In this document: piece after piece, positions 1 to 53,779 of the stretch
Layout: every line of letters begins with the position of its first letter
Numbering within the stretch: position 1 is the stretch's first letter
Origin: an uncultured Synergistales bacterium
Lineage (GTDB): Bacteria > Synergistota > Synergistia > Synergistales > Aminobacteriaceae
Direction of reading: 5' to 3'
Assembly: GCA_905233525.1 (NCBI GenBank)
Contig: CAJOEW010000001.1
Location: forward strand, 1 to 53,779
DNA: 53,779 nucleotides
The notes under the pieces: generated by a model
What the model saw: only the letters and a program-made list of their open reading frames with translations
Databases searched by the model: none
Told to the model about the DNA's origin: nothing
Translations under genes and position numbers: made by a program

Positions 1-170
1 AAGTTGCAGAACAAGTCGAAGAATTAACACCCGTTGATGAACTAGCACCAATCGAAGAAATTGAGCCAATTGAAGAGATCGAAGAACCAACCGAAAAAAA
101 ACAGCCTCAAACAATTGAAGAACTCGCTGAAAGAATAGAAGAGGTACAGCCTGAATTACCGGTGCTGTAA
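1..170 (+). CDS. C-terminal end of an acidic Glu/Pro/Ile-rich protein (5' end outside window)
   Basis: An open frame enters from the left edge (first whole codon at base 3) and stops with TAA at 168-170. About 55 residues are visible. They are very acidic and low in complexity, with a degenerate P-IEEIE unit seen twice, then an EP-EKKQPQ stretch and a short amphipathic-looking Glu-rich end finishing in ELPVL. No domain is recognisable. Acidic P/E-rich tails of this kind occur on cell-envelope linkers and on cytoplasmic scaffolds, so no function is proposed. A bidirectional hairpin terminator follows 21 bases after the stop, which supports this being a real gene end. Confidence 0.65.
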   Translation, partial: VAEQVEELTPVDELAPIEEIEPIEEIEEPTEKKQPQTIEELAERIEEVQPELPVL

Positions 171-191
171 AATTTACAATGCTTAAACCAT

Positions 192-239
192 AAAAAAACC
201 TCCCTTGCCATAAAACGACTTAGGGAGGAAATTTTTTTT
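192..239. terminator. Bidirectional intrinsic terminator
   Basis: Inverted arms CCTCCCT (199-205) and AGGGAGG (222-228) are flanked by an A run on the left and a T run on the right, so the hairpin can end transcription from both converging genes. Confidence 0.75.
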
Positions 240-246
240 ATTCACG

Positions 247-1257
247 TTAAAAGAATTTGTAATACTTCGTTGCAGGATATTTCGATTTTGCAGCGTTAAG
301 AGCTTTTAAAATATTTTTGCGCGTTGTTTCGGCATTCATAGTCGTTATAAAGTGATTGGCTATAAATAAACGCTTGTTCATTATGTAAATATCATGCGGA
401 GCTAATTCAAGCTGTAAATATTTGTCGATGTCTTTCTTAATTTTTTCAAGCTCGCTTTTTTCCGCACTGATAATTTTTATTCCGTCTATCGTTAAAAATC
501 CGTCTTTAATGTCCGTGTGTAAAACGCCTAACGGATATTTACGCTGTATCGGAATGTTCAACGACCGTAATTTATCCGCTACACGCTGAATTCTTATAGG
601 TGTGTCAGGGTGATTCATGTATATTCCATATTCAACAACAGGCTGGCGTAATTCTTCGTTGATGAATTTTTCAAATAGAGTGATCATTCCAGAAGGTGAA
701 TAGCCTGCTTTCATGAGCGCTTCTAATCCTAAGCTGTCGGCCTCGCTTTCAAGCTCTATTGTATATGAACTCGTTATAGCTACTTGCGCGAGTTGAGCTA
801 ATATCGTTGGAGCTGCTGATCCTCCGCTCAATATCATTACAGCTAATGCGCCTAACGTTATTTTTTGACTTTCAGCTGCCATTCTTAATGAATGCTTCCG
901 ATCCGCGTGAATCATTTCATGAGCCATGACAGCAGCAATTTCTGAATCGCTATGCAAAATATCAAGTATACCCGTCGTAAAAAAAATAAAGCCTCCCGGT
1001 AAACAGAAGGCATTAACGTTTTCAGTTTTTACGAGCCTGATCTCCCATTCAATTCGGCGCTGCATATACGGTTCTAATTTGTTTAATATCATTTCGAGAC
1101 GCGCGCTTATCTCTGGATTTACGGTTAAAGGCCAAACCTTTTCAATTTCTGCAACTGCACGCCGGCCAATTTCACGCTCTCGTTTTAAATCATTATCTTC
1201 AGCAAACAAACACGAAGCTGACATAAAAATTAACAGCAGTGCTAAAAATTTGCGCAT
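247..1257 (-). CDS. M48-family zinc metalloprotease, exported
   Basis: A 336-residue protein with a hydrophobic N-terminal signal sequence (about residues 1-19). The zinc-binding HExxH motif is HEMIH at 113-117, and the likely third ligand lies in the ESEAD segment near residue 172, the usual M48 arrangement. Family knowledge: M48 (BepA/LoiP/HtpX-like) peptidases of diderms degrade or help fold envelope proteins. A short poorly conserved C-terminal region follows the catalytic domain; there are no clear TPRs, so it is shorter than BepA. The ATG lies 3 bases after the upstream FlgN-like gene's stop; a GGGAGG inside that gene, about 15 bases before, is the likely ribosome site. It is probably the last gene of the fliS operon, although a link to flagella is not evident. 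The exact substrate is unknown. Confidence 0.85.
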   Translation of the reverse strand: MRKFLALLLIFMSASCLFAEDNDLKREREIGRRAVAEIEKVWPLTVNPEISARLEMILNKLEPYMQRRIEWEIRLVKTENVNAFCLPGGFIFFTTGILDILHSDSEIAAVMAHEMIHADRKHSLRMAAESQKITLGALAVMILSGGSAAPTILAQLAQVAITSSYTIELESEADSLGLEALMKAGYSPSGMITLFEKFINEELRQPVVEYGIYMNHPDTPIRIQRVADKLRSLNIPIQRKYPLGVLHTDIKDGFLTIDGIKIISAEKSELEKIKKDIDKYLQLELAPHDIYIMNKRLFIANHFITTMNAETTRKNILKALNAAKSKYPATKYYKFF

Positions 1258-1260
1258 CGC

Positions 1261-1746
1261 CTAAATCAAAGAACCTCCCATACGAGCATAACTAGCCGCC
1301 GCGTTTTTGCCTTGTATACGCCTTGCCATCGTTGAACGTACACCGGATGAGAGTTTATCTAATTCAAACATCGCTTCATTCTCAGCTTCGATTATACTTC
1401 CGGCGATCGCATGAGTTTGTTTAATCAGGTCTGCAAGCTCTTTATCATCAGGATACATTTCTAAAATACGCCCTGTGAAATTCGCTCCGTGTTCAGAATT
1501 TAGACGGCCTGTTCCTAAAATATCCTGCCATTCAGTAACAAGCTCGCGCAATTCGGATATTAAAGCGTCTTTTTTTTCAAGCAGCCTGAATAATTCATCC
1601 ATATCGCCGTCAATAACAATGGCTTCAAGCTCGCGGGAGATAAGAGACCTCAAAGCACGGCATAATTTTAATTCTCGCGATATGAGATCTTTAGCTTCGG
1701 CTGATAAATTTTTATCCTGCGAGTGTAAAACTTCCGGCCTTAACAT
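1261..1746 (-). CDS. FlgN-like flagellar chaperone candidate
   Basis: A 161-residue, almost wholly helical protein rich in Leu, Glu and Arg with heptad-like spacing, and no signal peptide. Size, helical character and position directly after fliS match the FlgN/FliT class of export chaperones, which hold late flagellar substrates (hook-associated proteins) before secretion. This is inference from context: the sequence is too diverged to assign on motifs alone. Its ATG lies inside the end of fliS, giving a 35-base overlap in another frame, so translation is probably coupled. The C-terminus is basic (Arg-Arg-x-x-Gly-Lys) and ends in a Gly-rich tail. The alternative is a lineage-specific helical protein. 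Confidence 0.55.
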   Translation of the reverse strand: MLRPEVLHSQDKNLSAEAKDLISRELKLCRALRSLISRELEAIVIDGDMDELFRLLEKKDALISELRELVTEWQDILGTGRLNSEHGANFTGRILEMYPDDKELADLIKQTHAIAGSIIEAENEAMFELDKLSSGVRSTMARRIQGKNAAASYARMGGSLI

Positions 1747-2260
1747 TTTTCGTAACCGCCGTCGATTTCAAAACACTTGATGTAACTGGCGCTGCTGGTT
1801 TTGATTCGCCTTTGAGTTCAGACATAGCGCTGGCGAATTCTTTATCATCCGGATGTTCTTTTTGATATTCCTGTAATAAATTTACAAGCGCGCTCTCCCA
1901 TGTTGATTTTAATTCTTCAAGCATACCTCTTACGGTCTTTACATTGTCAGGCTCTTTTTTGATATTCGCGTCGACCAACAAGTTATACATGTAATCATAA
2001 AGCTGCGATAATTTTTCACCCATCTCGCCGGCACGTTCTTTATTAAGCGTCACCATAAGTTCGCGGATAACTTCCTGCGCACGTAAAATTTCTTTGTTGG
2101 CCAAATCGTAATCAGGCGCACCATTCTTTCCAATCATTGCATTTTCGGCGACATGACAGGCCTTAATCCCTATATCGTAAGTGATAAGCAACAGCTGTTC
2201 CTTTGTCGCGGTCGAGATACGTGTAGCCTGATATTTTAACTGAGCGTTATTGTTATACAT
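1712..2260 (-). CDS. fliS: Flagellar export chaperone FliS
   Basis: FliS binds the C-terminal helix of flagellin in the cytoplasm and keeps it unfolded for export. The N-terminus MYNNNAQLKYQATRISTA, with the nearby helix LLLITYDIGI, is a typical FliS start, and the rest is a helical bundle. At 182 residues it is about 50 longer than the usual 125-135; the extra part is a Ser/Ala/Lys-rich tail of no recognisable fold. A GGGGTTGG ribosome site precedes the ATG. A sigma-28-type promoter lies upstream (2320-2347), consistent with late-class flagellar control. The downstream FlgN-like gene overlaps it by 35 bases. No flagellin or FliD gene is in the window. Confidence 0.85.
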   Translation of the reverse strand: MYNNNAQLKYQATRISTATKEQLLLITYDIGIKACHVAENAMIGKNGAPDYDLANKEILRAQEVIRELMVTLNKERAGEMGEKLSQLYDYMYNLLVDANIKKEPDNVKTVRGMLEELKSTWESALVNLLQEYQKEHPDDKEFASAMSELKGESKPAAPVTSSVLKSTAVTKNVKAGSFTLAG

Positions 2261-2319
2261 TCGAATTCCAACCCCTTGGTTATTTTTTGTTTGTTTTAAT
2301 CATGTCCTGCTTACTTGAT

Positions 2320-2347
2320 ATATCGGCAAGACATTCATAAAATTTTA
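2320..2347 (-). promoter_or_regulatory. Sigma-28 (FliA/SigD)-type flagellar promoter for fliS
   Basis: Read on the minus strand, TAAA (2347-2344) is followed after 16 bases by GCCGATAT (2327-2320). This matches the flagellar sigma consensus TAAA-N15-GCCGATAA/T in every consensus base with a spacer one base long. It lies about 60 bases before fliS, where a late flagellar promoter is expected. Confidence 0.6.
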
Positions 2348-2368
2348 ACGACTCTCATAAATTGTCAA
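2342..2368 (-). promoter_or_regulatory. Possible housekeeping promoter upstream of fliS
   Basis: Minus strand TTGACA (2368-2363), 15-base spacer, TAAAAT (2347-2342). The spacer is short and the -10 overlaps the sigma-28 -35 element, so this is a weaker call than the sigma-28 site. Confidence 0.3.
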
Positions 2369-2391
2369 GTCCTAAATTTTTTTAAAGCACG

Positions 2392-3414
2392 CTAGCATTT
2401 GTCTTCATGGCCATGTTCTTTTAAATACTTAACTACGTTGCGGACATCCTGTGACATTCCTCGGCGCGTTATGAAAATGGCTTCAGGAGCATTCACAAAA
2501 ACAAGGTCATCAATATTATTTAATACAACAAGTTTATCAGGCGAATAAATATAATTATTATGTCCGTTCAAATTTATTACATCGCCGTTAAACGTATTAT
2601 TATTCTCATCATGCTCAAGTATATCGTGTAACGCGTCCCATGATCCTACGTCTGACCAGCCGGAATTTATCAACGGAACAAACGCTACACGCTCGGCACG
2701 TTCCATTAAGGCATTATCGAACGAAATATTTTTTAAGTCCGCAAAATTTTCACGCATATTATCAGATTTGAGAGCGTTATATAATTCTTCGTCAGCTTGT
2801 TTTAATTCACGCATTAACGAAGCGATCGTAAATATAAAAATTCCTCCGTTCCAAAAATATGAGCGGCTTTGATAATATTTCATGGCTGTACGTAAATCAG
2901 GCTTTTCGACAAAACGTTCAGCTTCAAAGAATCCGCCAGGGAATTTTTTTCCGCGCCTTATATATCCGAATCCTGTTTCAGGTCTTGTAGGTTCGATTCC
3001 TAAAACCGTTATAAAACCTTCACACGCAGCCTCAACAGCAACTTTTAAAGCTTCTATAAATACTTCAACGTTTGTTATAGCTCCGTCGCTTGGTGTAATT
3101 ATTACAACGTCTTCATTTTTAGCACCGGCCTTAATAATTTCATTTACTGCTAAAATAATTGCAGGAGCTGTTCCTCGTGCGCATGGTTCTTTGATAATAA
3201 AATCGCCTGATAAATTTTTTAACTGCCTGCTTACGAGATCACACCATTTTTCACCGGCTATAACTTTTAAATATTCCGGCTCGATCATTTTTAATAACCT
3301 GTCTGCCGTGTGTTGTAATAATGTCTTATCGCCGTAAAGTTTTAAAAATTGTTTCGGATAACTCTCACGCGATAAAGGCCATAATCTCGTACCGCTGCCT
3401 CCGCTTAAAATCAT
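2392..3414 (-). CDS. manC: Mannose-1-phosphate guanylyltransferase
   Basis: Makes GDP-mannose from mannose-1-phosphate and GTP for surface polysaccharide or glycan synthesis, in the cytoplasm. The nucleotide-binding signature GGSGTRLWP is at the very N-terminus, the F-V-EKP motif (ERFVEKPD) is mid-protein, and YFWNGGIF follows, all typical of the ManC/GMP family. At 340 residues it lacks the C-terminal phosphomannose isomerase domain of bifunctional enzymes. Start: the first ATG is only 24 bases downstream of the single good ribosome site (AAAGGAGTG), too far. An in-frame ATA five codons earlier (3429) is 9 bases from it and would add MKIYG before the signature, a plausible family N-terminus. 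Only 32 bases separate this ATG from the M23 gene's stop upstream, so it is likely in the pnp-M23-manC operon. Confidence 0.9.
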   Translation of the reverse strand: MILSGGSGTRLWPLSRESYPKQFLKLYGDKTLLQHTADRLLKMIEPEYLKVIAGEKWCDLVSRQLKNLSGDFIIKEPCARGTAPAIILAVNEIIKAGAKNEDVVIITPSDGAITNVEVFIEALKVAVEAACEGFITVLGIEPTRPETGFGYIRRGKKFPGGFFEAERFVEKPDLRTAMKYYQSRSYFWNGGIFIFTIASLMRELKQADEELYNALKSDNMRENFADLKNISFDNALMERAERVAFVPLINSGWSDVGSWDALHDILEHDENNNTFNGDVINLNGHNNYIYSPDKLVVLNNIDDLVFVNAPEAIFITRRGMSQDVRNVVKYLKEHGHEDKC

Positions 3415-3426
3415 GCCGTAAATTTT

Positions 3427-3442
3427 TATGTTAATACACTCC
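3427..3442 (-). promoter_or_regulatory. Ribosome binding site pointing to an ATA start for manC
   Basis: GGAG (3442-3439) stands 9 bases before ATA (3429-3427), which is in frame with the manC signature. The first in-frame ATG (3414) is 24 bases away. No GTG or TTG lies between. Confidence 0.45.
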
Positions 3443-3446
3443 TTTT

Positions 3447-4370
3447 TTATAATCCGTTTACTTGTGATTGAGTACCTTGTTTAAGCATTTGATTTATACT
3501 CGTTGATAATAAAGGTATTGGATCAACAAACTGACCGCCTAAAATTAAACTGTAATGCAAATGCGGGCCTGTTACTCTTCCTGTAGCACCGCTTAAAGCT
3601 ACAACCTGACCTTTTGCAACGCGATCGCCCTTCTTAACGTTTATTTTGCTCAAATGATAAAACGCCGTTATAACTCCATTTCCTGAATCGATAAAAACAG
3701 CTCCTCCTGTGTAATAAAAAAATCCCGTCAAAACAACTGTACCAGCAAACGGCGCACAAACATTTGTACCAACTGCTGCACGTATATCCGCTCCGTTATG
3801 GCCAGCTCTTGGAACGCCGTTATATACCCGTTGTTTACCGTAATGACTTGTTAAATAAATACTGGTTAAAGGCGATGTAGGAGGCGTTGTCCATTTTCGT
3901 GAAGTTGTCATTGTACGTAAGGCGGCCGCCATTAGTTTTGACTCTTCGCGGATTCTTGGAAGTTCTTTAGCAGGAGGATTTACCATTTTAGGATTGACTG
4001 TTAAATTTTCTTGAGGGTATTGTTTCGGTTTGATCTTAATTGTTCCGGAAGCGCGATATTTTTTTTTGTTCTGGGTGAATTCAAATTGAATTTTATAATT
4101 ACCTGGCTTGACGTTACGGACATCAGAACCGAGAAGACCATATGAAATTTTACCTGCTCCACCTTGTTCGACATTTAATTTTATTGTCCGGTTCATCCAT
4201 TTTACGACAGGATCCGTATAATTTGTCGTTGATGTTATTGAGACCGCGAAAGCCTGCCCGACATCACAGCTTGAAGGAAAATTTACCCACGCCGCCGCAA
4301 AAGATTTGACAGGCATAAAAATAACAGCAGCAAATAAAATTATTAACGACGCTAATTTTTTTAATCTCAT
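3447..4370 (-). CDS. M23 (LytM-type) peptidoglycan endopeptidase, exported
   Basis: A 307-residue secreted protein with a signal peptide (about residues 1-26 ending FAA). A beta-rich N-terminal domain (about 28-115) precedes a linker and a C-terminal M23 domain (about 175-290). The zinc ligands are visible: HNGAD at 191-195 (HxxxD) and HLH at 270-272, so it should be active in cleaving peptide cross-links of the wall. The first domain resembles an Ig-like envelope module but is not identified further. It begins 10 bases after pnp in the same direction; a GAGGAG site 13 bases before the ATG overlaps the pnp end. A role in cell separation or wall turnover is inferred from the family. Confidence 0.88.
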   Translation of the reverse strand: MRLKKLASLIILFAAVIFMPVKSFAAAWVNFPSSCDVGQAFAVSITSTTNYTDPVVKWMNRTIKLNVEQGGAGKISYGLLGSDVRNVKPGNYKIQFEFTQNKKKYRASGTIKIKPKQYPQENLTVNPKMVNPPAKELPRIREESKLMAAALRTMTTSRKWTTPPTSPLTSIYLTSHYGKQRVYNGVPRAGHNGADIRAAVGTNVCAPFAGTVVLTGFFYYTGGAVFIDSGNGVITAFYHLSKINVKKGDRVAKGQVVALSGATGRVTGPHLHYSLILGGQFVDPIPLLSTSINQMLKQGTQSQVNGL

Positions 4371-4380
4371 TAAATTTTTA

Positions 4381-5187
4381 TTACTCCTCTAATTTGTTAA
4401 TGAACTCGCTGATAATATTTTCAAGCTTGCCCGTAATTTTTGCTGCAACGTCAAAAACTTCCTGCCCTGTTAATTTTCGTCCATCGATGCCAGCGGCCAT
4501 GTTAGCAATACATGATAAAGCGCCGGCTTCAATTCCCATCGAGTTAGCTATAATTATTTCCGGTACTGTAGACATTCCGACAATATCAGCTCCGGCATTC
4601 TTAGCCATTCTGATTTCTGCAGGTGTTTCAAATGAAGGACCTATAAACGCCGCGTAAACACCTTTTTTTAAATTTAAGCTCTCGAAAATTTTTAAGAACC
4701 TTGGACTGTAAGCATAAGTCATATCAGGATAACGATCATTCCAGGAAAAATTATCATTGCCTCTTAACGGATTATCACCCATGAAATTTATATGATCGCT
4801 CACTGCAATTATGTCGCCTGCTTTGAAATTAAGATTGATCGCGCCTGCTGCATTCGTAGCTAAATATTGTTTAATTCCTAACATCGCCAAAACTCTGACA
4901 GGAAAAGTAACATCCTGCATTGAATAGCCTTCGTAATAATGCACGCGGCCTTGTAATAAAATTATTTCATGACCTTTAAAATTACCTGCGATTATTTTTC
5001 CTGCATGGCCTGCAACTGTAGACGACGGCCAATTAGGGATTTTTTCAGCGTCAAGAATTATTTTATCAGTCATATTTTCAGCAAGACCTCCCAAACCTGA
5101 GCCGGCAGTGATTGCGAGCGGAGGAGTCTTTGTGATGAAACCGCTAATGTAATTTTTAGCTTCTATAACTTTTTCGTAATAGCTCAT
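4381..5187 (-). CDS. Purine-nucleoside phosphorylase (trimeric PNP type)
   Basis: Splits inosine and guanosine with phosphate into base and ribose-1-phosphate (purine salvage). Motifs seen: AGSGLGGL (phosphate site), GRVHYYEGY, NAAGAIN, GPSFETPAEIRMA and GMSTVPE, the hallmark of the low-molecular-mass trimeric PNP/MTAP family; GMSTVPE fits PNP rather than methylthioadenosine phosphorylase. Start: a GTG 12 bases earlier is in frame but forms part of the ribosome site AGGTGA, which sits 8 bases before this ATG, so the ATG at 5187 is preferred (268 residues). It heads the operon with the M23 gene and manC and is divergent from trpF. Confidence 0.9.
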   Translation of the reverse strand: MSYYEKVIEAKNYISGFITKTPPLAITAGSGLGGLAENMTDKIILDAEKIPNWPSSTVAGHAGKIIAGNFKGHEIILLQGRVHYYEGYSMQDVTFPVRVLAMLGIKQYLATNAAGAINLNFKAGDIIAVSDHINFMGDNPLRGNDNFSWNDRYPDMTYAYSPRFLKIFESLNLKKGVYAAFIGPSFETPAEIRMAKNAGADIVGMSTVPEIIIANSMGIEAGALSCIANMAAGIDGRKLTGQEVFDVAAKITGKLENIISEFINKLEE

Positions 5188-5293
5188 ATTTATAATCACC
5201 TGATGTTAAAAAATTTCGTTACCGGCTAAATTTTAACAGACTGGAAAATTTTAATAACGCTCACCTGAAATAATTGTGTATATCTTTTTGGGA

Positions 5294-5299
5294 TATAAT
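5294..5299 (+). promoter_or_regulatory. Possible -10 element for trpF
   Basis: TATAAT lies 34 bases before the trpF ATG. The best upstream hexamer TTGTGT (5274-5279) leaves only a 14-base spacer, so the -35 is doubtful. Confidence 0.3.
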
Positions 5300-5333
5300 C
5301 AATATTATTTTTATTACTCAGGTGATTTTTTTA

Positions 5334-5951
5334 ATGGCAGTCAAAGTAAAAATATGCGGCCTTAAAAGCGAGACCGAAATAGGAATCATGAATGAGCTTC
5401 GGCCTGATTATGTCGGATTTATATTTGATCCTCACAGTAAAAAATTTATAGCTCCTGAACACGCGAAATATTTAAAATCAAAATTGAAGCGCGGTATTTT
5501 ATCAGTCGGAGTTTTTGTTAATGAGCATATAGAAACCGTAGTACGTTCAATAAAAATAGCTCAACTTGACTGGGTACAGCTTGACGGCGATGAATCAGAG
5601 AAATATATAAACGCTCTGAAAGCTACGATAAAACCTGTTCCAATAATACGTACATTTAAGATTCAGCGTCCAGTTGATACAGACAGGGCTATACATTCAT
5701 CAGCGGATTATATTATGCTTGACGGAGGAGAGGGAACGCCTTTCGAATGGTCAATGACGAAAATTGTTGAGCGGCCGTATTTTTTATCAGGCGGATTGAA
5801 TCCTGATAATATTTATAAAGCTCTTGAACTTAAGCCTCAGCCTTTTGCCGTTGATGTAAATACAGGAGTTGACGCAAACCGCATGAAAGATTACCGCAAA
5901 GTCATGAAATTTATTTTAACAGTGCGCGGATTTGTAGGAAGAGGAATTTAA
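5334..5951 (+). CDS. trpF: Phosphoribosylanthranilate isomerase
   Basis: Catalyses the Amadori rearrangement of phosphoribosylanthranilate in tryptophan synthesis. A 205-residue TIM barrel: catalytic Cys in VKICGLKSE near the N-terminus, catalytic Asp in the MLDGGEGTPF segment, and the phosphate-binding SGGLNPDN and VDVNTGVD segments (the usual VDVSSGVE loop is altered to N/T). Start: ATG 5334 has AGGTGA 8 bases upstream; longer in-frame openings back to 5274 run through promoter-like sequence. No other trp gene is adjacent, so it is an isolated trpF. The truncated DMT-transporter frame begins 12 bases downstream in the same reading frame. Confidence 0.92.
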   Translation: MAVKVKICGLKSETEIGIMNELRPDYVGFIFDPHSKKFIAPEHAKYLKSKLKRGILSVGVFVNEHIETVVRSIKIAQLDWVQLDGDESEKYINALKATIKPVPIIRTFKIQRPVDTDRAIHSSADYIMLDGGEGTPFEWSMTKIVERPYFLSGGLNPDNIYKALELKPQPFAVDVNTGVDANRMKDYRKVMKFILTVRGFVGRGI

Positions 5952-5963
5952 TTTGACGAGGCC

Positions 5964-6695
5964 ATGCTGAAAATTTTCACAGCAGGAATTTTCAGATACG
6001 GGCATATTCAAAAAATAATTATACGAGATAAAAAAATTTTACTGACTTGTATAACGCTTGGAATATTATGTAACGGAATATTTAATATCTGTTATGCTCG
6101 CTCAATAAAATTAAACGGTATGGCGATCGCTGCTGTCTTAATGTATTCGGCTCCAGTTTTTACGGCGTTAGGTTCAAAAATTATTTTTCATGAGAAATTT
6201 TCGAGCTTTAAAATTATTTCGTTGATAATAAATATTTTAGGCTGTATTTTAACAGTGACAGGAGGAGAAATTTTTAACGCGCATATAAATTTTTCAGGTT
6301 TGTTTTATGGAATCGGCTCAGGTTTTTGTTATGGAATGTCAGCAGTAATTGGAAGAATGGCAGGCGAAAAAACAAGTATATTATTAGCGAGTCTGTATAG
6401 TTATTTTTCATCGATGATATTTTTAATTTTATTCACCAGGCCGAATTTTATAATCAGTCCTGAAATTTTGAGCATAGGATTTTTATACGGACTCATTCCG
6501 ACGTGTTTAGCATATTTATTTTATTATGCCGGCATAAAAAAAATTAAGGACGTTAGCAAAGTTCCTGTTATTGCATCGATTGAACCAGTAACGGCTGTAA
6601 TTCTAGGATATATTATTTATAACGAGAGCATAAACGCAGGAAATTTAGCCGGTATGATTTTAGTATTAATATCCGTAAGCATGGCCATGAAGTAA
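5964..6695 (+). CDS. EamA/DMT-family transporter, N-terminally truncated
   Basis: A 243-residue membrane protein with about eight predicted membrane helices and the EamA features GMAIAAVLMYSAPVF and VPVIASIEPVTAVILGY. Intact drug/metabolite transporters of this family have ten helices in two EamA repeats and about 290-300 residues; here the first two helices are missing and the protein begins in the loop before helix 3. The ATG has only a weak ribosome site (GACGAGG, spacing 2). It lies in the same frame as trpF, separated by the trpF stop and four codons. The simplest reading is that a deletion joined the 3' part of a transporter gene to the end of trpF. It may be non-functional; expression by re-initiation after trpF is possible. 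Confidence 0.65.
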   Translation: MLKIFTAGIFRYGHIQKIIIRDKKILLTCITLGILCNGIFNICYARSIKLNGMAIAAVLMYSAPVFTALGSKIIFHEKFSSFKIISLIINILGCILTVTGGEIFNAHINFSGLFYGIGSGFCYGMSAVIGRMAGEKTSILLASLYSYFSSMIFLILFTRPNFIISPEILSIGFLYGLIPTCLAYLFYYAGIKKIKDVSKVPVIASIEPVTAVILGYIIYNESINAGNLAGMILVLISVSMAMK

Positions 6696-6813
6696 TTTTT
6701 CAAGAACAATTTTAAATCACTAAGAAATATAATCATCGTGAATTAACAAGCCTGTATAATTATTAACGGCTCTCACGGAAGGGAGTTAATTTTTAATCAG
6801 GGAGGTTTTCGCG

Positions 6814-7011
6814 GTGAGTGTTCAGCAAATCCGTAACAGCGTAACGATCAACACGTCCGGCAGTTATTCTCGGCTTGAGCGTGGATATGTTTCGCGACGT
6901 ACTAATACTCAATACATTCACGTTACAGAGCCTGTCATGATTCAAAGGCCGGTAATCGAGGATTTTAATAACTTGATTGTCGTTCATGACACTGTCGAGC
7001 AGTACGTATAG
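6814..7011 (+). CDS. Small orphan protein, 65 aa, strong ribosome site
   Basis: Starts at GTG with a near-perfect AGGGAGG exactly 8 bases upstream and ends 13 bases before a strong terminator, so it looks like an independent, well-translated unit. The product is soluble with no signal or membrane segment: an N-terminal polar part with many Ser/Arg/Thr and a C-terminal part with alternating hydrophobics (VMIQRPVIEDFNNLIVVHDT), suggesting beta-strands and perhaps a short helix. TATAAT occurs at 6755-6760, 53 bases before the start. I recognise no family. The opposite-strand frame (6793-6987) lacks such signals and is taken as its shadow. Function unknown. Confidence 0.6.
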   Translation: MSVQQIRNSVTINTSGSYSRLERGYVSRRTNTQYIHVTEPVMIQRPVIEDFNNLIVVHDTVEQYV

Positions 7012-7024
7012 TTATTGAGTAATT

Positions 7025-7060
7025 GCCCTCTCACTCGCGCATTTTCAGAGGGCGTTTTTT
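7025..7060 (+). terminator. Intrinsic terminator after the 65-aa gene
   Basis: GCCCTC (7025-7030) pairs with GAGGGC (7048-7053), followed by a T run (7055-7060). Confidence 0.8.
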
Positions 7061-7119
7061 ATGCTGAACATCTGATAAAATTATCCGCACATGCATTTTC
7101 AACAGGAGGTATTTTTTTC

Positions 7120-8163
7120 ATGAAACGCAGTTTTTTTGCGGCGCTTGTATTAGTTTTTGTGTTAGTCTTTTCATTTAATGCTTATGCTTTCCAGAATAAA
7201 ACCATATGGCGTAACAAAGCGGACATTGCGATCACCGGCGGTTTAGCTGTATCGGACACGGCTTTATTTGCTGGTGATGCTGCTGGAAAGTTTTACGCAT
7301 TCGATAAGGCATCAGGTAATCTCCGTTGGTCATACGCAGGCACTAACACGATCGTAGGAACGCCTGTAATAGTTGGTGGTAACCGTGTAATTTTTGCTCA
7401 GGCTGACGGCACAGTGACATGTTTAAATGCAAACAGCGGCGATGAAATTTGGGTGAGCAGTCCTGCAAATGAACGCGACACTGTTGTTGATAACGGAGCA
7501 GCAGGAGACGGCAAGTTCTTTATTTCAAGAAGCGATGGGACATTATGCGCGCTTGATCTTAATGACGGCCATTTAATCTGGGAATATGAATCGAACTTAC
7601 AAGATTTGCGCAACGCTCCTGCATTTGGAGAAGGCTATGTATTTTTAGGAGAACAGAACGGAATTTTCAGTATTATCAATCCTGAGACGGGCAAAAGAAT
7701 TTCAGGAGGCGGATCGGGCGGTTCTGTGTATAGTCCTGTTGTTAATGGCGGAAATGTTTATTATTCATCATGGACAGGTTCAGTATATGCTGTAAAAATT
7801 AAGAACGTTATTCCATTGTGGAACATCAACGTCGGCGAACCTGTAACGACTGCGCCTGCATACGGTGACAATAAATTATTTGTAGGAACAGCCAGCGGAA
7901 ATATAGTAGCAATCAACGCGACTGACTCAAATATAATCTGGAAGTTCAATACTCAAGGCGCGAATGTTTCAGTAACGCCTGTATACGGAGATAATTTAGT
8001 ATTCTGCGGATCGTCCGAGGGCAATTTTTACGCTATTGACGCTGTAACCGGTGAAGAGAAATATAATTTCAAGTCTGAAAACGGATTAAGCTCGCGTCCA
8101 GTGTTTGCGAACGGAGTTTTATATTATGCTTCCGGCAACGGTTCAATATACGCTGTGAAATAA
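7120..8163 (+). CDS. Exported PQQ-repeat beta-propeller protein (BamB-like)
   Basis: A 347-residue protein with a signal peptide (about 1-23, ending AYA) and at least seven repeats of about 40 residues of the form A-DG-x-YAFDxxxGxxxW, typical of PQQ/BamB beta-propellers. BamB assists outer-membrane protein insertion; other members are quinoprotein or scaffold proteins. There is no lipobox Cys after the signal, unlike E. coli BamB, so it may be a free periplasmic propeller. No catalytic dehydrogenase residues can be identified. Start: AGGAGGT lies 9 bases before ATG 7120; longer frames run through the preceding terminator. It is monocistronic, with terminators on both sides. Confidence 0.8.
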   Translation: MKRSFFAALVLVFVLVFSFNAYAFQNKTIWRNKADIAITGGLAVSDTALFAGDAAGKFYAFDKASGNLRWSYAGTNTIVGTPVIVGGNRVIFAQADGTVTCLNANSGDEIWVSSPANERDTVVDNGAAGDGKFFISRSDGTLCALDLNDGHLIWEYESNLQDLRNAPAFGEGYVFLGEQNGIFSIINPETGKRISGGGSGGSVYSPVVNGGNVYYSSWTGSVYAVKIKNVIPLWNINVGEPVTTAPAYGDNKLFVGTASGNIVAINATDSNIIWKFNTQGANVSVTPVYGDNLVFCGSSEGNFYAIDAVTGEEKYNFKSENGLSSRPVFANGVLYYASGNGSIYAVK

Positions 8164-8188
8164 AATTGAGTTAGGAAAATTTTTTTAG

Positions 8189-8221
8189 CGAGGCTCAATT
8201 TTGGAGTCTCGTATTTTTTTA
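8189..8221 (+). terminator. Intrinsic terminator after the propeller gene
   Basis: CGAGGCTC (8189-8196) pairs with GAGTCTCG (8204-8211, one G-T pair), followed by TATTTTTTT. Confidence 0.75.
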
Positions 8222-8241
8222 TAACGATGTAGATTATTTTT

Positions 8242-9813
8242 ATGCAGGTTAAAATTTTTTGTGCTAATGGATTTTACGGCGATGTTATGCGCTCATGTTT
8301 AAAGGACGATGTAGAATTCAAAGGCTTTATACATTTTCAGAGCTTTATTTCAAATCCTGATACAATCACCGAATCTGAAAAAGAATCATTATATTTCATA
8401 GTTCAGGCTGTGCTGTATAAGGACATTTTAATTAAGCACGGTATTGACGCTGATAGGATTTTTGTATTCAAAGGCAGAGCTGCTTTATCTTATGTATTCA
8501 AGAATTTGAAGCTATTAAAATTCTGGCGATGGTTGTTTGAGTTTATGAAAGAGTCTTTATGTGGACGTTTGTCGGAAAATATTAGCAATAAATTCCCATT
8601 TTTGAGGCCGCTGTTTGAATTTCCATTCTTGAGGCGCGATATACGTCAAGAAGCAAATTTTATGAAACTTTATCATGATAACAAGCAGCTTGTTTTCTTC
8701 GGCTTTAATGAAATTACGAAAATATATATTAACGAATTAGAGCGCGTCAGCCCGTCAAGCATATATGGAATTGTGCTTTATCCTTCAAAAACAGAAGTCG
8801 ATCAGCGTTATCAAAAATATGTAAAAGATATTGACGAAATAATTTACGATCAGGATCGCTTATATTTTTACATAGTGAACGGCTATGAAATGCGCAAGAT
8901 TGAAAGTTTCATGATCGATAATAATATCAGTTTAGACAGCGTGCGTTCAGTTTATAGACCTCAAGCAAAAGCTCTAATAGCAGAAACGTTAATTAACGAT
9001 GCATATGATCCGATAATAGGTTTCACGAGATCCAACGGAAAATATCCAGGCTTTACAGTTTTTGAGGACGATCAATCGAATGATGACAGCTTTAAAATTA
9101 TTACGCTCGGCGGTTCAACAACGGATCCTTATTTATCAAATATGTTCAGCTGGTCAGAATATCTTTATAACATCCTGAAAGATATGGGCATCTCCGTAAA
9201 AATTTATGTCGGCGGAATTGCTGCTTATACCGTTGGACAAGAGACATTAAAACTCGTAAAAGACTGTGTGACAATTAAGCCTGATTTAATTTTGAGTTAC
9301 AGCGGAGTTAATAACATTCCGAGCAACATAATAGCATTGGATAATTATCAGTTTACTAGGAAGGAAATACCGGCAATGTTTAACAAAATTATCAAGCGTA
9401 GAGAAATTACAGAGGGCCATATTGTGATGACAAAATTGACGCTTGGAATAGAAGATCCTGAACCGAGATCAAAAAATTGGCTGCGTTGTGAAAGAACTAT
9501 GCATGCTGTTTGTAATGAATTTGGGATCAAGTTTCATGCATTTCTTCAGCCTGCAAAAATAAAGGGACTTATCGTAGCGGACTCGCAAGAAAGCGTAAAG
9601 ATGACCGAAGAATATTACGCAGACCTCACTAAGTATATTGCACAAGGGGGGGGATGGCTGCATGACTTTACACACATATTTGACGGACACGAAGAAGTTT
9701 TTTATGATTACTGCCACGTATATGAGAAAGGCAATAGGATCATAGCGCAAAAAATTCTCCCATTCGTTTTGGAAGCGATCGCAGATAAAAATAAAAACAA
9801 AAGGGAGAATTGA
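8242..9813 (+). CDS. SGNH/GDSL-fold hydrolase-like protein with long N-terminal region
   Basis: A 523-residue cytoplasmic-looking protein. The C-terminal part (about 285-505) carries SGNH hydrolase blocks: LGGSTTD with the putative nucleophile Ser near 290, a Gly in GGIAAYTVG, SGVNN near 353 (the G-x-N block), and D489-Y-C-H492 as the catalytic Asp/His pair. Such domains remove or add acyl groups on glycans or lipids. The N-terminal 250 residues contain two poorly conserved alpha/beta segments (one with FFGFNEITKIYI) reminiscent of Rossmann-like domains in glycan-modifying proteins; no family assigned. The ribosome site is weak. A run of eight G at 9646-9653 (codons 469-471) lies just before the catalytic D/H pair. 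Surface-polysaccharide modification is inference. Confidence 0.65.
   Translation: MQVKIFCANGFYGDVMRSCLKDDVEFKGFIHFQSFISNPDTITESEKESLYFIVQAVLYKDILIKHGIDADRIFVFKGRAALSYVFKNLKLLKFWRWLFEFMKESLCGRLSENISNKFPFLRPLFEFPFLRRDIRQEANFMKLYHDNKQLVFFGFNEITKIYINELERVSPSSIYGIVLYPSKTEVDQRYQKYVKDIDEIIYDQDRLYFYIVNGYEMRKIESFMIDNNISLDSVRSVYRPQAKALIAETLINDAYDPIIGFTRSNGKYPGFTVFEDDQSNDDSFKIITLGGSTTDPYLSNMFSWSEYLYNILKDMGISVKIYVGGIAAYTVGQETLKLVKDCVTIKPDLILSYSGVNNIPSNIIALDNYQFTRKEIPAMFNKIIKRREITEGHIVMTKLTLGIEDPEPRSKNWLRCERTMHAVCNEFGIKFHAFLQPAKIKGLIVADSQESVKMTEEYYADLTKYIAQGGGWLHDFTHIFDGHEEVFYDYCHVYEKGNRIIAQKILPFVLEAIADKNKNKREN
9646..9653 (+). repeat. G8 homopolymer inside the SGNH gene
   Basis: Eight consecutive G encode Gly-Gly-Gly at codons 469-471. 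Gly codons elsewhere in this gene are mostly GGA/GGC/GGT, and I saw no comparable G or C run elsewhere in the window. Slippage by one base would truncate or scramble the protein before D489 and H492. Confidence 0.8.
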
Positions 9814-9884
9814 TGACAACAATTAAAATTTCAGGCTTGTATTATGATTCGGCCTTCTTTGATTTCGGACAAATATTTACATGA
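9813..9884 (+). pseudogene. 23-codon stub with good start signals; remnant of a lost gene
   Basis: ATG overlaps the SGNH gene's stop (TGATG) and has AAGGGAG 5 bases upstream (9801-9807), the configuration of a coupled next gene in an operon. The frame reads MTTIKISGLYYDSAFFDFGQ and stops after 23 codons, 8 bases before the converging nitroreductase gene ends. It looks like the 5' end of a gene whose body was deleted, although a genuine micropeptide cannot be excluded. No family is recognisable. Confidence 0.4.
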
Positions 9885-9892
9885 CAAAATAT

Positions 9893-10420
9893 TTACTCAA
9901 TTGTAAAAACTCTGCTGGGTTTTAACGGATGGGCTTTGGGCGTTTCACCGTCTATATATCCTAAAATGCAATGCCCAATACCGATATATTCACCTGTGAT
10001 TCCGAGTGAAGCTAATATTTTTTTGCCTTCGTCGCTCTCAAATTCTTCTTTTGCTCTGTGAATCCAACACGAACCTAAACCCAACGAATAAGCCGCAAGC
10101 ATGAGATTACCAATTACTAACGAGCCGTCATAAATTGATGTAGGATGATTTTTATCAGCAAGCACGATCAAAATTTCAGGCGCACCATAAAACGGATCAA
10201 AGCCTTCGTTCCAACCGCCGATCTTGCAATTCATGACAGATAATTTATCGCGTAATTCTTTATTCTTTACGTCAATAATAATCGTTGGCTGTGCACCTCT
10301 ACCGCTCGCTGCATATAAACCGGCCTCAATAATTTTTTTAACATCATCAGCTTCAGGCATGTCAGGTTTAAATTTCCTGATACTGCGGCGTTCTTTTAGA
10401 GCTTTTAAAATTTCGTTCAT
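9893..10420 (-). CDS. Nitroreductase-family FMN oxidoreductase
   Basis: A 175-residue flavoprotein of the nitroreductase superfamily, which uses FMN and NAD(P)H to reduce nitro compounds, quinones or similar acceptors. Seen: the N-terminal RRSIRKFKPD motif (phosphate of FMN), AASGRGAQP, and the C-terminal part LGSCWIHRA and IGIGHCILGY typical of short single-domain members. Two Cys lie near the active site. The natural substrate is unknown. AGGAGGT lies 11 bases before the ATG and is part of a 19-bp sequence repeated exactly in front of the antitoxin gene. It is the last gene of the ctsR-clpC-azlCD-TA series on the minus strand. Confidence 0.85.
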   Translation of the reverse strand: MNEILKALKERRSIRKFKPDMPEADDVKKIIEAGLYAASGRGAQPTIIIDVKNKELRDKLSVMNCKIGGWNEGFDPFYGAPEILIVLADKNHPTSIYDGSLVIGNLMLAAYSLGLGSCWIHRAKEEFESDEGKKILASLGITGEYIGIGHCILGYIDGETPKAHPLKPSRVFTIE

Positions 10421-10421
10421 G

Positions 10422-10440
10422 ATTAAAAAATACCTCCTGC
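10422..10440. repeat. 19-bp direct repeat, copy 1 (flanks TA cassette)
   Basis: attaaaaaatacctcctgc, identical to 11036-11054. It contains the nitroreductase ribosome site on the minus strand. The two copies bracket exactly the toxin-antitoxin pair. Confidence 0.7.
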
Positions 10441-10451
10441 ATATAAAAATA

Positions 10452-10814
10452 TTAAGCGTTTAATAATTTTAGCAAGTCCTTATCAAACGTGGCAATCTCA
10501 GCACTGTACACACGATTATAGCCGTATAAAACACAGTCAACAAAATCAAGATTATGTCCTGCAAACATATCTAGCGCAATACTTAAAACTCTCATCTCAT
10601 GACAATTGACAAGCTCTAAAAATTTCTTTAGCGCGTATGAAATTTCACTGCGCTCAATGGAGTAAACGCCTTTCAGTACGTAAACTACTTCGGCCATAAT
10701 TTCGATAGTAACGTATACATCTCCGGCATTTAAATATTTTTCGGTCTTGTCTGCCATTGCCTGGTTATCATTCAATAGATAACGCAGTATCATATTCGCG
10801 TCAAGGATTCTCAT
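10452..10814 (-). CDS. PIN-domain ribonuclease toxin (VapC-like)
   Basis: A 120-residue PIN domain, the metal-dependent RNase fold of VapC toxins, which cut tRNA or rRNA. Acidic active-site residues are visible: Asp5 in MRILDANMIL, Glu42 (or Glu38) in the second helix, Asp89/Asp92 in LDFVDC, and Asp110 in ATFDKDL. All four positions are intact, so the toxin should be active. Its start overlaps the 3' end of the upstream antitoxin gene by 14 bases, the standard TA arrangement. The pair lies inside the azlCD-nitroreductase run and is bounded by exact 19-bp repeats, suggesting later insertion. The target RNA cannot be read from the sequence. Confidence 0.85.
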   Translation of the reverse strand: MRILDANMILRYLLNDNQAMADKTEKYLNAGDVYVTIEIMAEVVYVLKGVYSIERSEISYALKKFLELVNCHEMRVLSIALDMFAGHNLDFVDCVLYGYNRVYSAEIATFDKDLLKLLNA

Positions 10815-11037
10815 AATTATCTATTGCTGCAGATTCCCATGCGCGCTTTTCGTTTTCAATAAATCTCTGCTCAGCGTGACTTGAAAAAATTCCGCGGACT
10901 CCTTTTTTATGTACATTTGCTTGAGGTTCTATAAATTCGTCCATAATCGTTATAATAATACGCTGATTCGGTTGAGCAATTATTTTTTCAAGAGGTTTTA
11001 TTGATACGCCGTCGTAATATCCTTGAATAGCCAACAT
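10801..11037 (-). CDS. Antitoxin partner of the PIN toxin (AF2212/DUF104-like)
   Basis: A 78-residue protein. The first half (YYDGVSIKPLEKIIAQPNQ, then RIIITIMDEF) has the short beta-barrel pattern of AF2212-like/AbrB-related antitoxins, and the second half is a charged, probably unfolded or helical tail that would wrap the toxin. Upstream position, small size and 14-base overlap with vapC support the role. The ATG shares one base with the azlD stop (TAATG), and its AGGAGGT lies within the azlD end, so it is translationally coupled to azlD. Autoregulation by the complex is usual for such pairs, but no separate promoter was evident. Confidence 0.75.
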   Translation of the reverse strand: MLAIQGYYDGVSIKPLEKIIAQPNQRIIITIMDEFIEPQANVHKKGVRGIFSSHAEQRFIENEKRAWESAAIDNYENP

Positions 11038-11054
11038 TAAAAAATACCTCCTGC
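11036..11054. repeat. 19-bp direct repeat, copy 2 (flanks TA cassette)
   Basis: attaaaaaatacctcctgc, identical to 10422-10440. On the minus strand it spans the azlD stop, the antitoxin ATG and its ribosome site. Confidence 0.7.
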
Positions 11055-11366
11055 GTTTTGAATTAAATACATATAAACAGCTGTACCGGCAATAATGCTT
11101 AATAAAGTATTGTGCTTCCAGACATGCAGTATTATAACAATCAGGCAGGCTATAATTTCAGGCAGAGCATAATAATTTAAATTAGTGTCCTTCAAACAAA
11201 ATACTATTAACAAAGTCATCGTTGCAGGTGGTAAAACTCTTCCGAGATATAAAATAAATTTCGGTTGGTGTTTACTGAAAGCTATAAACGGCAATAATCG
11301 TAATAATACCGTTACAAATCCTGCGGCGAAAATTATTGCAAGCGTGTAAAAATTATTTGAGGCCAT
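11037..11366 (-). CDS. azlD: Branched-chain amino acid exporter small subunit AzlD
   Basis: A 109-residue inner-membrane protein with about four hydrophobic helices, the LLRLLPFIAF segment after helix 1 and LPPATMTLLIVFCL, both typical of the AzlD family. AzlD works with AzlC to export branched-chain amino acids or their analogues. Its start overlaps the end of azlC by 14 bases, and its stop shares a base with the antitoxin ATG. GGAG lies about 13 bases before the ATG. Confidence 0.88.
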   Translation of the reverse strand: MASNNFYTLAIIFAAGFVTVLLRLLPFIAFSKHQPKFILYLGRVLPPATMTLLIVFCLKDTNLNYYALPEIIACLIVIILHVWKHNTLLSIIAGTAVYMYLIQNAGGIF

Positions 11367-12039
11367 GTATAAAATTTCTCCATAACAAAAAAAATATCAT
11401 GATTATCGCAGCCATCGCAGGTATTAAAAAATTATCGCGTCCGAAAATTATAAGGCTCGCTGCTCCTGATATAAAACCCATAATTGCAGGTGTACGATTT
11501 TTTTTGTAATACCATTGATCAACGCAGATAGTTATAAATAATGCCGTCATTGAAAATTCTATACCTTTCGTGTTAAACGGCAGCACTGAACCTAAAACAG
11601 CTCCTATTATGCCGCCCGTTAACCAGTATATTTGATTTAAAAATGAGACGTAAAAACAATAATCAAGATCGTCAGACATACATACAAGCGAATATGTTTC
11701 ATCTGTCAGGGCGTACATTAAATAATATTTTTTCAGGGCGTTTGTAATTTTTTCGTACTTATCTACAACTGAAATACCGTAAAATAAATATCTCGCACCT
11801 GTCATTAAAGCTGTTACAGCCGTTGTTAATAACGATGCTTGCGCGGTGATCAAACCTATTGCGATATATTGCATTGTTCCGGAATACATCGTAAGTCCCA
11901 TTAAAATTGACCATAAAAAATTATATCCGCTCAAACGCAATAATACGCCGAAGCCTGCACCCATGACTACATAACCGGCCATGACAGGTAACGAATCTTT
12001 AAAAGCGCGCTTAAATATTTTTATCTTATTGCGCTGCAT
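11353..12039 (-). CDS. azlC: Branched-chain amino acid exporter large subunit AzlC
   Basis: A 228-residue membrane protein. The N-terminal part (AFKDSLPVMAGYVVMGAGFG, then the SGTMQYIAIGL segment) is the AzlC signature, with about seven membrane helices. It is the main subunit of the AzlCD exporter. It begins 12 bases after the clpC stop on the same strand with no terminator between, so it can be transcribed from the CtsR-controlled promoter. No strong ribosome site is visible. Whether stress control of azlCD is meaningful or just read-through is unknown. Confidence 0.88.
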   Translation of the reverse strand: MQRNKIKIFKRAFKDSLPVMAGYVVMGAGFGVLLRLSGYNFLWSILMGLTMYSGTMQYIAIGLITAQASLLTTAVTALMTGARYLFYGISVVDKYEKITNALKKYYLMYALTDETYSLVCMSDDLDYCFYVSFLNQIYWLTGGIIGAVLGSVLPFNTKGIEFSMTALFITICVDQWYYKKNRTPAIMGFISGAASLIIFGRDNFLIPAMAAIIMIFFLLWRNFIHGLK

Positions 12040-12051
12040 TTTTTTTATTAT

Positions 12052-14529
12052 TTATTCCGGATTTACAGTCACGCATTTTTGTAATGATAACTCTTCACCG
12101 TTAAGATCGATCGCTAATTCCGTGCCTTCTGTAATTTTTTCACTAAGCATAAAATCGGCCAGCCTGTCTTCTAACATTGATTGAATAGCTCTACGTAACG
12201 GCCTCGCTCCGAATTTTGGTTTATAACCTTTTTCAAGGATTTTAGCTTTTACATCATTGCTGACATCAATTTTTAAGCCTTGTGTGTCTAATCTCGCCGA
12301 TAACTCATTTAACATCGTGTCTACAATTTTCATTAAGCTATCACGACTCAAAGGTTTAAACACCGCCATTTCATCAATACGGTTCAAAAATTCAGGTCTA
12401 AATAATTTATTTGCTTCCTCAAGAATTATTGATTTAGATCTTTCCCAGTCGCGTTCTGTTTGATTTTCAGGACTGCCGCCAAAGCCTAATGAGTTACCTT
12501 GCTGCGCTTCTTTAGCTCCGATATTACTCGTCATAATAATAACCGTGTTCCTGAAATCAACTTTACGGCCTTGACCATCTGTTAAGCGGCCATCGTCTAA
12601 AATTTGCAGCAGGATATTAAAAACTTCCGGATGAGCTTTTTCGATCTCATCAAATAAAATTACGCTGTACGGTTTACGCCTTACCATTTCCGTTAATTTT
12701 CCGCCGCTTTCATGTCCGACATAACCTGGAGGCGCTCCAACAAGTTTTGAAACTTCGTGACGTTCCATAAATTCGCTCATGTCGATTCTAATCATTGCAT
12801 CATCACGGCCAAATAAAAACCTTGCTAAACAACGCGCTAATTCTGTTTTTCCTACGCCTGTCGGTCCCATAAATAAAAAACTTCCAATCGGACGGCGCGG
12901 ATCTCTTAATCCTGTTCTTGCTCGTCTGATAGCTCTTGATACTGCACTTACGGCTTCGTCCTGACCGATTAAACGCTTTGAAATTTCTTCCTCCATTTTC
13001 AATAAGCGGGTTGTTTCGGCCTCTGTTAATTGCTGTACAGGGACTCCTGTTTGTTCTGATACTACCGCGGCAATATCTTCTGACGTAATTTTTATCTTTT
13101 CAAATTTTCTATTAGCCTGCCATGATTTTAAATTCGCTGATAATTCCTCTGATAATTTCTTTTCAGCGTCACGCAATCCTGTAGCTTGCTCATAATGTTC
13201 TGATAAAACTGCGTCTTCTTTTTGTTTACGGACTGACTCTAAATTTTTCTCAATGGCTTTTATATAATCCGGCGGCTCTAATGATCTTAATCTCGTGCGT
13301 GCTCCGGCTTCGTCTATTAAATCAATTCCTTTATCCGGTAAAAAACGATCCTGAATATAGCGCGATGATAATTTTGCGGCTGCGTCTAATGCTTCATCAG
13401 AGAATGTCACTTGATGATGAGTCTCATAACGATCTTTTAAACCTCTTAAAATTAAAATCGCATCATCAACTGAAGGCTCATCAACTTGCACAGGCTGAAA
13501 ACGTCTTTCAAGTGCAGCATCTTTCTCTACGTATTTGCGGTATTCGTCTTGAGTAGTGGCTCCGATAAGTTGAAAGACTCCACGCGATAATACAGGCTTC
13601 AAAATATTTGCTGCGTCTGTCGTTCCTTCAGCACTTCCTGCACCGATTAGCGTATGAACTTCATCGACAAATAAAATTACATCGCCGTTACTGTCCGTTA
13701 ATTCTTTAACGATTTTTTTCAAACGCTCTTCAAATTCACCGCGGTATTTTGTTCCTGCGACTATATTGCCCATATTGATTTGAATTATGCGCTTGTCCTG
13801 TAACGGTTCCGGAGCTGTGCCTGAAGCTATCTTGTTAGCTAAACCTTCAACAACCGCCGTTTTTCCTACACCAGGCTCGCCAATTAAAACAGGATTACTT
13901 TTTGTGCGGCGGCATAAAACTTGCATTACACGTTTAATTTCTTTATCGCGTCCAATTACCGGATCAAGTTCTCCATTGCGTGCACGTTCGGTCAAATCGA
14001 CTCCCCATTGATCGAGAGTCGGTGTTTTAATTTTTGACTTGTTTTTATTATTTGCGTTCTTGTTTTTATTTTGACTCTTAACGCCGTGATTACCTTCTAA
14101 AATTTCATTGACTTGATTCAATACTGCAAGCGGCGTTAATCCCATCGATAAGAACTGCTGAACAATTAAGCCTGAATCGTCCGCCAAAATTCCTAATAAT
14201 AAATGCTCTGTGTCTACGTAATTGATTCCGCTCTTTCTTGCTTCAACCATTGCCAATTGTAAAGCGCGGCTCATTCTCGGACTTAACGGCAGATCAACAG
14301 CGCGAGCGGATGAATTTTGAGACTGGCCGATTATCTCGCGAATGTTCTTAATCAATTTTTCGATATCGACTCCCAATTCCGTTAAAGCCTGACAAGCAAC
14401 GCCGCCGCCCTCCTGTAATAATCCGAGTAATAAATGTTCAGGCTCGACCATTGTATGTCCCATTTGCAAGGCTTCATTATGGGCGAGTTGTATTACTTTT
14501 TTGCCTCGCTCTGAAAAAAATTGCCACAT
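12052..14529 (-). CDS. clpC: ATP-dependent Clp protease ATPase subunit ClpC
   Basis: A Hsp100 unfoldase that feeds substrates to ClpP. Domains in order: two Clp N repeats (about 1-145), a Lys/Asn-rich linker (about 150-165), AAA1 with Walker A GEPGVGKT, a middle domain with a UVR-like segment, AAA2 with Walker A GPTGVGKT and Walker [13 protein letters not shown], and a C-terminal ClpB-D2-small domain. The length (825 aa) is normal. Start: ATG 14529 gives the usual [12 protein letters not shown]; a GTG five codons earlier overlaps the ribosome site AGGAGTG. It follows ctsR after 27 bases; mcsA and mcsB, which lie between them in Firmicutes, are absent. No ClpP gene is in the window. Confidence 0.96.
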
Positions 14530-14556
14530 AATAAAAATTATCACTCCTAATAAAAT

Positions 14557-15045
14557 TTAATTCTCTGTTATCATCATGGCCTTAAGCATTCGTTTTAAAA
14601 CATCGGCGTATAAAGCTTCGAGATCGCTTTGAACAAGATTAAAATCATTTTCGCCGAGCGCCTTGACATATCTAAACGACAAATCAATTAAAACACGTTC
14701 ACGCATTGAAATAAGCCCGCGGTTATGAAAAGCTTTAATGATTCGTTTGGCTTCAGGTTCAGAAAGATAATCACCTATCAGCGTTGAAACATGATCTAAT
14801 TTTTCCTGCGGCTGTGCACATGAAACTTTAAGTATTTTTACAAAACCGTGTCCTCCACGCTGGCTCTCGATTAAATATCCTCTCTCGGGCGTGAATCTGC
14901 TGCGTAAAACGTAATTTATTTGACTTGGTACACAGCCGAATACCTTAGCTAAATCTTTTCTGCGAATCTGAATCCACGACTCCTCAACATCTTCGAACAT
15001 TGCACAGATATATTTTTCTATGTCATCAGTAAGATTTTTAAGCAC
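14557..15045 (-). CDS. ctsR: Heat-shock/stress repressor CtsR
   Basis: The dimeric repressor of clp genes, with an N-terminal winged helix-turn-helix and a C-terminal helical domain. Typical DNA-binding elements are present: VFGCVPSQINYVLRSRFTPE, then RGYLIESQRGGHGFVKI. The wing loop that senses heat in characterised CtsR proteins is tetra-glycine; here it reads GGHG. Start: GTG 15045 follows GGAGG by 12 bases and gives 162 residues, near the usual 150-155; the longer frame to 15093 would run into the promoter. A CtsR operator overlaps its promoter, so autoregulation is expected. McsA/McsB, which modulate CtsR in Firmicutes, are not adjacent. Confidence 0.93.
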   Translation of the reverse strand: MLKNLTDDIEKYICAMFEDVEESWIQIRRKDLAKVFGCVPSQINYVLRSRFTPERGYLIESQRGGHGFVKILKVSCAQPQEKLDHVSTLIGDYLSEPEAKRIIKAFHNRGLISMRERVLIDLSFRYVKALGENDFNLVQSDLEALYADVLKRMLKAMMITEN

Positions 15046-15091
15046 TGTGAAATTCAACCTCCTATTGACCAATTTAAAATTGATACAGCGC

Positions 15092-15121
15092 ATTATATTT
15101 TAAGAGGTCAAAAATAGTCAA
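15092..15121 (-). promoter_or_regulatory. Promoter of ctsR-clpC operon
   Basis: Minus strand TTGACT (15121-15116), 18-base spacer, TATAAT (15097-15092). The CtsR operator covers the -35 and part of the spacer. Confidence 0.7.
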
Positions 15122-15122
15122 T
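15106..15122 (+). promoter_or_regulatory. CtsR operator (direct heptad repeat)
   Basis: GGTCAAA-AAT-AGTCAAT matches the known CtsR box (A/GGTCAAA-NAN-A/GGTCAAA): the first heptad is perfect, the second differs at one base, and the three-base spacer fits NAN. It overlaps the ctsR -35 and abuts the -35 of the divergent def promoter. A single extra half-site GGTCAAT lies on the minus strand at 15070-15064. Confidence 0.8.
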
Positions 15123-15124
15123 CA

Positions 15125-15152
15125 TTAACAAAATTAAAATCAAATTTAGAAT
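15125..15152 (+). promoter_or_regulatory. Possible promoter of def-fmt-nudF
   Basis: TTAACA (15125-15130), 16-base spacer, TAGAAT (15147-15152); each differs from consensus at one base. It begins 3 bases beyond the CtsR box. Confidence 0.45.
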
Positions 15153-15194
15153 TACACACCATGAAGAAATTTTAAAACAGGAGTGAATTTTTTT

Positions 15195-15710
15195 ATGGCC
15201 AATGAAAATATAACAGGCAAAGTTTTTAAAATTTTAAAATATCCTAATCCTGAGCTTAAAAAAATTGCTGAACCAGTCGAAAAATTTGATGATGAATTAG
15301 CGGAACTTGTTAAAAATTTATTCGCAACAATGCACGCAAATGACGGTGTAGGATTGGCTGCTACACAAGTTGGAATTGAGAAGCGCGTTGCAGTTGTAGA
15401 ATACAAAGAAAATTCATACGTGCTGATAAATCCGCGATTGATATCAACAGAAGGCGAACAGGAAGGCGAAGAAGGCTGCTTAAGTTTTCCAGGAATATAC
15501 GCAAAATTTAAACGCCCTATGAAAGTTAAGATCGAAGCTCAAGACGTGAACGGCAATAAAAATATTTATGAAGCTGAAGGTTATACGGCGCGCGCTTTTG
15601 TTCATGAAATGGATCATCTTGACGGCAAAGTATTTATTGATTACCTGTCAAATTTTAAACAAGGCGCTATCAAAAAGAAGCTCATTAAAAATACCGGCGG
15701 ACATTTCTAA
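15195..15710 (+). CDS. def: Peptide deformylase
   Basis: Removes the formyl group from the initiator Met of new proteins, using a bound metal. All three motifs are present: GVGLAATQVG, EGCLSFP and HEMDHLDGKVF, with Cys and the two His as ligands and the Glu as catalyst. It has 171 residues with the usual YPNPEL start. Start: ATG 15195 lies 11 bases after AGGAG; a GTG four codons earlier is within that ribosome site. It is first in an operon with fmt, which performs the reverse reaction on initiator tRNA. Divergent from ctsR, with a shared 149-base control region that holds the CtsR box. Confidence 0.96.
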   Translation: MANENITGKVFKILKYPNPELKKIAEPVEKFDDELAELVKNLFATMHANDGVGLAATQVGIEKRVAVVEYKENSYVLINPRLISTEGEQEGEEGCLSFPGIYAKFKRPMKVKIEAQDVNGNKNIYEAEGYTARAFVHEMDHLDGKVFIDYLSNFKQGAIKKKLIKNTGGHF

Positions 15711-15744
15711 AAAAATCCGGCTTGAAAATTTTTGGAGGTTGTTT

Positions 15745-16671
15745 TTGAATTTGCTTAAAGATATCTGGTTTATGTCAACGGGAAAATTTGGAGCGTTATG
15801 TCTTGAAAAATTATCGCCTCATGTAAATTTCACACGCATTATAACAGGACTTCCAACACGTTCAGGACGTAATAGTAAAGAAAATATTTCAGAGGTCGAA
15901 TCCGCAGCAATAAAATTAAATTTGGGCGGTCGTGTCACAAGAACAGGCAGATTAACAGAAAATAATGAGCTTAAAAATTCTGTAATGCCTGATTTAATTT
16001 TCGTGATAGATTTCGGACAAATTATAAAAGAACCGTTTTTAAACGCTCCTAAATTCGGCTGCATGAATATTCATCCGTCGCTGTTACCTGAATTTCGAGG
16101 AGCTGCACCAATTCAACGCGCCTTAATGTCAGGAAAAAATATTACCGGCGTGAGTGTCTTTAAACTCGTTAAAACAATGGACGCAGGCGAAATTTATGAT
16201 CAGGCCGAAATTAAAATTGATCCTGATGATTCTGCTGAAAGCTTATATGAAAAATCTGCTGCTCTTGGTTGTGAAATGGCTGTGAAAGTTTTAAATTCGC
16301 TCCCGAATATAAAAACATCGCCTCAAAATGATGATAAAGCTACATACGCTGATAAGATTTTAAAATCCGAGCATGAATTAAATTTTGCTATGACCGCTGA
16401 AAATTTTTGCAATCATGTAAGAGCTTTAAACATGTCCGGCGGAGCTTATATCATATTGAAAAATAACAAGCGTTTAAAAATTTGGCGCGCAAGAATTCAT
16501 GATGATGACGGCGAACAGGGCAAGCTGATAAAAATTTGTGATAATAATCCTGTGATAGCGTGTTCTTCAAAAAGTATTGAGCTTGTAGAAATTCAGCCTG
16601 AAGGCAAAAAAAAGATCACTGGTCAGGAATGGCTGAACGGCGCGCGTATAAAAACCGGTTGTATTATATGA
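15745..16671 (+). CDS. fmt: Methionyl-tRNA formyltransferase
   Basis: Transfers formyl from 10-formyl-THF to Met-tRNAfMet. The N-terminal catalytic domain has MNIHPSLLPEFRGAAPIQ (Asn and His of the active site) and KLVKTMDAGEIY (catalytic Asp); a C-terminal OB-like tRNA-binding domain follows (about 205-305). Start: TTG 15745 is 6 bases after GGAGG and gives 308 residues, the normal length; the frame stays open further upstream only because it overlaps def. It lies 34 bases after def and 54 before nudF. Confidence 0.94.
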   Translation: MNLLKDIWFMSTGKFGALCLEKLSPHVNFTRIITGLPTRSGRNSKENISEVESAAIKLNLGGRVTRTGRLTENNELKNSVMPDLIFVIDFGQIIKEPFLNAPKFGCMNIHPSLLPEFRGAAPIQRALMSGKNITGVSVFKLVKTMDAGEIYDQAEIKIDPDDSAESLYEKSAALGCEMAVKVLNSLPNIKTSPQNDDKATYADKILKSEHELNFAMTAENFCNHVRALNMSGGAYIILKNNKRLKIWRARIHDDDGEQGKLIKICDNNPVIACSSKSIELVEIQPEGKKKITGQEWLNGARIKTGCII

Positions 16672-16725
16672 AAATTTGATAATGCGATATAATTAAAAAA
16701 ATTATGAATGCAGGCAGGTGTTTTT

Positions 16726-17289
16726 ATGCCGGAATTATTAACGGACATTGAAGAACATTGTGTAAAACAGAACAGATTATTCGACGGAAAGATTTTAAGT
16801 TTGCGCCGTGATGATGTTCGTACACCGTCAGGCAGAATCGCATCGCGTGAAGTTGTTGAACACAAACATGCTATCGGAGTTTTAGCCTTGACCGGAAAAA
16901 ATAGCGTATTACTTGTAAAACAGTACAGATACGCTATAAGTTCCGTGACTCTTGAAATTTGCGCAGGCTTAATTGAACAGGGCGAAGATCCTTATCAGGC
17001 AGCAGAGCGCGAAATGCAGGAGGAATTGAAATTTAAGGCAGGCAAACTCGAAAAGATCGGCGGCTTTTATGCGTCACCTGGTTTCTGTACGGAATTTGTT
17101 ACTGTTTTCGCAGCGTCAGAGCTTGAGCCTTCCGACTTACCGCAGGACGAAGACGAGAACGTCAGCACAGTTGAGATAGCTTACAATGAAATTCCGGCAA
17201 TGCTTACAGACGGCAGAATACAAGACAGTAAGACATTTGCTGCTTTATCTTGGCTAATGGCGAAGGAGGGGATTACTCCTGCCGGATAA
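16726..17289 (+). CDS. NUDIX hydrolase, ADP-ribose pyrophosphatase type
   Basis: A 187-residue protein with a complete Nudix box (G-x5-E-x7-REMQEEL: GLIEQGEDPYQAAEREMQEE), which binds Mg2+ and hydrolyses nucleoside diphosphate derivatives. The preceding KQYRYAI and VTLEICAGLIE and the following GGFYASPGFCTEF are typical of the NudF/ADPRase subgroup, which splits ADP-ribose to AMP and ribose-5-phosphate. Start: ATG 16726 lies 6-7 bases after AGGTG; an earlier in-frame ATG (16708) has no ribosome site. It ends 119 bases before the chemoreceptor. Confidence 0.88.
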   Translation: MPELLTDIEEHCVKQNRLFDGKILSLRRDDVRTPSGRIASREVVEHKHAIGVLALTGKNSVLLVKQYRYAISSVTLEICAGLIEQGEDPYQAAEREMQEELKFKAGKLEKIGGFYASPGFCTEFVTVFAASELEPSDLPQDEDENVSTVEIAYNEIPAMLTDGRIQDSKTFAALSWLMAKEGITPAG

Positions 17290-17408
17290 GTCCATTATGT
17301 CCGGTTTTCAGGATCATTAAAAAAATTGCAGAGGTTTTCAAATTTTTAATCGCGTTTCAATTCGTTAATTTATTTTAAATTTTTATCACAGGAGGAATAT
17401 TACAAAGC

Positions 17409-19562
17409 ATGTTAAAAAATATGAAGATAACAGGTAAACTCGGCGTAGGTTTCGGGCTTGTGCTTGCGTTATTCGGTGTAGCGGTCTTTATGAGCTGGAT
17501 GAGTATATCAGCAGTTCAAGAGGACGTTAAATTTTTGGAAGGTGTAGCCGGCGCTCTTGATCTTGCTATAGACATGAACACGACTACCAGAGCAATCCGT
17601 TCGCATGTCCGCAATTTGAATTTCTTTGAACTTGAAGAAGATATAACCGGCACTCAAAAACAGGTCGAAACACTCAGAGCACAACTCGAGCGCGGTAAAA
17701 AAATGCTTGCTGACAATCCTAGCTTAACGTCATTGAACACGCTGCCGGAAATGGAATCGATCTTACGCACAAGTTACGCTAATTTTGAAAAAACGGCCGC
17801 ATTAATTAAAAATAAAAAGGCTGTCGTTACAAAACTTTCAGAACAGACATCAAGCTTAATTGAACTTATAGGAGACGTTATAAACTTACAGTATCAAACG
17901 ACTTTACAGGAATTACGCTCAAGCGGCGGCGGCAATGAAGTCCAGGCATCGATCAACAGAATCAGAACAGCCGAAGAATTGCGCGAGAAATTATATATTG
18001 CCGCAAGAATGTATGCTCAGGCAGTTGCAGCACGTGATACAAAAATGTTAAACGACGTTTTAAATTTACTTGTTGATCTTGAAGCTCGTTATACAAGATT
18101 CGCTGATATCACGAGATTTCCAGCTGTTAAAGAAAAATTAAATTCAGGCCGTTCCACGTTTAATGTATTTAAATCCGGTTTCTCTGATGTTCTTACTGCG
18201 TTCACAGCCGGTCAAGACATGTTCGTCGGATTATTGAATGACTGCGAAAATTTAGGCAAATGCATTGAACAGATTGAAGACACAGCGATTAAACGTGTTA
18301 TGGGATTTGCGAAGGCTGACCAGGAAGCTTTAGGAAGATCAATTATGTTAATGATCGCTCTTGCTGTTGCTTCGATTGTATTTGGACTTGGTATGGCGCT
18401 TATAATTGCACGTTCGATTTCTTCACCGTTAAGCCGTGTTGTTGAGCTTGTCGGAAATGCCCGCGACGGTGATTTAACGATTGAGCGCGCAGATTTCCAT
18501 TATGAAGGCCATGACGAACTCGGAGATTTAGGCGATGCTTTATCAGAAATGTTCTTGTCATTACGCAGTTCAATGGGCGATATCTTAACAACAGCTAACA
18601 CAAGTACAGATAATGCGACGGCCATGGGTGACGATGCAGGCAAAAACCTTGAATACGCTAATAACGTCCGCTCGTCTGTTGCTCAAGTCGTTAAGCTCAT
18701 GGAGTCGAATTCGTCATCATTACAGCAAAGTAACGCCGGTACAGAGGAAATGTCAGCGGCTTCAATGACATCGGCTCAGGCTGCTACAGATTGCGCTGAA
18801 TTTATTTCAAATATGACTCAGGTTGCAGGCAAAGCTGTTGAAATGCTTACCGAGACAATGACGAATATGGACACGTTACAGCAAAAAACTCAGGAGAGCG
18901 GCGCAAAAATTCAAGAGCTTGTCGAATCCGTAAACAAGATCGGCGAGATCATTGGCGATATTACATCAATAGCTGATCAAACGAACTTATTAGCACTCAA
19001 CGCTGCTATCGAGGCTGCCAGAGCTGGTGAAGCAGGACGCGGATTTGCAGTCGTTGCCGAATCTGTAAGAAAATTAGCAGAAGAATCAAGCCGTGCAGCT
19101 GAAAATGTCCGTGGTTTAATCGAAGCCCTTCAAACAAATGCCAGGGCAACAAAGACATCAAGTGAAGAAACTTCAGTATTACTTGATCAGACAACAGAAA
19201 AAGCTAAAGAATCAAAAGATTCGTTATCTGAGGCCATGAACCAGATCGATAAGGCTAATGACAGAATTCAGAATATCGCGGCCGTTGCAGAAGAACAAGC
19301 AGCTTCAAGCCGTGAGATCGCAGCCGGTATCGATAACGTAACAAAAGCCACGACGGAAATTTTAGAGAACCTCGAAAGTATTAAATCTAACATGGATGAA
19401 ACGGCTTCAATTGCTGAACGCGCTGCAAAAGGTGCAAAAAATCAGGAAAATTTAGTACAGCACATGCGCGACTCGTTAGCACAGTTCAAAGTCGAATCCG
19501 ATAATCCTACGTTAGCAAGAGGTCGCAGAGCAGCAGCCTTACCAACAGCTAAAAAGCGTTAG
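17409..19562 (+). CDS. Methyl-accepting chemotaxis protein
   Basis: A 717-residue transmembrane receptor. TM1 is at about 12-34, then a helical periplasmic sensor of about 270 residues (four-helix-bundle-like, sugar or amino-acid ligand unknown), TM2 at about 308-335, a HAMP domain, and a long cytoplasmic coiled coil with the hairpin tip [20 protein letters not shown], which binds CheA/CheW. There is no C-terminal CheR-docking pentapeptide; the tail is basic. AGGAGG lies about 14 bases before the ATG. No sigma-28 promoter was seen upstream, unlike fliS. It supports a motile cell together with fliS. The ligand cannot be inferred. Confidence 0.93.
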
Positions 19563-19594
19563 GCTTGTTTAAAACTTTTAATTGAATAATTTTT

Positions 19595-19631
19595 CGGACG
19601 GAGTTGTTAAATTTGGCTTCGTCCGTTTTTT
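19595..19631 (+). terminator. Intrinsic terminator of the chemoreceptor gene
   Basis: CGGACGGAG (19595-19603) pairs with CTTCGTCCG (19617-19625, one mismatch), followed by a T run. Confidence 0.75.
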
Positions 19632-19649
19632 ATTTTGATGTACACGAAT

Positions 19650-19685
19650 AAAAAAACAGCTCCTCATAATTTTTTTAAGGAACTG
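19650..19685 (-). terminator. Intrinsic terminator of the FabK/NMO-type gene
   Basis: On the minus strand CAGTTCCT (19685-19678) pairs with AGGAGCTG (19664-19657, one G-T pair), followed by T7 (complement of the A run at 19650-19656). Confidence 0.7.
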
Positions 19686-19728
19686 CTGATAAAGAATACA
19701 AACTCAAAATTTTTAATCGAATTTAAAA

Positions 19729-20802
19729 TTATTTAAATAATTCGTCTACAATGTCTTTAACTCTTTCAATCTTGTTAGCTTTTACGACATTGCTTCCGCA
19801 AAAAAATAAGCCCGTTTCCCAATTTCCAACTTGCGCGTCAACAAGAGCAGCAGCTATACAAAACGTTTCACGAGTCTTACGATATTTGCAATGAGTTAAA
19901 CAATTTGCAAAACATGGTTTACTCTCGACATTGCCGTTTAAATATTTCTCAACGAACGGATTTTTTATGGCTCGGCCTGGTAATCCTGCAGGACTGTGAA
20001 TCAATACAACGTCTTCATCTTTTGCGTCGATATATGCCTGTTTAAATCTGTCTGAAGCGTCGCCCTCAATTGTACACGCGAAACGAGTTCCCATTTGAGC
20101 GCCTGAAGCACCTAAATTAAAAACACGCTCAAGATCATTTTTATCCCATATACCGCCGGCTGCTATAACAGGTATATCGCATTTCATTTCATTATGAACA
20201 TACTCAACAACACCAGGCACTGCCCGCTCAAGCCTCAACGCAGGATCATACACTTGTTCAATTGTCATGGCTCCTAAATGTCCTCCGGCTGTCGCTGGCT
20301 CTTCAACAATGAACGCGTCAGGAATTCGATTATATTTTTTTTCCCAATGTCTTGTAATTAAACTCGCTGCTTTCGCTGAACTCACTATAGGCACAAGCGC
20401 AACGTCTGGAAATTCTTTTGTATAATCAGGTAATCTTAAAGGTAATCCAGCTCCTGAAATAATAATATCTGCACCGCCTTCAGCTGAAGCTCTTACTTGT
20501 GTATCATAATCAGTTAATGCCACCATGCAGTTTACGGCTATAATACCATTTGAACCGGCAATATCACGCGCTTTTTTTATACAGTCTTTTATTACAAGCT
20601 GATTGGCTTCGAAATAATTATGCTTTGCAGGTTCGTATAACGGCGATGAATGACAAAGACCTACGCTTGCGATCGTTCCTATAATACCATTCTTGGCCGC
20701 ATGTCCAGCTAATTTATAACCTGATATTTCAACGCCCATACCTCCTTGAATTAACGGGTACGTAGGCTGATGTTTTCCTATTTTTAAAACAGGCATATTC
20801 AC
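19729..20802 (-). CDS. FMN-dependent nitronate monooxygenase / FabK-type enoyl-ACP reductase
   Basis: A 357-residue TIM-barrel flavoprotein. Motifs: LIQGGMGVEISG at the N-terminus, AGGHLGAMT with the family His, and AAGGIWDKNDLERVF with GASGAQMGTRF for FMN phosphate. The family includes nitronate monooxygenases and the enoyl-ACP reductase FabK; sequence alone cannot separate them, and no fab genes are near. The C-terminal part carries a cysteine cluster (C-x3-C-x3-C plus later FC) found in anaerobe members, role unknown. Start: GTG 20802 is 10 bases after AAGGAG, giving M-N-MPVLKIGK; ATG 20796 is the alternative. Followed by its own terminator. Confidence 0.82.
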   Translation of the reverse strand: MNMPVLKIGKHQPTYPLIQGGMGVEISGYKLAGHAAKNGIIGTIASVGLCHSSPLYEPAKHNYFEANQLVIKDCIKKARDIAGSNGIIAVNCMVALTDYDTQVRASAEGGADIIISGAGLPLRLPDYTKEFPDVALVPIVSSAKAASLITRHWEKKYNRIPDAFIVEEPATAGGHLGAMTIEQVYDPALRLERAVPGVVEYVHNEMKCDIPVIAAGGIWDKNDLERVFNLGASGAQMGTRFACTIEGDASDRFKQAYIDAKDEDVVLIHSPAGLPGRAIKNPFVEKYLNGNVESKPCFANCLTHCKYRKTRETFCIAAALVDAQVGNWETGLFFCGSNVVKANKIERVKDIVDELFK

Positions 20803-20956
20803 CTGAACAACACTCCTTGAAATTTTTTTTATGATTTTCAGCAAGTATAACAAACACCCTTGAAAATTCACCCGTAAAAATCAAAGATTTGTGCAATGTG
20901 AAAAATCAAGAACGCTTTTATAATTTTCAAGTCATAAATTTTTATAGGAGGTGCAT

Positions 20957-21994
20957 TTGATTTTGAGAGCAGGAAAATTTTTTACACTCGCTGCCGCTAT
21001 GAGCATAGCCGTAATTTTTTTTAATGCTGATATTTCACAGGCGGCACGAGCAAGAAGAAATCAAAGCTATATAAATCATACACCGGAAATTTTAAAACAG
21101 GATAATAATATTTACAGCTTACAGCCTCAATTTTCACCATATAGAGCCGGAATTGTCAGACAAGATGTTTTAAATAATGCCTTGAATGAATTAAATTATA
21201 TCCGCAGAATCGCAGGTGTGCCGTCAAATGTCATGTTAAGCAGCGAATTAAATGAGCTTTCACAACATGGCGCAGTGCTGCTTGACTCTATAGACACTCT
21301 AACTCATACACCGTATCAGCCTCACGACATGCCGGACAATTTTTTTAACAAAGGCTATCAGGCTACGTCTCATGGTAATGTTCACGTCGGAAAAATATAT
21401 TACGGAGATAAAATGTACGGTAATTCTTCACTCTCAAAAACTTTGCTCGATTATGTAACCGATGACGAGTCAAATATTCCGACAGTTGGGCACCGCCGTT
21501 GGATGTTGAATCCAAGATTAAAATATACAGGCTTCGGAATTTCTACGAGGCGCGGCTATTCTGTAATGTACGTCATAGATGAATATAAAGATTATAATAC
21601 TTATATTAAAAATATGGCTTGGCCTATACGTGATGAATTTATTTCATGGCCTGCAAAAAATAATAATCACCCTGTTAAATATTTTCCTGACAGCGCACCA
21701 TGGTCAGTCACGTTAAATAATACAATCTTTGAAAAATGCGATGACGATCAGGTAAAAGTTAAATTAACACGCGTAAATGACGGCCGTACATGGAAATTTA
21801 GCTACGACGGACGCAGCGACGGATATTTTAATATCAGCCATGAGGCTTACGCTTGGGACGAATGCATAATTTTTAAGCCTGATGATTTCGGAGGTTACAG
21901 AGCCGGTCAACGTTGGCAGGTCGAAATAACAGGCTTGCGCAAAAAAAACGGCTCGAACGTAAGAATTTTTTATACGACAGATTTTATAAACTAA
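20957..21994 (+). CDS. Exported CAP/SCP-domain protein
   Basis: A 345-residue protein with a signal peptide (about to the SQAARA segment) and a CAP (SCP/PR-1) domain at about 65-195: helix ALNELNYIRRIAGV, a His in SQHGAVL, then VGHRRWMLNPRLKYTGFG, which carries the conserved His and the strand end. The C-terminal third is beta-rich and unassigned. CAP proteins in bacteria are secreted or surface-attached and mostly uncharacterised. Start: AGGAGG (20946-20951) favours TTG 20957, with TTG 20963 as alternative; the GTG at 20951 overlaps the ribosome site. Divergent from the flavoprotein gene. Confidence 0.8.
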   Translation: MILRAGKFFTLAAAMSIAVIFFNADISQAARARRNQSYINHTPEILKQDNNIYSLQPQFSPYRAGIVRQDVLNNALNELNYIRRIAGVPSNVMLSSELNELSQHGAVLLDSIDTLTHTPYQPHDMPDNFFNKGYQATSHGNVHVGKIYYGDKMYGNSSLSKTLLDYVTDDESNIPTVGHRRWMLNPRLKYTGFGISTRRGYSVMYVIDEYKDYNTYIKNMAWPIRDEFISWPAKNNNHPVKYFPDSAPWSVTLNNTIFEKCDDDQVKVKLTRVNDGRTWKFSYDGRSDGYFNISHEAYAWDECIIFKPDDFGGYRAGQRWQVEITGLRKKNGSNVRIFYTTDFIN

Positions 21995-22059
21995 TATTCT
22001 TGTAAATCATTCGCTGTAATTTATGCGGTGATCAATAAAAAATCAGGAGGTTGTTTTTA

Positions 22060-23079
22060 GTGAAGAAGTTTTTATTATGTTTAATGGTTTTATGCGCTGT
22101 TATGGTGTCTGTGTCATGGGCGAAAGATGTAAGCGATATTGTCGTTGGTGCTTGCATTTACAAATATGATGACACGTTTATGACCGGTGTACGTAATGCC
22201 ATGATAGCCGAAATGGAAAAGCAGGGCGGTAAGCTTCAGGTCGTTAACTCGCAAAACAAACAGACGATCCAAACCGATCAGGTCGATGCTTACATAACAG
22301 AAGAGGTTGACGCGCTTATCGTTAATCCCGTCGACAGAACAGCATCAGAGCCTTTAATGAGCAAAGCTAAAGAAGCTGACATACCGATCATTTTTGTTAA
22401 CCGTGAACCTTACGCCGATGTTATGAACGCATATGATCGTATATGGTACGTCGGAGCTAAGGCTGAAGAATCCGGTACACAGTCAGGAGAATTGATCGCT
22501 GAGTATTTCAAAGCACACCCTGAAGCAGATAAAAACCATGACGGCAAAATTCAGTACATCATGTTACGCGGCGAACAAGGACATCAAGACGCTGTATTAC
22601 GTACGGATTATTCGATTAAGGCCATGAAAGACGCAGGCTTCGAAATTGTAGAACTCGGAAGCGACACAGCAAACTGGAGTAAAGTTCAGGCTACCGATAA
22701 AATGACGGCGTTTATTTCTGAACATGGCGTTGATAATATTGAGGCCGTATTAGCAAATAATGACGACATGGCACTCGGTGCAATTGAGGCGTTAAATGCT
22801 CAAGGTTATAACGCAGGCGATCCGGCTAGATATATTCCTGTCGTTGGCGTTGACGCTACAGCACCGGCTCTTGAAGCTATGAAGAACGGCGCAATGCTCG
22901 GAACAGTTTTAAACGATGCCGACAACCAGGGAATCGCCTCGATAAAAATAGCAGTTGTTGCAGCAGCAGGCGGCGAAGTTAATGAGGAAACAATAGGCTA
23001 TAAAATTACTGACGGTAAATATATTTGGATACCGTACAGAAAAGTAACTACTGAAAATTATCAGCAGTTCATAAAATAA
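22060..23079 (+). CDS. mglB: Galactose/glucose-binding periplasmic protein, canonical copy (MglB1)
   Basis: The substrate-binding protein of an Mgl-type ABC importer. Signal peptide about 1-21. All residues that contact sugar in E. coli MglB are kept: D14 (KYDD), N91 (FVNREP), H152/D154/R158 (GHQDAVLR), W183 (ANW), N211 (ANND), D236 (GVDA) and N256 (LND). The calcium loop DKNHDGKIQ is also intact. It should therefore bind galactose or glucose. Start: GTG 22060 has AGGAGG 9 bases upstream. It is the first gene of the operon, and a hairpin terminator follows it, so it may be expressed above the genes downstream. Confidence 0.93.
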   Translation: MKKFLLCLMVLCAVMVSVSWAKDVSDIVVGACIYKYDDTFMTGVRNAMIAEMEKQGGKLQVVNSQNKQTIQTDQVDAYITEEVDALIVNPVDRTASEPLMSKAKEADIPIIFVNREPYADVMNAYDRIWYVGAKAEESGTQSGELIAEYFKAHPEADKNHDGKIQYIMLRGEQGHQDAVLRTDYSIKAMKDAGFEIVELGSDTANWSKVQATDKMTAFISEHGVDNIEAVLANNDDMALGAIEALNAQGYNAGDPARYIPVVGVDATAPALEAMKNGAMLGTVLNDADNQGIASIKIAVVAAAGGEVNEETIGYKITDGKYIWIPYRKVTTENYQQFIK

Positions 23080-23093
23080 AATTGTCCGCAAAT

Positions 23094-23137
23094 CTCCCTG
23101 TTGAGCAAATTTACGCAGGGAGGTTTTTATTTTTTTC
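23094..23137 (+). terminator. Internal terminator/attenuator between mglB1 and mglB2
   Basis: CTCCCTG (23094-23100) pairs with CAGGGAG (23116-23122), then TTTTTATTTTTTT. Downstream genes have no separate promoter that I could see, so partial read-through is likely and would set the ratio of binding protein to transporter. Confidence 0.65.
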
Positions 23138-23169
23138 GCGCTCACGAATTCAAGGAAGGATTGATTATT

Positions 23170-24186
23170 TTGCGAAGACATTTATTTACAGCAGTACTTT
23201 TTATTTTTATGTTATCTGCCGGCACCGCTCACTCCGAAGATATAAAAATAGGCTTGAATATATATTCATTCGAAGACATGTTTTTAAAGCGTTATAGAGA
23301 TGCTCTTACTTTTGAAGCATGGAAACACGGAGTCAAGTTTTTTGCGGCGGATGCTAATAAATCACAGCGTAAACAGAATAATCAAGTGAGCGAATTTATT
23401 GCTACACATGTTAACGCTTTAATAATAAGTCCTGTTGACCGCAATGATGTAGGCGATTTGATTAATAGGGCTAAACGTGCTTTTATACCTTTAGTATTTA
23501 TTAACAGAGAACCGCCTAAAGAATTTCTTGATCAATATAAAAAATCCTGGTACGTAGGCTCAGACACTTCAGGCGCTGGAACAATTGCAGGAGGAATTTT
23601 AGCTGATTATTTCAAAAATCATCCTGAAGCAGATAAAAATCATGACGGCAAAACTCAGTACGTTATCTTAAAGGGCGAAAAGAGTCATCAAGACACGCAA
23701 ATCGTAACAGAACGCACACTCAAAGCTCTTACGGACGCAGGTTTTGAACTCGATGAGCTTTCAGGAGATTACGCTGACTGGCAAAAATTTAAAGCAGTTG
23801 TAAAAATGCAAGGTTTCATATATCTTGCACGCGGTGTTGAAAATATTGAGGCCATAATTGCAAATAACGACGAAATGGCGCTCGGTGCACTTATGGCTAT
23901 AAAGATTCATAAATATAATTCCGGCGATCCTGAAAAATTTATACCGATCGTAGGCATTGACGGAAATACAGAAGCGCTCGAAGCTATATCTAAAAATGAG
24001 ATTATCGGCACTGTTTTAAATGACGCTGAAACACAGGCCGCCGCAGCTATGAGCATTGCTGTAGAAGCCTCAAAAGGACATGAAATAAACGAAGAAAATA
24101 TAGGCTTTAACATTATTGACGGTAAATATATTAGAGTGCCATGCAAAAAAATCACGCATGAAAATTATAAGGAATTTCTAAAATGA
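23170..24186 (+). CDS. MglB paralogue 2, altered sugar pocket
   Basis: A periplasmic sugar-binding protein related to MglB1 along its whole length, with a signal peptide ending THS-E. Pocket: D14 (FED), N91 (FINREP), H152 and D154 (SHQD), W183, N211 (ANND), D236 and N256 (LND) are kept, but the Arg that contacts the sugar (R158) is Val (DTQIV). The calcium loop is intact apart from Ile to Thr. A related but different monosaccharide is likely. Start: TTG 23170, about 10 bases after AAGGAAGGA; frames further upstream run through the terminator. It overlaps mglB3 by 4 bases (ATGA). Confidence 0.85.
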   Translation: MRRHLFTAVLFIFMLSAGTAHSEDIKIGLNIYSFEDMFLKRYRDALTFEAWKHGVKFFAADANKSQRKQNNQVSEFIATHVNALIISPVDRNDVGDLINRAKRAFIPLVFINREPPKEFLDQYKKSWYVGSDTSGAGTIAGGILADYFKNHPEADKNHDGKTQYVILKGEKSHQDTQIVTERTLKALTDAGFELDELSGDYADWQKFKAVVKMQGFIYLARGVENIEAIIANNDEMALGALMAIKIHKYNSGDPEKFIPIVGIDGNTEALEAISKNEIIGTVLNDAETQAAAAMSIAVEASKGHEINEENIGFNIIDGKYIRVPCKKITHENYKEFLK

Positions 24187-25190
24187 AAATATATAAAAAA
24201 TTTTTAACAACGCTCGTAATTTTTTTAATATGCTCCGGAATTTCTTACGCTGACGATGTAAAAATTGGTGTCAGTCTTGAGACGTTTAATATTGATTTTG
24301 TAGTGCGTTATAAAGATGCTATGACACGTGAGGCCGCAAGATTAGGAGCTAAATTTGTTGTAACCGATGCCGAAAATTCACAGCGTAAAGAAAAAGGCCG
24401 CGTTGATGAATTGATTTCATCAAATGTAGATGTTTTACTTGTGAGTCCGTCTGATAGATTCAAAGTCGATGATTTAATTAAAAAGGCTAAAAGCGCTAAT
24501 ATCCCTATAGTTTTTATAATACGCCAGCCGTTACCTGAAGCTATAGCAAAATATGATAAAGCCTGGTACATCGGGACAAATTCATCAGAATCAGGACGTA
24601 TGCAGGGCGAGATCATGGCTGATTATTTGAAAGCACATCCTGAAGCAGATAAAAATCATGACGGCAAAATTCAATACGTGATCATTCAAGGTCAGGAAGT
24701 TCATCAAGATACAAAGCCGCGTGCAGAATTTGCTGTGAAAGCTCTGAAAGATGCAGGTTTCGAACTTGACGAACTCGCTCACGATGTATATACGAACTGG
24801 CAGCGCGATAATGTAATACAGGTAACAAACGAGCTTTTAAAAAATATTGATGTCGAAAAAATTGAGGCCGTTTTTGCACATAGCGAAGAAATAGGCTTAG
24901 GAGTGATACACGTTCTTAAATCAAAAGGCTATAACACAGGCGATAAAAATAAATTTATTCCGATTGTCTGTGTTGACGGCAGCAAAGAAGGACTACAGGC
25001 CATGGCAAATAATGAAATTATAGGGACTGTTTTGCACGACGCTGAGACATTAGGATCGACCGCTGTAAAATTTGCTGTAGCCGTATCAGAAAAAAAGCAG
25101 CTTAAATATTTTAATATCGATGATCGCAAATTTATTACAGTGCCGTATAAAAAAATAACGCCTGAACATTATCAGGAATACGTTAAATAA
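24183..25190 (+). CDS. MglB paralogue 3, strongly remodelled sugar pocket
   Basis: The same fold and signal peptide class (cleavage about SYA-D), with the calcium loop DKNHDGKIQ intact. Many pocket residues are changed against E. coli MglB: D14 to Ile by direct alignment (FNIDF), N91 to Ile (FIIRQP), N211 lost (AHSEE for ANNDE), N256 to His (VLHD). H152, D154, R158, W183 and D236 remain. With four of nine contacts gone it is unlikely to bind galactose in the same way; a different ligand or a sensory or partner role is possible. ATG overlaps the mglB2 stop (ATGA). Confidence 0.85.
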   Translation: MKIYKKFLTTLVIFLICSGISYADDVKIGVSLETFNIDFVVRYKDAMTREAARLGAKFVVTDAENSQRKEKGRVDELISSNVDVLLVSPSDRFKVDDLIKKAKSANIPIVFIIRQPLPEAIAKYDKAWYIGTNSSESGRMQGEIMADYLKAHPEADKNHDGKIQYVIIQGQEVHQDTKPRAEFAVKALKDAGFELDELAHDVYTNWQRDNVIQVTNELLKNIDVEKIEAVFAHSEEIGLGVIHVLKSKGYNTGDKNKFIPIVCVDGSKEGLQAMANNEIIGTVLHDAETLGSTAVKFAVAVSEKKQLKYFNIDDRKFITVPYKKITPEHYQEYVK

Positions 25191-25209
25191 ATTTTTGGAG
25201 GTGTTTTTT

Positions 25210-26208
25210 TTGCGTAAGTATTTTTTTGTTGCAGTTCTGTTATTTTCGGTGATGTTTACTGGAATTTCAGACGCAGGCGAATTAAAGATCGGTTCATGTA
25301 TTTATACGTTCAATGATGCTTTTATGACGCGTTATAGAAATGCTATGGCTGACGAAGCTAAAAAAGCAGGCGTTGAATTGCAGATCATGGACTCTCAAAA
25401 TTCGCAGTCTTTGCAGGATGAACAGGTTGATGAACTAATTGAGGCCGGTTTGAACGTTTTGATCTTAAATCCTGTTGATCGTATGGAAGCCGGAAATTTG
25501 ATCGAGAAGGCTAAAGCTGCAAATATACCGGTAGTTTTTATTAACAGACAGCCTGTAGCGGAAGTTTTGTCAAATTATGACAGGGCGTTTTACGTTGGAT
25601 CGCTAGCTGAAGAATCAGGGCGCTTTTCAGGTGAAATTATAGTCGATTATTTCAAAGCTCATCCGGAAGCAGATAAAGATCATAACGGTAAAATCGAGTT
25701 TATCATGCTCAAAGGCGAAAACGGACATCAAGATATGATCGCCCGCTCAAAATATTCTGTTGAAGCTATCGAGAAGAGCGGAATTTTTAAACCTGTTGAG
25801 CTTGGAAGCGCGTTAGCTAACTGGGATAAATTCATGGCTATGACGATCATGAATGCTTTTATTATGTCAATTGGGACAGATGAGATCGAAGCCGTTATCG
25901 CAAATAATGATGAAATGGCGCTCGGTGCTGTTGAAGCTTTAAAAGCTAATGATTTTAATACAGGCGATCCTGAAAAATTTATTCCTGTTGTCGGTGTTGA
26001 CGGTAACCCAGCTGCTATTGAGGCCATGAAGAATCATGAGATAATCGGAACAGTTTTGCAGGACGCTGAAACATGCGGATCTGTAGCTGTTAAATTAGCG
26101 GTAGCATTAGCCCAAAATAAAACGCCTGATAAAAATATTACAGGTTATGAATTGATTGACGGCAGATATTTTTGGATACCTTACAAGAAAAAAACGGAAG
26201 GAGAATAA
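25210..26208 (+). CDS. MglB paralogue 4
   Basis: Sugar-binding protein with a signal peptide (to about SDA-G). D14 (FND), N91 (FINRQP), H152/D154/R158 (GHQDMIAR), W183, N211 (ANND) and D236 are kept; N256 is Gln (VLQD). The calcium loop reads DKDHNGKIE, with D138 to Asn and Q142 to Glu, so calcium affinity may differ. Probably still a galactose/glucose-type binder. Start: TTG 25210, six bases after GGAGGTG (25197-25203). It lies 6 bases ahead of mglA. Confidence 0.87.
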   Translation: MRKYFFVAVLLFSVMFTGISDAGELKIGSCIYTFNDAFMTRYRNAMADEAKKAGVELQIMDSQNSQSLQDEQVDELIEAGLNVLILNPVDRMEAGNLIEKAKAANIPVVFINRQPVAEVLSNYDRAFYVGSLAEESGRFSGEIIVDYFKAHPEADKDHNGKIEFIMLKGENGHQDMIARSKYSVEAIEKSGIFKPVELGSALANWDKFMAMTIMNAFIMSIGTDEIEAVIANNDEMALGAVEALKANDFNTGDPEKFIPVVGVDGNPAAIEAMKNHEIIGTVLQDAETCGSVAVKLAVALAQNKTPDKNITGYELIDGRYFWIPYKKKTEGE

Positions 26209-26214
26209 TTTAAC

Positions 26215-27732
26215 GTGAGCGAATATTTACTCGAAATGCGTAATATTACAAAGACATTTCCAGGCGTTAAAGCTCTCGATAACGTTCAGCTCAATGTCCG
26301 TGCCGGAACTGTCCACGCTCTCATGGGTGAAAACGGCGCAGGTAAATCAACGTTAATGAAATGTCTATTCGGAATTTATAAGCCTGACGGCGGAGAAATA
26401 TTACTCAATGGCAAACCTGTTAATATCCGTTCGGCTCGCGATGCTATGGATCACGGTATAGCAATGATTCATCAGGAATTACATCCGATAAGATTCAGAT
26501 CAGTAATGGAAAATGTATGGCTCGGAAGATTCCCTGGACATTTTGGAGTCGTTGATCACAAAGCTATGTACGATAAGACTAAAGCTTTATTTGATGATCT
26601 TGAGCTTGATGTCGATCCTTTAGCTATGGCCGGTGAACAATCTGCTGCTATTCTTCAAATGATGGAGATCGCACGCGCCGTAAGTATCAATGCGAAAATT
26701 ATTATCATGGATGAGCCTACGTCTTCATTGTCTGATCGTGAAGTTGAACATCTTTTTAAAATCATTAACAGGTTACGCGCTCAAGGTGTTGCTATGATTT
26801 ACATATCGCATAAAATGAAAGAGATCCTCGAAATTTCTGATGAAGTATCAATCATGCGCGATGGAACATACGTAGGAACATGGCCGGCTGTAGGTTTAAC
26901 GACAGAAGAAATTATCAAACAAATGGTCGGACGCGAAATGACGAATCAATTTCCGCCGCGTGTTGGTAAACCTTCTGATGAAGTCGTTTTGAAAGTCGAG
27001 CATTTATATTCAACTGATAAGCATTCATTTAAAGACGTGTCGTTCGAGCTTCATAAAGGCGAAATTTTAGGAATAGGCGGACTTGTTGGAGCACAGCGCA
27101 CGGAATTTGTAGAGGCTTTATTCGGTTTGCGCGGTATAGAGTCCGGAACTGTTGATAAGGACGGAAAAATTTACAAGGCAAAATCTCCACGCGATGCAAA
27201 ATCTCACGGATTAGCATTATTAACAGAAGAGAGACGGGCGACCGGAATTTTTGGTATATTGCCGATTCTTGAAAATGCCGTAATAGCTAATCAAAAAAAT
27301 TACGCGAGCTTAGGAATATTGAACGATGCAAAACGTGAACGCGATGCCGCAAGCTCATGTAAAGAATTAAATGTAAAAGCACCGTCATTAGAAACGCTGA
27401 TTCAAAATTTATCCGGCGGAAATCAGCAAAAGGTTTTAATCGCGCGCTGGCTGTTAACAAATTCAGATATATTGATTCTTGACGAACCTACACGCGGAAT
27501 TGATGTAGGTGCTAAGTATGAAATTTATAATATTATGCTTGGCCAGATCGCTCAGAATAAATCTATTATCATGATATCGTCCGAAATGCCTGAACTAATG
27601 GGAATGTCCGATCGTATTATGGTAATGTGTGAAGGACGCGTAACAGGTTTCTTGAATAAAGATCAATTCTCGCAAGAAGAGATCATGAGACTCGCAACAA
27701 TGTTCGCCGGTCATAAAAAGACTGCTGCATAA
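26215..27732 (+). CDS. mglA: Galactose/methyl-galactoside ABC importer ATPase
   Basis: A 505-residue fused double ATPase of the sugar ABC class. NBD1 has Walker A GENGAGKS and Walker B IIIMDEPTSSLS; NBD2 has LSGGNQQKVLIARWL and LILDEPTRGIDVG. As in other MglA/RbsA/XylG proteins, the second half lacks a classical Walker A and the protein drives one permease homodimer. GTG start with GGAAGGAG upstream, 6 bases after mglB4. It serves all four upstream binding proteins, as no second ATPase is present. Confidence 0.94.
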   Translation: MSEYLLEMRNITKTFPGVKALDNVQLNVRAGTVHALMGENGAGKSTLMKCLFGIYKPDGGEILLNGKPVNIRSARDAMDHGIAMIHQELHPIRFRSVMENVWLGRFPGHFGVVDHKAMYDKTKALFDDLELDVDPLAMAGEQSAAILQMMEIARAVSINAKIIIMDEPTSSLSDREVEHLFKIINRLRAQGVAMIYISHKMKEILEISDEVSIMRDGTYVGTWPAVGLTTEEIIKQMVGREMTNQFPPRVGKPSDEVVLKVEHLYSTDKHSFKDVSFELHKGEILGIGGLVGAQRTEFVEALFGLRGIESGTVDKDGKIYKAKSPRDAKSHGLALLTEERRATGIFGILPILENAVIANQKNYASLGILNDAKRERDAASSCKELNVKAPSLETLIQNLSGGNQQKVLIARWLLTNSDILILDEPTRGIDVGAKYEIYNIMLGQIAQNKSIIMISSEMPELMGMSDRIMVMCEGRVTGFLNKDQFSQEEIMRLATMFAGHKKTAA

Positions 27733-27760
27733 AAATTTTAAATACAGGAGATTTTCTAAG

Positions 27761-29050
27761 ATGTCAAAAAATGTATCGCGCTCAACGTTTAATAATTACT
27801 TTAAGATTTCCGGCTTAATACTTTTAATTGCCGGTATAGTTTTAAAATACATGTCGACGCTCGAAAGTTTTAAGGGCAAAACAGCATCATGGAACATTAA
27901 CGCCTCAATTTATGACTTGCCGATATTTTTAGCGGTCATCGGAATATTTTTATTACTGAAAGGTCTCATGGCCAAATCCGAAGGCGAAGATATTGTTTTT
28001 TCAGGTAAGAACTTCGGAGGATTCTTAACGAATAATGCAATTTTATTAGCTATGTTTGTGCTTGTTGTAATAATATGCATAAAGAATCCTAAGTTCATGC
28101 AGGTTAAAGTCGCGCTTGATATTTTGACTCAGGCATCACCAAAATTGATCATGGCGTTAGGAATTTGTTTCACGCTTTTAATCGCAGGCACGGACTTATC
28201 AGCCGGACGCATGGTAGGATTAGCTGCTGTTATCTCGGCTTCAATGCTTCAGACAGCTACATACGCTAACAGATTTTTCCCTGATATGCCTCAAGTACAG
28301 GTTTGGCTGCCGATTGTATTAGCGATTGGTGCCTGTATGTTATTCGGAGCTTTAAACGGTTTCCTTGTTGCAAAATACGATATGCACCCGTTTATAGCAA
28401 CATTGGCAACGCAGGTTATCATATTCGGAACATGTTCATTATATTTCGATATGGAACCAAACAGCTCACAGCCGATTGGAGGCGTTCGTCCTGATTTCAA
28501 AGCTATAGGCCAAATGAAATTCTTAGCCGAAAAAAGTATAAAGAACTTCACGATGAATTGGTTTGCAGACGGTAAAGGCTTCCCTGGAATTTCGATTTTG
28601 ATACCGATCGCAATAATAATCTGTGTAATAATTTGGTTCGTGCTTAATAAAACAGTGTTCGGCAAAAACGTTTATGCTATCGGCGGAAATCGTGAGGCGG
28701 CTGTTGTTGCTGGTATAAGTGTATTTAAAAACATCATGGGAATTTTCATACTTGCTTCATGTTTATACGGTATAGCAGGAGTTTTGGAAGCAGCCAGAAC
28801 AGCAGGAGCAAATAATGATTACGGTAACGGTTACGAACTTGACGCTATAGCAGCCTGTGTTGTTGGCGGTGTATCATTAAACGGCGGTGTCGGTCGAGTT
28901 CGCGGTATTATTATGGGTGTATTGATATTCGCGATAATTCAATACGGCTTGCAGTTCTTACATATATCTCCAATGTGGCAGCAGGTTATCAAAGGCGTAA
29001 TTATAGCCGTGGCTGTTGCAATAGATTTAACGAAATATCGCAGAAAGTAA
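27761..29050 (+). CDS. mglC: Galactose/methyl-galactoside ABC importer permease
   Basis: A 429-residue inner-membrane permease. The core shows ICFTLLIAGTDLSAGRMVG, a GALNGFLVAKYDMHPFIATL segment, and GNREAAVVAGISV (the ABC coupling region), all typical of MglC. It is about 90 residues longer than E. coli MglC because of an N-terminal extension with two extra hydrophobic segments (about 15-30 and 45-65). AGGAGA lies upstream of the ATG. It is the last gene of the operon and is followed by a terminator. Confidence 0.93.
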   Translation: MSKNVSRSTFNNYFKISGLILLIAGIVLKYMSTLESFKGKTASWNINASIYDLPIFLAVIGIFLLLKGLMAKSEGEDIVFSGKNFGGFLTNNAILLAMFVLVVIICIKNPKFMQVKVALDILTQASPKLIMALGICFTLLIAGTDLSAGRMVGLAAVISASMLQTATYANRFFPDMPQVQVWLPIVLAIGACMLFGALNGFLVAKYDMHPFIATLATQVIIFGTCSLYFDMEPNSSQPIGGVRPDFKAIGQMKFLAEKSIKNFTMNWFADGKGFPGISILIPIAIIICVIIWFVLNKTVFGKNVYAIGGNREAAVVAGISVFKNIMGIFILASCLYGIAGVLEAARTAGANNDYGNGYELDAIAACVVGGVSLNGGVGRVRGIIMGVLIFAIIQYGLQFLHISPMWQQVIKGVIIAVAVAIDLTKYRRK

Positions 29051-29078
29051 TTTTTAAGAAGTTCGATTAAAAAATTTT

Positions 29079-29114
29079 CCTCCTGAGTCGTTTTTTGGCG
29101 AGGGAGGTTTTTTT
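29079..29114. terminator. Intrinsic terminator of the mgl operon (probably bidirectional)
   Basis: CCTCC (29079-29083) pairs with GGAGG (29103-29107), with added inner pairing TCG/CGA, followed by T7. The left flank AAAATTTT could also serve the oppositely directed tRNA transcript. Confidence 0.7.
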
Positions 29115-29236
29115 GTGCCTGTAATATTTTTTTATGCTTGAAAGATTTTTTAGGTCAGAAAAATAATTTAAGATAAGCATTAAAATTTACACAGCTTTTA
29201 AAAAAATCACACGAACGTAAAATAAAATATACTTAG

Positions 29237-29312
29237 TGGCGAGTCCGGGGAGACTTGAACTCCCGGCCTACAGCTTAGGAGGCTGTCGCTCTATCCACTG
29301 AGCTACGAACCC
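29237..29312 (-). tRNA. tRNA-Arg (anticodon CCT)
   Basis: A 76-base cloverleaf read by eye: acceptor GGGTTCG/CGGACTC (two wobbles), D-arm GCTC/GAGC with an 8-base loop, anticodon arm ACAGC/GCTGT with loop CTCCTAA (anticodon CCT, reading AGG), variable loop AGGCC, T-arm GGGAG/CTCCC with TTCAAGT, discriminator G and encoded CCA. A promoter lies just upstream. Confidence 0.95.
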
Positions 29313-29325
29313 GCAAAACTCGCAA

Positions 29326-29353
29326 ATTATACAGGAATTTATTTAACTTGCAA
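29326..29353 (-). promoter_or_regulatory. Promoter of tRNA-Arg
   Basis: Minus strand TTGCAA (29353-29348), 16-base spacer, TATAAT (29331-29326), ending 13 bases before the tRNA 5' end. No protein gene lies between 29051 and 29433; apart from this promoter, the tRNA and the mgl terminator I see nothing else there. Confidence 0.7.
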
Positions 29354-29433
29354 AATTTATCGCCGCCGGTGTTAGAATGTTACGCGCTTGAATTTAAATT
29401 TCTGAAAATTTCAAAGGTGATGATAAAAAAATT

Positions 29434-30318
29434 ATGCTTCTTGAATTGATGTCAAATGGAACTCTCGCAAAACTTCCTCCTGAAAATTCGCCGATAGATT
29501 TGCCTGATGAGTCTTCCGTTATGGTTTTATTGCCTCATAATAAATATTTATTAGGTCAGAAAAACGGCTCATGGCTTTACGGTTCTGACAGCTCAACCTC
29601 TAAAGAAACTCCTAAGAATGTCTTTTTATATGATAACGAAAGATTATCGCTTCGTGATGAGTCCGGAATGCCTGTAATAATTCCGGCTGACGTTGTAACA
29701 GCATTGAAGAATGAATTATATTTACAAATGACTCCGCCAGGCAATCATGTCTCTACATCGCTTATATTAAAAACTTTCATGCGTGATAATAAGGCTTTTG
29801 CTGATGACGTTGATTTTCAGAACGAGGAAATTTTTTCAGGCTTTCTAAAAAATGACAGCGAGCTTAATAAAGTTTATTGGGCGTTACGTTTTGCAATGTC
29901 ACGAGGAGAAATGGAAGCTGTAGCACGTTTAAAAATGTGGTTTAAAGCCGGAGGCTCAAGCGTTTTTGATAAGAAAGGCCATGAAATGAAGATATGGTTT
30001 TCACTGCTTGATACTCCAGATTCAGACGCGTTAAACGAACTTGAGGAGCTTAATTTTTCAAACGATGATATAAAACGCATGGCCGCACAAAATTTATCGC
30101 CGTTATTATTATTTAATCAGCGTTCAGGCTTTTTAGTTTTAGGCAGGTTTGGACGCAACGGAGATACTATATTTTTCGTATGGATATATTTTAATTCGGC
30201 TTTATGGAATGAACTACGTGAGATTAAAAAACTTCCTATCAATGAAATAATTTTGGCAGCATGGGGAAATTACGACATTGAACAAGCTATAACAGAAAGG
30301 TTGAAATATAAGCCGTGA
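29434..30318 (+). CDS. Unrecognised 294-aa cytoplasmic protein upstream of ftsEX
   Basis: No family recognised. The protein has no signal peptide or membrane helix. The N-terminal third (about 1-95) is beta-like with short hydrophobic strands (SVMVLLPHNKYLLG); the rest is mostly helical and acidic; near the C-terminus a hydrophobic strand-rich piece (SGFLVLGRFG, TIFFVWIYF) precedes IILAAWG. The stop overlaps the GTG of ftsE (GTGA), so translation is coupled, and the four-gene run with ftsE, ftsX and the EnvC-like gene suggests a part in divisome or wall-hydrolase control. This is context-based inference only. AAGGTGA lies 13 bases before the ATG. Confidence 0.75.
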   Translation: MLLELMSNGTLAKLPPENSPIDLPDESSVMVLLPHNKYLLGQKNGSWLYGSDSSTSKETPKNVFLYDNERLSLRDESGMPVIIPADVVTALKNELYLQMTPPGNHVSTSLILKTFMRDNKAFADDVDFQNEEIFSGFLKNDSELNKVYWALRFAMSRGEMEAVARLKMWFKAGGSSVFDKKGHEMKIWFSLLDTPDSDALNELEELNFSNDDIKRMAAQNLSPLLLFNQRSGFLVLGRFGRNGDTIFFVWIYFNSALWNELREIKKLPINEIILAAWGNYDIEQAITERLKYKP

Positions 30319-30998
30319 ATATAAAATTTTCAGGAGTCAGCAAAATTTTTGAACCTGATATCGCTGCTGTTGTTGATGTCAGCTTAAATATTTCTCAAGG
30401 CGAATTTGTTTATGTAATCGGTGCTACAGGTTCAGGCAAATCAACTCTGTTAAGAATGATTACTCGCGAGATACTGCCGTCAAGAGGAACTATCACTGTA
30501 GGAGATTTTGACTTAAAACGTATTCGTAAATCTGAAATTCCGTATTATAGGCGTGATGTTGGTCTTGTTGCTCAGGATTTTAAATTGATTCCAAGTTTAA
30601 CAGTTTATGAAAATATAGCCTTCGTAATGGAAATAATGGGAATGCCTAAAAAAACAGTTTCACAGCGCGCTAAAGAAGTTATAAATCAGGTTGGTTTATG
30701 GCGGCGGCGTAATATGAAACCGGAACAATTATCAGGCGGTGAACAGCAAAGAGTCGCGATCGCCCGTGCCCTTGCTAATTCGCCATCGTTGTTTATAGCT
30801 GATGAGCCTACAGGAAATTTAGATTTTAATACGGCTTCTGATGTTATGAAAATTTTGACGGATATAAATTCGGCTGGTGTTACTGTTGTTATGTCCACGC
30901 ATAATCAAATTATAGTGAACTCATCGCGCCACAGAGTGATCGAACTTTATAACGGGAGGATCATACGCGACGAAGAAGGAGGCAGTTATTCAAGCTGA
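30315..30998 (+). CDS. ftsE: Cell division ATPase FtsE
   Basis: The 227-residue ATP-binding subunit of FtsEX, which regulates septal wall hydrolases rather than transporting a solute. Walker A GATGSGKST, the signature LSGGEQQRVAIARAL, Walker B LFIADEPTGNLD and the switch His in STHNQ are all present. GTG start overlapping the upstream gene's stop; the TGA shares its last base with the ftsX ATG (TGATG). Confidence 0.94.
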   Translation: MNIKFSGVSKIFEPDIAAVVDVSLNISQGEFVYVIGATGSGKSTLLRMITREILPSRGTITVGDFDLKRIRKSEIPYYRRDVGLVAQDFKLIPSLTVYENIAFVMEIMGMPKKTVSQRAKEVINQVGLWRRRNMKPEQLSGGEQQRVAIARALANSPSLFIADEPTGNLDFNTASDVMKILTDINSAGVTVVMSTHNQIIVNSSRHRVIELYNGRIIRDEEGGSYSS

Positions 30999-31888
30999 TG
31001 ACTACATTTAAATATATATTGCGTGATACTATGAGGCTGTTATTTAATCATTGGGTGTTAGGTCTTTTGACGCTTATAACAGCCGGTGTAATGTTATGGA
31101 TACTGGGAATCACTACGTTATTTTCATTAAATCTTGAAAGTTTATTATCGCGCCTCGAAAGTGAGTTAATGGTGCAGGCGTATTTAAAGAGCGATGCGAA
31201 TGTTGAAGAAGTCTTTAATAAAATTCAGGCTCTTGATCAAGTTTCATCAATCAGAATTTTTTCACCGTCCGACAGTCTTAACAAGCTTCAGGAAAAAATG
31301 GGCTCTCAATCGCGCGTTCTTGATATGTTAGGAGATAATCCAATTCCCTGGAATTTTGAAATACACGTACACAGCGCGGAACTTGTCGAAGCTCTTGTAA
31401 ATAATCTGCGTGCTATGCCTGAAGTCGATGATGTTGTATATGCCGGACTCGTCGTAAAAAGAATTTCGGCGTTATCAAGAATTTCATCTCAAGTAGCTTT
31501 GATCATGTTCGTTTTGTCTGTAATAATTACCGCTCTGGTTATTTATAACACGATTCATATTTCTTTATATTCGCGCCGTGATGAAATAGGCATAATGTAT
31601 CTAGTCGGAGCAACAAGAGCATATATAGCTACGCCTTTCGTACTTGAAGGAACGTTATTATCATTTATAGGAGCTATCGCGGCTTCAATCGGTATATTTA
31701 TGGCTTATTTCCCGTGTATAAATTTGCTTGAAGCTAACATGCCTTTTCTTGTTCGTACGTTGATAACAGACAGGAATGTAATTTTAAGATTCTGTTTATT
31801 GCTTGCAGGTTTTGGAGCTACGCTCGGATGGGTATGCAGTTATTTGGTCGTTGCGAGATTTATAAATCTCAATACTAAGCCGTTATAA
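30998..31888 (+). CDS. ftsX: Cell division membrane protein FtsX
   Basis: A 296-residue membrane partner of FtsE. TM1 is at about 18-42, followed by a periplasmic domain of about 120 residues (the hydrolase-binding ECD, with an FSPSDSLNKLQEKMG segment), then three helices at about 168-192, 220-245 and 262-288. The cytoplasmic loop YSRRDEIGIMYLVGAT is the FtsX coupling region. It is directly followed, after one base, by the EnvC-like gene, whose product is the expected binding partner. Confidence 0.92.
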   Translation: MTTFKYILRDTMRLLFNHWVLGLLTLITAGVMLWILGITTLFSLNLESLLSRLESELMVQAYLKSDANVEEVFNKIQALDQVSSIRIFSPSDSLNKLQEKMGSQSRVLDMLGDNPIPWNFEIHVHSAELVEALVNNLRAMPEVDDVVYAGLVVKRISALSRISSQVALIMFVLSVIITALVIYNTIHISLYSRRDEIGIMYLVGATRAYIATPFVLEGTLLSFIGAIAASIGIFMAYFPCINLLEANMPFLVRTLITDRNVILRFCLLLAGFGATLGWVCSYLVVARFINLNTKPL

Positions 31889-31889
31889 C

Positions 31890-33050
31890 ATGAGAAAATT
31901 ATTTATACTGCCTGCAATTTTTTTATTACTTCCTGAAATTTTATACGCGGCCTCAACACCAACTATAAGCTCTCAGATCGCGGCAGAAGAAAAAAAACGC
32001 AACGAATTAACGCGCCAAATACAGGAATATAAAAAACAAATACGTGACATGAGCGGCCAAGTTCAAAGTTTATTGACGCAGCTTAACACGTTACAGCAGG
32101 ATGAATCTTTTGCAGGCCAGGAGCTTATTGTGCTTGAACTGCAGAATAAAAAGATCCATGAAGATATAACGCTGCTTGACGATTATATGAAGCGTGAACA
32201 AATTAAAATAAATGAATTATCCGAACAAATGCGCGGACGCGTTCTTGATATGTATAAATACGGCACGTCTGAAAATATGCGTATGCTTTTCGCCTCCAGA
32301 AGCGTATTTGAAGCCGTTGAGAATGCCTATTTATTAAATTTAATGACGCGCCAGGATGAAGACATCATGAAAAAATTACATGACAGCCTTCAAAATATGG
32401 ATCTGTCGCGCTTAACTATGGACGATCAGCAAGAGCGCTTAAAAGAAAAAACCCAGGCAATAAAATTACAGCGCGAGAAATATAATAAATCTATTGCTGA
32501 CACAAACGCCTTCATAAATTCTATACGGCGCAAAAAAGAATTAGCAGAAGCCGCCGAACGTGAAGCAGAACAAGCCCAAAAAGCCGCCGGAAAAATGATC
32601 GCTGAACTCCAAAAAAAACGCGAGGCCGAACGTAAAAATTTCCTGAATGACAAAAAAAACGGCGGTCTGTTCGATTGGCCTATACGCGGTATTATTTCAA
32701 GTCCTTACGGCGAACGAATGCACCCTATTTTAAAACGCAAGATATTACATTCCGGAATCGATATCGTAGGTAAAAACGGTGCACCTGTTAAAGCTCCGGC
32801 AGGCGGTGAAGTAATTTATGACGGCTGGCTTAGAGGTTACGGGCGCGTTGTTGTTTTAGATCATGGCCGCGGCTATTCAACTTTATACGCTCATTTGTCA
32901 GCCAGTTTAGTCCGTGAAGGCCAAGTAGTAAAATCCGGTGAAACGATCGCTAAAGTAGGCAAAACCGGAAATACAACAGGCTATCATTTACATTTTGAAG
33001 TGAGAAAATTCGGAACGCCTGAAAATCCTATGAAGACATTGAGGCGTTAA
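31890..33050 (+). CDS. EnvC/PcsB-type exported M23 peptidase with coiled coil
   Basis: A 386-residue protein: signal peptide (about 1-21), a long coiled coil (about 27-255) and a C-terminal LytM/M23 domain (about 260-386). In E. coli EnvC is a catalytically dead activator of amidases; here both zinc motifs are intact (HSGID and HLH), so direct endopeptidase activity is likely. The gene begins one base after ftsX, and FtsX normally binds the coiled coil of such proteins and gates the hydrolase at the septum. No amidase gene is adjacent. Confidence 0.9.
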   Translation: MRKLFILPAIFLLLPEILYAASTPTISSQIAAEEKKRNELTRQIQEYKKQIRDMSGQVQSLLTQLNTLQQDESFAGQELIVLELQNKKIHEDITLLDDYMKREQIKINELSEQMRGRVLDMYKYGTSENMRMLFASRSVFEAVENAYLLNLMTRQDEDIMKKLHDSLQNMDLSRLTMDDQQERLKEKTQAIKLQREKYNKSIADTNAFINSIRRKKELAEAAEREAEQAQKAAGKMIAELQKKREAERKNFLNDKKNGGLFDWPIRGIISSPYGERMHPILKRKILHSGIDIVGKNGAPVKAPAGGEVIYDGWLRGYGRVVVLDHGRGYSTLYAHLSASLVREGQVVKSGETIAKVGKTGNTTGYHLHFEVRKFGTPENPMKTLRR

Positions 33051-33066
33051 TATAATAATAAAAAAA

Positions 33067-33123
33067 CCGTTGTGCAAAATTCATGAGCTTATATGAAAAA
33101 TACACAACGGCCTAATTTTTTTT
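33067..33123. terminator. Bidirectional intrinsic terminator
   Basis: CCGTTGTG (33067-33074) pairs exactly with CACAACGG (33103-33110), with A6 before and T9 after. It ends the ftsEX operon and faces the broken MBL gene. Confidence 0.75.
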
Positions 33124-33152
33124 AAGAGCTTATTTAAAGCTTCATAACTGTT

Positions 33153-33552
33153 TTATTTTCGAGTGCTAAATATCCTTTTTAATGCGTCAGCGTCTTCAGG
33201 CGATATATATACTTTTGCATTCGGGAAGCTCCTAAGCTCGCCAGTATGATCCGGATGTTTATGCGTTACTAAAATTTTCGTGACCTGTTCTTTTTTATAG
33301 CCGAGTGCCTCAAACGCTGAAACATAATCCTTAACGCGCTCGCCCATGTAAACTTGTGTTTTGTCATTCGGCGGAGTGTCTTTTGTTTCTTTCGGCATAC
33401 CTGTATCAACTAAAATTACTTCTTTGCCGGTGTCGATTAAATAATTTTGCAAACTCGAAGGATATTTCACGGAAGGATCATAATTTTTCGCTTCGTCCTT
33501 TCCTCCAAGTGCAAAAGGCTGCATCATAAAGTTTAACAGCTAAGATCTTCAC
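33153..33552 (-). pseudogene. Metallo-beta-lactamase-fold hydrolase, broken at both ends
   Basis: The surviving frame from ATG 33527 (124 residues) holds the first half of an MBL fold: SLQNYLIDTGKEVILVDTG and the metal motif THKHPDHTGEL (HxHxDH). The rest of the fold, with the later His/Asp ligands, is missing. A true-looking start lies upstream in another frame: GTG 33552 preceded at 7 bases by GAGGAGG, reading MKILAVKL; it then runs out of frame with MMQPFAL, so a small indel between 33527 and 33552 broke the gene. Intact relatives usually run on for about 130 more residues. Two independent lesions argue for a dead gene. The lost function was probably lactonase- or glyoxalase-like hydrolysis. 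Confidence 0.75.
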
Positions 33553-33704
33553 GATGTAACCTCCTCAAATAAATTGCCCGTGATTTTAACATAAGGCTTC
33601 TATTAAGCAAAAGTCCATATGATTTTACGGCTGTGTGCTTGTTAAAATATTCATCATAAAAAATAAAATAGTTCTAAAAATCCTGAAGGATGTGATCAGA
33701 TTTC

Positions 33705-34142
33705 ATGTCAGCTTTAAAATGGCCGTCTGAAAAATATTCGCCTGATGTCATGTTGAAATTTGCACGTGAAGCAGCTGATAACGCTTATGCGCCGTACTCA
33801 AAATTTCATGTCGGTGCCGCAATGCTCCTTAAAGACGGTGAAATTATATCGGCGTGTAATGTTGAAAACGCTTCGTACAGTTTGACTATATGCGCAGAAC
33901 GTTCAGCGGTTGCAATGATGATTGCTCAACGAAAAAATGATCCTGTTGTTATAGCTGTAGCCGGTTCTCATGAAAACAGCGATGATTATTTTAAAATTCC
34001 TTGTCCTCCGTGCGGAGCTTGTTTACAAACATTGGCGGAGTTTAATGAAAATATGCTGATTGTGTTGGCTTCTAAAGGTACCGCTAAAATTTACGAACTG
34101 AAAGAATTTTTGCCGTACGCATTCACGCTTGAGACTGATTAA
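33705..34142 (+). CDS. cdd: Cytidine deaminase
   Basis: Converts cytidine and deoxycytidine to uridine forms in pyrimidine salvage. A 145-residue tetrameric-type enzyme with both zinc motifs: CAERSA (C-A-E with the proton-shuttling Glu) and PCPPCGACLQ (PCxxC). The N-terminal YAPYSKFHVGAA is typical. AAGGATG upstream. Its end overlaps the era frame by 14 bases; cdd-era-recO is a common order in other bacteria. Confidence 0.95.
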   Translation: MSALKWPSEKYSPDVMLKFAREAADNAYAPYSKFHVGAAMLLKDGEIISACNVENASYSLTICAERSAVAMMIAQRKNDPVVIAVAGSHENSDDYFKIPCPPCGACLQTLAEFNENMLIVLASKGTAKIYELKEFLPYAFTLETD

Positions 34143-35043
34143 AAAATTGAAGTCTGGTACAGTTGCTTTAATAGGCCGTCCAAATGCCGGTAAGTCTTCA
34201 TTAGTGAACGCGATCTTAAAAACTCGTGCCGTAATCGTGTCGCCTAAACCTCAAACAACTCGCAATATAATCAGGTGCATTTATAACGATGACGAATCAC
34301 AAATAATTTTTACTGACACGCCTGGACTTTATAAAATTACAGCCGATAATGACAAATTAGGAAAATTTTTCAGCGCGTCCGTATCAGATTTTTTAGAAGA
34401 CGCTGATTTAATATGCAGACTCGTTGATGCCGGCACAGGTAAATTAAATAATGATGATGCCGCCATAAATGAAATTATTTCACAAGTCAGCACGCCCGTT
34501 ATTTTAGTTGTAACGAAGGCAGATAAATTTAATCCTGAACGCGTCATGAAAATGTATGGCAATAATTTTAAATTCGCTGATCAAATTGCGGTCAGTGCTT
34601 TACGTAATAGAAATATCGACGAATTTATAACACTCGTAAAAAAATATATACCTGACGGCGAAATGTTATTTGATCCTGATATTCTAATGGCCTCAACTGA
34701 AAAATTTATGGCCGCCGAAATAATCAGAGGAGAAATTTTAATGTCGCTTCGTGATGAGATCCCGCATTGTACAGCCGTTGAGATAAACGAGTACAAAAGC
34801 CCTGATGAATATCCAGATCGAAAGAGCTTATATATACGAGCTACGTTAATCGTAGAGACAGAAGGCCAAAAAAAAATCATTATCGGCAGCGGCGGAAATA
34901 TGATCAAAAAAATAGGCATGGCCTCACGTAAAAATATTCAAGAAGCAACAGGCTTTAAAGTATTTTTAGATTTATGGGTGAAAGTGATTCCAGACTGGCG
35001 CAGGAATAATAATATATTACGCCGTTTCGGTTATGCCTTATGA
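34129..35043 (+). CDS. era: GTPase Era
   Basis: A ribosome-assembly GTPase that binds 16S rRNA. G1 GRPNAGKSS (Ala where Val is usual), G2 Thr in KPQTTRN, G3 DTPGLY and G4 TKAD are present, and the C-terminal KH domain is seen in IIIGSGGNMIKKIG. The length is 304 residues. The start is uncertain: TTG 34129 overlaps cdd, and TTG 34147 (reading MKSGTVALIG) is also possible; neither has a strong ribosome site, so coupling to cdd is likely. It overlaps recO by 11 bases. Confidence 0.93.
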   Translation: MRLIKKLKSGTVALIGRPNAGKSSLVNAILKTRAVIVSPKPQTTRNIIRCIYNDDESQIIFTDTPGLYKITADNDKLGKFFSASVSDFLEDADLICRLVDAGTGKLNNDDAAINEIISQVSTPVILVVTKADKFNPERVMKMYGNNFKFADQIAVSALRNRNIDEFITLVKKYIPDGEMLFDPDILMASTEKFMAAEIIRGEILMSLRDEIPHCTAVEINEYKSPDEYPDRKSLYIRATLIVETEGQKKIIIGSGGNMIKKIGMASRKNIQEATGFKVFLDLWVKVIPDWRRNNNILRRFGYAL

Positions 35044-35683
35044 AAACAAATTTGAGAACAAATCAGGCATATTATTATCACGAAAAATTTCAGGCGAAAA
35101 TAATTTAATAATCACGTTATTTTTAAAAGATCTTGGAATTTTACGAGTTACAGCTCACGGCGCTCAATCCGGTACAAGATTCGGAGGCAAAACAGAGCCT
35201 TTAATATCCGGTTCGTTTCATTTAAGGCTTTCACAGCGTACACACGGCTATGTTCTTGAGGACGTAGAAATTTTTGATGACATGTTATTTTTACGAAGCA
35301 GGCATGAAGCATTATTCAAAGCCATTGAATGGATAAAGCTTATAAAAAAATATCTGCCGTATGAAAATCCTGATAATATATTACTCGCAAATTTATATTA
35401 CAGCATGAAATTATTATACGAGTGCGATATTCCTGTTGACGCTGTAAATTTCAGGTTTATATGGCGCTGGCTCTACAATTGGGGATTAGCTCCGGACTTC
35501 AGAGAATTTTTCATGAGCAAAAATTATTTTAAGATCAGCGAAAAAAAAACGTTATATTATCTTTCAAAGCTTGACGTAAACAGCACAAGGAAATTATTTT
35601 CAAATGAAGTAATAAAAAATTTAAATTCCAGATTTTACAAGACCGCTTCAAAATTGATTATCAAGTTCCTGAATGAAAAATAA
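35033..35683 (+). CDS. recO: DNA repair protein RecO
   Basis: The mediator protein that helps load RecA with RecF/RecR. A 216-residue protein with an N-terminal OB fold (SGILLSRKISGENNLIITLF, then AHGAQ) and a helical C-terminal part. It is a little shorter than the usual 240-250, and the zinc-binding cysteines of many RecO proteins are absent; only one Cys is present. ATG overlaps the end of era. No sign of damage in the frame. Confidence 0.85.
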   Translation: MPYENKFENKSGILLSRKISGENNLIITLFLKDLGILRVTAHGAQSGTRFGGKTEPLISGSFHLRLSQRTHGYVLEDVEIFDDMLFLRSRHEALFKAIEWIKLIKKYLPYENPDNILLANLYYSMKLLYECDIPVDAVNFRFIWRWLYNWGLAPDFREFFMSKNYFKISEKKTLYYLSKLDVNSTRKLFSNEVIKNLNSRFYKTASKLIIKFLNEK

Positions 35684-35785
35684 TCTGTGCTAAAATCCTG
35701 CGAAATATATTTTTTAAACGCTCCAGAAGATAACGAATAATCTTAAAAATTAGCGTTACAAAATAAATTTACGGAGGTATGTTTT

Positions 35786-38599
35786 TTGATTTTCAACAGC
35801 ATTAAAAAATTTTTAGGGCTTGATCCGAATGACAGAGCCTTGAAAAAATATAAAGCTCTTGTCGATATAGTTAATTCCTACAGCGATGAAATCCATTCAA
35901 AATCAGACAGCGAATTAAAATCAAGAAGCTTAGAATTAAAATCAATCGCTTCTGAAAATCCTGATGCCCTTGATGATATGCTGCCGGAAGTGTTTTCGAT
36001 TGTACGTGAGGTCTCTCAAAGAACTATAGGATTACGTCATTATGATGTTCAATTGATCGGCGGCATGGCTCTTCACGAAGGTAAGATCGCCGAAATGAAA
36101 ACAGGTGAAGGAAAAACACTCGTTGCTACTTTGGCAGTAGTGTTAAACGCTTTAAAAAATCAAGGCGTTCATTTGGTTACGGTTAATGATTATTTAGCTA
36201 AACGTGACGCTGCATGGATGTCGCCTATTTATAATTTTATGGGATTGTCCGTTGGTGTTATTTATCCGTATATGCCTGACGATGAAAGAATTGACGCTTA
36301 TAACTCTGATATAACTTACGGGACAAATTCAGAATTTGGCTTTGATTATTTGCGCGATAACATGGTTTTGAACACAAGTCAGATCGTTCAACGCTCGCAT
36401 AATTTCTGCATTGTCGATGAAGTTGACTCGATCTTGATTGACGAAGCCAGAACACCTCTCATAATTTCAGGAGCTGCTGACGATGACACAAGCTTATACA
36501 CACGCGCCGATCTTGCTGCCAGAAATTTAAAGCTTGGCCAAGATTACGAGAAAGACGAAAAAGAACGCAGCATTTCAATTACTGAAACAGGTATACAAAA
36601 AACAGAAGACTTTTTGAAAATGCCCGGACTGTTTTCAGACGCAGCACATTCTGATCTCGCTCATAAAATTATTCAGGCTTTGAAGGCTCATGAATTATAT
36701 AAACGTGATACCGATTATGTAATTAAAGACGGTGAAATTGTTATAGTCGATGAATTTACAGGGCGTTTAATGATTGGACGGAGATATTCAGACGGATTAC
36801 ACCAGGCTATCGAAGCAAAAGAACGCGTAAAAATCGGACGAGAGAGCCAAACTTTAGCGACGATCACTCTTCAAAATTATTTCAGAATGTATAACAAGCT
36901 CGCAGGCATGACAGGTACAGCCGCAACAGAAGCCGAAGAGTTTAAAGAAATTTACGGCTTGCAGGTTATTACAATTCCGACGAATAAAAAAATGATCCGT
37001 ATTGATAATCCTGATGTAATTTATGCTACTGAAACTGAAAAATTTAAAGCCGTTGCCGATGACGTTGAAGAATGCCATAAACGCGGTCAGCCTGTTCTTG
37101 TTGGTACGACTTCGATCGAAAATTCAGAGCGCGTCAGTAAATTATTAAAGGCTCGTAAAATTCCTCATGAAGTCCTTAACGCTAAACACCATGAGAAAGA
37201 AGCTTATATAGTTGCTCAAGCCGGACATGAAGGCGCTGTAACAGTTGCTACTAACATGGCAGGACGCGGAACGGATATAATGCCCGGCGGTAATCCTGAA
37301 TTTCTTGCTAAAGAAAAATTATTATCAGGCCGCGAAAAATTGGATCTCGATTACGGAAATTTTGACGCTGATGAAATTTATGATTATTTCTCGCGTTATG
37401 CTAATTTGCAGATTCAAGACTTAGCTAAAAATTTTCTGCATGATAAAAAAATTGAGGCCGGCGAAGAAATTATTAAACACATCGAAAATATTTTCACACG
37501 CATAAAAAATACTTATTCAAAATATTTTGATGACTTCTCAGAACAATGCAGGCTCGAACATGATAAAGTAACAAGCTTAGGCGGATTGGCAATAATCGGA
37601 ACTGAAAGACACGAAGCACGCCGAATTGATAACCAGTTACGAGGACGTTCAGGCCGTCAGGGCGATCCGGGAACATCAAGATTTTATTTATCGCTTGAGG
37701 ATAATTTATTAAGGCTTTTCGGTTCTGACAGGATTCAGCCTTTGATGACTAAATTGGGAATGAAAGACGGCGAGGCAATTGAGTCCGGTATGCTGTCGCG
37801 GATAATCGAAAGTTCTCAAAAGAAAGTCGAAGAAATGCATTTTGATATCCGTAAACAATTATTAGCCTACGATAACGTCATGAATCAACAGCGCGAGGCA
37901 ATTTATTCAGAGCGTGGAGCAATTTTAAATACGCCCGATGATGAAATGCCTTTATACGGCTGGGATATAATCAAAGGCGTTGTAATTGATCTGCTTGATA
38001 AATATTTCCCTGAGAATGATTTAGAAAATACAGATCCTGAACGCGCAGCCATGAAATTAAAAAATATGTTTGGTGCCGGCGCTGAAGAAGCCCTGAAAGA
38101 TATTATGACACGCCGTGAAATGCTTGACGCTCAAGAAAATATAATCGCAGGCGTTAAAAATTTATACGATCAAAAAATTGCCGATCTTGATAATAATTCT
38201 CAGGACGGTGTAAAAATTTCAGGCGATCTCATTCGTCATGTATTGCTTAATATTCTTGATACAGCATGGCGCGAGCATTTATTAAACATGGATGAATTAC
38301 GGCGCGGGATCGGTTTACGTGCGATCGGTCAAAAAGATCCGTTAATCGAATATCAATTTGAGTCTTTTAATTTATTCCAGGCCATGATGAATAATATAAA
38401 AAGCTCATTCAGTGAACAGATATTCAGAGTGAAAATATTAAGCGAGAAAAATTTTAAGCCTCGTGAAATGAAATTAGAAAAACGCGATTTTGAACAATCA
38501 CATGATCCGATTAAAAAGACCGTTAAAATTGGACGTAATGATCCTTGTCCTTGCGGTTCAGGTAAAAAATATAAACATTGCCATGGGAAAGGATTATAA
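35786..38599 (+). CDS. secA: Preprotein translocase ATPase SecA
   Basis: The motor of the Sec export pathway. A 937-residue protein with the Walker A-like MKTGEGKTLVA, DEVDSILIDEARTPL (DEAD-like), GTNSEFGFDYLRDN and TNMAGRGTDI. The C-terminal SEC-C zinc motif is complete (CPCGSGKKYKHCHG), which binds SecB or ribosomes. Insertions relative to E. coli are modest. Start: TTG 35786 lies 7 bases after GGAGGT; an ATG at 35779 is out of frame. No secM-like leader was seen in the 102-base gap upstream. Confidence 0.96.
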   Translation: MIFNSIKKFLGLDPNDRALKKYKALVDIVNSYSDEIHSKSDSELKSRSLELKSIASENPDALDDMLPEVFSIVREVSQRTIGLRHYDVQLIGGMALHEGKIAEMKTGEGKTLVATLAVVLNALKNQGVHLVTVNDYLAKRDAAWMSPIYNFMGLSVGVIYPYMPDDERIDAYNSDITYGTNSEFGFDYLRDNMVLNTSQIVQRSHNFCIVDEVDSILIDEARTPLIISGAADDDTSLYTRADLAARNLKLGQDYEKDEKERSISITETGIQKTEDFLKMPGLFSDAAHSDLAHKIIQALKAHELYKRDTDYVIKDGEIVIVDEFTGRLMIGRRYSDGLHQAIEAKERVKIGRESQTLATITLQNYFRMYNKLAGMTGTAATEAEEFKEIYGLQVITIPTNKKMIRIDNPDVIYATETEKFKAVADDVEECHKRGQPVLVGTTSIENSERVSKLLKARKIPHEVLNAKHHEKEAYIVAQAGHEGAVTVATNMAGRGTDIMPGGNPEFLAKEKLLSGREKLDLDYGNFDADEIYDYFSRYANLQIQDLAKNFLHDKKIEAGEEIIKHIENIFTRIKNTYSKYFDDFSEQCRLEHDKVTSLGGLAIIGTERHEARRIDNQLRGRSGRQGDPGTSRFYLSLEDNLLRLFGSDRIQPLMTKLGMKDGEAIESGMLSRIIESSQKKVEEMHFDIRKQLLAYDNVMNQQREAIYSERGAILNTPDDEMPLYGWDIIKGVVIDLLDKYFPENDLENTDPERAAMKLKNMFGAGAEEALKDIMTRREMLDAQENIIAGVKNLYDQKIADLDNNSQDGVKISGDLIRHVLLNILDTAWREHLLNMDELRRGIGLRAIGQKDPLIEYQFESFNLFQAMMNNIKSSFSEQIFRVKILSEKNFKPREMKLEKRDFEQSHDPIKKTVKIGRNDPCPCGSGKKYKHCHGKGL

Positions 38600-38603
38600 G
38601 GCC

Positions 38604-40439
38604 ATGAAAAAATTTGTACTGTTAATTTTTATAATCGCTCTTGCTTTTTGTGCTAAGGCTCACGCCGAAAACTTGATGGATAATTCAAGCCTTAAAGTTG
38701 CGCCGCTTGATAATCTTGATATGTCAGGTATACCGGTCGCAGGAACTCGTAACGCAAATACATCAGCACTTCCTGATTATGATATATCCAGAATGATAAA
38801 AGTTAATCCGGATTTCGTGACATACCCTGAAGCTAACGGAATAATATGGCAGAAATATATTAACGCTTCGTATTCAAAGAACGGCGGAACGGAAATAACG
38901 CGCTTTTATATAATTTTAGGCCGTAAAGGTTTAGACTCGCGCTGGTTAAATTGGAACATTCCTAAACCAAAAAACGGCAGCATTAAAATTTTACGTGCCT
39001 GCATTCATGACGGCTTTACAGGTAATAAAATCAGAGATATCGAGCCAAAAATAAATAACGAAAAAAATTTCACGTCTGTTAATTTTGATAACACGCCTGA
39101 TAAATTTATATTAGTTCTTGCTTGGCAGGAGAAATTAGACGGCGAATTATCTCTTGACGGATTATTTTGGGTACAGGAAGATTTGCGCGTTTGGGAAGCT
39201 GTTGTAGAAATAATTTCATCGGAGAAGGTTACTTACGCGACATTTCCTCAAGAAAATTTAACGCCTATAATTCAAGATTACGGCCATGAAAAAATTTATG
39301 CCTGGCGCGGAATAAATATAGAGCCTGTAAATGATGATACTTTAGCAAGACTGCCACGTGCCGGTATAGCTGTAAGTTCACGTAAAGGCGAAAATGGTAT
39401 GTCTGCTTTAATTCATGAGATCGAAAATATTAACGCTGTTAAAATTCCAAACGAAGCCGCAAGAATTTTCAGAGAGAATAAAAATAATAACGGTGTTAAA
39501 AATTTTCTGGAATGGCTGAAAAATGAACCTGAAATATTTTTAGCTGACAGTAATTCGCGCCGTGATATTCCGAATGAAGCGCCGTATACTAAACTTGAAA
39601 AAATGTTACTCGCTCGCGCTTGGCTGAAAGAATTAAAAATCAATGCCTCTTTAAAATGGGTGCTGCCGTATACGATTGATGAGCGCTCGCCTTTATGTTC
39701 AGGAATATTTTATAAGCCTGTATTAGAATTGAAAGGCGTTAAGAATCTTCGTTATTATGATTTTTACGACGTTAAAAGTTTACCAGGCTTGAAACTTTAT
39801 GAAGTCAATGACAGCGGAAAATTGATCACTAAAAAAATTCCAGCAGTTAAACCAGGCGTAAATAGATTGTCTGCAAATCTGGATTTGAATTTAGATCAAA
39901 ACGGACTGTTAAACGGCGATGTAAAAATAATTTTGCGAGGCGCATGGAAAAATTTGATCACAGGCACTCCGGAAGAAATGTTATTAAAATTATTTCCTGG
40001 CTTATCAAATTACAGGAATGTTAAATTAAATAACGAGTCCGAAAATCCTGAGCTTAATTTTGAAATTTATAACAAACCTGGAGTCGCGGGCGCAGGTCAG
40101 GGAATTTTAGCGATTATGCCGTGTTTTGAGCCGGATGTGTTAAGAAAATTAGCAGAGACTCCGCCGACAATAGAATTAAAATTTACGTTCATAATCGAGC
40201 AAAATATAAATCTCGCTTTGCCGAAAGGTTATAATCAGGCTTTAGTATCAGGATCAATTCCGCGCGGTGCTGATAAGATAAATTACAGTGAAAGCTATGT
40301 AAACCGCCGCCATAGATTATTAGCAGAGTCAAGACTTGAAATAAATATGCCTTCGATCTCGTTAGGCAATATGAATTTATTACGCCGCAATTTATCACAG
40401 TGGCATACGTTCGCAGCGAGAAATATTCCGGTGAGATAA
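38604..40439 (+). CDS. Exported protein, possibly DUF3857-like, 611 aa
   Basis: A signal peptide (about 1-20, ending AHA) and a large, probably beta-rich periplasmic protein without membrane helices. The first half (about 55-210) has the look of a DUF3857 domain (NGIIWQKYINASYSKNGG, then charged strand pairs and FILVLAWQE); the middle contains helical WLKNEPEIFLA and a LARAWLKEL segment where transglutaminase-like proteins of this class have their catalytic domain, but no Cys/His/Asp triad is visible. The C-terminal third is beta-rich. Family assignment is tentative. The ATG is 4 bases after the secA stop, so it is co-transcribed with secA. Confidence 0.7.
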   Translation: MKKFVLLIFIIALAFCAKAHAENLMDNSSLKVAPLDNLDMSGIPVAGTRNANTSALPDYDISRMIKVNPDFVTYPEANGIIWQKYINASYSKNGGTEITRFYIILGRKGLDSRWLNWNIPKPKNGSIKILRACIHDGFTGNKIRDIEPKINNEKNFTSVNFDNTPDKFILVLAWQEKLDGELSLDGLFWVQEDLRVWEAVVEIISSEKVTYATFPQENLTPIIQDYGHEKIYAWRGINIEPVNDDTLARLPRAGIAVSSRKGENGMSALIHEIENINAVKIPNEAARIFRENKNNNGVKNFLEWLKNEPEIFLADSNSRRDIPNEAPYTKLEKMLLARAWLKELKINASLKWVLPYTIDERSPLCSGIFYKPVLELKGVKNLRYYDFYDVKSLPGLKLYEVNDSGKLITKKIPAVKPGVNRLSANLDLNLDQNGLLNGDVKIILRGAWKNLITGTPEEMLLKLFPGLSNYRNVKLNNESENPELNFEIYNKPGVAGAGQGILAIMPCFEPDVLRKLAETPPTIELKFTFIIEQNINLALPKGYNQALVSGSIPRGADKINYSESYVNRRHRLLAESRLEINMPSISLGNMNLLRRNLSQWHTFAARNIPVR

Positions 40440-40514
40440 TTTTTTTATGTCTGTGATAATATTGGCTTAAATTTATTTTTTAATTTTTTATCAGGAGGCT
40501 TTATTATTTCCATA

Positions 40515-43322
40515 ATGGAGAATCGAGATTATAAAGACACGTTGAATTTACCTGTTACAAATTTTCCAATGAGGGCGAATCTTGCAAAACGCGAGCCTGA
40601 TTTTTTAAAGTTCTGGTATTCTCATGATACTTATCATAAAGCTTTAGAAGCCAGACATGATTCAAAAGAACATTTTATTTTGCACGACGGCCCGCCATAT
40701 GCTAACGGAGATATTCATATCGGTACAGCGTTTAATAAAATCTTAAAGGACTTTATACCGAAATTCAAAACTATGTCAGGCGTTTATGCTCCTTATGTGC
40801 CAGGCTGGGATACTCACGGACTGCCGATAGAATTACGCTCATTAAAGGACGGCGGCTTGTCAAAACTCGGTGCAGGCGTTGATCCTATTGAATTGCGTAA
40901 ACGTTGTAAAAATACGGCGCTGCATTATCTTGACGTTCAAAGAGAAGAATTTAAGCGGCTCGGAGTTTTAGGCGAATGGGATAATCCTTACATGACTCTT
41001 GATCCGAAATATGAGCATTTAGAATTACATGCGTTTGCCGACATGGTTGCTAAGGATTTAATTTACAGAGGTTTAAAGCCTGTTTATTGGTGCACGGATT
41101 GTCAAACAGCTTTAGCAGCAGGCGAGATCGAATATTGGGATGAAAGTTCGCCTTCTGTTTATGTTGCTTATCCGATACCTGAAATTAAAAATAAATTTCC
41201 GGAATTTGCAGATCGTGAAATATTTATCGTAATTTGGACAACGACTCCATGGACGCTTCCTTCTAGTGCCGGCGTAGCTGTTCATCAAAATTACGATTAC
41301 GGATTTTATGAGCATGACGGAAAAATTTATATATTTGCCGCTGAATTAAAGAACTCAATAAGCGAAAATACAGGCTTAAATTTTTCAGACGCTCTCAAAA
41401 TTGTGAAAGGCTCTGAGCTTGAAAATATAAAAGCCGTTCATCCGTTCTATGATAATAAAGAAATATTGGTAATGCTTGCGCCTTATGTTGAACTTGAAAC
41501 CGGTACAGGCTGCGTTCACACTTCACCAGGACACGGCGTTGAAGACTATGAAACCGGCGTAAGATATGGCTTGAAAATTTGCAGTTCAGTCGATCATTCA
41601 GGCCATTTTGAGAAAGATATACCAATTGTTGCAGGCATGAGTTTAGATGAAGGCGGAAATAAAGCTCTTGAGCTTATAAAATCAAAAGGGAGATTATTAG
41701 GACTCGGCAAGATTTTACATAGCTATCCTCATTGCTGGAGATGTAAGAAGCCCGTTATTTTTAGAGCGACGGATCAATGGTTTATTAACGTTGCTAAATT
41801 CAAAGACGACGCGTTAAAAGTTATCGACAATGAAATTAAATGGATTCCTGATTGGGGAAGAGATCGAATTTTTAATATGGTCAGCTCGCGTTCAGATTGG
41901 TGCATAAGCCGCCAGCGTGTGTGGGGAATTCCAGTGCCGGCATTGCATTGTAAGGATTGCGGTCAATTTACATTAACGCCTGACCGTATAAGAATGCTCG
42001 CTGAAAAAGTTAAAGACGCTCCGGACGGTTCTTCGATATGGTGGAGTGAAAGCCTTGATAATTTATTCGGCGATCTTGCTAAATGTGATCATTGCGGCTC
42101 ACATAATGTCGAGAAGGACAGCAATATTTTAGACGTTTGGTTTGATTCAGGCGTGTCGCATATTTCGGTCTTGAATGAGCGTTTCGGACTTGAATGGCCT
42201 TGCGATATGTATCTTGAAGGAAGCGATCAACATAGAGGCTGGTTCCAATCGTCATTATTAACAGCTGTCGCCATAAAAAATCATGCGCCTTATAAGCAGG
42301 TCTTAACTCACGGATTTACACTTGACGGTGAAGGGCGCAAGATGTCTAAATCAATCGGAAATACTGTCGCGCCGGCTGATGTTATAAAAGATTTTGGAGC
42401 GGATATATTAAGATTATGGGTTGCTTCCAGCGATTACAGAAACGATGTCAGAATCTCTAATACGATCTTAAAAACTTTATCCGAAACTTACAGACGTATC
42501 CGCAACACAGCAAGATTCTTACTTGGAAATTTACACGACTTCGATAAAAAAGTTAATGCCGTCGAATTTTCTAAAATGCTTCCGCTTGATAAATGGATCC
42601 TCGATCGCCTTCATAGAATAATCGAAAAATCTATTAACGCTTATGAAAGTTACGAGTTTCATATTCCTGTAAATCTCGTTCATTCGTTCTGCGTTAATGA
42701 GTTAAGCGCGTTCTATCTTGATATCAGTAAAGACCGTTTATACGTTGAAGATAAAGACTCGTTAACAAGACGCAGCGCTCAAACGGCCATGCATGAAATT
42801 TTAACGGTAATGACAAAAATTCTTGCGCCGATATTAAGTTTCACCGCTGAGGAAATTTGGCAGGAAATGCGCACAACTGATGAATCATTATGTGAAAGCG
42901 TATTTATGTCTGATTTTCCTGTTCCGGATAAAAATAAACTCAATGCCGAATTAAATGATACTTGGAATGAAGCTTTGATATTAAAAGGCGCTGTCAGTCG
43001 TTCTCTTGAAATTATGAGAGCTAAAAAAATTATTGGAACATCGCTTGAAGCTTCTGTACAGGTTAAAAAATCTAAGGCGCTCGAAAAAATTATTAACTCC
43101 TTCACAACTGATGAACTTGCAGATATCGCGATCGTATCAAAATTTGAATGGGTTGACGGCGATTTTACTTTACCGGAAATTTTTAAAGACTCTGAAACAG
43201 ATTTTGAATTGGCCGCAGGTTTTACGACTGGTACAAAATGCCCGCGCTGTTGGAAATATTCTGATCATGCGAATAAAAACGGCTTATGCCCTCGTTGCGC
43301 TCATGTGTTACACGAAGATTAA
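40515..43322 (+). CDS. ileS: Isoleucyl-tRNA synthetase
   Basis: Class I synthetase of 935 residues. The HIGH motif is HIGT in [15 protein letters not shown] occurs in [10 protein letters not shown], the CP1 editing domain (about 190-390) includes TTPWTLPSS, and a C-terminal zinc finger has two CxxC pairs (CPRCWKYS and CPRCAHVL). A further internal Cys group (CKDCGQ, CDHCGS) occurs before DVWFDSG, as in many bacteria. Start: the ATG is 16 bases after AGGAGG; ATT 40506, 7 bases after it and in frame, would add three residues but is a rare start codon. No T-box was seen upstream. Confidence 0.96.
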
Positions 43323-43358
43323 ACGAGCAGGAAAAATTTTTACAGCGTGATTATTTTC

Positions 43359-43394
43359 AGCTTCCTTGATAATTTTTCAGGGAGGCTTTTTTTA
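43359..43394 (+). terminator. Intrinsic terminator after ileS
   Basis: AGCTTCCTTGA (43359-43369) and TCAGGGAGGCT (43377-43387) form an 11-bp stem with two G-T pairs, followed by T8. The right arm resembles a ribosome site and is followed by an in-frame ATG (43394), which is taken as chance. Confidence 0.8.
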
Positions 43395-43450
43395 TGTTCG
43401 TTGTTAATTCATTGTATAATTCTCAAAAACTTTCAGGAGGACTTTTTTTT

Positions 43451-45286
43451 ATGCGTGTAAAATTTTTTATATCGCTTTTCATTTTGAATATCATGTGCGT
43501 TTCAGCGTGTGCTGCTCCAAGAATTATTACTCATGGTGAGCCGCATGTTGGTGAGCCTGTTGTTTTATCAGTTAATGAGTCTGATATACCGTCCGGCGGT
43601 TCTGTTGAATGGTCAATAACTCCGACGACAGGTCTAAATCCTGCACGTATAGCTTTGAGAGCAGGCGGCCGCGAATGTTCATTTATACCGCTTGATGTTA
43701 AGCCTGTACGTGTTACAGCGATCGTAAGTGACAGAAACGGATCAGCCGCAGGAAATTCTGAATATATGGTAGTTCCGAAAGAGTTCAGCATAAAAATTTC
43801 CGTCGTTGTTGATAAGCCTTTAACTCTTTGGGATTCTGACAAGCGCTCGGATTATGTATTAGAGCCGGGAGTTTTAAGCGCCAATTCACCAATTAGAATA
43901 CGTGCAAATTTACAGCCGGCCTCAAATATTGAACACTCGTTTAAATGGAATTCTGATGCTGCAACGGCGTTATTAAGCCCTGATAAAGATGACATATTTA
44001 TATTACGCGGTCAAACTGGTGACAGCGAGATCTCCGTGACGGCTTTTAACTCAATGGGAACAAAGTTGGGTTCAGGCGCAAGCGTTGTGAAAATTTCTTT
44101 GCCTGTCTCAAAAATTGAACAATCAAACCGCGAGCGCGAAGCCTGGCAATCATGGCAGAAAGCTCAAGAATTATGGAACAGTCAAAATTATACACAGGCC
44201 GTAGCATTTGGTAATAAAGCCCTGTCATTATCACCGCGCGATAAAGATATTACAGCCGGTTTAAAAGTTATGACATTAAATTATTCAAGATATACACGTG
44301 CTCAAAAATTACGTGAAAGCGCAGTGGCTTTAGACGCAAAAGGATCATACGATGAGGCTCTGAAAAATCTGCGTGTTGCTCAAATAATATGGCCTGTCGA
44401 CCGCGGAGAAGCTGACATCAAAAAAGAAGAAGAGCGCGTGAACGAACTTAGAATTTTACAGCAGAAAGCCAACTGGTTACGCGACACAGCTTCAGCCTAT
44501 GATAATGAACAAATGTTTGAAGACGCTTTAGATTATTATGCCAGAAGTATTGCGGTCATGTCATCGGATGCTATTGTTCAACGAATGGACAAAATCAAAA
44601 CAAGACTCGTGAAAATGACTGACGCTGATAAATACGCCGGTGAAGGTAATAAATTAGAACGTGAAGGAAAATTACACGAGGCCATAAATCATTACACAGC
44701 AAGTATTATGAGCAATCCTGACGCAGGCTTGAAGCAACATGTAGACGAATTGCAGAATGTATTGCGCCGCCGTGAAGATCAAGCAAGAGTTTTAGCTCGC
44801 GAGGCAAAACAATTAGAGCGCAAAAATCCTCAAGAGGCTTTAAAACGTTACAAAGAAAGCTTAAATTTATGGGACGACGGCAGAGTCGAACAGCAGATAA
44901 ATTTAATAGAGCGTAACACAAAACTTGATAACGGCACAAAATTAAGAGACGCTGAAGATTTCGGCATTGGTACACGTAACGACGCAGCGAAAATTATTCA
45001 AGACGCTGATAAATTATATTCCGAAGGAAAATTAAAAGAAGCCGTTGAGCTGTACCAGAAGGCGCAAAAAATTTCATCATCAAAAGAAATTGCCGAATGG
45101 TTGTCACGTATTGAGAAAGTGATCGCCGAATCTGATTCAGTAAATGAGTCTAATGCTTTGATTAAACAGGCTAACGCGCTATATAAATCAGGCAAAACAA
45201 AAGAAGCGATCGATTTATACAAAAAAAGCTTAACGGTTCATCCAAATGCTCAATTACAAAAATTTATCGAGAAAAATTCAAAGTAA
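43451..45286 (+). CDS. TPR-repeat lipoprotein with N-terminal Ig-like domain
   Basis: A 611-residue protein with a lipoprotein signal: V-S-A-C at 17-20 is a good lipobox. A beta-rich domain (about 22-225) with PKD/Ig-like features (a WSITPTTGLNPA segment) is followed by coiled helices and several TPR-type repeats (about 245-611), best seen in WQKAQELWNSQNYTQAVAFG and near the end (ANALYKSGKTKEAIDLYKK). TPR lipoproteins act as envelope assembly scaffolds, but no partner can be named. Start: ATG 43451 has AGGAGG about 11 bases upstream; the longer frame to 43394 runs back to the terminator. TATAAT lies at 43415-43420. Confidence 0.8.
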   Translation: MRVKFFISLFILNIMCVSACAAPRIITHGEPHVGEPVVLSVNESDIPSGGSVEWSITPTTGLNPARIALRAGGRECSFIPLDVKPVRVTAIVSDRNGSAAGNSEYMVVPKEFSIKISVVVDKPLTLWDSDKRSDYVLEPGVLSANSPIRIRANLQPASNIEHSFKWNSDAATALLSPDKDDIFILRGQTGDSEISVTAFNSMGTKLGSGASVVKISLPVSKIEQSNREREAWQSWQKAQELWNSQNYTQAVAFGNKALSLSPRDKDITAGLKVMTLNYSRYTRAQKLRESAVALDAKGSYDEALKNLRVAQIIWPVDRGEADIKKEEERVNELRILQQKANWLRDTASAYDNEQMFEDALDYYARSIAVMSSDAIVQRMDKIKTRLVKMTDADKYAGEGNKLEREGKLHEAINHYTASIMSNPDAGLKQHVDELQNVLRRREDQARVLAREAKQLERKNPQEALKRYKESLNLWDDGRVEQQINLIERNTKLDNGTKLRDAEDFGIGTRNDAAKIIQDADKLYSEGKLKEAVELYQKAQKISSSKEIAEWLSRIEKVIAESDSVNESNALIKQANALYKSGKTKEAIDLYKKSLTVHPNAQLQKFIEKNSK

Positions 45287-45451
45287 ATAAAAAAAAATTT
45301 GCCGCCGCTCTTTGAAGTGGCGGTTTTTAATTTTTAATCCTGTTGTTCTGAAAATAACGAGCTTAAATGCGGTGATCATATATGCAGGCAATGAAATTAA
45401 ACCGGCTAAAAATACCAGCGGACAAATTATTATTAACTGCGTGAAATTCAT
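45278..45451 (-). pseudogene. TauE/SafE (TSUP) sulfite-exporter family remnant
   Basis: A 57-codon minus-strand frame starting 12 bases after pgsA. It reads MNFTQLIIICPLVFLAG followed directly by LISLPAYMI. In intact TSUP proteins the first helix is followed by F-[ILV]-D-S-I-A-G-G-G-G and then LISLPA; that loop is missing here, and after about residue 34 the similarity ends. The rest of the frame runs through a terminator and into the end of the opposite lipoprotein gene. It is therefore the 5' scrap of a deleted exporter gene with an internal in-frame deletion. Recognition is by memory of the family N-terminus, so a search should confirm it. Confidence 0.6.
45302..45335 (+). terminator. Intrinsic terminator of the TPR lipoprotein gene
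   Basis: CCGCC (45302-45306) pairs with GGCGG (45319-45323), with inner CT/AG pairing, followed by TTTTTAATTTTTAA. Confidence 0.7.
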
Positions 45452-45463
45452 TTGATTATTTTT

Positions 45464-46033
45464 TTATTCTGCACTCGCTGCCAAAATGCTGCTGCCTTTA
45501 ATTAAATAATCCATTCCAGACCAAACGGTGATTAAAACTGCAAGCCACATAACTTCCATTCCGTACGGGATATGCAAAATTAACATTGTTAACGCGATTA
45601 TTTGAGTTACGGTTTTTAATTTTCCAAGTTTAGAAGCCGGCACGATAATTTTTTCAACGGCAGCAACAAGTCTGAAACCTGTTACAATAAATTCGCGCGT
45701 GATTATGACCATTGCTATCCATGCCGGCAAACGGTTTGATTCAATCAAAGCAAGCATGGCCGCGATCACTAAGACTTTATCAGCGAGCGAGTCTATAAAA
45801 ATTCCAAGCGTCGTTATCAATTTGTGCTTACGTGCTATATAACCGTCAAGAGCGTCAGTTATTCCGGCTATAATAAATACAGTTGCAGCTATAGCATCGC
45901 CTAAACTTAGATCTTTCATAAACGGTATAGGCGTGTCGATTCTAAGTGATATAAATAATAATACGAGCGGTGCCAAAAATACACGCGCAAGACTCAAAAT
46001 GTTAGGAACGTTTAAAATTTTTGATGATCGCAT
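45464..46033 (-). CDS. pgsA: CDP-diacylglycerol-glycerol-3-phosphate 3-phosphatidyltransferase
   Basis: Makes phosphatidylglycerol-phosphate, a step in membrane lipid synthesis, in the inner membrane. A 189-residue protein with about four to five membrane helices and the full CDP-alcohol phosphotransferase motif D-x2-DG-x2-AR-x8-G-x3-D-x3-D (DALDGYIARKHK, then GIFIDSLADK). GGAG lies 12 bases before the ATG. It lies after cbpA with 50 bases between; the TauE/SafE scrap follows. Confidence 0.93.
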   Translation of the reverse strand: MRSSKILNVPNILSLARVFLAPLVLLFISLRIDTPIPFMKDLSLGDAIAATVFIIAGITDALDGYIARKHKLITTLGIFIDSLADKVLVIAAMLALIESNRLPAWIAMVIITREFIVTGFRLVAAVEKIIVPASKLGKLKTVTQIIALTMLILHIPYGMEVMWLAVLITVWSGMDYLIKGSSILAASAE

Positions 46034-46083
46034 TTTGTATAATCACTCCCAAATTTTTTTAATATCCGGCGAATGTATAGCAA

Positions 46084-46962
46084 TTAACTTAATTTTGCAA
46101 GCTCTTCCCATAATTTTTTCTGCTGAGAATTTATAATTTTCGGTATAGCTATTTTTATTTTCACGTATAAATCTCCGTTTGTGCCGTCGCGTTTGGGCAT
46201 TCCTTTACCGCGCAGTCTTAATTTCTGGCCGTCCTGAGTCCCTGCAGGAATATCAATCGTGCCTGAACCGTCCAATGTATTTATTTTTATGCTCGTGCCT
46301 AAAACTGCGTCCCAAGCGTTAATTTTTTCCTCGCATGTTAAATCATAATTATCAAGCGAAAATTTTTCATGTTTAGCCACGTGAACAGTAATATTTATAT
46401 CGCCGCCGGTATCTGATTTTCCCTTGAGCGTTATTTTTGAACCTTCAGTAACTCCTCGCGGCAGTCTGACATTTATTGAGCGCGTGCCGTTTTGAGTTTT
46501 AAATTCAAGATTATGTGTACCGCCTCTTAAAATTGACTCAAGGCTCATTGTTAAATTAACGTCTACATCGCGCCTCACAGGATGTTGTTTTGAACGGGCA
46601 TTATTAAAAATATCACCAAAGCCGCCGCCAAACACAGCCTGAAAGAAATCGCTGAAACTTCCCATATCTCCGAAATCCATATGAACATTTCCGCCTGAAT
46701 GTTCCCAGCCTGGAGGAGGTGTAAAATCTTGACCGGCTTGCCAATTCATTCCGAGAGTATCATATTTTTGACGCTTTGCAGGATCTTTTAAAACTTCGTA
46801 AGCCTCATTGATCTCTTTATATTTTTGTTCAGCGTCTTTTTCTTTTGAGACATCAGGATGAAATTTCTTCGCTAAATTTCTATAAGCTTTTTTTATTTCG
46901 TCGTTCGTTGCATTTCTATCAACGCCCAAAATTTTGTAATAATCTTTATATTGCACAGGCAT
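46084..46962 (-). CDS. DnaJ-family co-chaperone, CbpA type
   Basis: A J domain (about 4-70, HPD motif in KKFHPDVSKE) followed by a Gly/Phe-rich region (DMGSFSDFFQAVFGGGF) and two beta-rich C-terminal substrate domains (about 125-290). The zinc-finger domain of DnaJ is absent, so this is a CbpA/DnaJ2 type (about 293 aa), stimulating DnaK. Start: ATG 46962 lies 14 bases after AAGGAG; the GTG five codons earlier overlaps that site. No CIRCE or CtsR box is visible upstream, so heat control is not evident. Confidence 0.9.
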   Translation of the reverse strand: MPVQYKDYYKILGVDRNATNDEIKKAYRNLAKKFHPDVSKEKDAEQKYKEINEAYEVLKDPAKRQKYDTLGMNWQAGQDFTPPPGWEHSGGNVHMDFGDMGSFSDFFQAVFGGGFGDIFNNARSKQHPVRRDVDVNLTMSLESILRGGTHNLEFKTQNGTRSINVRLPRGVTEGSKITLKGKSDTGGDINITVHVAKHEKFSLDNYDLTCEEKINAWDAVLGTSIKINTLDGSGTIDIPAGTQDGQKLRLRGKGMPKRDGTNGDLYVKIKIAIPKIINSQQKKLWEELAKLS

Positions 46963-47074
46963 GAGAAAAAAATTCACTCCTTCTTAAAATTAACTAATAT
47001 TGACTTTCACGCGAAAAGTTTATCACTGATAAGACAGGCGCGCAAATTTTTAAGAACAGAGCGTAAATTTATCC

Positions 47075-48004
47075 TTACCAGATTCGCATATTCTCATCGA
47101 TATTAATGCCGTCGGCGTTCAAAATAAGTTTATTGCCAGGCTCAACACCTTTGAATATAAAAAAATTACGTTCGTCCGCAGGAAATCCTTCTATCTCTTT
47201 TAATTCCGGACTATTGCCTTGTAACAAGAATACTTTATTTTTTCCGTTAACGGTTATCACTGCGCTGTCAGGTATTAAAACGCCGTATTGAGTTCCTGTT
47301 ACGACGCTTGCTGTAAATTTTCGAGAGCGTAATAAATTCGTCTGAAAGAATGGTAAACGCAGGAACACTTTTAATTTTTGTCCTGATGATTTTACTGCGA
47401 TAACCTCTACTTTTTTTTGCTTGCCTTCTTCACCTGTACGTATTCTTATGAACATATCGCCGTTATTTAATCCTCGTACAAGTTCAGGCGTTCCATCAAG
47501 ATATGCAATACAGCGCAAGGCTTGAGGCTGAGGAATCAATTTGCCGATTGAATCGCCACGTCTGAAAATTTTTCCGTTCTCAACTAATTGAGCAGGTTTA
47601 AATTCAGGGAACGGGTGAAAATCAGGCCATAACCGCGAATAAACCCATTTACCCTCCTGACCGTCAAGCGCAGGATAAAAATATGCCGGATATGGAGAAT
47701 AAATTGCGCGTCCGTCAATTGCTGCTAACATCTCGCCCTTTGCAACAAATCTTGGACGCGGTGAAGGATATGTTAAAATCCCGTCTTGAGGCGCGTATAA
47801 AAGCTGCTCATCCCATAATAAAATACCGTTCAGCGGCTGCTCTTCTGTGTAACTTGTGGCTATAGCTTCAATGATTTGAGGGTGAGAGCCTGCGTAACTC
47901 ATATATGAAATTCTGTAAACTCTGTGCATCAACGTAAGACCGATCGCAATTGCAACCGTATACGTAAGAAATCTCATTAACTGATTTCTGCGCCGTCTGT
48001 TCAA
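47075..48004 (-). CDS. HlyD-like membrane-anchored periplasmic protein
   Basis: A 309-residue protein with one N-terminal membrane helix after a basic tip (NRRRRNQLMRFLTYTVAIAIG) and a periplasmic beta-rich part. Features of HlyD/membrane-fusion proteins are seen: a lipoyl-like half (LLYAPQDGILTYPSPRP, then VAKGEMLAAI) and a C-terminal barrel with VLIPDSAVITVNGKNKVFL. The long coiled-coil hairpin of true efflux adaptors is absent, and no transporter is adjacent. Start TTG overlaps the folE2 stop (TTGA); M10 is an alternative. Role unknown; it closes the tyrS-led operon. Confidence 0.7.
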   Translation of the reverse strand: MNRRRRNQLMRFLTYTVAIAIGLTLMHRVYRISYMSYAGSHPQIIEAIATSYTEEQPLNGILLWDEQLLYAPQDGILTYPSPRPRFVAKGEMLAAIDGRAIYSPYPAYFYPALDGQEGKWVYSRLWPDFHPFPEFKPAQLVENGKIFRRGDSIGKLIPQPQALRCIAYLDGTPELVRGLNNGDMFIRIRTGEEGKQKKVEVIAVKSSGQKLKVFLRLPFFQTNLLRSRKFTASVVTGTQYGVLIPDSAVITVNGKNKVFLLQGNSPELKEIEGFPADERNFFIFKGVEPGNKLILNADGINIDENMRIW

Positions 48005-48777
48005 ATTTTTTTCAGCCTCTCAATTTCTGAAAACGCGTTGTGATTATGAATGCTTTCGTAACTTTCAACAATGATTTTATACCAGGATATACGAGCGTCA
48101 TTATTTAAGCTTAATGCTAATTCGCGTAATACGTCTTCAACAAATCTAGGTTTATTATATGCGTGTTCAGTTACAAATTTTTCATCTTCGCGCTTTAATA
48201 ACGTGTGTAAAGGCGATGAAGAAGCGTTCTCAATAATATTTATAAGCTCTTCAAATTCTACAGGCTCATTAAAAAAACGCACGCTCAAATTTATTAACGC
48301 CCTTTGATTATGCGCGCCGTAATCCGAAATTTCTTTTGAACATGGGCATAACGTCTGAACATTTAAATTTATTCCGAGCATATAATCAAAATTTCCGCGC
48401 TCAAAATTTCCGGTCATGCTTATATCACAGCGCGAATAGCTTTCAATTTTTGAGACAGGCGACAATTTTTTGAAGTGATAAGGAAATTCAAATACAACTG
48501 AACTTTCTGAAGCGCCTAATTTTTCACATAAACGAGCCGTGATTTTTTTAAGATTATCCGGTGAAATTTTATTGTTATATTCTTTCAGCGTGTCTATAAA
48601 TCTGCTCATGTGAGTTCCGCGAAATTCATCAGCAAGTTTAACGCTCATGGATATATTTGCGATCGTCTGCTGAGTGTTATTTTTTTGAACGACCGTTATA
48701 GGATAACTGACATTTTTAACTCCTACACGGTCGATCGTTATATTTCTGTTATCGTGTTCGTTTTGAACGTCCTTCAT
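48001..48777 (-). CDS. folE2: GTP cyclohydrolase IB (FolE2/GCYH-IB)
   Basis: Converts GTP to dihydroneopterin triphosphate, the first step of folate and queuosine precursor synthesis. A 258-residue protein with the motif LCPCSKEIS (catalytic Cys region), HNQRALINLSV and the Glu in RFVEDVLRE. FolE2 accepts metals other than zinc. It overlaps queD by 4 bases (ATGA), and QueD uses its product, so here it probably serves the preQ0 route (folate as well is possible). Confidence 0.92.
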   Translation of the reverse strand: MKDVQNEHDNRNITIDRVGVKNVSYPITVVQKNNTQQTIANISMSVKLADEFRGTHMSRFIDTLKEYNNKISPDNLKKITARLCEKLGASESSVVFEFPYHFKKLSPVSKIESYSRCDISMTGNFERGNFDYMLGINLNVQTLCPCSKEISDYGAHNQRALINLSVRFFNEPVEFEELINIIENASSSPLHTLLKREDEKFVTEHAYNKPRFVEDVLRELALSLNNDARISWYKIIVESYESIHNHNAFSEIERLKKI

Positions 48778-49133
48778 TTTTCGGCACTCAATATCACGCA
48801 GCTGTCTTCAGTCTCCCAAATTCTGATCTCGTATAATTCGCAGTTGTCACGTCGTAAATTATTTTCAAGCTCGCGCCATGACCATAAAGCAATATTTTCA
48901 GCTGTCGGTTGTGAAATTATATCGTTAATGTAATTATGATCGAGTTTTGCGATCACGTGTTCATTAACAATTTTTTTAATATCCAAGAAATCCATAATCA
49001 TGCCTTCTGAATCAGGCTCGCCCTTTAACGTTACACGCATTTTATACGTATGGCCGTGAAGACGTTCGCATTTGCCTTTATAGCTGATTAAATTATGTGC
49101 AGAGTCAAATTTAAATTCTTTATAAATTAACAT
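48774..49133 (-). CDS. queD: 6-carboxy-5,6,7,8-tetrahydropterin synthase
   Basis: Turns dihydroneopterin triphosphate into 6-carboxytetrahydropterin on the way to queuosine. A 119-residue T-fold enzyme: zinc His in FDSAHNL and LHGHTYK, the catalytic Cys in GKCERLHGH, LDHNYIND, PTAENIALW, and a C-terminal Glu (WETEDS). The start overlaps lpxL by 14 bases. QueE, QueC and QueF are not in the window. AGGTGG lies just before the ATG. Confidence 0.92.
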   Translation of the reverse strand: MLIYKEFKFDSAHNLISYKGKCERLHGHTYKMRVTLKGEPDSEGMIMDFLDIKKIVNEHVIAKLDHNYINDIISQPTAENIALWSWRELENNLRRDNCELYEIRIWETEDSCVILSAEK

Positions 49134-49992
49134 TTTTCCACCTGTTATGAAGCCAGAACCATAATTCAGGCCGGCTTAAAATTATTTTTGCTAGAGCGTC
49201 ATTAGATTCGATCACGAGTTTTTTTACGCGCTCTTCATGATTTAAAGACTTGTCAGGAATTTCAAGAGGCTCAAAAACTTTTATGACATGCTCAAAAGGC
49301 TTAATCCTGAAAATTCCGACAGGGATAATTGGCACACCGCTCAATAATGACAAAACAGCAGGCCCTGATATATTCGTAGCGTTATGACCTAAGAACGGCA
49401 CGATCATTTTAGTTGAGCCTGACACATCGTTTAAAATCGCAATGTTCTCACCGTTTTTTAACAAGCGCGTTAATTTCGGTATTGATAGATCTTTCGGCAA
49501 TAATTTCATTGAGCTTCGTAAGCGCATTTCATGAATATATTCATTAAAATCAGGATCGTGAATCTCCTGATACATTGAGCTTAATTCATGGCCGTGTTTT
49601 TTTGCGTATTGAGCATACCAGCTGCCTAATAATTCCCAGTTTCCAAAATGACACGCCAAATAAATTGCACCGCGTTTATTTTTTATGACATCATCAAAAA
49701 TTTCTATGCCTTCAACTTTTTTCACCCATTCAAAAACCTGTGAATGATCGCGTTGTAATGCAAGCAGTTCTGTTATTGTCCAGGCGAATTGTTTATAAAT
49801 TTCGGAACGCATTTTTTTTCGCCAGGCTTTATCATGATTCGGATATACAAGCTTCAAATTATCGTCAATACGTTTTGCGCGCGGATGAATAATTTTTAAA
49901 AGGCCGTATAAAAATTTTTGAACACAACGGCCTCGAAAACCTGTATTTGAAATTTTCTCGAACGCATGAATAATTTTTATTACAGCTTTCAA
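49120..49992 (-). CDS. LpxL/HtrB-type lysophospholipid or lipid A acyltransferase
   Basis: An inner-membrane enzyme family adding late acyl chains to lipid A. It keeps the H-x4-E motif (HFGNWE), and the later ILNDVSGS and VPIIPVGIFRIKPFEH resemble the family. Length 290 residues. Start: TTG 49992 is 11 bases after GGAGG and sits just past the glycosyltransferase stop; the ATG at 50055 would overlap that gene by 62 bases. Supports a diderm with lipid A-like glycolipid, although substrate identity is not shown. Confidence 0.85.
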   Translation of the reverse strand: MKAVIKIIHAFEKISNTGFRGRCVQKFLYGLLKIIHPRAKRIDDNLKLVYPNHDKAWRKKMRSEIYKQFAWTITELLALQRDHSQVFEWVKKVEGIEIFDDVIKNKRGAIYLACHFGNWELLGSWYAQYAKKHGHELSSMYQEIHDPDFNEYIHEMRLRSSMKLLPKDLSIPKLTRLLKNGENIAILNDVSGSTKMIVPFLGHNATNISGPAVLSLLSGVPIIPVGIFRIKPFEHVIKVFEPLEIPDKSLNHEERVKKLVIESNDALAKIILSRPELWFWLHNRWKNVNL

Positions 49993-49993
49993 T

Positions 49994-50788
49994 TTATATT
50001 TTGCCTCCGGCGATCGAACGGTATAAATTAAAAATGCTCTCGGCTGATTTTTCATCAGAGTGTCTCGTTTTAATAAAATGCCGTGCTGAAATCGCTAAAT
50101 GTCTCCCTTTGTCTGTTAATCCGTAACGAATTATTTTATTCATGTCCGAATCGTCATCAATTAAAAAATATCCGTCAGGCGCAAGAATTTCATTTAAGTA
50201 TTCAGATTTTACAGAAGCGATTGCAAGTCCTCTCATAGCTAATAATCCGCAACGTAAAGCGCTTAAAATTCCGTCGTCGTATGTGATATAAATTCCGCTC
50301 AAAGCTTCATGAGGCACTTCACGATCAGCGAGGTTAATAATTTTATAATCGTCCTCGTAATTTTTTGTATAGTCCGAAATTCTTTCAGGGCTGTCTGTAT
50401 AAATGGCTTTGTCCTTATCAGATGATACACTGGCAGAACCGAAAGCCGGTAATAATAAATATTCGCCGTGCAAAATCTGATTCTTGAAAAAATATGACGG
50501 CTGCCCTGACCATTTTTTTATATTGCCGTTAATTTTTGTGTGAACGGTTTTAGAATGCAGGCGTATAAAATTCCAGAATATCGGCGCGTTTCCAAATAAA
50601 TGCCAGACATCAGCGCGTTTAAAAATTCCTGTCATACGTTCAAAAATTGAAGAGCTGTGACTATCTGCACGTATGATTTTTATATTTAATTCGCGTGCGT
50701 GATTTTTTACTGCCGAGGCCATGCTGTAAATAATTTTCGCGGTATCGTTGTTAATATTATTAGCGATATACCATATTGCAGAGAACAT
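49994..50788 (-). CDS. Glycosyltransferase-like protein, diverged (GT-B type?)
   Basis: A 264-residue protein. The C-terminal half (ITYDDGILSALRCGLLAMRG, then the LAPDGYFLIDDDSDM segment) resembles the nucleotide-sugar-binding half of GT4-like glycosyltransferases, where an acidic residue before a Gly/Ala-rich helix holds the sugar donor, but the classical E-x7-E is not preserved. The N-terminal half has an ADVWHLFGN segment typical of the acceptor domain. Assignment is tentative. ATG shares one base with the tyrS stop (TAATG). Being next to an LpxL-like gene, it may act on envelope glycolipid. Confidence 0.55.
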   Translation of the reverse strand: MFSAIWYIANNINNDTAKIIYSMASAVKNHARELNIKIIRADSHSSSIFERMTGIFKRADVWHLFGNAPIFWNFIRLHSKTVHTKINGNIKKWSGQPSYFFKNQILHGEYLLLPAFGSASVSSDKDKAIYTDSPERISDYTKNYEDDYKIINLADREVPHEALSGIYITYDDGILSALRCGLLAMRGLAIASVKSEYLNEILAPDGYFLIDDDSDMNKIIRYGLTDKGRHLAISARHFIKTRHSDEKSAESIFNLYRSIAGGKI

Positions 50789-52065
50789 TATTTTTTAATT
50801 CCAACCATGTTAAATTTTTTGCGTCCGATCCTGATAAATAAATACTTACCGCAAATTAAACTGTCTTGATTTAAATTTTCGTGTTCGTCAGTAATTTTTT
50901 TGCCGTTGATTGATACACCGCCCTGACGTATTGCGCGTTTTGCTTCACCGTTAGATTCGCATGCGCCTGAAGCTGAGATCAAATTTATAACGCCCGCAGG
51001 AAAATCAAAAGCTCCTTCAAAATATGGCACCTCTGATTTTAAAATCTCGCAGGTCTTTTCATTAACGCTTGAAAAATCTATGTTAGGATTAAATAAAATC
51101 GCGCTGACATTTTCGACACTCTCAGCAGTTTCTTGGCCGTGAACTGTTTTTGTAACTTCTAAGGCCAGTTTTTTTTGAGCTAATCTTTTTTCAGGCGCGT
51201 TATTATGTTCATTTACGAGCGCAGCAATTTCATCAAGAGGCATGAATGTGTAAAGCTTTAATAATTTTTCAACGTCTTTATCTTCAGTGTTAAACCAGAA
51301 CTGATAAAATTTATACGGGCTCGTTTTTTCAGGATCAAGCCACACCGCGCCGGCCTCTGTTTTACCAAATTTTGTGCCTGACGATGTTAATAATAAAGGC
51401 TGCGTTAATCCGAACACTTCATCACCGGTCGTGCGTCTTATATAATCTGAACCGGCTAATAAATTTCCCTGCTGATCGTTACCGCCCATTTGAAGCTTGC
51501 AGTTATAATTTTCATGTAAATATTTAAAGTCCATCGCCTGCAAAAGTACGTATGAAAATTCAGTGTATGAAATTCCTTTTTCAGGATCTTCAAGGCGTGA
51601 TTTTATATATTCGCGAGCGATTAAATTATTAACTGAGAAAAATTTTCCAATGTCGCGCAAAACATCTAAGAACGTAAATTTTGAAAGCCAGTCATAATTA
51701 TTTAAGAGCAATGCAGAATTTTCACCGCAATCAAAATTTAAAAACTTCTTTAACTGATTTTTAACGCCTTCGATATTATGCTGCATGGCCTCGATCGTTA
51801 ATAAATTGCGTTCTTTGCTTTTACCTGACGGATCGCCGATTAAACCTGTTCCGCCTCCAGCTAATGCGATCGGGCGATGTCCTGACTTTTGTAACCAGCC
51901 TAGAGCCATTAACGGAATTAAATGCCCAACGTGTAAAGAGTCAGCCGTCGGATCAAAACCAACATAAGCCGTAATCATTTCATCGTTCATAACTTGAGCT
52001 AATCTTTCTTCAGATGTACACCACTCAAAATAACCGCGCTGCTTTAAAATTTCAAAAGCATTCAT
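50788..52065 (-). CDS. tyrS: Tyrosyl-tRNA synthetase
   Basis: Class I synthetase of 425 residues. The HIGH motif is HVGH in SLHVGHLIP, preceded by YVGFDPTADS, the Tyr-binding residues are in YDWLSKF and QMGGNDQQGN, the KMSKS-like loop is KFGKTE, and a C-terminal S4 domain is present (AIRQGGVSING). GCAGGAGGC lies upstream. It is the first gene of a tightly overlapping six-gene run ending in the HlyD-like gene. Confidence 0.95.
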   Translation of the reverse strand: MNAFEILKQRGYFEWCTSEERLAQVMNDEMITAYVGFDPTADSLHVGHLIPLMALGWLQKSGHRPIALAGGGTGLIGDPSGKSKERNLLTIEAMQHNIEGVKNQLKKFLNFDCGENSALLLNNYDWLSKFTFLDVLRDIGKFFSVNNLIAREYIKSRLEDPEKGISYTEFSYVLLQAMDFKYLHENYNCKLQMGGNDQQGNLLAGSDYIRRTTGDEVFGLTQPLLLTSSGTKFGKTEAGAVWLDPEKTSPYKFYQFWFNTEDKDVEKLLKLYTFMPLDEIAALVNEHNNAPEKRLAQKKLALEVTKTVHGQETAESVENVSAILFNPNIDFSSVNEKTCEILKSEVPYFEGAFDFPAGVINLISASGACESNGEAKRAIRQGGVSINGKKITDEHENLNQDSLICGKYLFIRIGRKKFNMVGIKK

Positions 52066-52098
52066 AAAAAAATATTTGCCTCCTGTAAAAAACTGTTG

Positions 52099-52112
52099 AT
52101 AATCGCGATTAT
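52099..52112. repeat. 14-bp perfect palindrome between tyrS and slt
   Basis: ATAATCGCGATTAT in the 110-base divergent region. It adjoins the symmetric ATTATATAAT at 52111-52120, which offers a TATAAT on each strand. It could be an operator for one or both genes; no regulator is known. Confidence 0.4.
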
Positions 52113-52175
52113 TATATAATAGCCGGAACGCGCAAGCGTAATTGTAAAAATTTTTAAGGAGCTTTGATTTAATAC

Positions 52176-53779
52176 ATGCGCAAAAATTTTTGTATGCTCA
52201 TGATTTTAACGGCAGCTTTATTTTTCACAACACAAGCCCATTCAGCTGAAAACATGTCAGAATTATTCAGAGCTAGATCATGGGTGAAGATGGAGCAGCT
52301 TTTTAATTCGCTCAAGAAAAAAACTAATCTTGATTATTCGCTTATGGCTAATGCTTACAGGTTACAGGAACGTTGGAGCGACGCGGTATCTATTTTGGAA
52401 ATTCATTCTAAAAATTTTCCTGCGTCAATAAAACCTTATGCTGATATGACGTTATTATTAGGCTATGAGAAATTAAACAGAACTCAGGACGCTATAAATT
52501 TGTCTGAACGTTTGTACAAAGTCGCGCCTTTAGAATTAAAATATTATGTCGCGTATGCACAATATAGAGCTTATAATTCGCGCGGAGATAATAAAAATTC
52601 CCTCGCCGCTTTAAATCGTATGCTTTCACACGCTGATACGGACGAAAAAAAAATTAACACGCTCACGAAATTGATAGCCGCTCAAAATCCTAATCATAAT
52701 CAAAAAATTGAGCACGCCTTGAAATTATTAGAGCTTCAACCGACAAATAAAGATGCTGGAAAAATTCTCGCAGGCCATAAAAAACCATATCCGAATAATA
52801 TTTTGACGGCGTTAGGAGTTCACGAACACCAGATCGGAAATAATTCGGCTGCGTTTGAATATTTAAAGAATGTCAATTCGAGAAAAGCTATTTATTATCG
52901 TGCCTGGGCGTTATCAAGATTAAAACGTAATAACGAAGCTTTAACGACATGGGCAAATCTCGTTTTAAGCGGGAATTCATACTCATTGAGCGCCGTCACA
53001 AGAATAGCTAACCTCGCAAAAGATAAAGGCATGCATAATTCCTGCGTGGCTGCTCTCGAAAGAATTGCAAAAGAACGTAAAGGTGAAGTTCAGGCGCGCG
53101 CGTTAAGTTCGTTAATTAAACTAGTGGACAAAAATCAATCACAGAAAAAATCACAGCTTGAAGCAAAAATTTTGAAATCATATCCCAATACGACTTACTC
53201 GTTTAATGTTTTATGGTCACGTGCTTGGGATAATATGAACGCAGGAAATTTTAACGAGGCCGTGAAATTATTAAAGCTCGCAAATTCTCCAGGCGTTACA
53301 TCATACAGACGAGCAAGAATTTTACATTGGCTTGCTTACGCTCAAGAGAGAGCCGGACAAAAAAAAGATGCTGAACGAACTTTAAACACCCTTAAACAAA
53401 AATATCCGCTCACGATTTACGCATTACTGACCGGACAAAAAATAAAAATCATTGACGGCACAAACCCAAATTTAACTTTAAAACCGTCCGAGATTGAACA
53501 ATGGGGATTTATGCACCACGCATATTTAAAATTATCGCGTCCGAAAGCAAGTACAAGAGAATTATACAGAGCGTTAATAATATCCCGTTGGTTGGGACTT
53601 GATGAAAGTTATAACGAAGCTCGCAAAATGGAATCACTATTAACAACCGGCACGACTCTTTACAGATTTGATCTTGAAGCATTATATCCTCGTCCGTTTA
53701 AAAATATTGTCGATAACGCTTCAAAAACATACGGCGTTGAAAGTAATTTTATTTGGGCAATTATGAGACAGGAAAGCGC
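52176..53779 (+). CDS. Slt70-type soluble lytic transglycosylase (3' end outside window)
   Basis: About 534 codons are present, open at the right edge. A signal peptide (about 1-24, ending HSA) and a long run of helical TPR-like repeats form the superhelical U-domain of Slt70. The visible end is NFIWAIMRQES, the start of the catalytic domain with the predicted catalytic Glu. The family cleaves glycan strands to 1,6-anhydro products. Start: ATG 52176, 14 bases after AAGGAG. Divergent from tyrS. Confidence 0.88.
   Translation, partial: MRKNFCMLMILTAALFFTTQAHSAENMSELFRARSWVKMEQLFNSLKKKTNLDYSLMANAYRLQERWSDAVSILEIHSKNFPASIKPYADMTLLLGYEKLNRTQDAINLSERLYKVAPLELKYYVAYAQYRAYNSRGDNKNSLAALNRMLSHADTDEKKINTLTKLIAAQNPNHNQKIEHALKLLELQPTNKDAGKILAGHKKPYPNNILTALGVHEHQIGNNSAAFEYLKNVNSRKAIYYRAWALSRLKRNNEALTTWANLVLSGNSYSLSAVTRIANLAKDKGMHNSCVAALERIAKERKGEVQARALSSLIKLVDKNQSQKKSQLEAKILKSYPNTTYSFNVLWSRAWDNMNAGNFNEAVKLLKLANSPGVTSYRRARILHWLAYAQERAGQKKDAERTLNTLKQKYPLTIYALLTGQKIKIIDGTNPNLTLKPSEIEQWGFMHHAYLKLSRPKASTRELYRALIISRWLGLDESYNEARKMESLLTTGTTLYRFDLEALYPRPFKNIVDNASKTYGVESNFIWAIMRQES

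What the first reader, a model, noticed from the sequence alone, without database searches (positions are those of the whole stretch)
22060..26208. Four tandem MglB paralogues with stepwise loss of sugar-contact residues
One MglA and one MglC are served by four adjacent binding proteins. Against the nine E. coli MglB contacts (D14, N91, H152, D154, R158, W183, N211, D236, N256), by eye: MglB1 keeps all nine; MglB2 has R158 to Val; MglB3 has lost D14, N91, N211 and N256; MglB4 has N256 to Gln and an altered calcium loop. This suggests that the set broadens the ligand range of one shared importer, and that MglB3 no longer binds galactose.
Basis: partly seen in the sequence, partly recalled or inferred. 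Interest (0 to 1): 0.65.

Follow-up and report, generated by a model that had tools for sequence, protein, structure and literature searches.

The report
Four galactose-binding proteins, one importer
An uncultured gut bacterium has four side-by-side genes for the protein that captures galactose or glucose for one shared uptake pump; one copy is standard and three have altered sugar pockets found in almost no relative, a tidy but not revolutionary case of gene duplication that may have changed what a transporter takes up.

Summary
The changes are exceptional: 50 of 50 MglBs found by pattern outside the genus, 13 of 13 found without patterns in the same order, 37 of 37 genus MglB1s and 33 of 34 genus second MglBs keep all contacts. 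The genome is a Synergistaceae MAG-like assembly.

Two corrections. The loss is not "stepwise": MglB2 and MglB3 are sisters, MglB4 is the orthologue of a genus-wide second MglB, and the changes do not nest. MglB4's "altered" calcium loop (DKDHNGKIE) is still EF-hand-like. Pocket positions did not change more often than other invariant positions (p 0.34 for MglB3), so selection for new ligands is not shown.

A missed feature: an intrinsic terminator follows mglB1 (23091-23125), with a similar hairpin in at least 20 of 31 relatives, suggesting surplus MglB1.

Best reading: MglB1 is the galactose/glucose receptor, MglB2 and MglB4 are retuned, and MglB3 is a folded GBP-like protein that probably no longer binds galactose. 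This is a new member of the known class of multi-receptor ABC importers.

The parts
22060..23079 (+). mglB1: canonical glucose/galactose-binding protein; all contacts and calcium ligands kept
   Evidence: (best solved relative 8fxu, a glucose-binding protein, E 1.1e-116)
23091..23125 (+). intrinsic terminator hairpin after mglB1 (AATCTCCCTG...CAGGGAGGTT, then TTTATTTTTTT), likely with partial read-through
   Evidence: z -2.49; -15.3 kcal/mol; coordinates; GC-rich hairpin with T run at the same place in at least 20 of 31 relatives
23170..24186 (+). mglB2: divergent paralogue, R158V; other contacts and calcium site kept
24183..25190 (+). mglB3: most divergent paralogue, D14I N91I N211S N256H plus Y10E and Q261L; calcium site kept; predicted GBP fold
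25210..26208 (+). mglB4: orthologue of the genus-wide second MglB; N256Q, Q261C, calcium loop DKDHNGKIE
26215..27732 (+). mglA: ATPase subunit
   Evidence: best NCBIfam model PRK10982 MglA, E 4.3e-206
27761..29050 (+). mglC: permease subunit
   Evidence: best NCBIfam model PRK09478 MglC, E 7.7e-108

Best explanation
This is a galactose/glucose (Mgl, CUT2-type) ABC importer whose receptor gene was amplified. MglB1 is the standard receptor and, because a terminator follows it, is probably made in excess. MglB4 descends from a second MglB that the genus already had. MglB2 and MglB3 are extra, fast-evolving copies found only in this genome. All four are exported, folded, calcium-site-bearing receptors that dock on the one MglAC. 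MglB1 delivers galactose or glucose; MglB4 (Gln at 256, as in ribose and allose receptors) and MglB2 (no Arg158) have an altered preference among related sugars; MglB3 no longer binds galactose and has a more hydrophobic pocket for another small ligand. Shown: gene order, residues, tree, predicted fold of MglB3, only one MglAC. Inferred: expression levels, docking of all four on MglAC, and every ligand.
For: Residues checked against E. coli and invariant in relatives inside and outside the genus. No other genome has a close relative of B2 (best 51% identity in 43 genus genomes) or of B3 (best 48%, its own neighbour B2, in 188 genomes of the phylum). The genus normally carries two MglBs, family members outside it one. 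Tree: B2+B3 97/92; B4 with the genus second MglB 98/93; B2, B3 and B4 as one species-specific group not rejected (p-AU 0.388). B2 and B3 are intact, with ribosome-binding sites, signal-peptide-like N termini and all calcium ligands, over a divergence at which an unconstrained frame would have gained stops. B3 model pLDDT 91.7, best solved matches all GBPs. N256 aligns with Q235 of RbsB and Q247 of AlsB. Galactokinase present.
Against: Pocket positions are not changed more often than other invariant ones, so directed change of specificity is not shown. The sister species (L071/L080, MglA 95% identical) lacks B2 and B3 and has its second mglB split over two frames, which suggests the extra receptors are dispensable. 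No ligand, expression or docking data exist. The assembly is a MAG-like set of 66 contigs and no second assembly of the species was found.
Confidence: 0.55

Rival explanations
1. Relaxed constraint: MglB1 alone does the job, and B2, B3 and B4 are redundant copies drifting in sequence while still folding, on the way to loss.
For: Pocket changes are proportional to changes at other invariant positions. B2 and B3 are absent from all relatives, and the second mglB is split in two frames in the sister species and in G012. B2 and B3 have lower GC3 than B1.
Against: Long-diverged frames remain open with translation signals, signal peptides and calcium sites. The genus-wide second MglB keeps its pocket in 33 of 34 cases.
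Confidence: 0.27
2. Dosage and kinetics: several receptors of the same ligand with different affinities, serving different sugar concentrations rather than different sugars.
For: B1 and the genus second MglB share the same pocket; the terminator would set different amounts.
Against: MglB3 has lost four contact side chains, which should abolish rather than tune galactose binding.
Confidence: 0.12
3. Some copies are sensors for chemotaxis or regulation rather than transport receptors.
For: E. coli GBP is also the ligand carrier for the Trg chemoreceptor (established knowledge). An ORF that I read by eye, without a domain search, as a methyl-accepting chemotaxis protein lies at 17409-19562.
Against: No relative of that ORF turned up in the relatives' mgl loci, and none of the ORFs examined beside the genes is a sensor kinase.
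Confidence: 0.04
4. Assembly artefact: the four genes are a chimera of strains.
For: Fragmented MAG-like assembly.
Against: The copies share only 39-51% identity, lie in frame-coupled order (B2/B3 overlap by 4 nt) inside a 95 kb contig, and no genome of the genus has B2- or B3-like genes from which a chimera could be made.
Confidence: 0.02

Closest known systems
E. coli / Salmonella MglBAC galactose-glucose importer (MglB, 2GBP)
   Same: One MglA and one MglC; MglB1 has every sugar contact and calcium ligand type; MglB3 model matches 2gbp with TM 0.90
   Different: E. coli has one mglB in this operon; here four, three with altered pockets
Thermoanaerobacterium thermosaccharolyticum glucose-binding protein (8fxu; PMC10439942)
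   Same: Closest solved relative of MglB1 and MglB3; binds glucose experimentally
   Different: Keeps all polar contacts; its Cys at position 16 is an engineered label site
ABC importers that use several receptors, e.g. Cbc for choline/betaine/carnitine (Chen et al. 2010, Mol Microbiol 75:29) and Thomas 2010 (Mol Microbiol 75:6); both seen only in the reference lists of PMC8110962 and PMC7170509
   Same: Several substrate-binding proteins with one permease
   Different: Here the receptors are tandem paralogues of a galactose receptor in one operon; sharing has not been tested
E. coli RbsB and AlsB (ribose, allose receptors)
   Same: Gln at the position equivalent to N256, as in MglB4
   Different: MglB4 keeps the GBP contacts N91, H152 and D154, which RbsB and AlsB lack

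Membership tests
MglB / glucose-galactose-binding protein (CUT2 receptor) | Best family match is MglB (NCBIfam NF011924), with Pfam Peripla_BP_4 over its cut-off | tested here: met
   True of all four proteins
MglB / glucose-galactose-binding protein (CUT2 receptor) | Score over NCBIfam's curated equivalog cut-off (420 bits) | tested here: not met
   296, 232, 176 and 268 bits for B1 to B4; the model is narrow, and even B1 falls short although its pocket is complete
MglB / glucose-galactose-binding protein (CUT2 receptor) | Polar sugar contacts D14, N91, H152, D154, R158, N211, D236, N256 and the stack F16/W183 | tested here: inconclusive
   Met by B1; one change each in B2 and B4; not met by B3, with four changes
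MglB / glucose-galactose-binding protein (CUT2 receptor) | Calcium loop 134-142 with E205 | tested here: met
   B1 to B3 have D134, N136, D138, Q142, E205; B4 has D134, D136, N138, E142, E205, still EF-hand-like
MglB / glucose-galactose-binding protein (CUT2 receptor) | GBP fold | tested here: met
   Tested for MglB3 only: AlphaFold2 pLDDT 91.7; the best solved matches are GBPs
Multi-receptor ABC importer | Several receptor genes with one permease/ATPase pair | tested here: met
   Four mglB genes before one mglA and one mglC; the only other Peripla_BP_4 protein lies beside its own permease on contig C22
Multi-receptor ABC importer | Each receptor delivers its ligand to the shared permease | not testable with these tools
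   Needs transport or ATPase assays
Multi-receptor ABC importer | Receptors differ in ligand | not testable with these tools
   Pocket residues differ; ligands unknown

The most novel reading that the evidence does not exclude
MglB3 has become a receptor for a different, more hydrophobic or deoxygenated ligand (I14, I91, S211 and H256 in place of D, N, N and N) while still docking on MglAC, so that a galactose importer has gained a new class of substrate by receptor duplication alone.
Probability: 0.22. Interest if true: 0.55.

Novelty: new member of a known kind. Interest (0 to 1): 0.33.

Why it matters
Receptors that share one permease are a known way to widen an importer's diet. Here one operon holds a conserved receptor, a genus-wide second copy and two copies unique to one species, so the effect of pocket changes on ligand and docking could be tested on very close relatives. 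It also shows that an 'MglB' annotation alone would probably assign galactose wrongly to MglB3.

Tried and rejected
A stepwise series was tested with the tree and rejected: B2 and B3 are sisters, and B4 is a separate, genus-wide lineage. Preferential change of the pocket was tested twice with Fisher tests and not found. Horizontal origin of B2/B3: no closer relative of B3 in the phylum, the genome-contig scan with B3 found nothing, and the tree puts both with the genus's own second MglB. The consensus terminator scan missed the hairpin because its loop is too long for that scan; folding and comparison with relatives recovered it. The first out-of-genus residue count (63 rows) included 13 rows from genus members and was corrected to 50; because that set was chosen by sequence patterns covering D14 or N211, a pattern-free set was added. 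A first attempt at that set read antisense frames and was redone. A Pfam scan of the chemotaxis-like ORF failed on a coordinate error and was not repeated. A search for papers naming the GBP contact residues found none, so the roles of single contacts rest on general knowledge.

Full report
What is there. Between 22060 and 26208 four complete ORFs encode periplasmic binding proteins whose best NCBIfam model is MglB. They are followed by mglA (26215-27732) and mglC (27761-29050), whose best models are also those of the Mgl system. Start codons and Shine-Dalgarno-like sequences are GTG/ggagg, TTG/aaggaagg, ATG/aagga and TTG/ggagg; mglB3 overlaps mglB2 by 4 nt. All four N termini look like Sec signal peptides (sequence, by eye).

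Residues. MglB1 keeps all contacts; MglB2 differs by R158V; MglB3 by D14I, N91I, N211S and N256H; MglB4 by N256Q. In addition MglB3 has Y10E and Q261L, and MglB4 has Q261C. The calcium loop of MglB4 is DKDHNGKIE; with E205 kept it still offers carboxylate or amide oxygens at 134, 136, 138 and 142, close to a standard EF-hand loop, so I do not read it as damage. No gap lies at the four changed MglB3 sites; a one-residue insertion precedes W183 in MglB3.

How unusual. Outside the genus, 50 full-length MglBs from 47 loci (mostly Clostridia and Succinivibrionaceae, some Synergistaceae, a few Bacilli) all keep every pocket and calcium position. That scan chose loci by patterns that cover Y10-D14 or N210-D212, so it is biased for those two sites. 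A set chosen without patterns, 13 MglBs from other genera of the order, also keeps all of them. A fourteenth, only 35% identical, is a more distant receptor and already has Gln at 256 (L184). In the genus, 37 of 37 first MglBs and 33 of 34 second MglBs keep them, the exception being N256Q in the second MglB of G004. The sister species' split second MglB (L071) also reads Gln at 256 but has the usual calcium loop (read by eye). E. coli RbsB and AlsB have Gln at the equivalent position (Q235, Q247).

Origin. The genome is 1.64 Mb in 66 contigs. The relatives that the named collection returns are mostly Synergistaceae/Synergistales MAGs from ruminant guts (the nearest is Red_deer_1_mag_77). Of 43 genus genomes 40 have MglB, and the normal state is a tandem pair. 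G025 has a third copy, G019 and G064 have only one, and members of the family outside the genus show one strong match each. Four copies in one array occur only here. In the tree first and second MglBs separate cleanly (100/94); B4 belongs with the second MglBs (98/93); B2 and B3 are sisters (97/92) on very long branches, so their exact place is less sure. A tree with B2, B3 and B4 as one species-specific group is not rejected (p-AU 0.388). The array therefore most likely grew by duplication of the second MglB. Whether this happened before or after the split from the sister species is open; that species' second MglB, in its larger piece, is 76% identical to B4 and 49% to B2. The changes do not nest (R158 is lost only in B2; position 256 is N, H and Q in B2, B3 and B4), so the title's 'stepwise loss' is wrong.

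Selection. Among 61 positions invariant in 135 reference rows (a few genomes appear twice), MglB3 changed 6 of 12 pocket positions and 17 of 49 others (p 0.34); MglB2 1/12 and 9/49; MglB4 2/12 and 6/49. Pocket change is in line with overall divergence, which neither supports nor excludes new specificity. Against simple decay stand the open frames, start signals, signal peptides and calcium ligands. AlphaFold2 gives MglB3 a confident fold (mean pLDDT 91.7, pTM 0.85) whose best solved matches are glucose/galactose-binding proteins (8fxu, 1gca, 2gbp; TM about 0.90 by target length). The model supports the fold; it does not show ligand binding.

Expression. A hairpin at 23091-23125 followed by TTTATTTTTTT lies between mglB1 and mglB2. 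In 20 of 31 relatives a GC-rich hairpin (typically CCCCCG...CGGGGG) with a T run lies between the first and the next mglB, and several more have the hairpin with a weaker T run. Its recurrence makes it a real terminator in my judgement, presumably leaky, so that MglB1 would exceed the rest.

Function. Four of the genome's five Peripla_BP_4 proteins are these; the fifth sits on contig C22 next to its own permease. A galactokinase is present, so imported galactose can probably be used. I conclude that MglB1 is the galactose/glucose receptor (its best solved relative is a glucose-binding protein), that MglB2 and MglB4 have altered preference, and that MglB3 has most likely lost galactose. Roles of single contacts and all ligands are inference from established knowledge of GBP.

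Known or new. Importers with several receptors are an established kind (references seen in PMC8110962 and PMC7170509). This is a new member, with an unusual expansion inside a galactose operon.

Noticed in passing
window 20951-21994; also L037, L041, L042, L044, L046 and others: A CAP (SCP/PR-1) domain protein lies directly upstream of mglB1 here and in most relatives of the genus; its link to the importer is unknown.
   Followed up: partly
L071:6817-7822 (same place as L080:7094-8099), L048:7528-8516, L057:8346-9382: The second mglB (L071, L048) or the first (L057) is split over two reading frames in three relatives; real loss or assembly error not decided.
   Followed up: partly
L060:5620-6666 (same place in L096): G025 carries an extra, third MglB between the usual two, with His in place of the stacking Phe16.
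   Followed up: partly
L142:4439-5470 and L158:4691-5770: Enterococcus alcedinis and Clostridium intestinale encode a second, divergent MglB-like protein next to mglB (34-37% identity to MglB1).
   Followed up: no
L055, L076: Two genus members have a single mglB directly before an mglA that is 86-87% identical to the window's, so the second MglB was either lost or never gained in that branch.
   Followed up: partly
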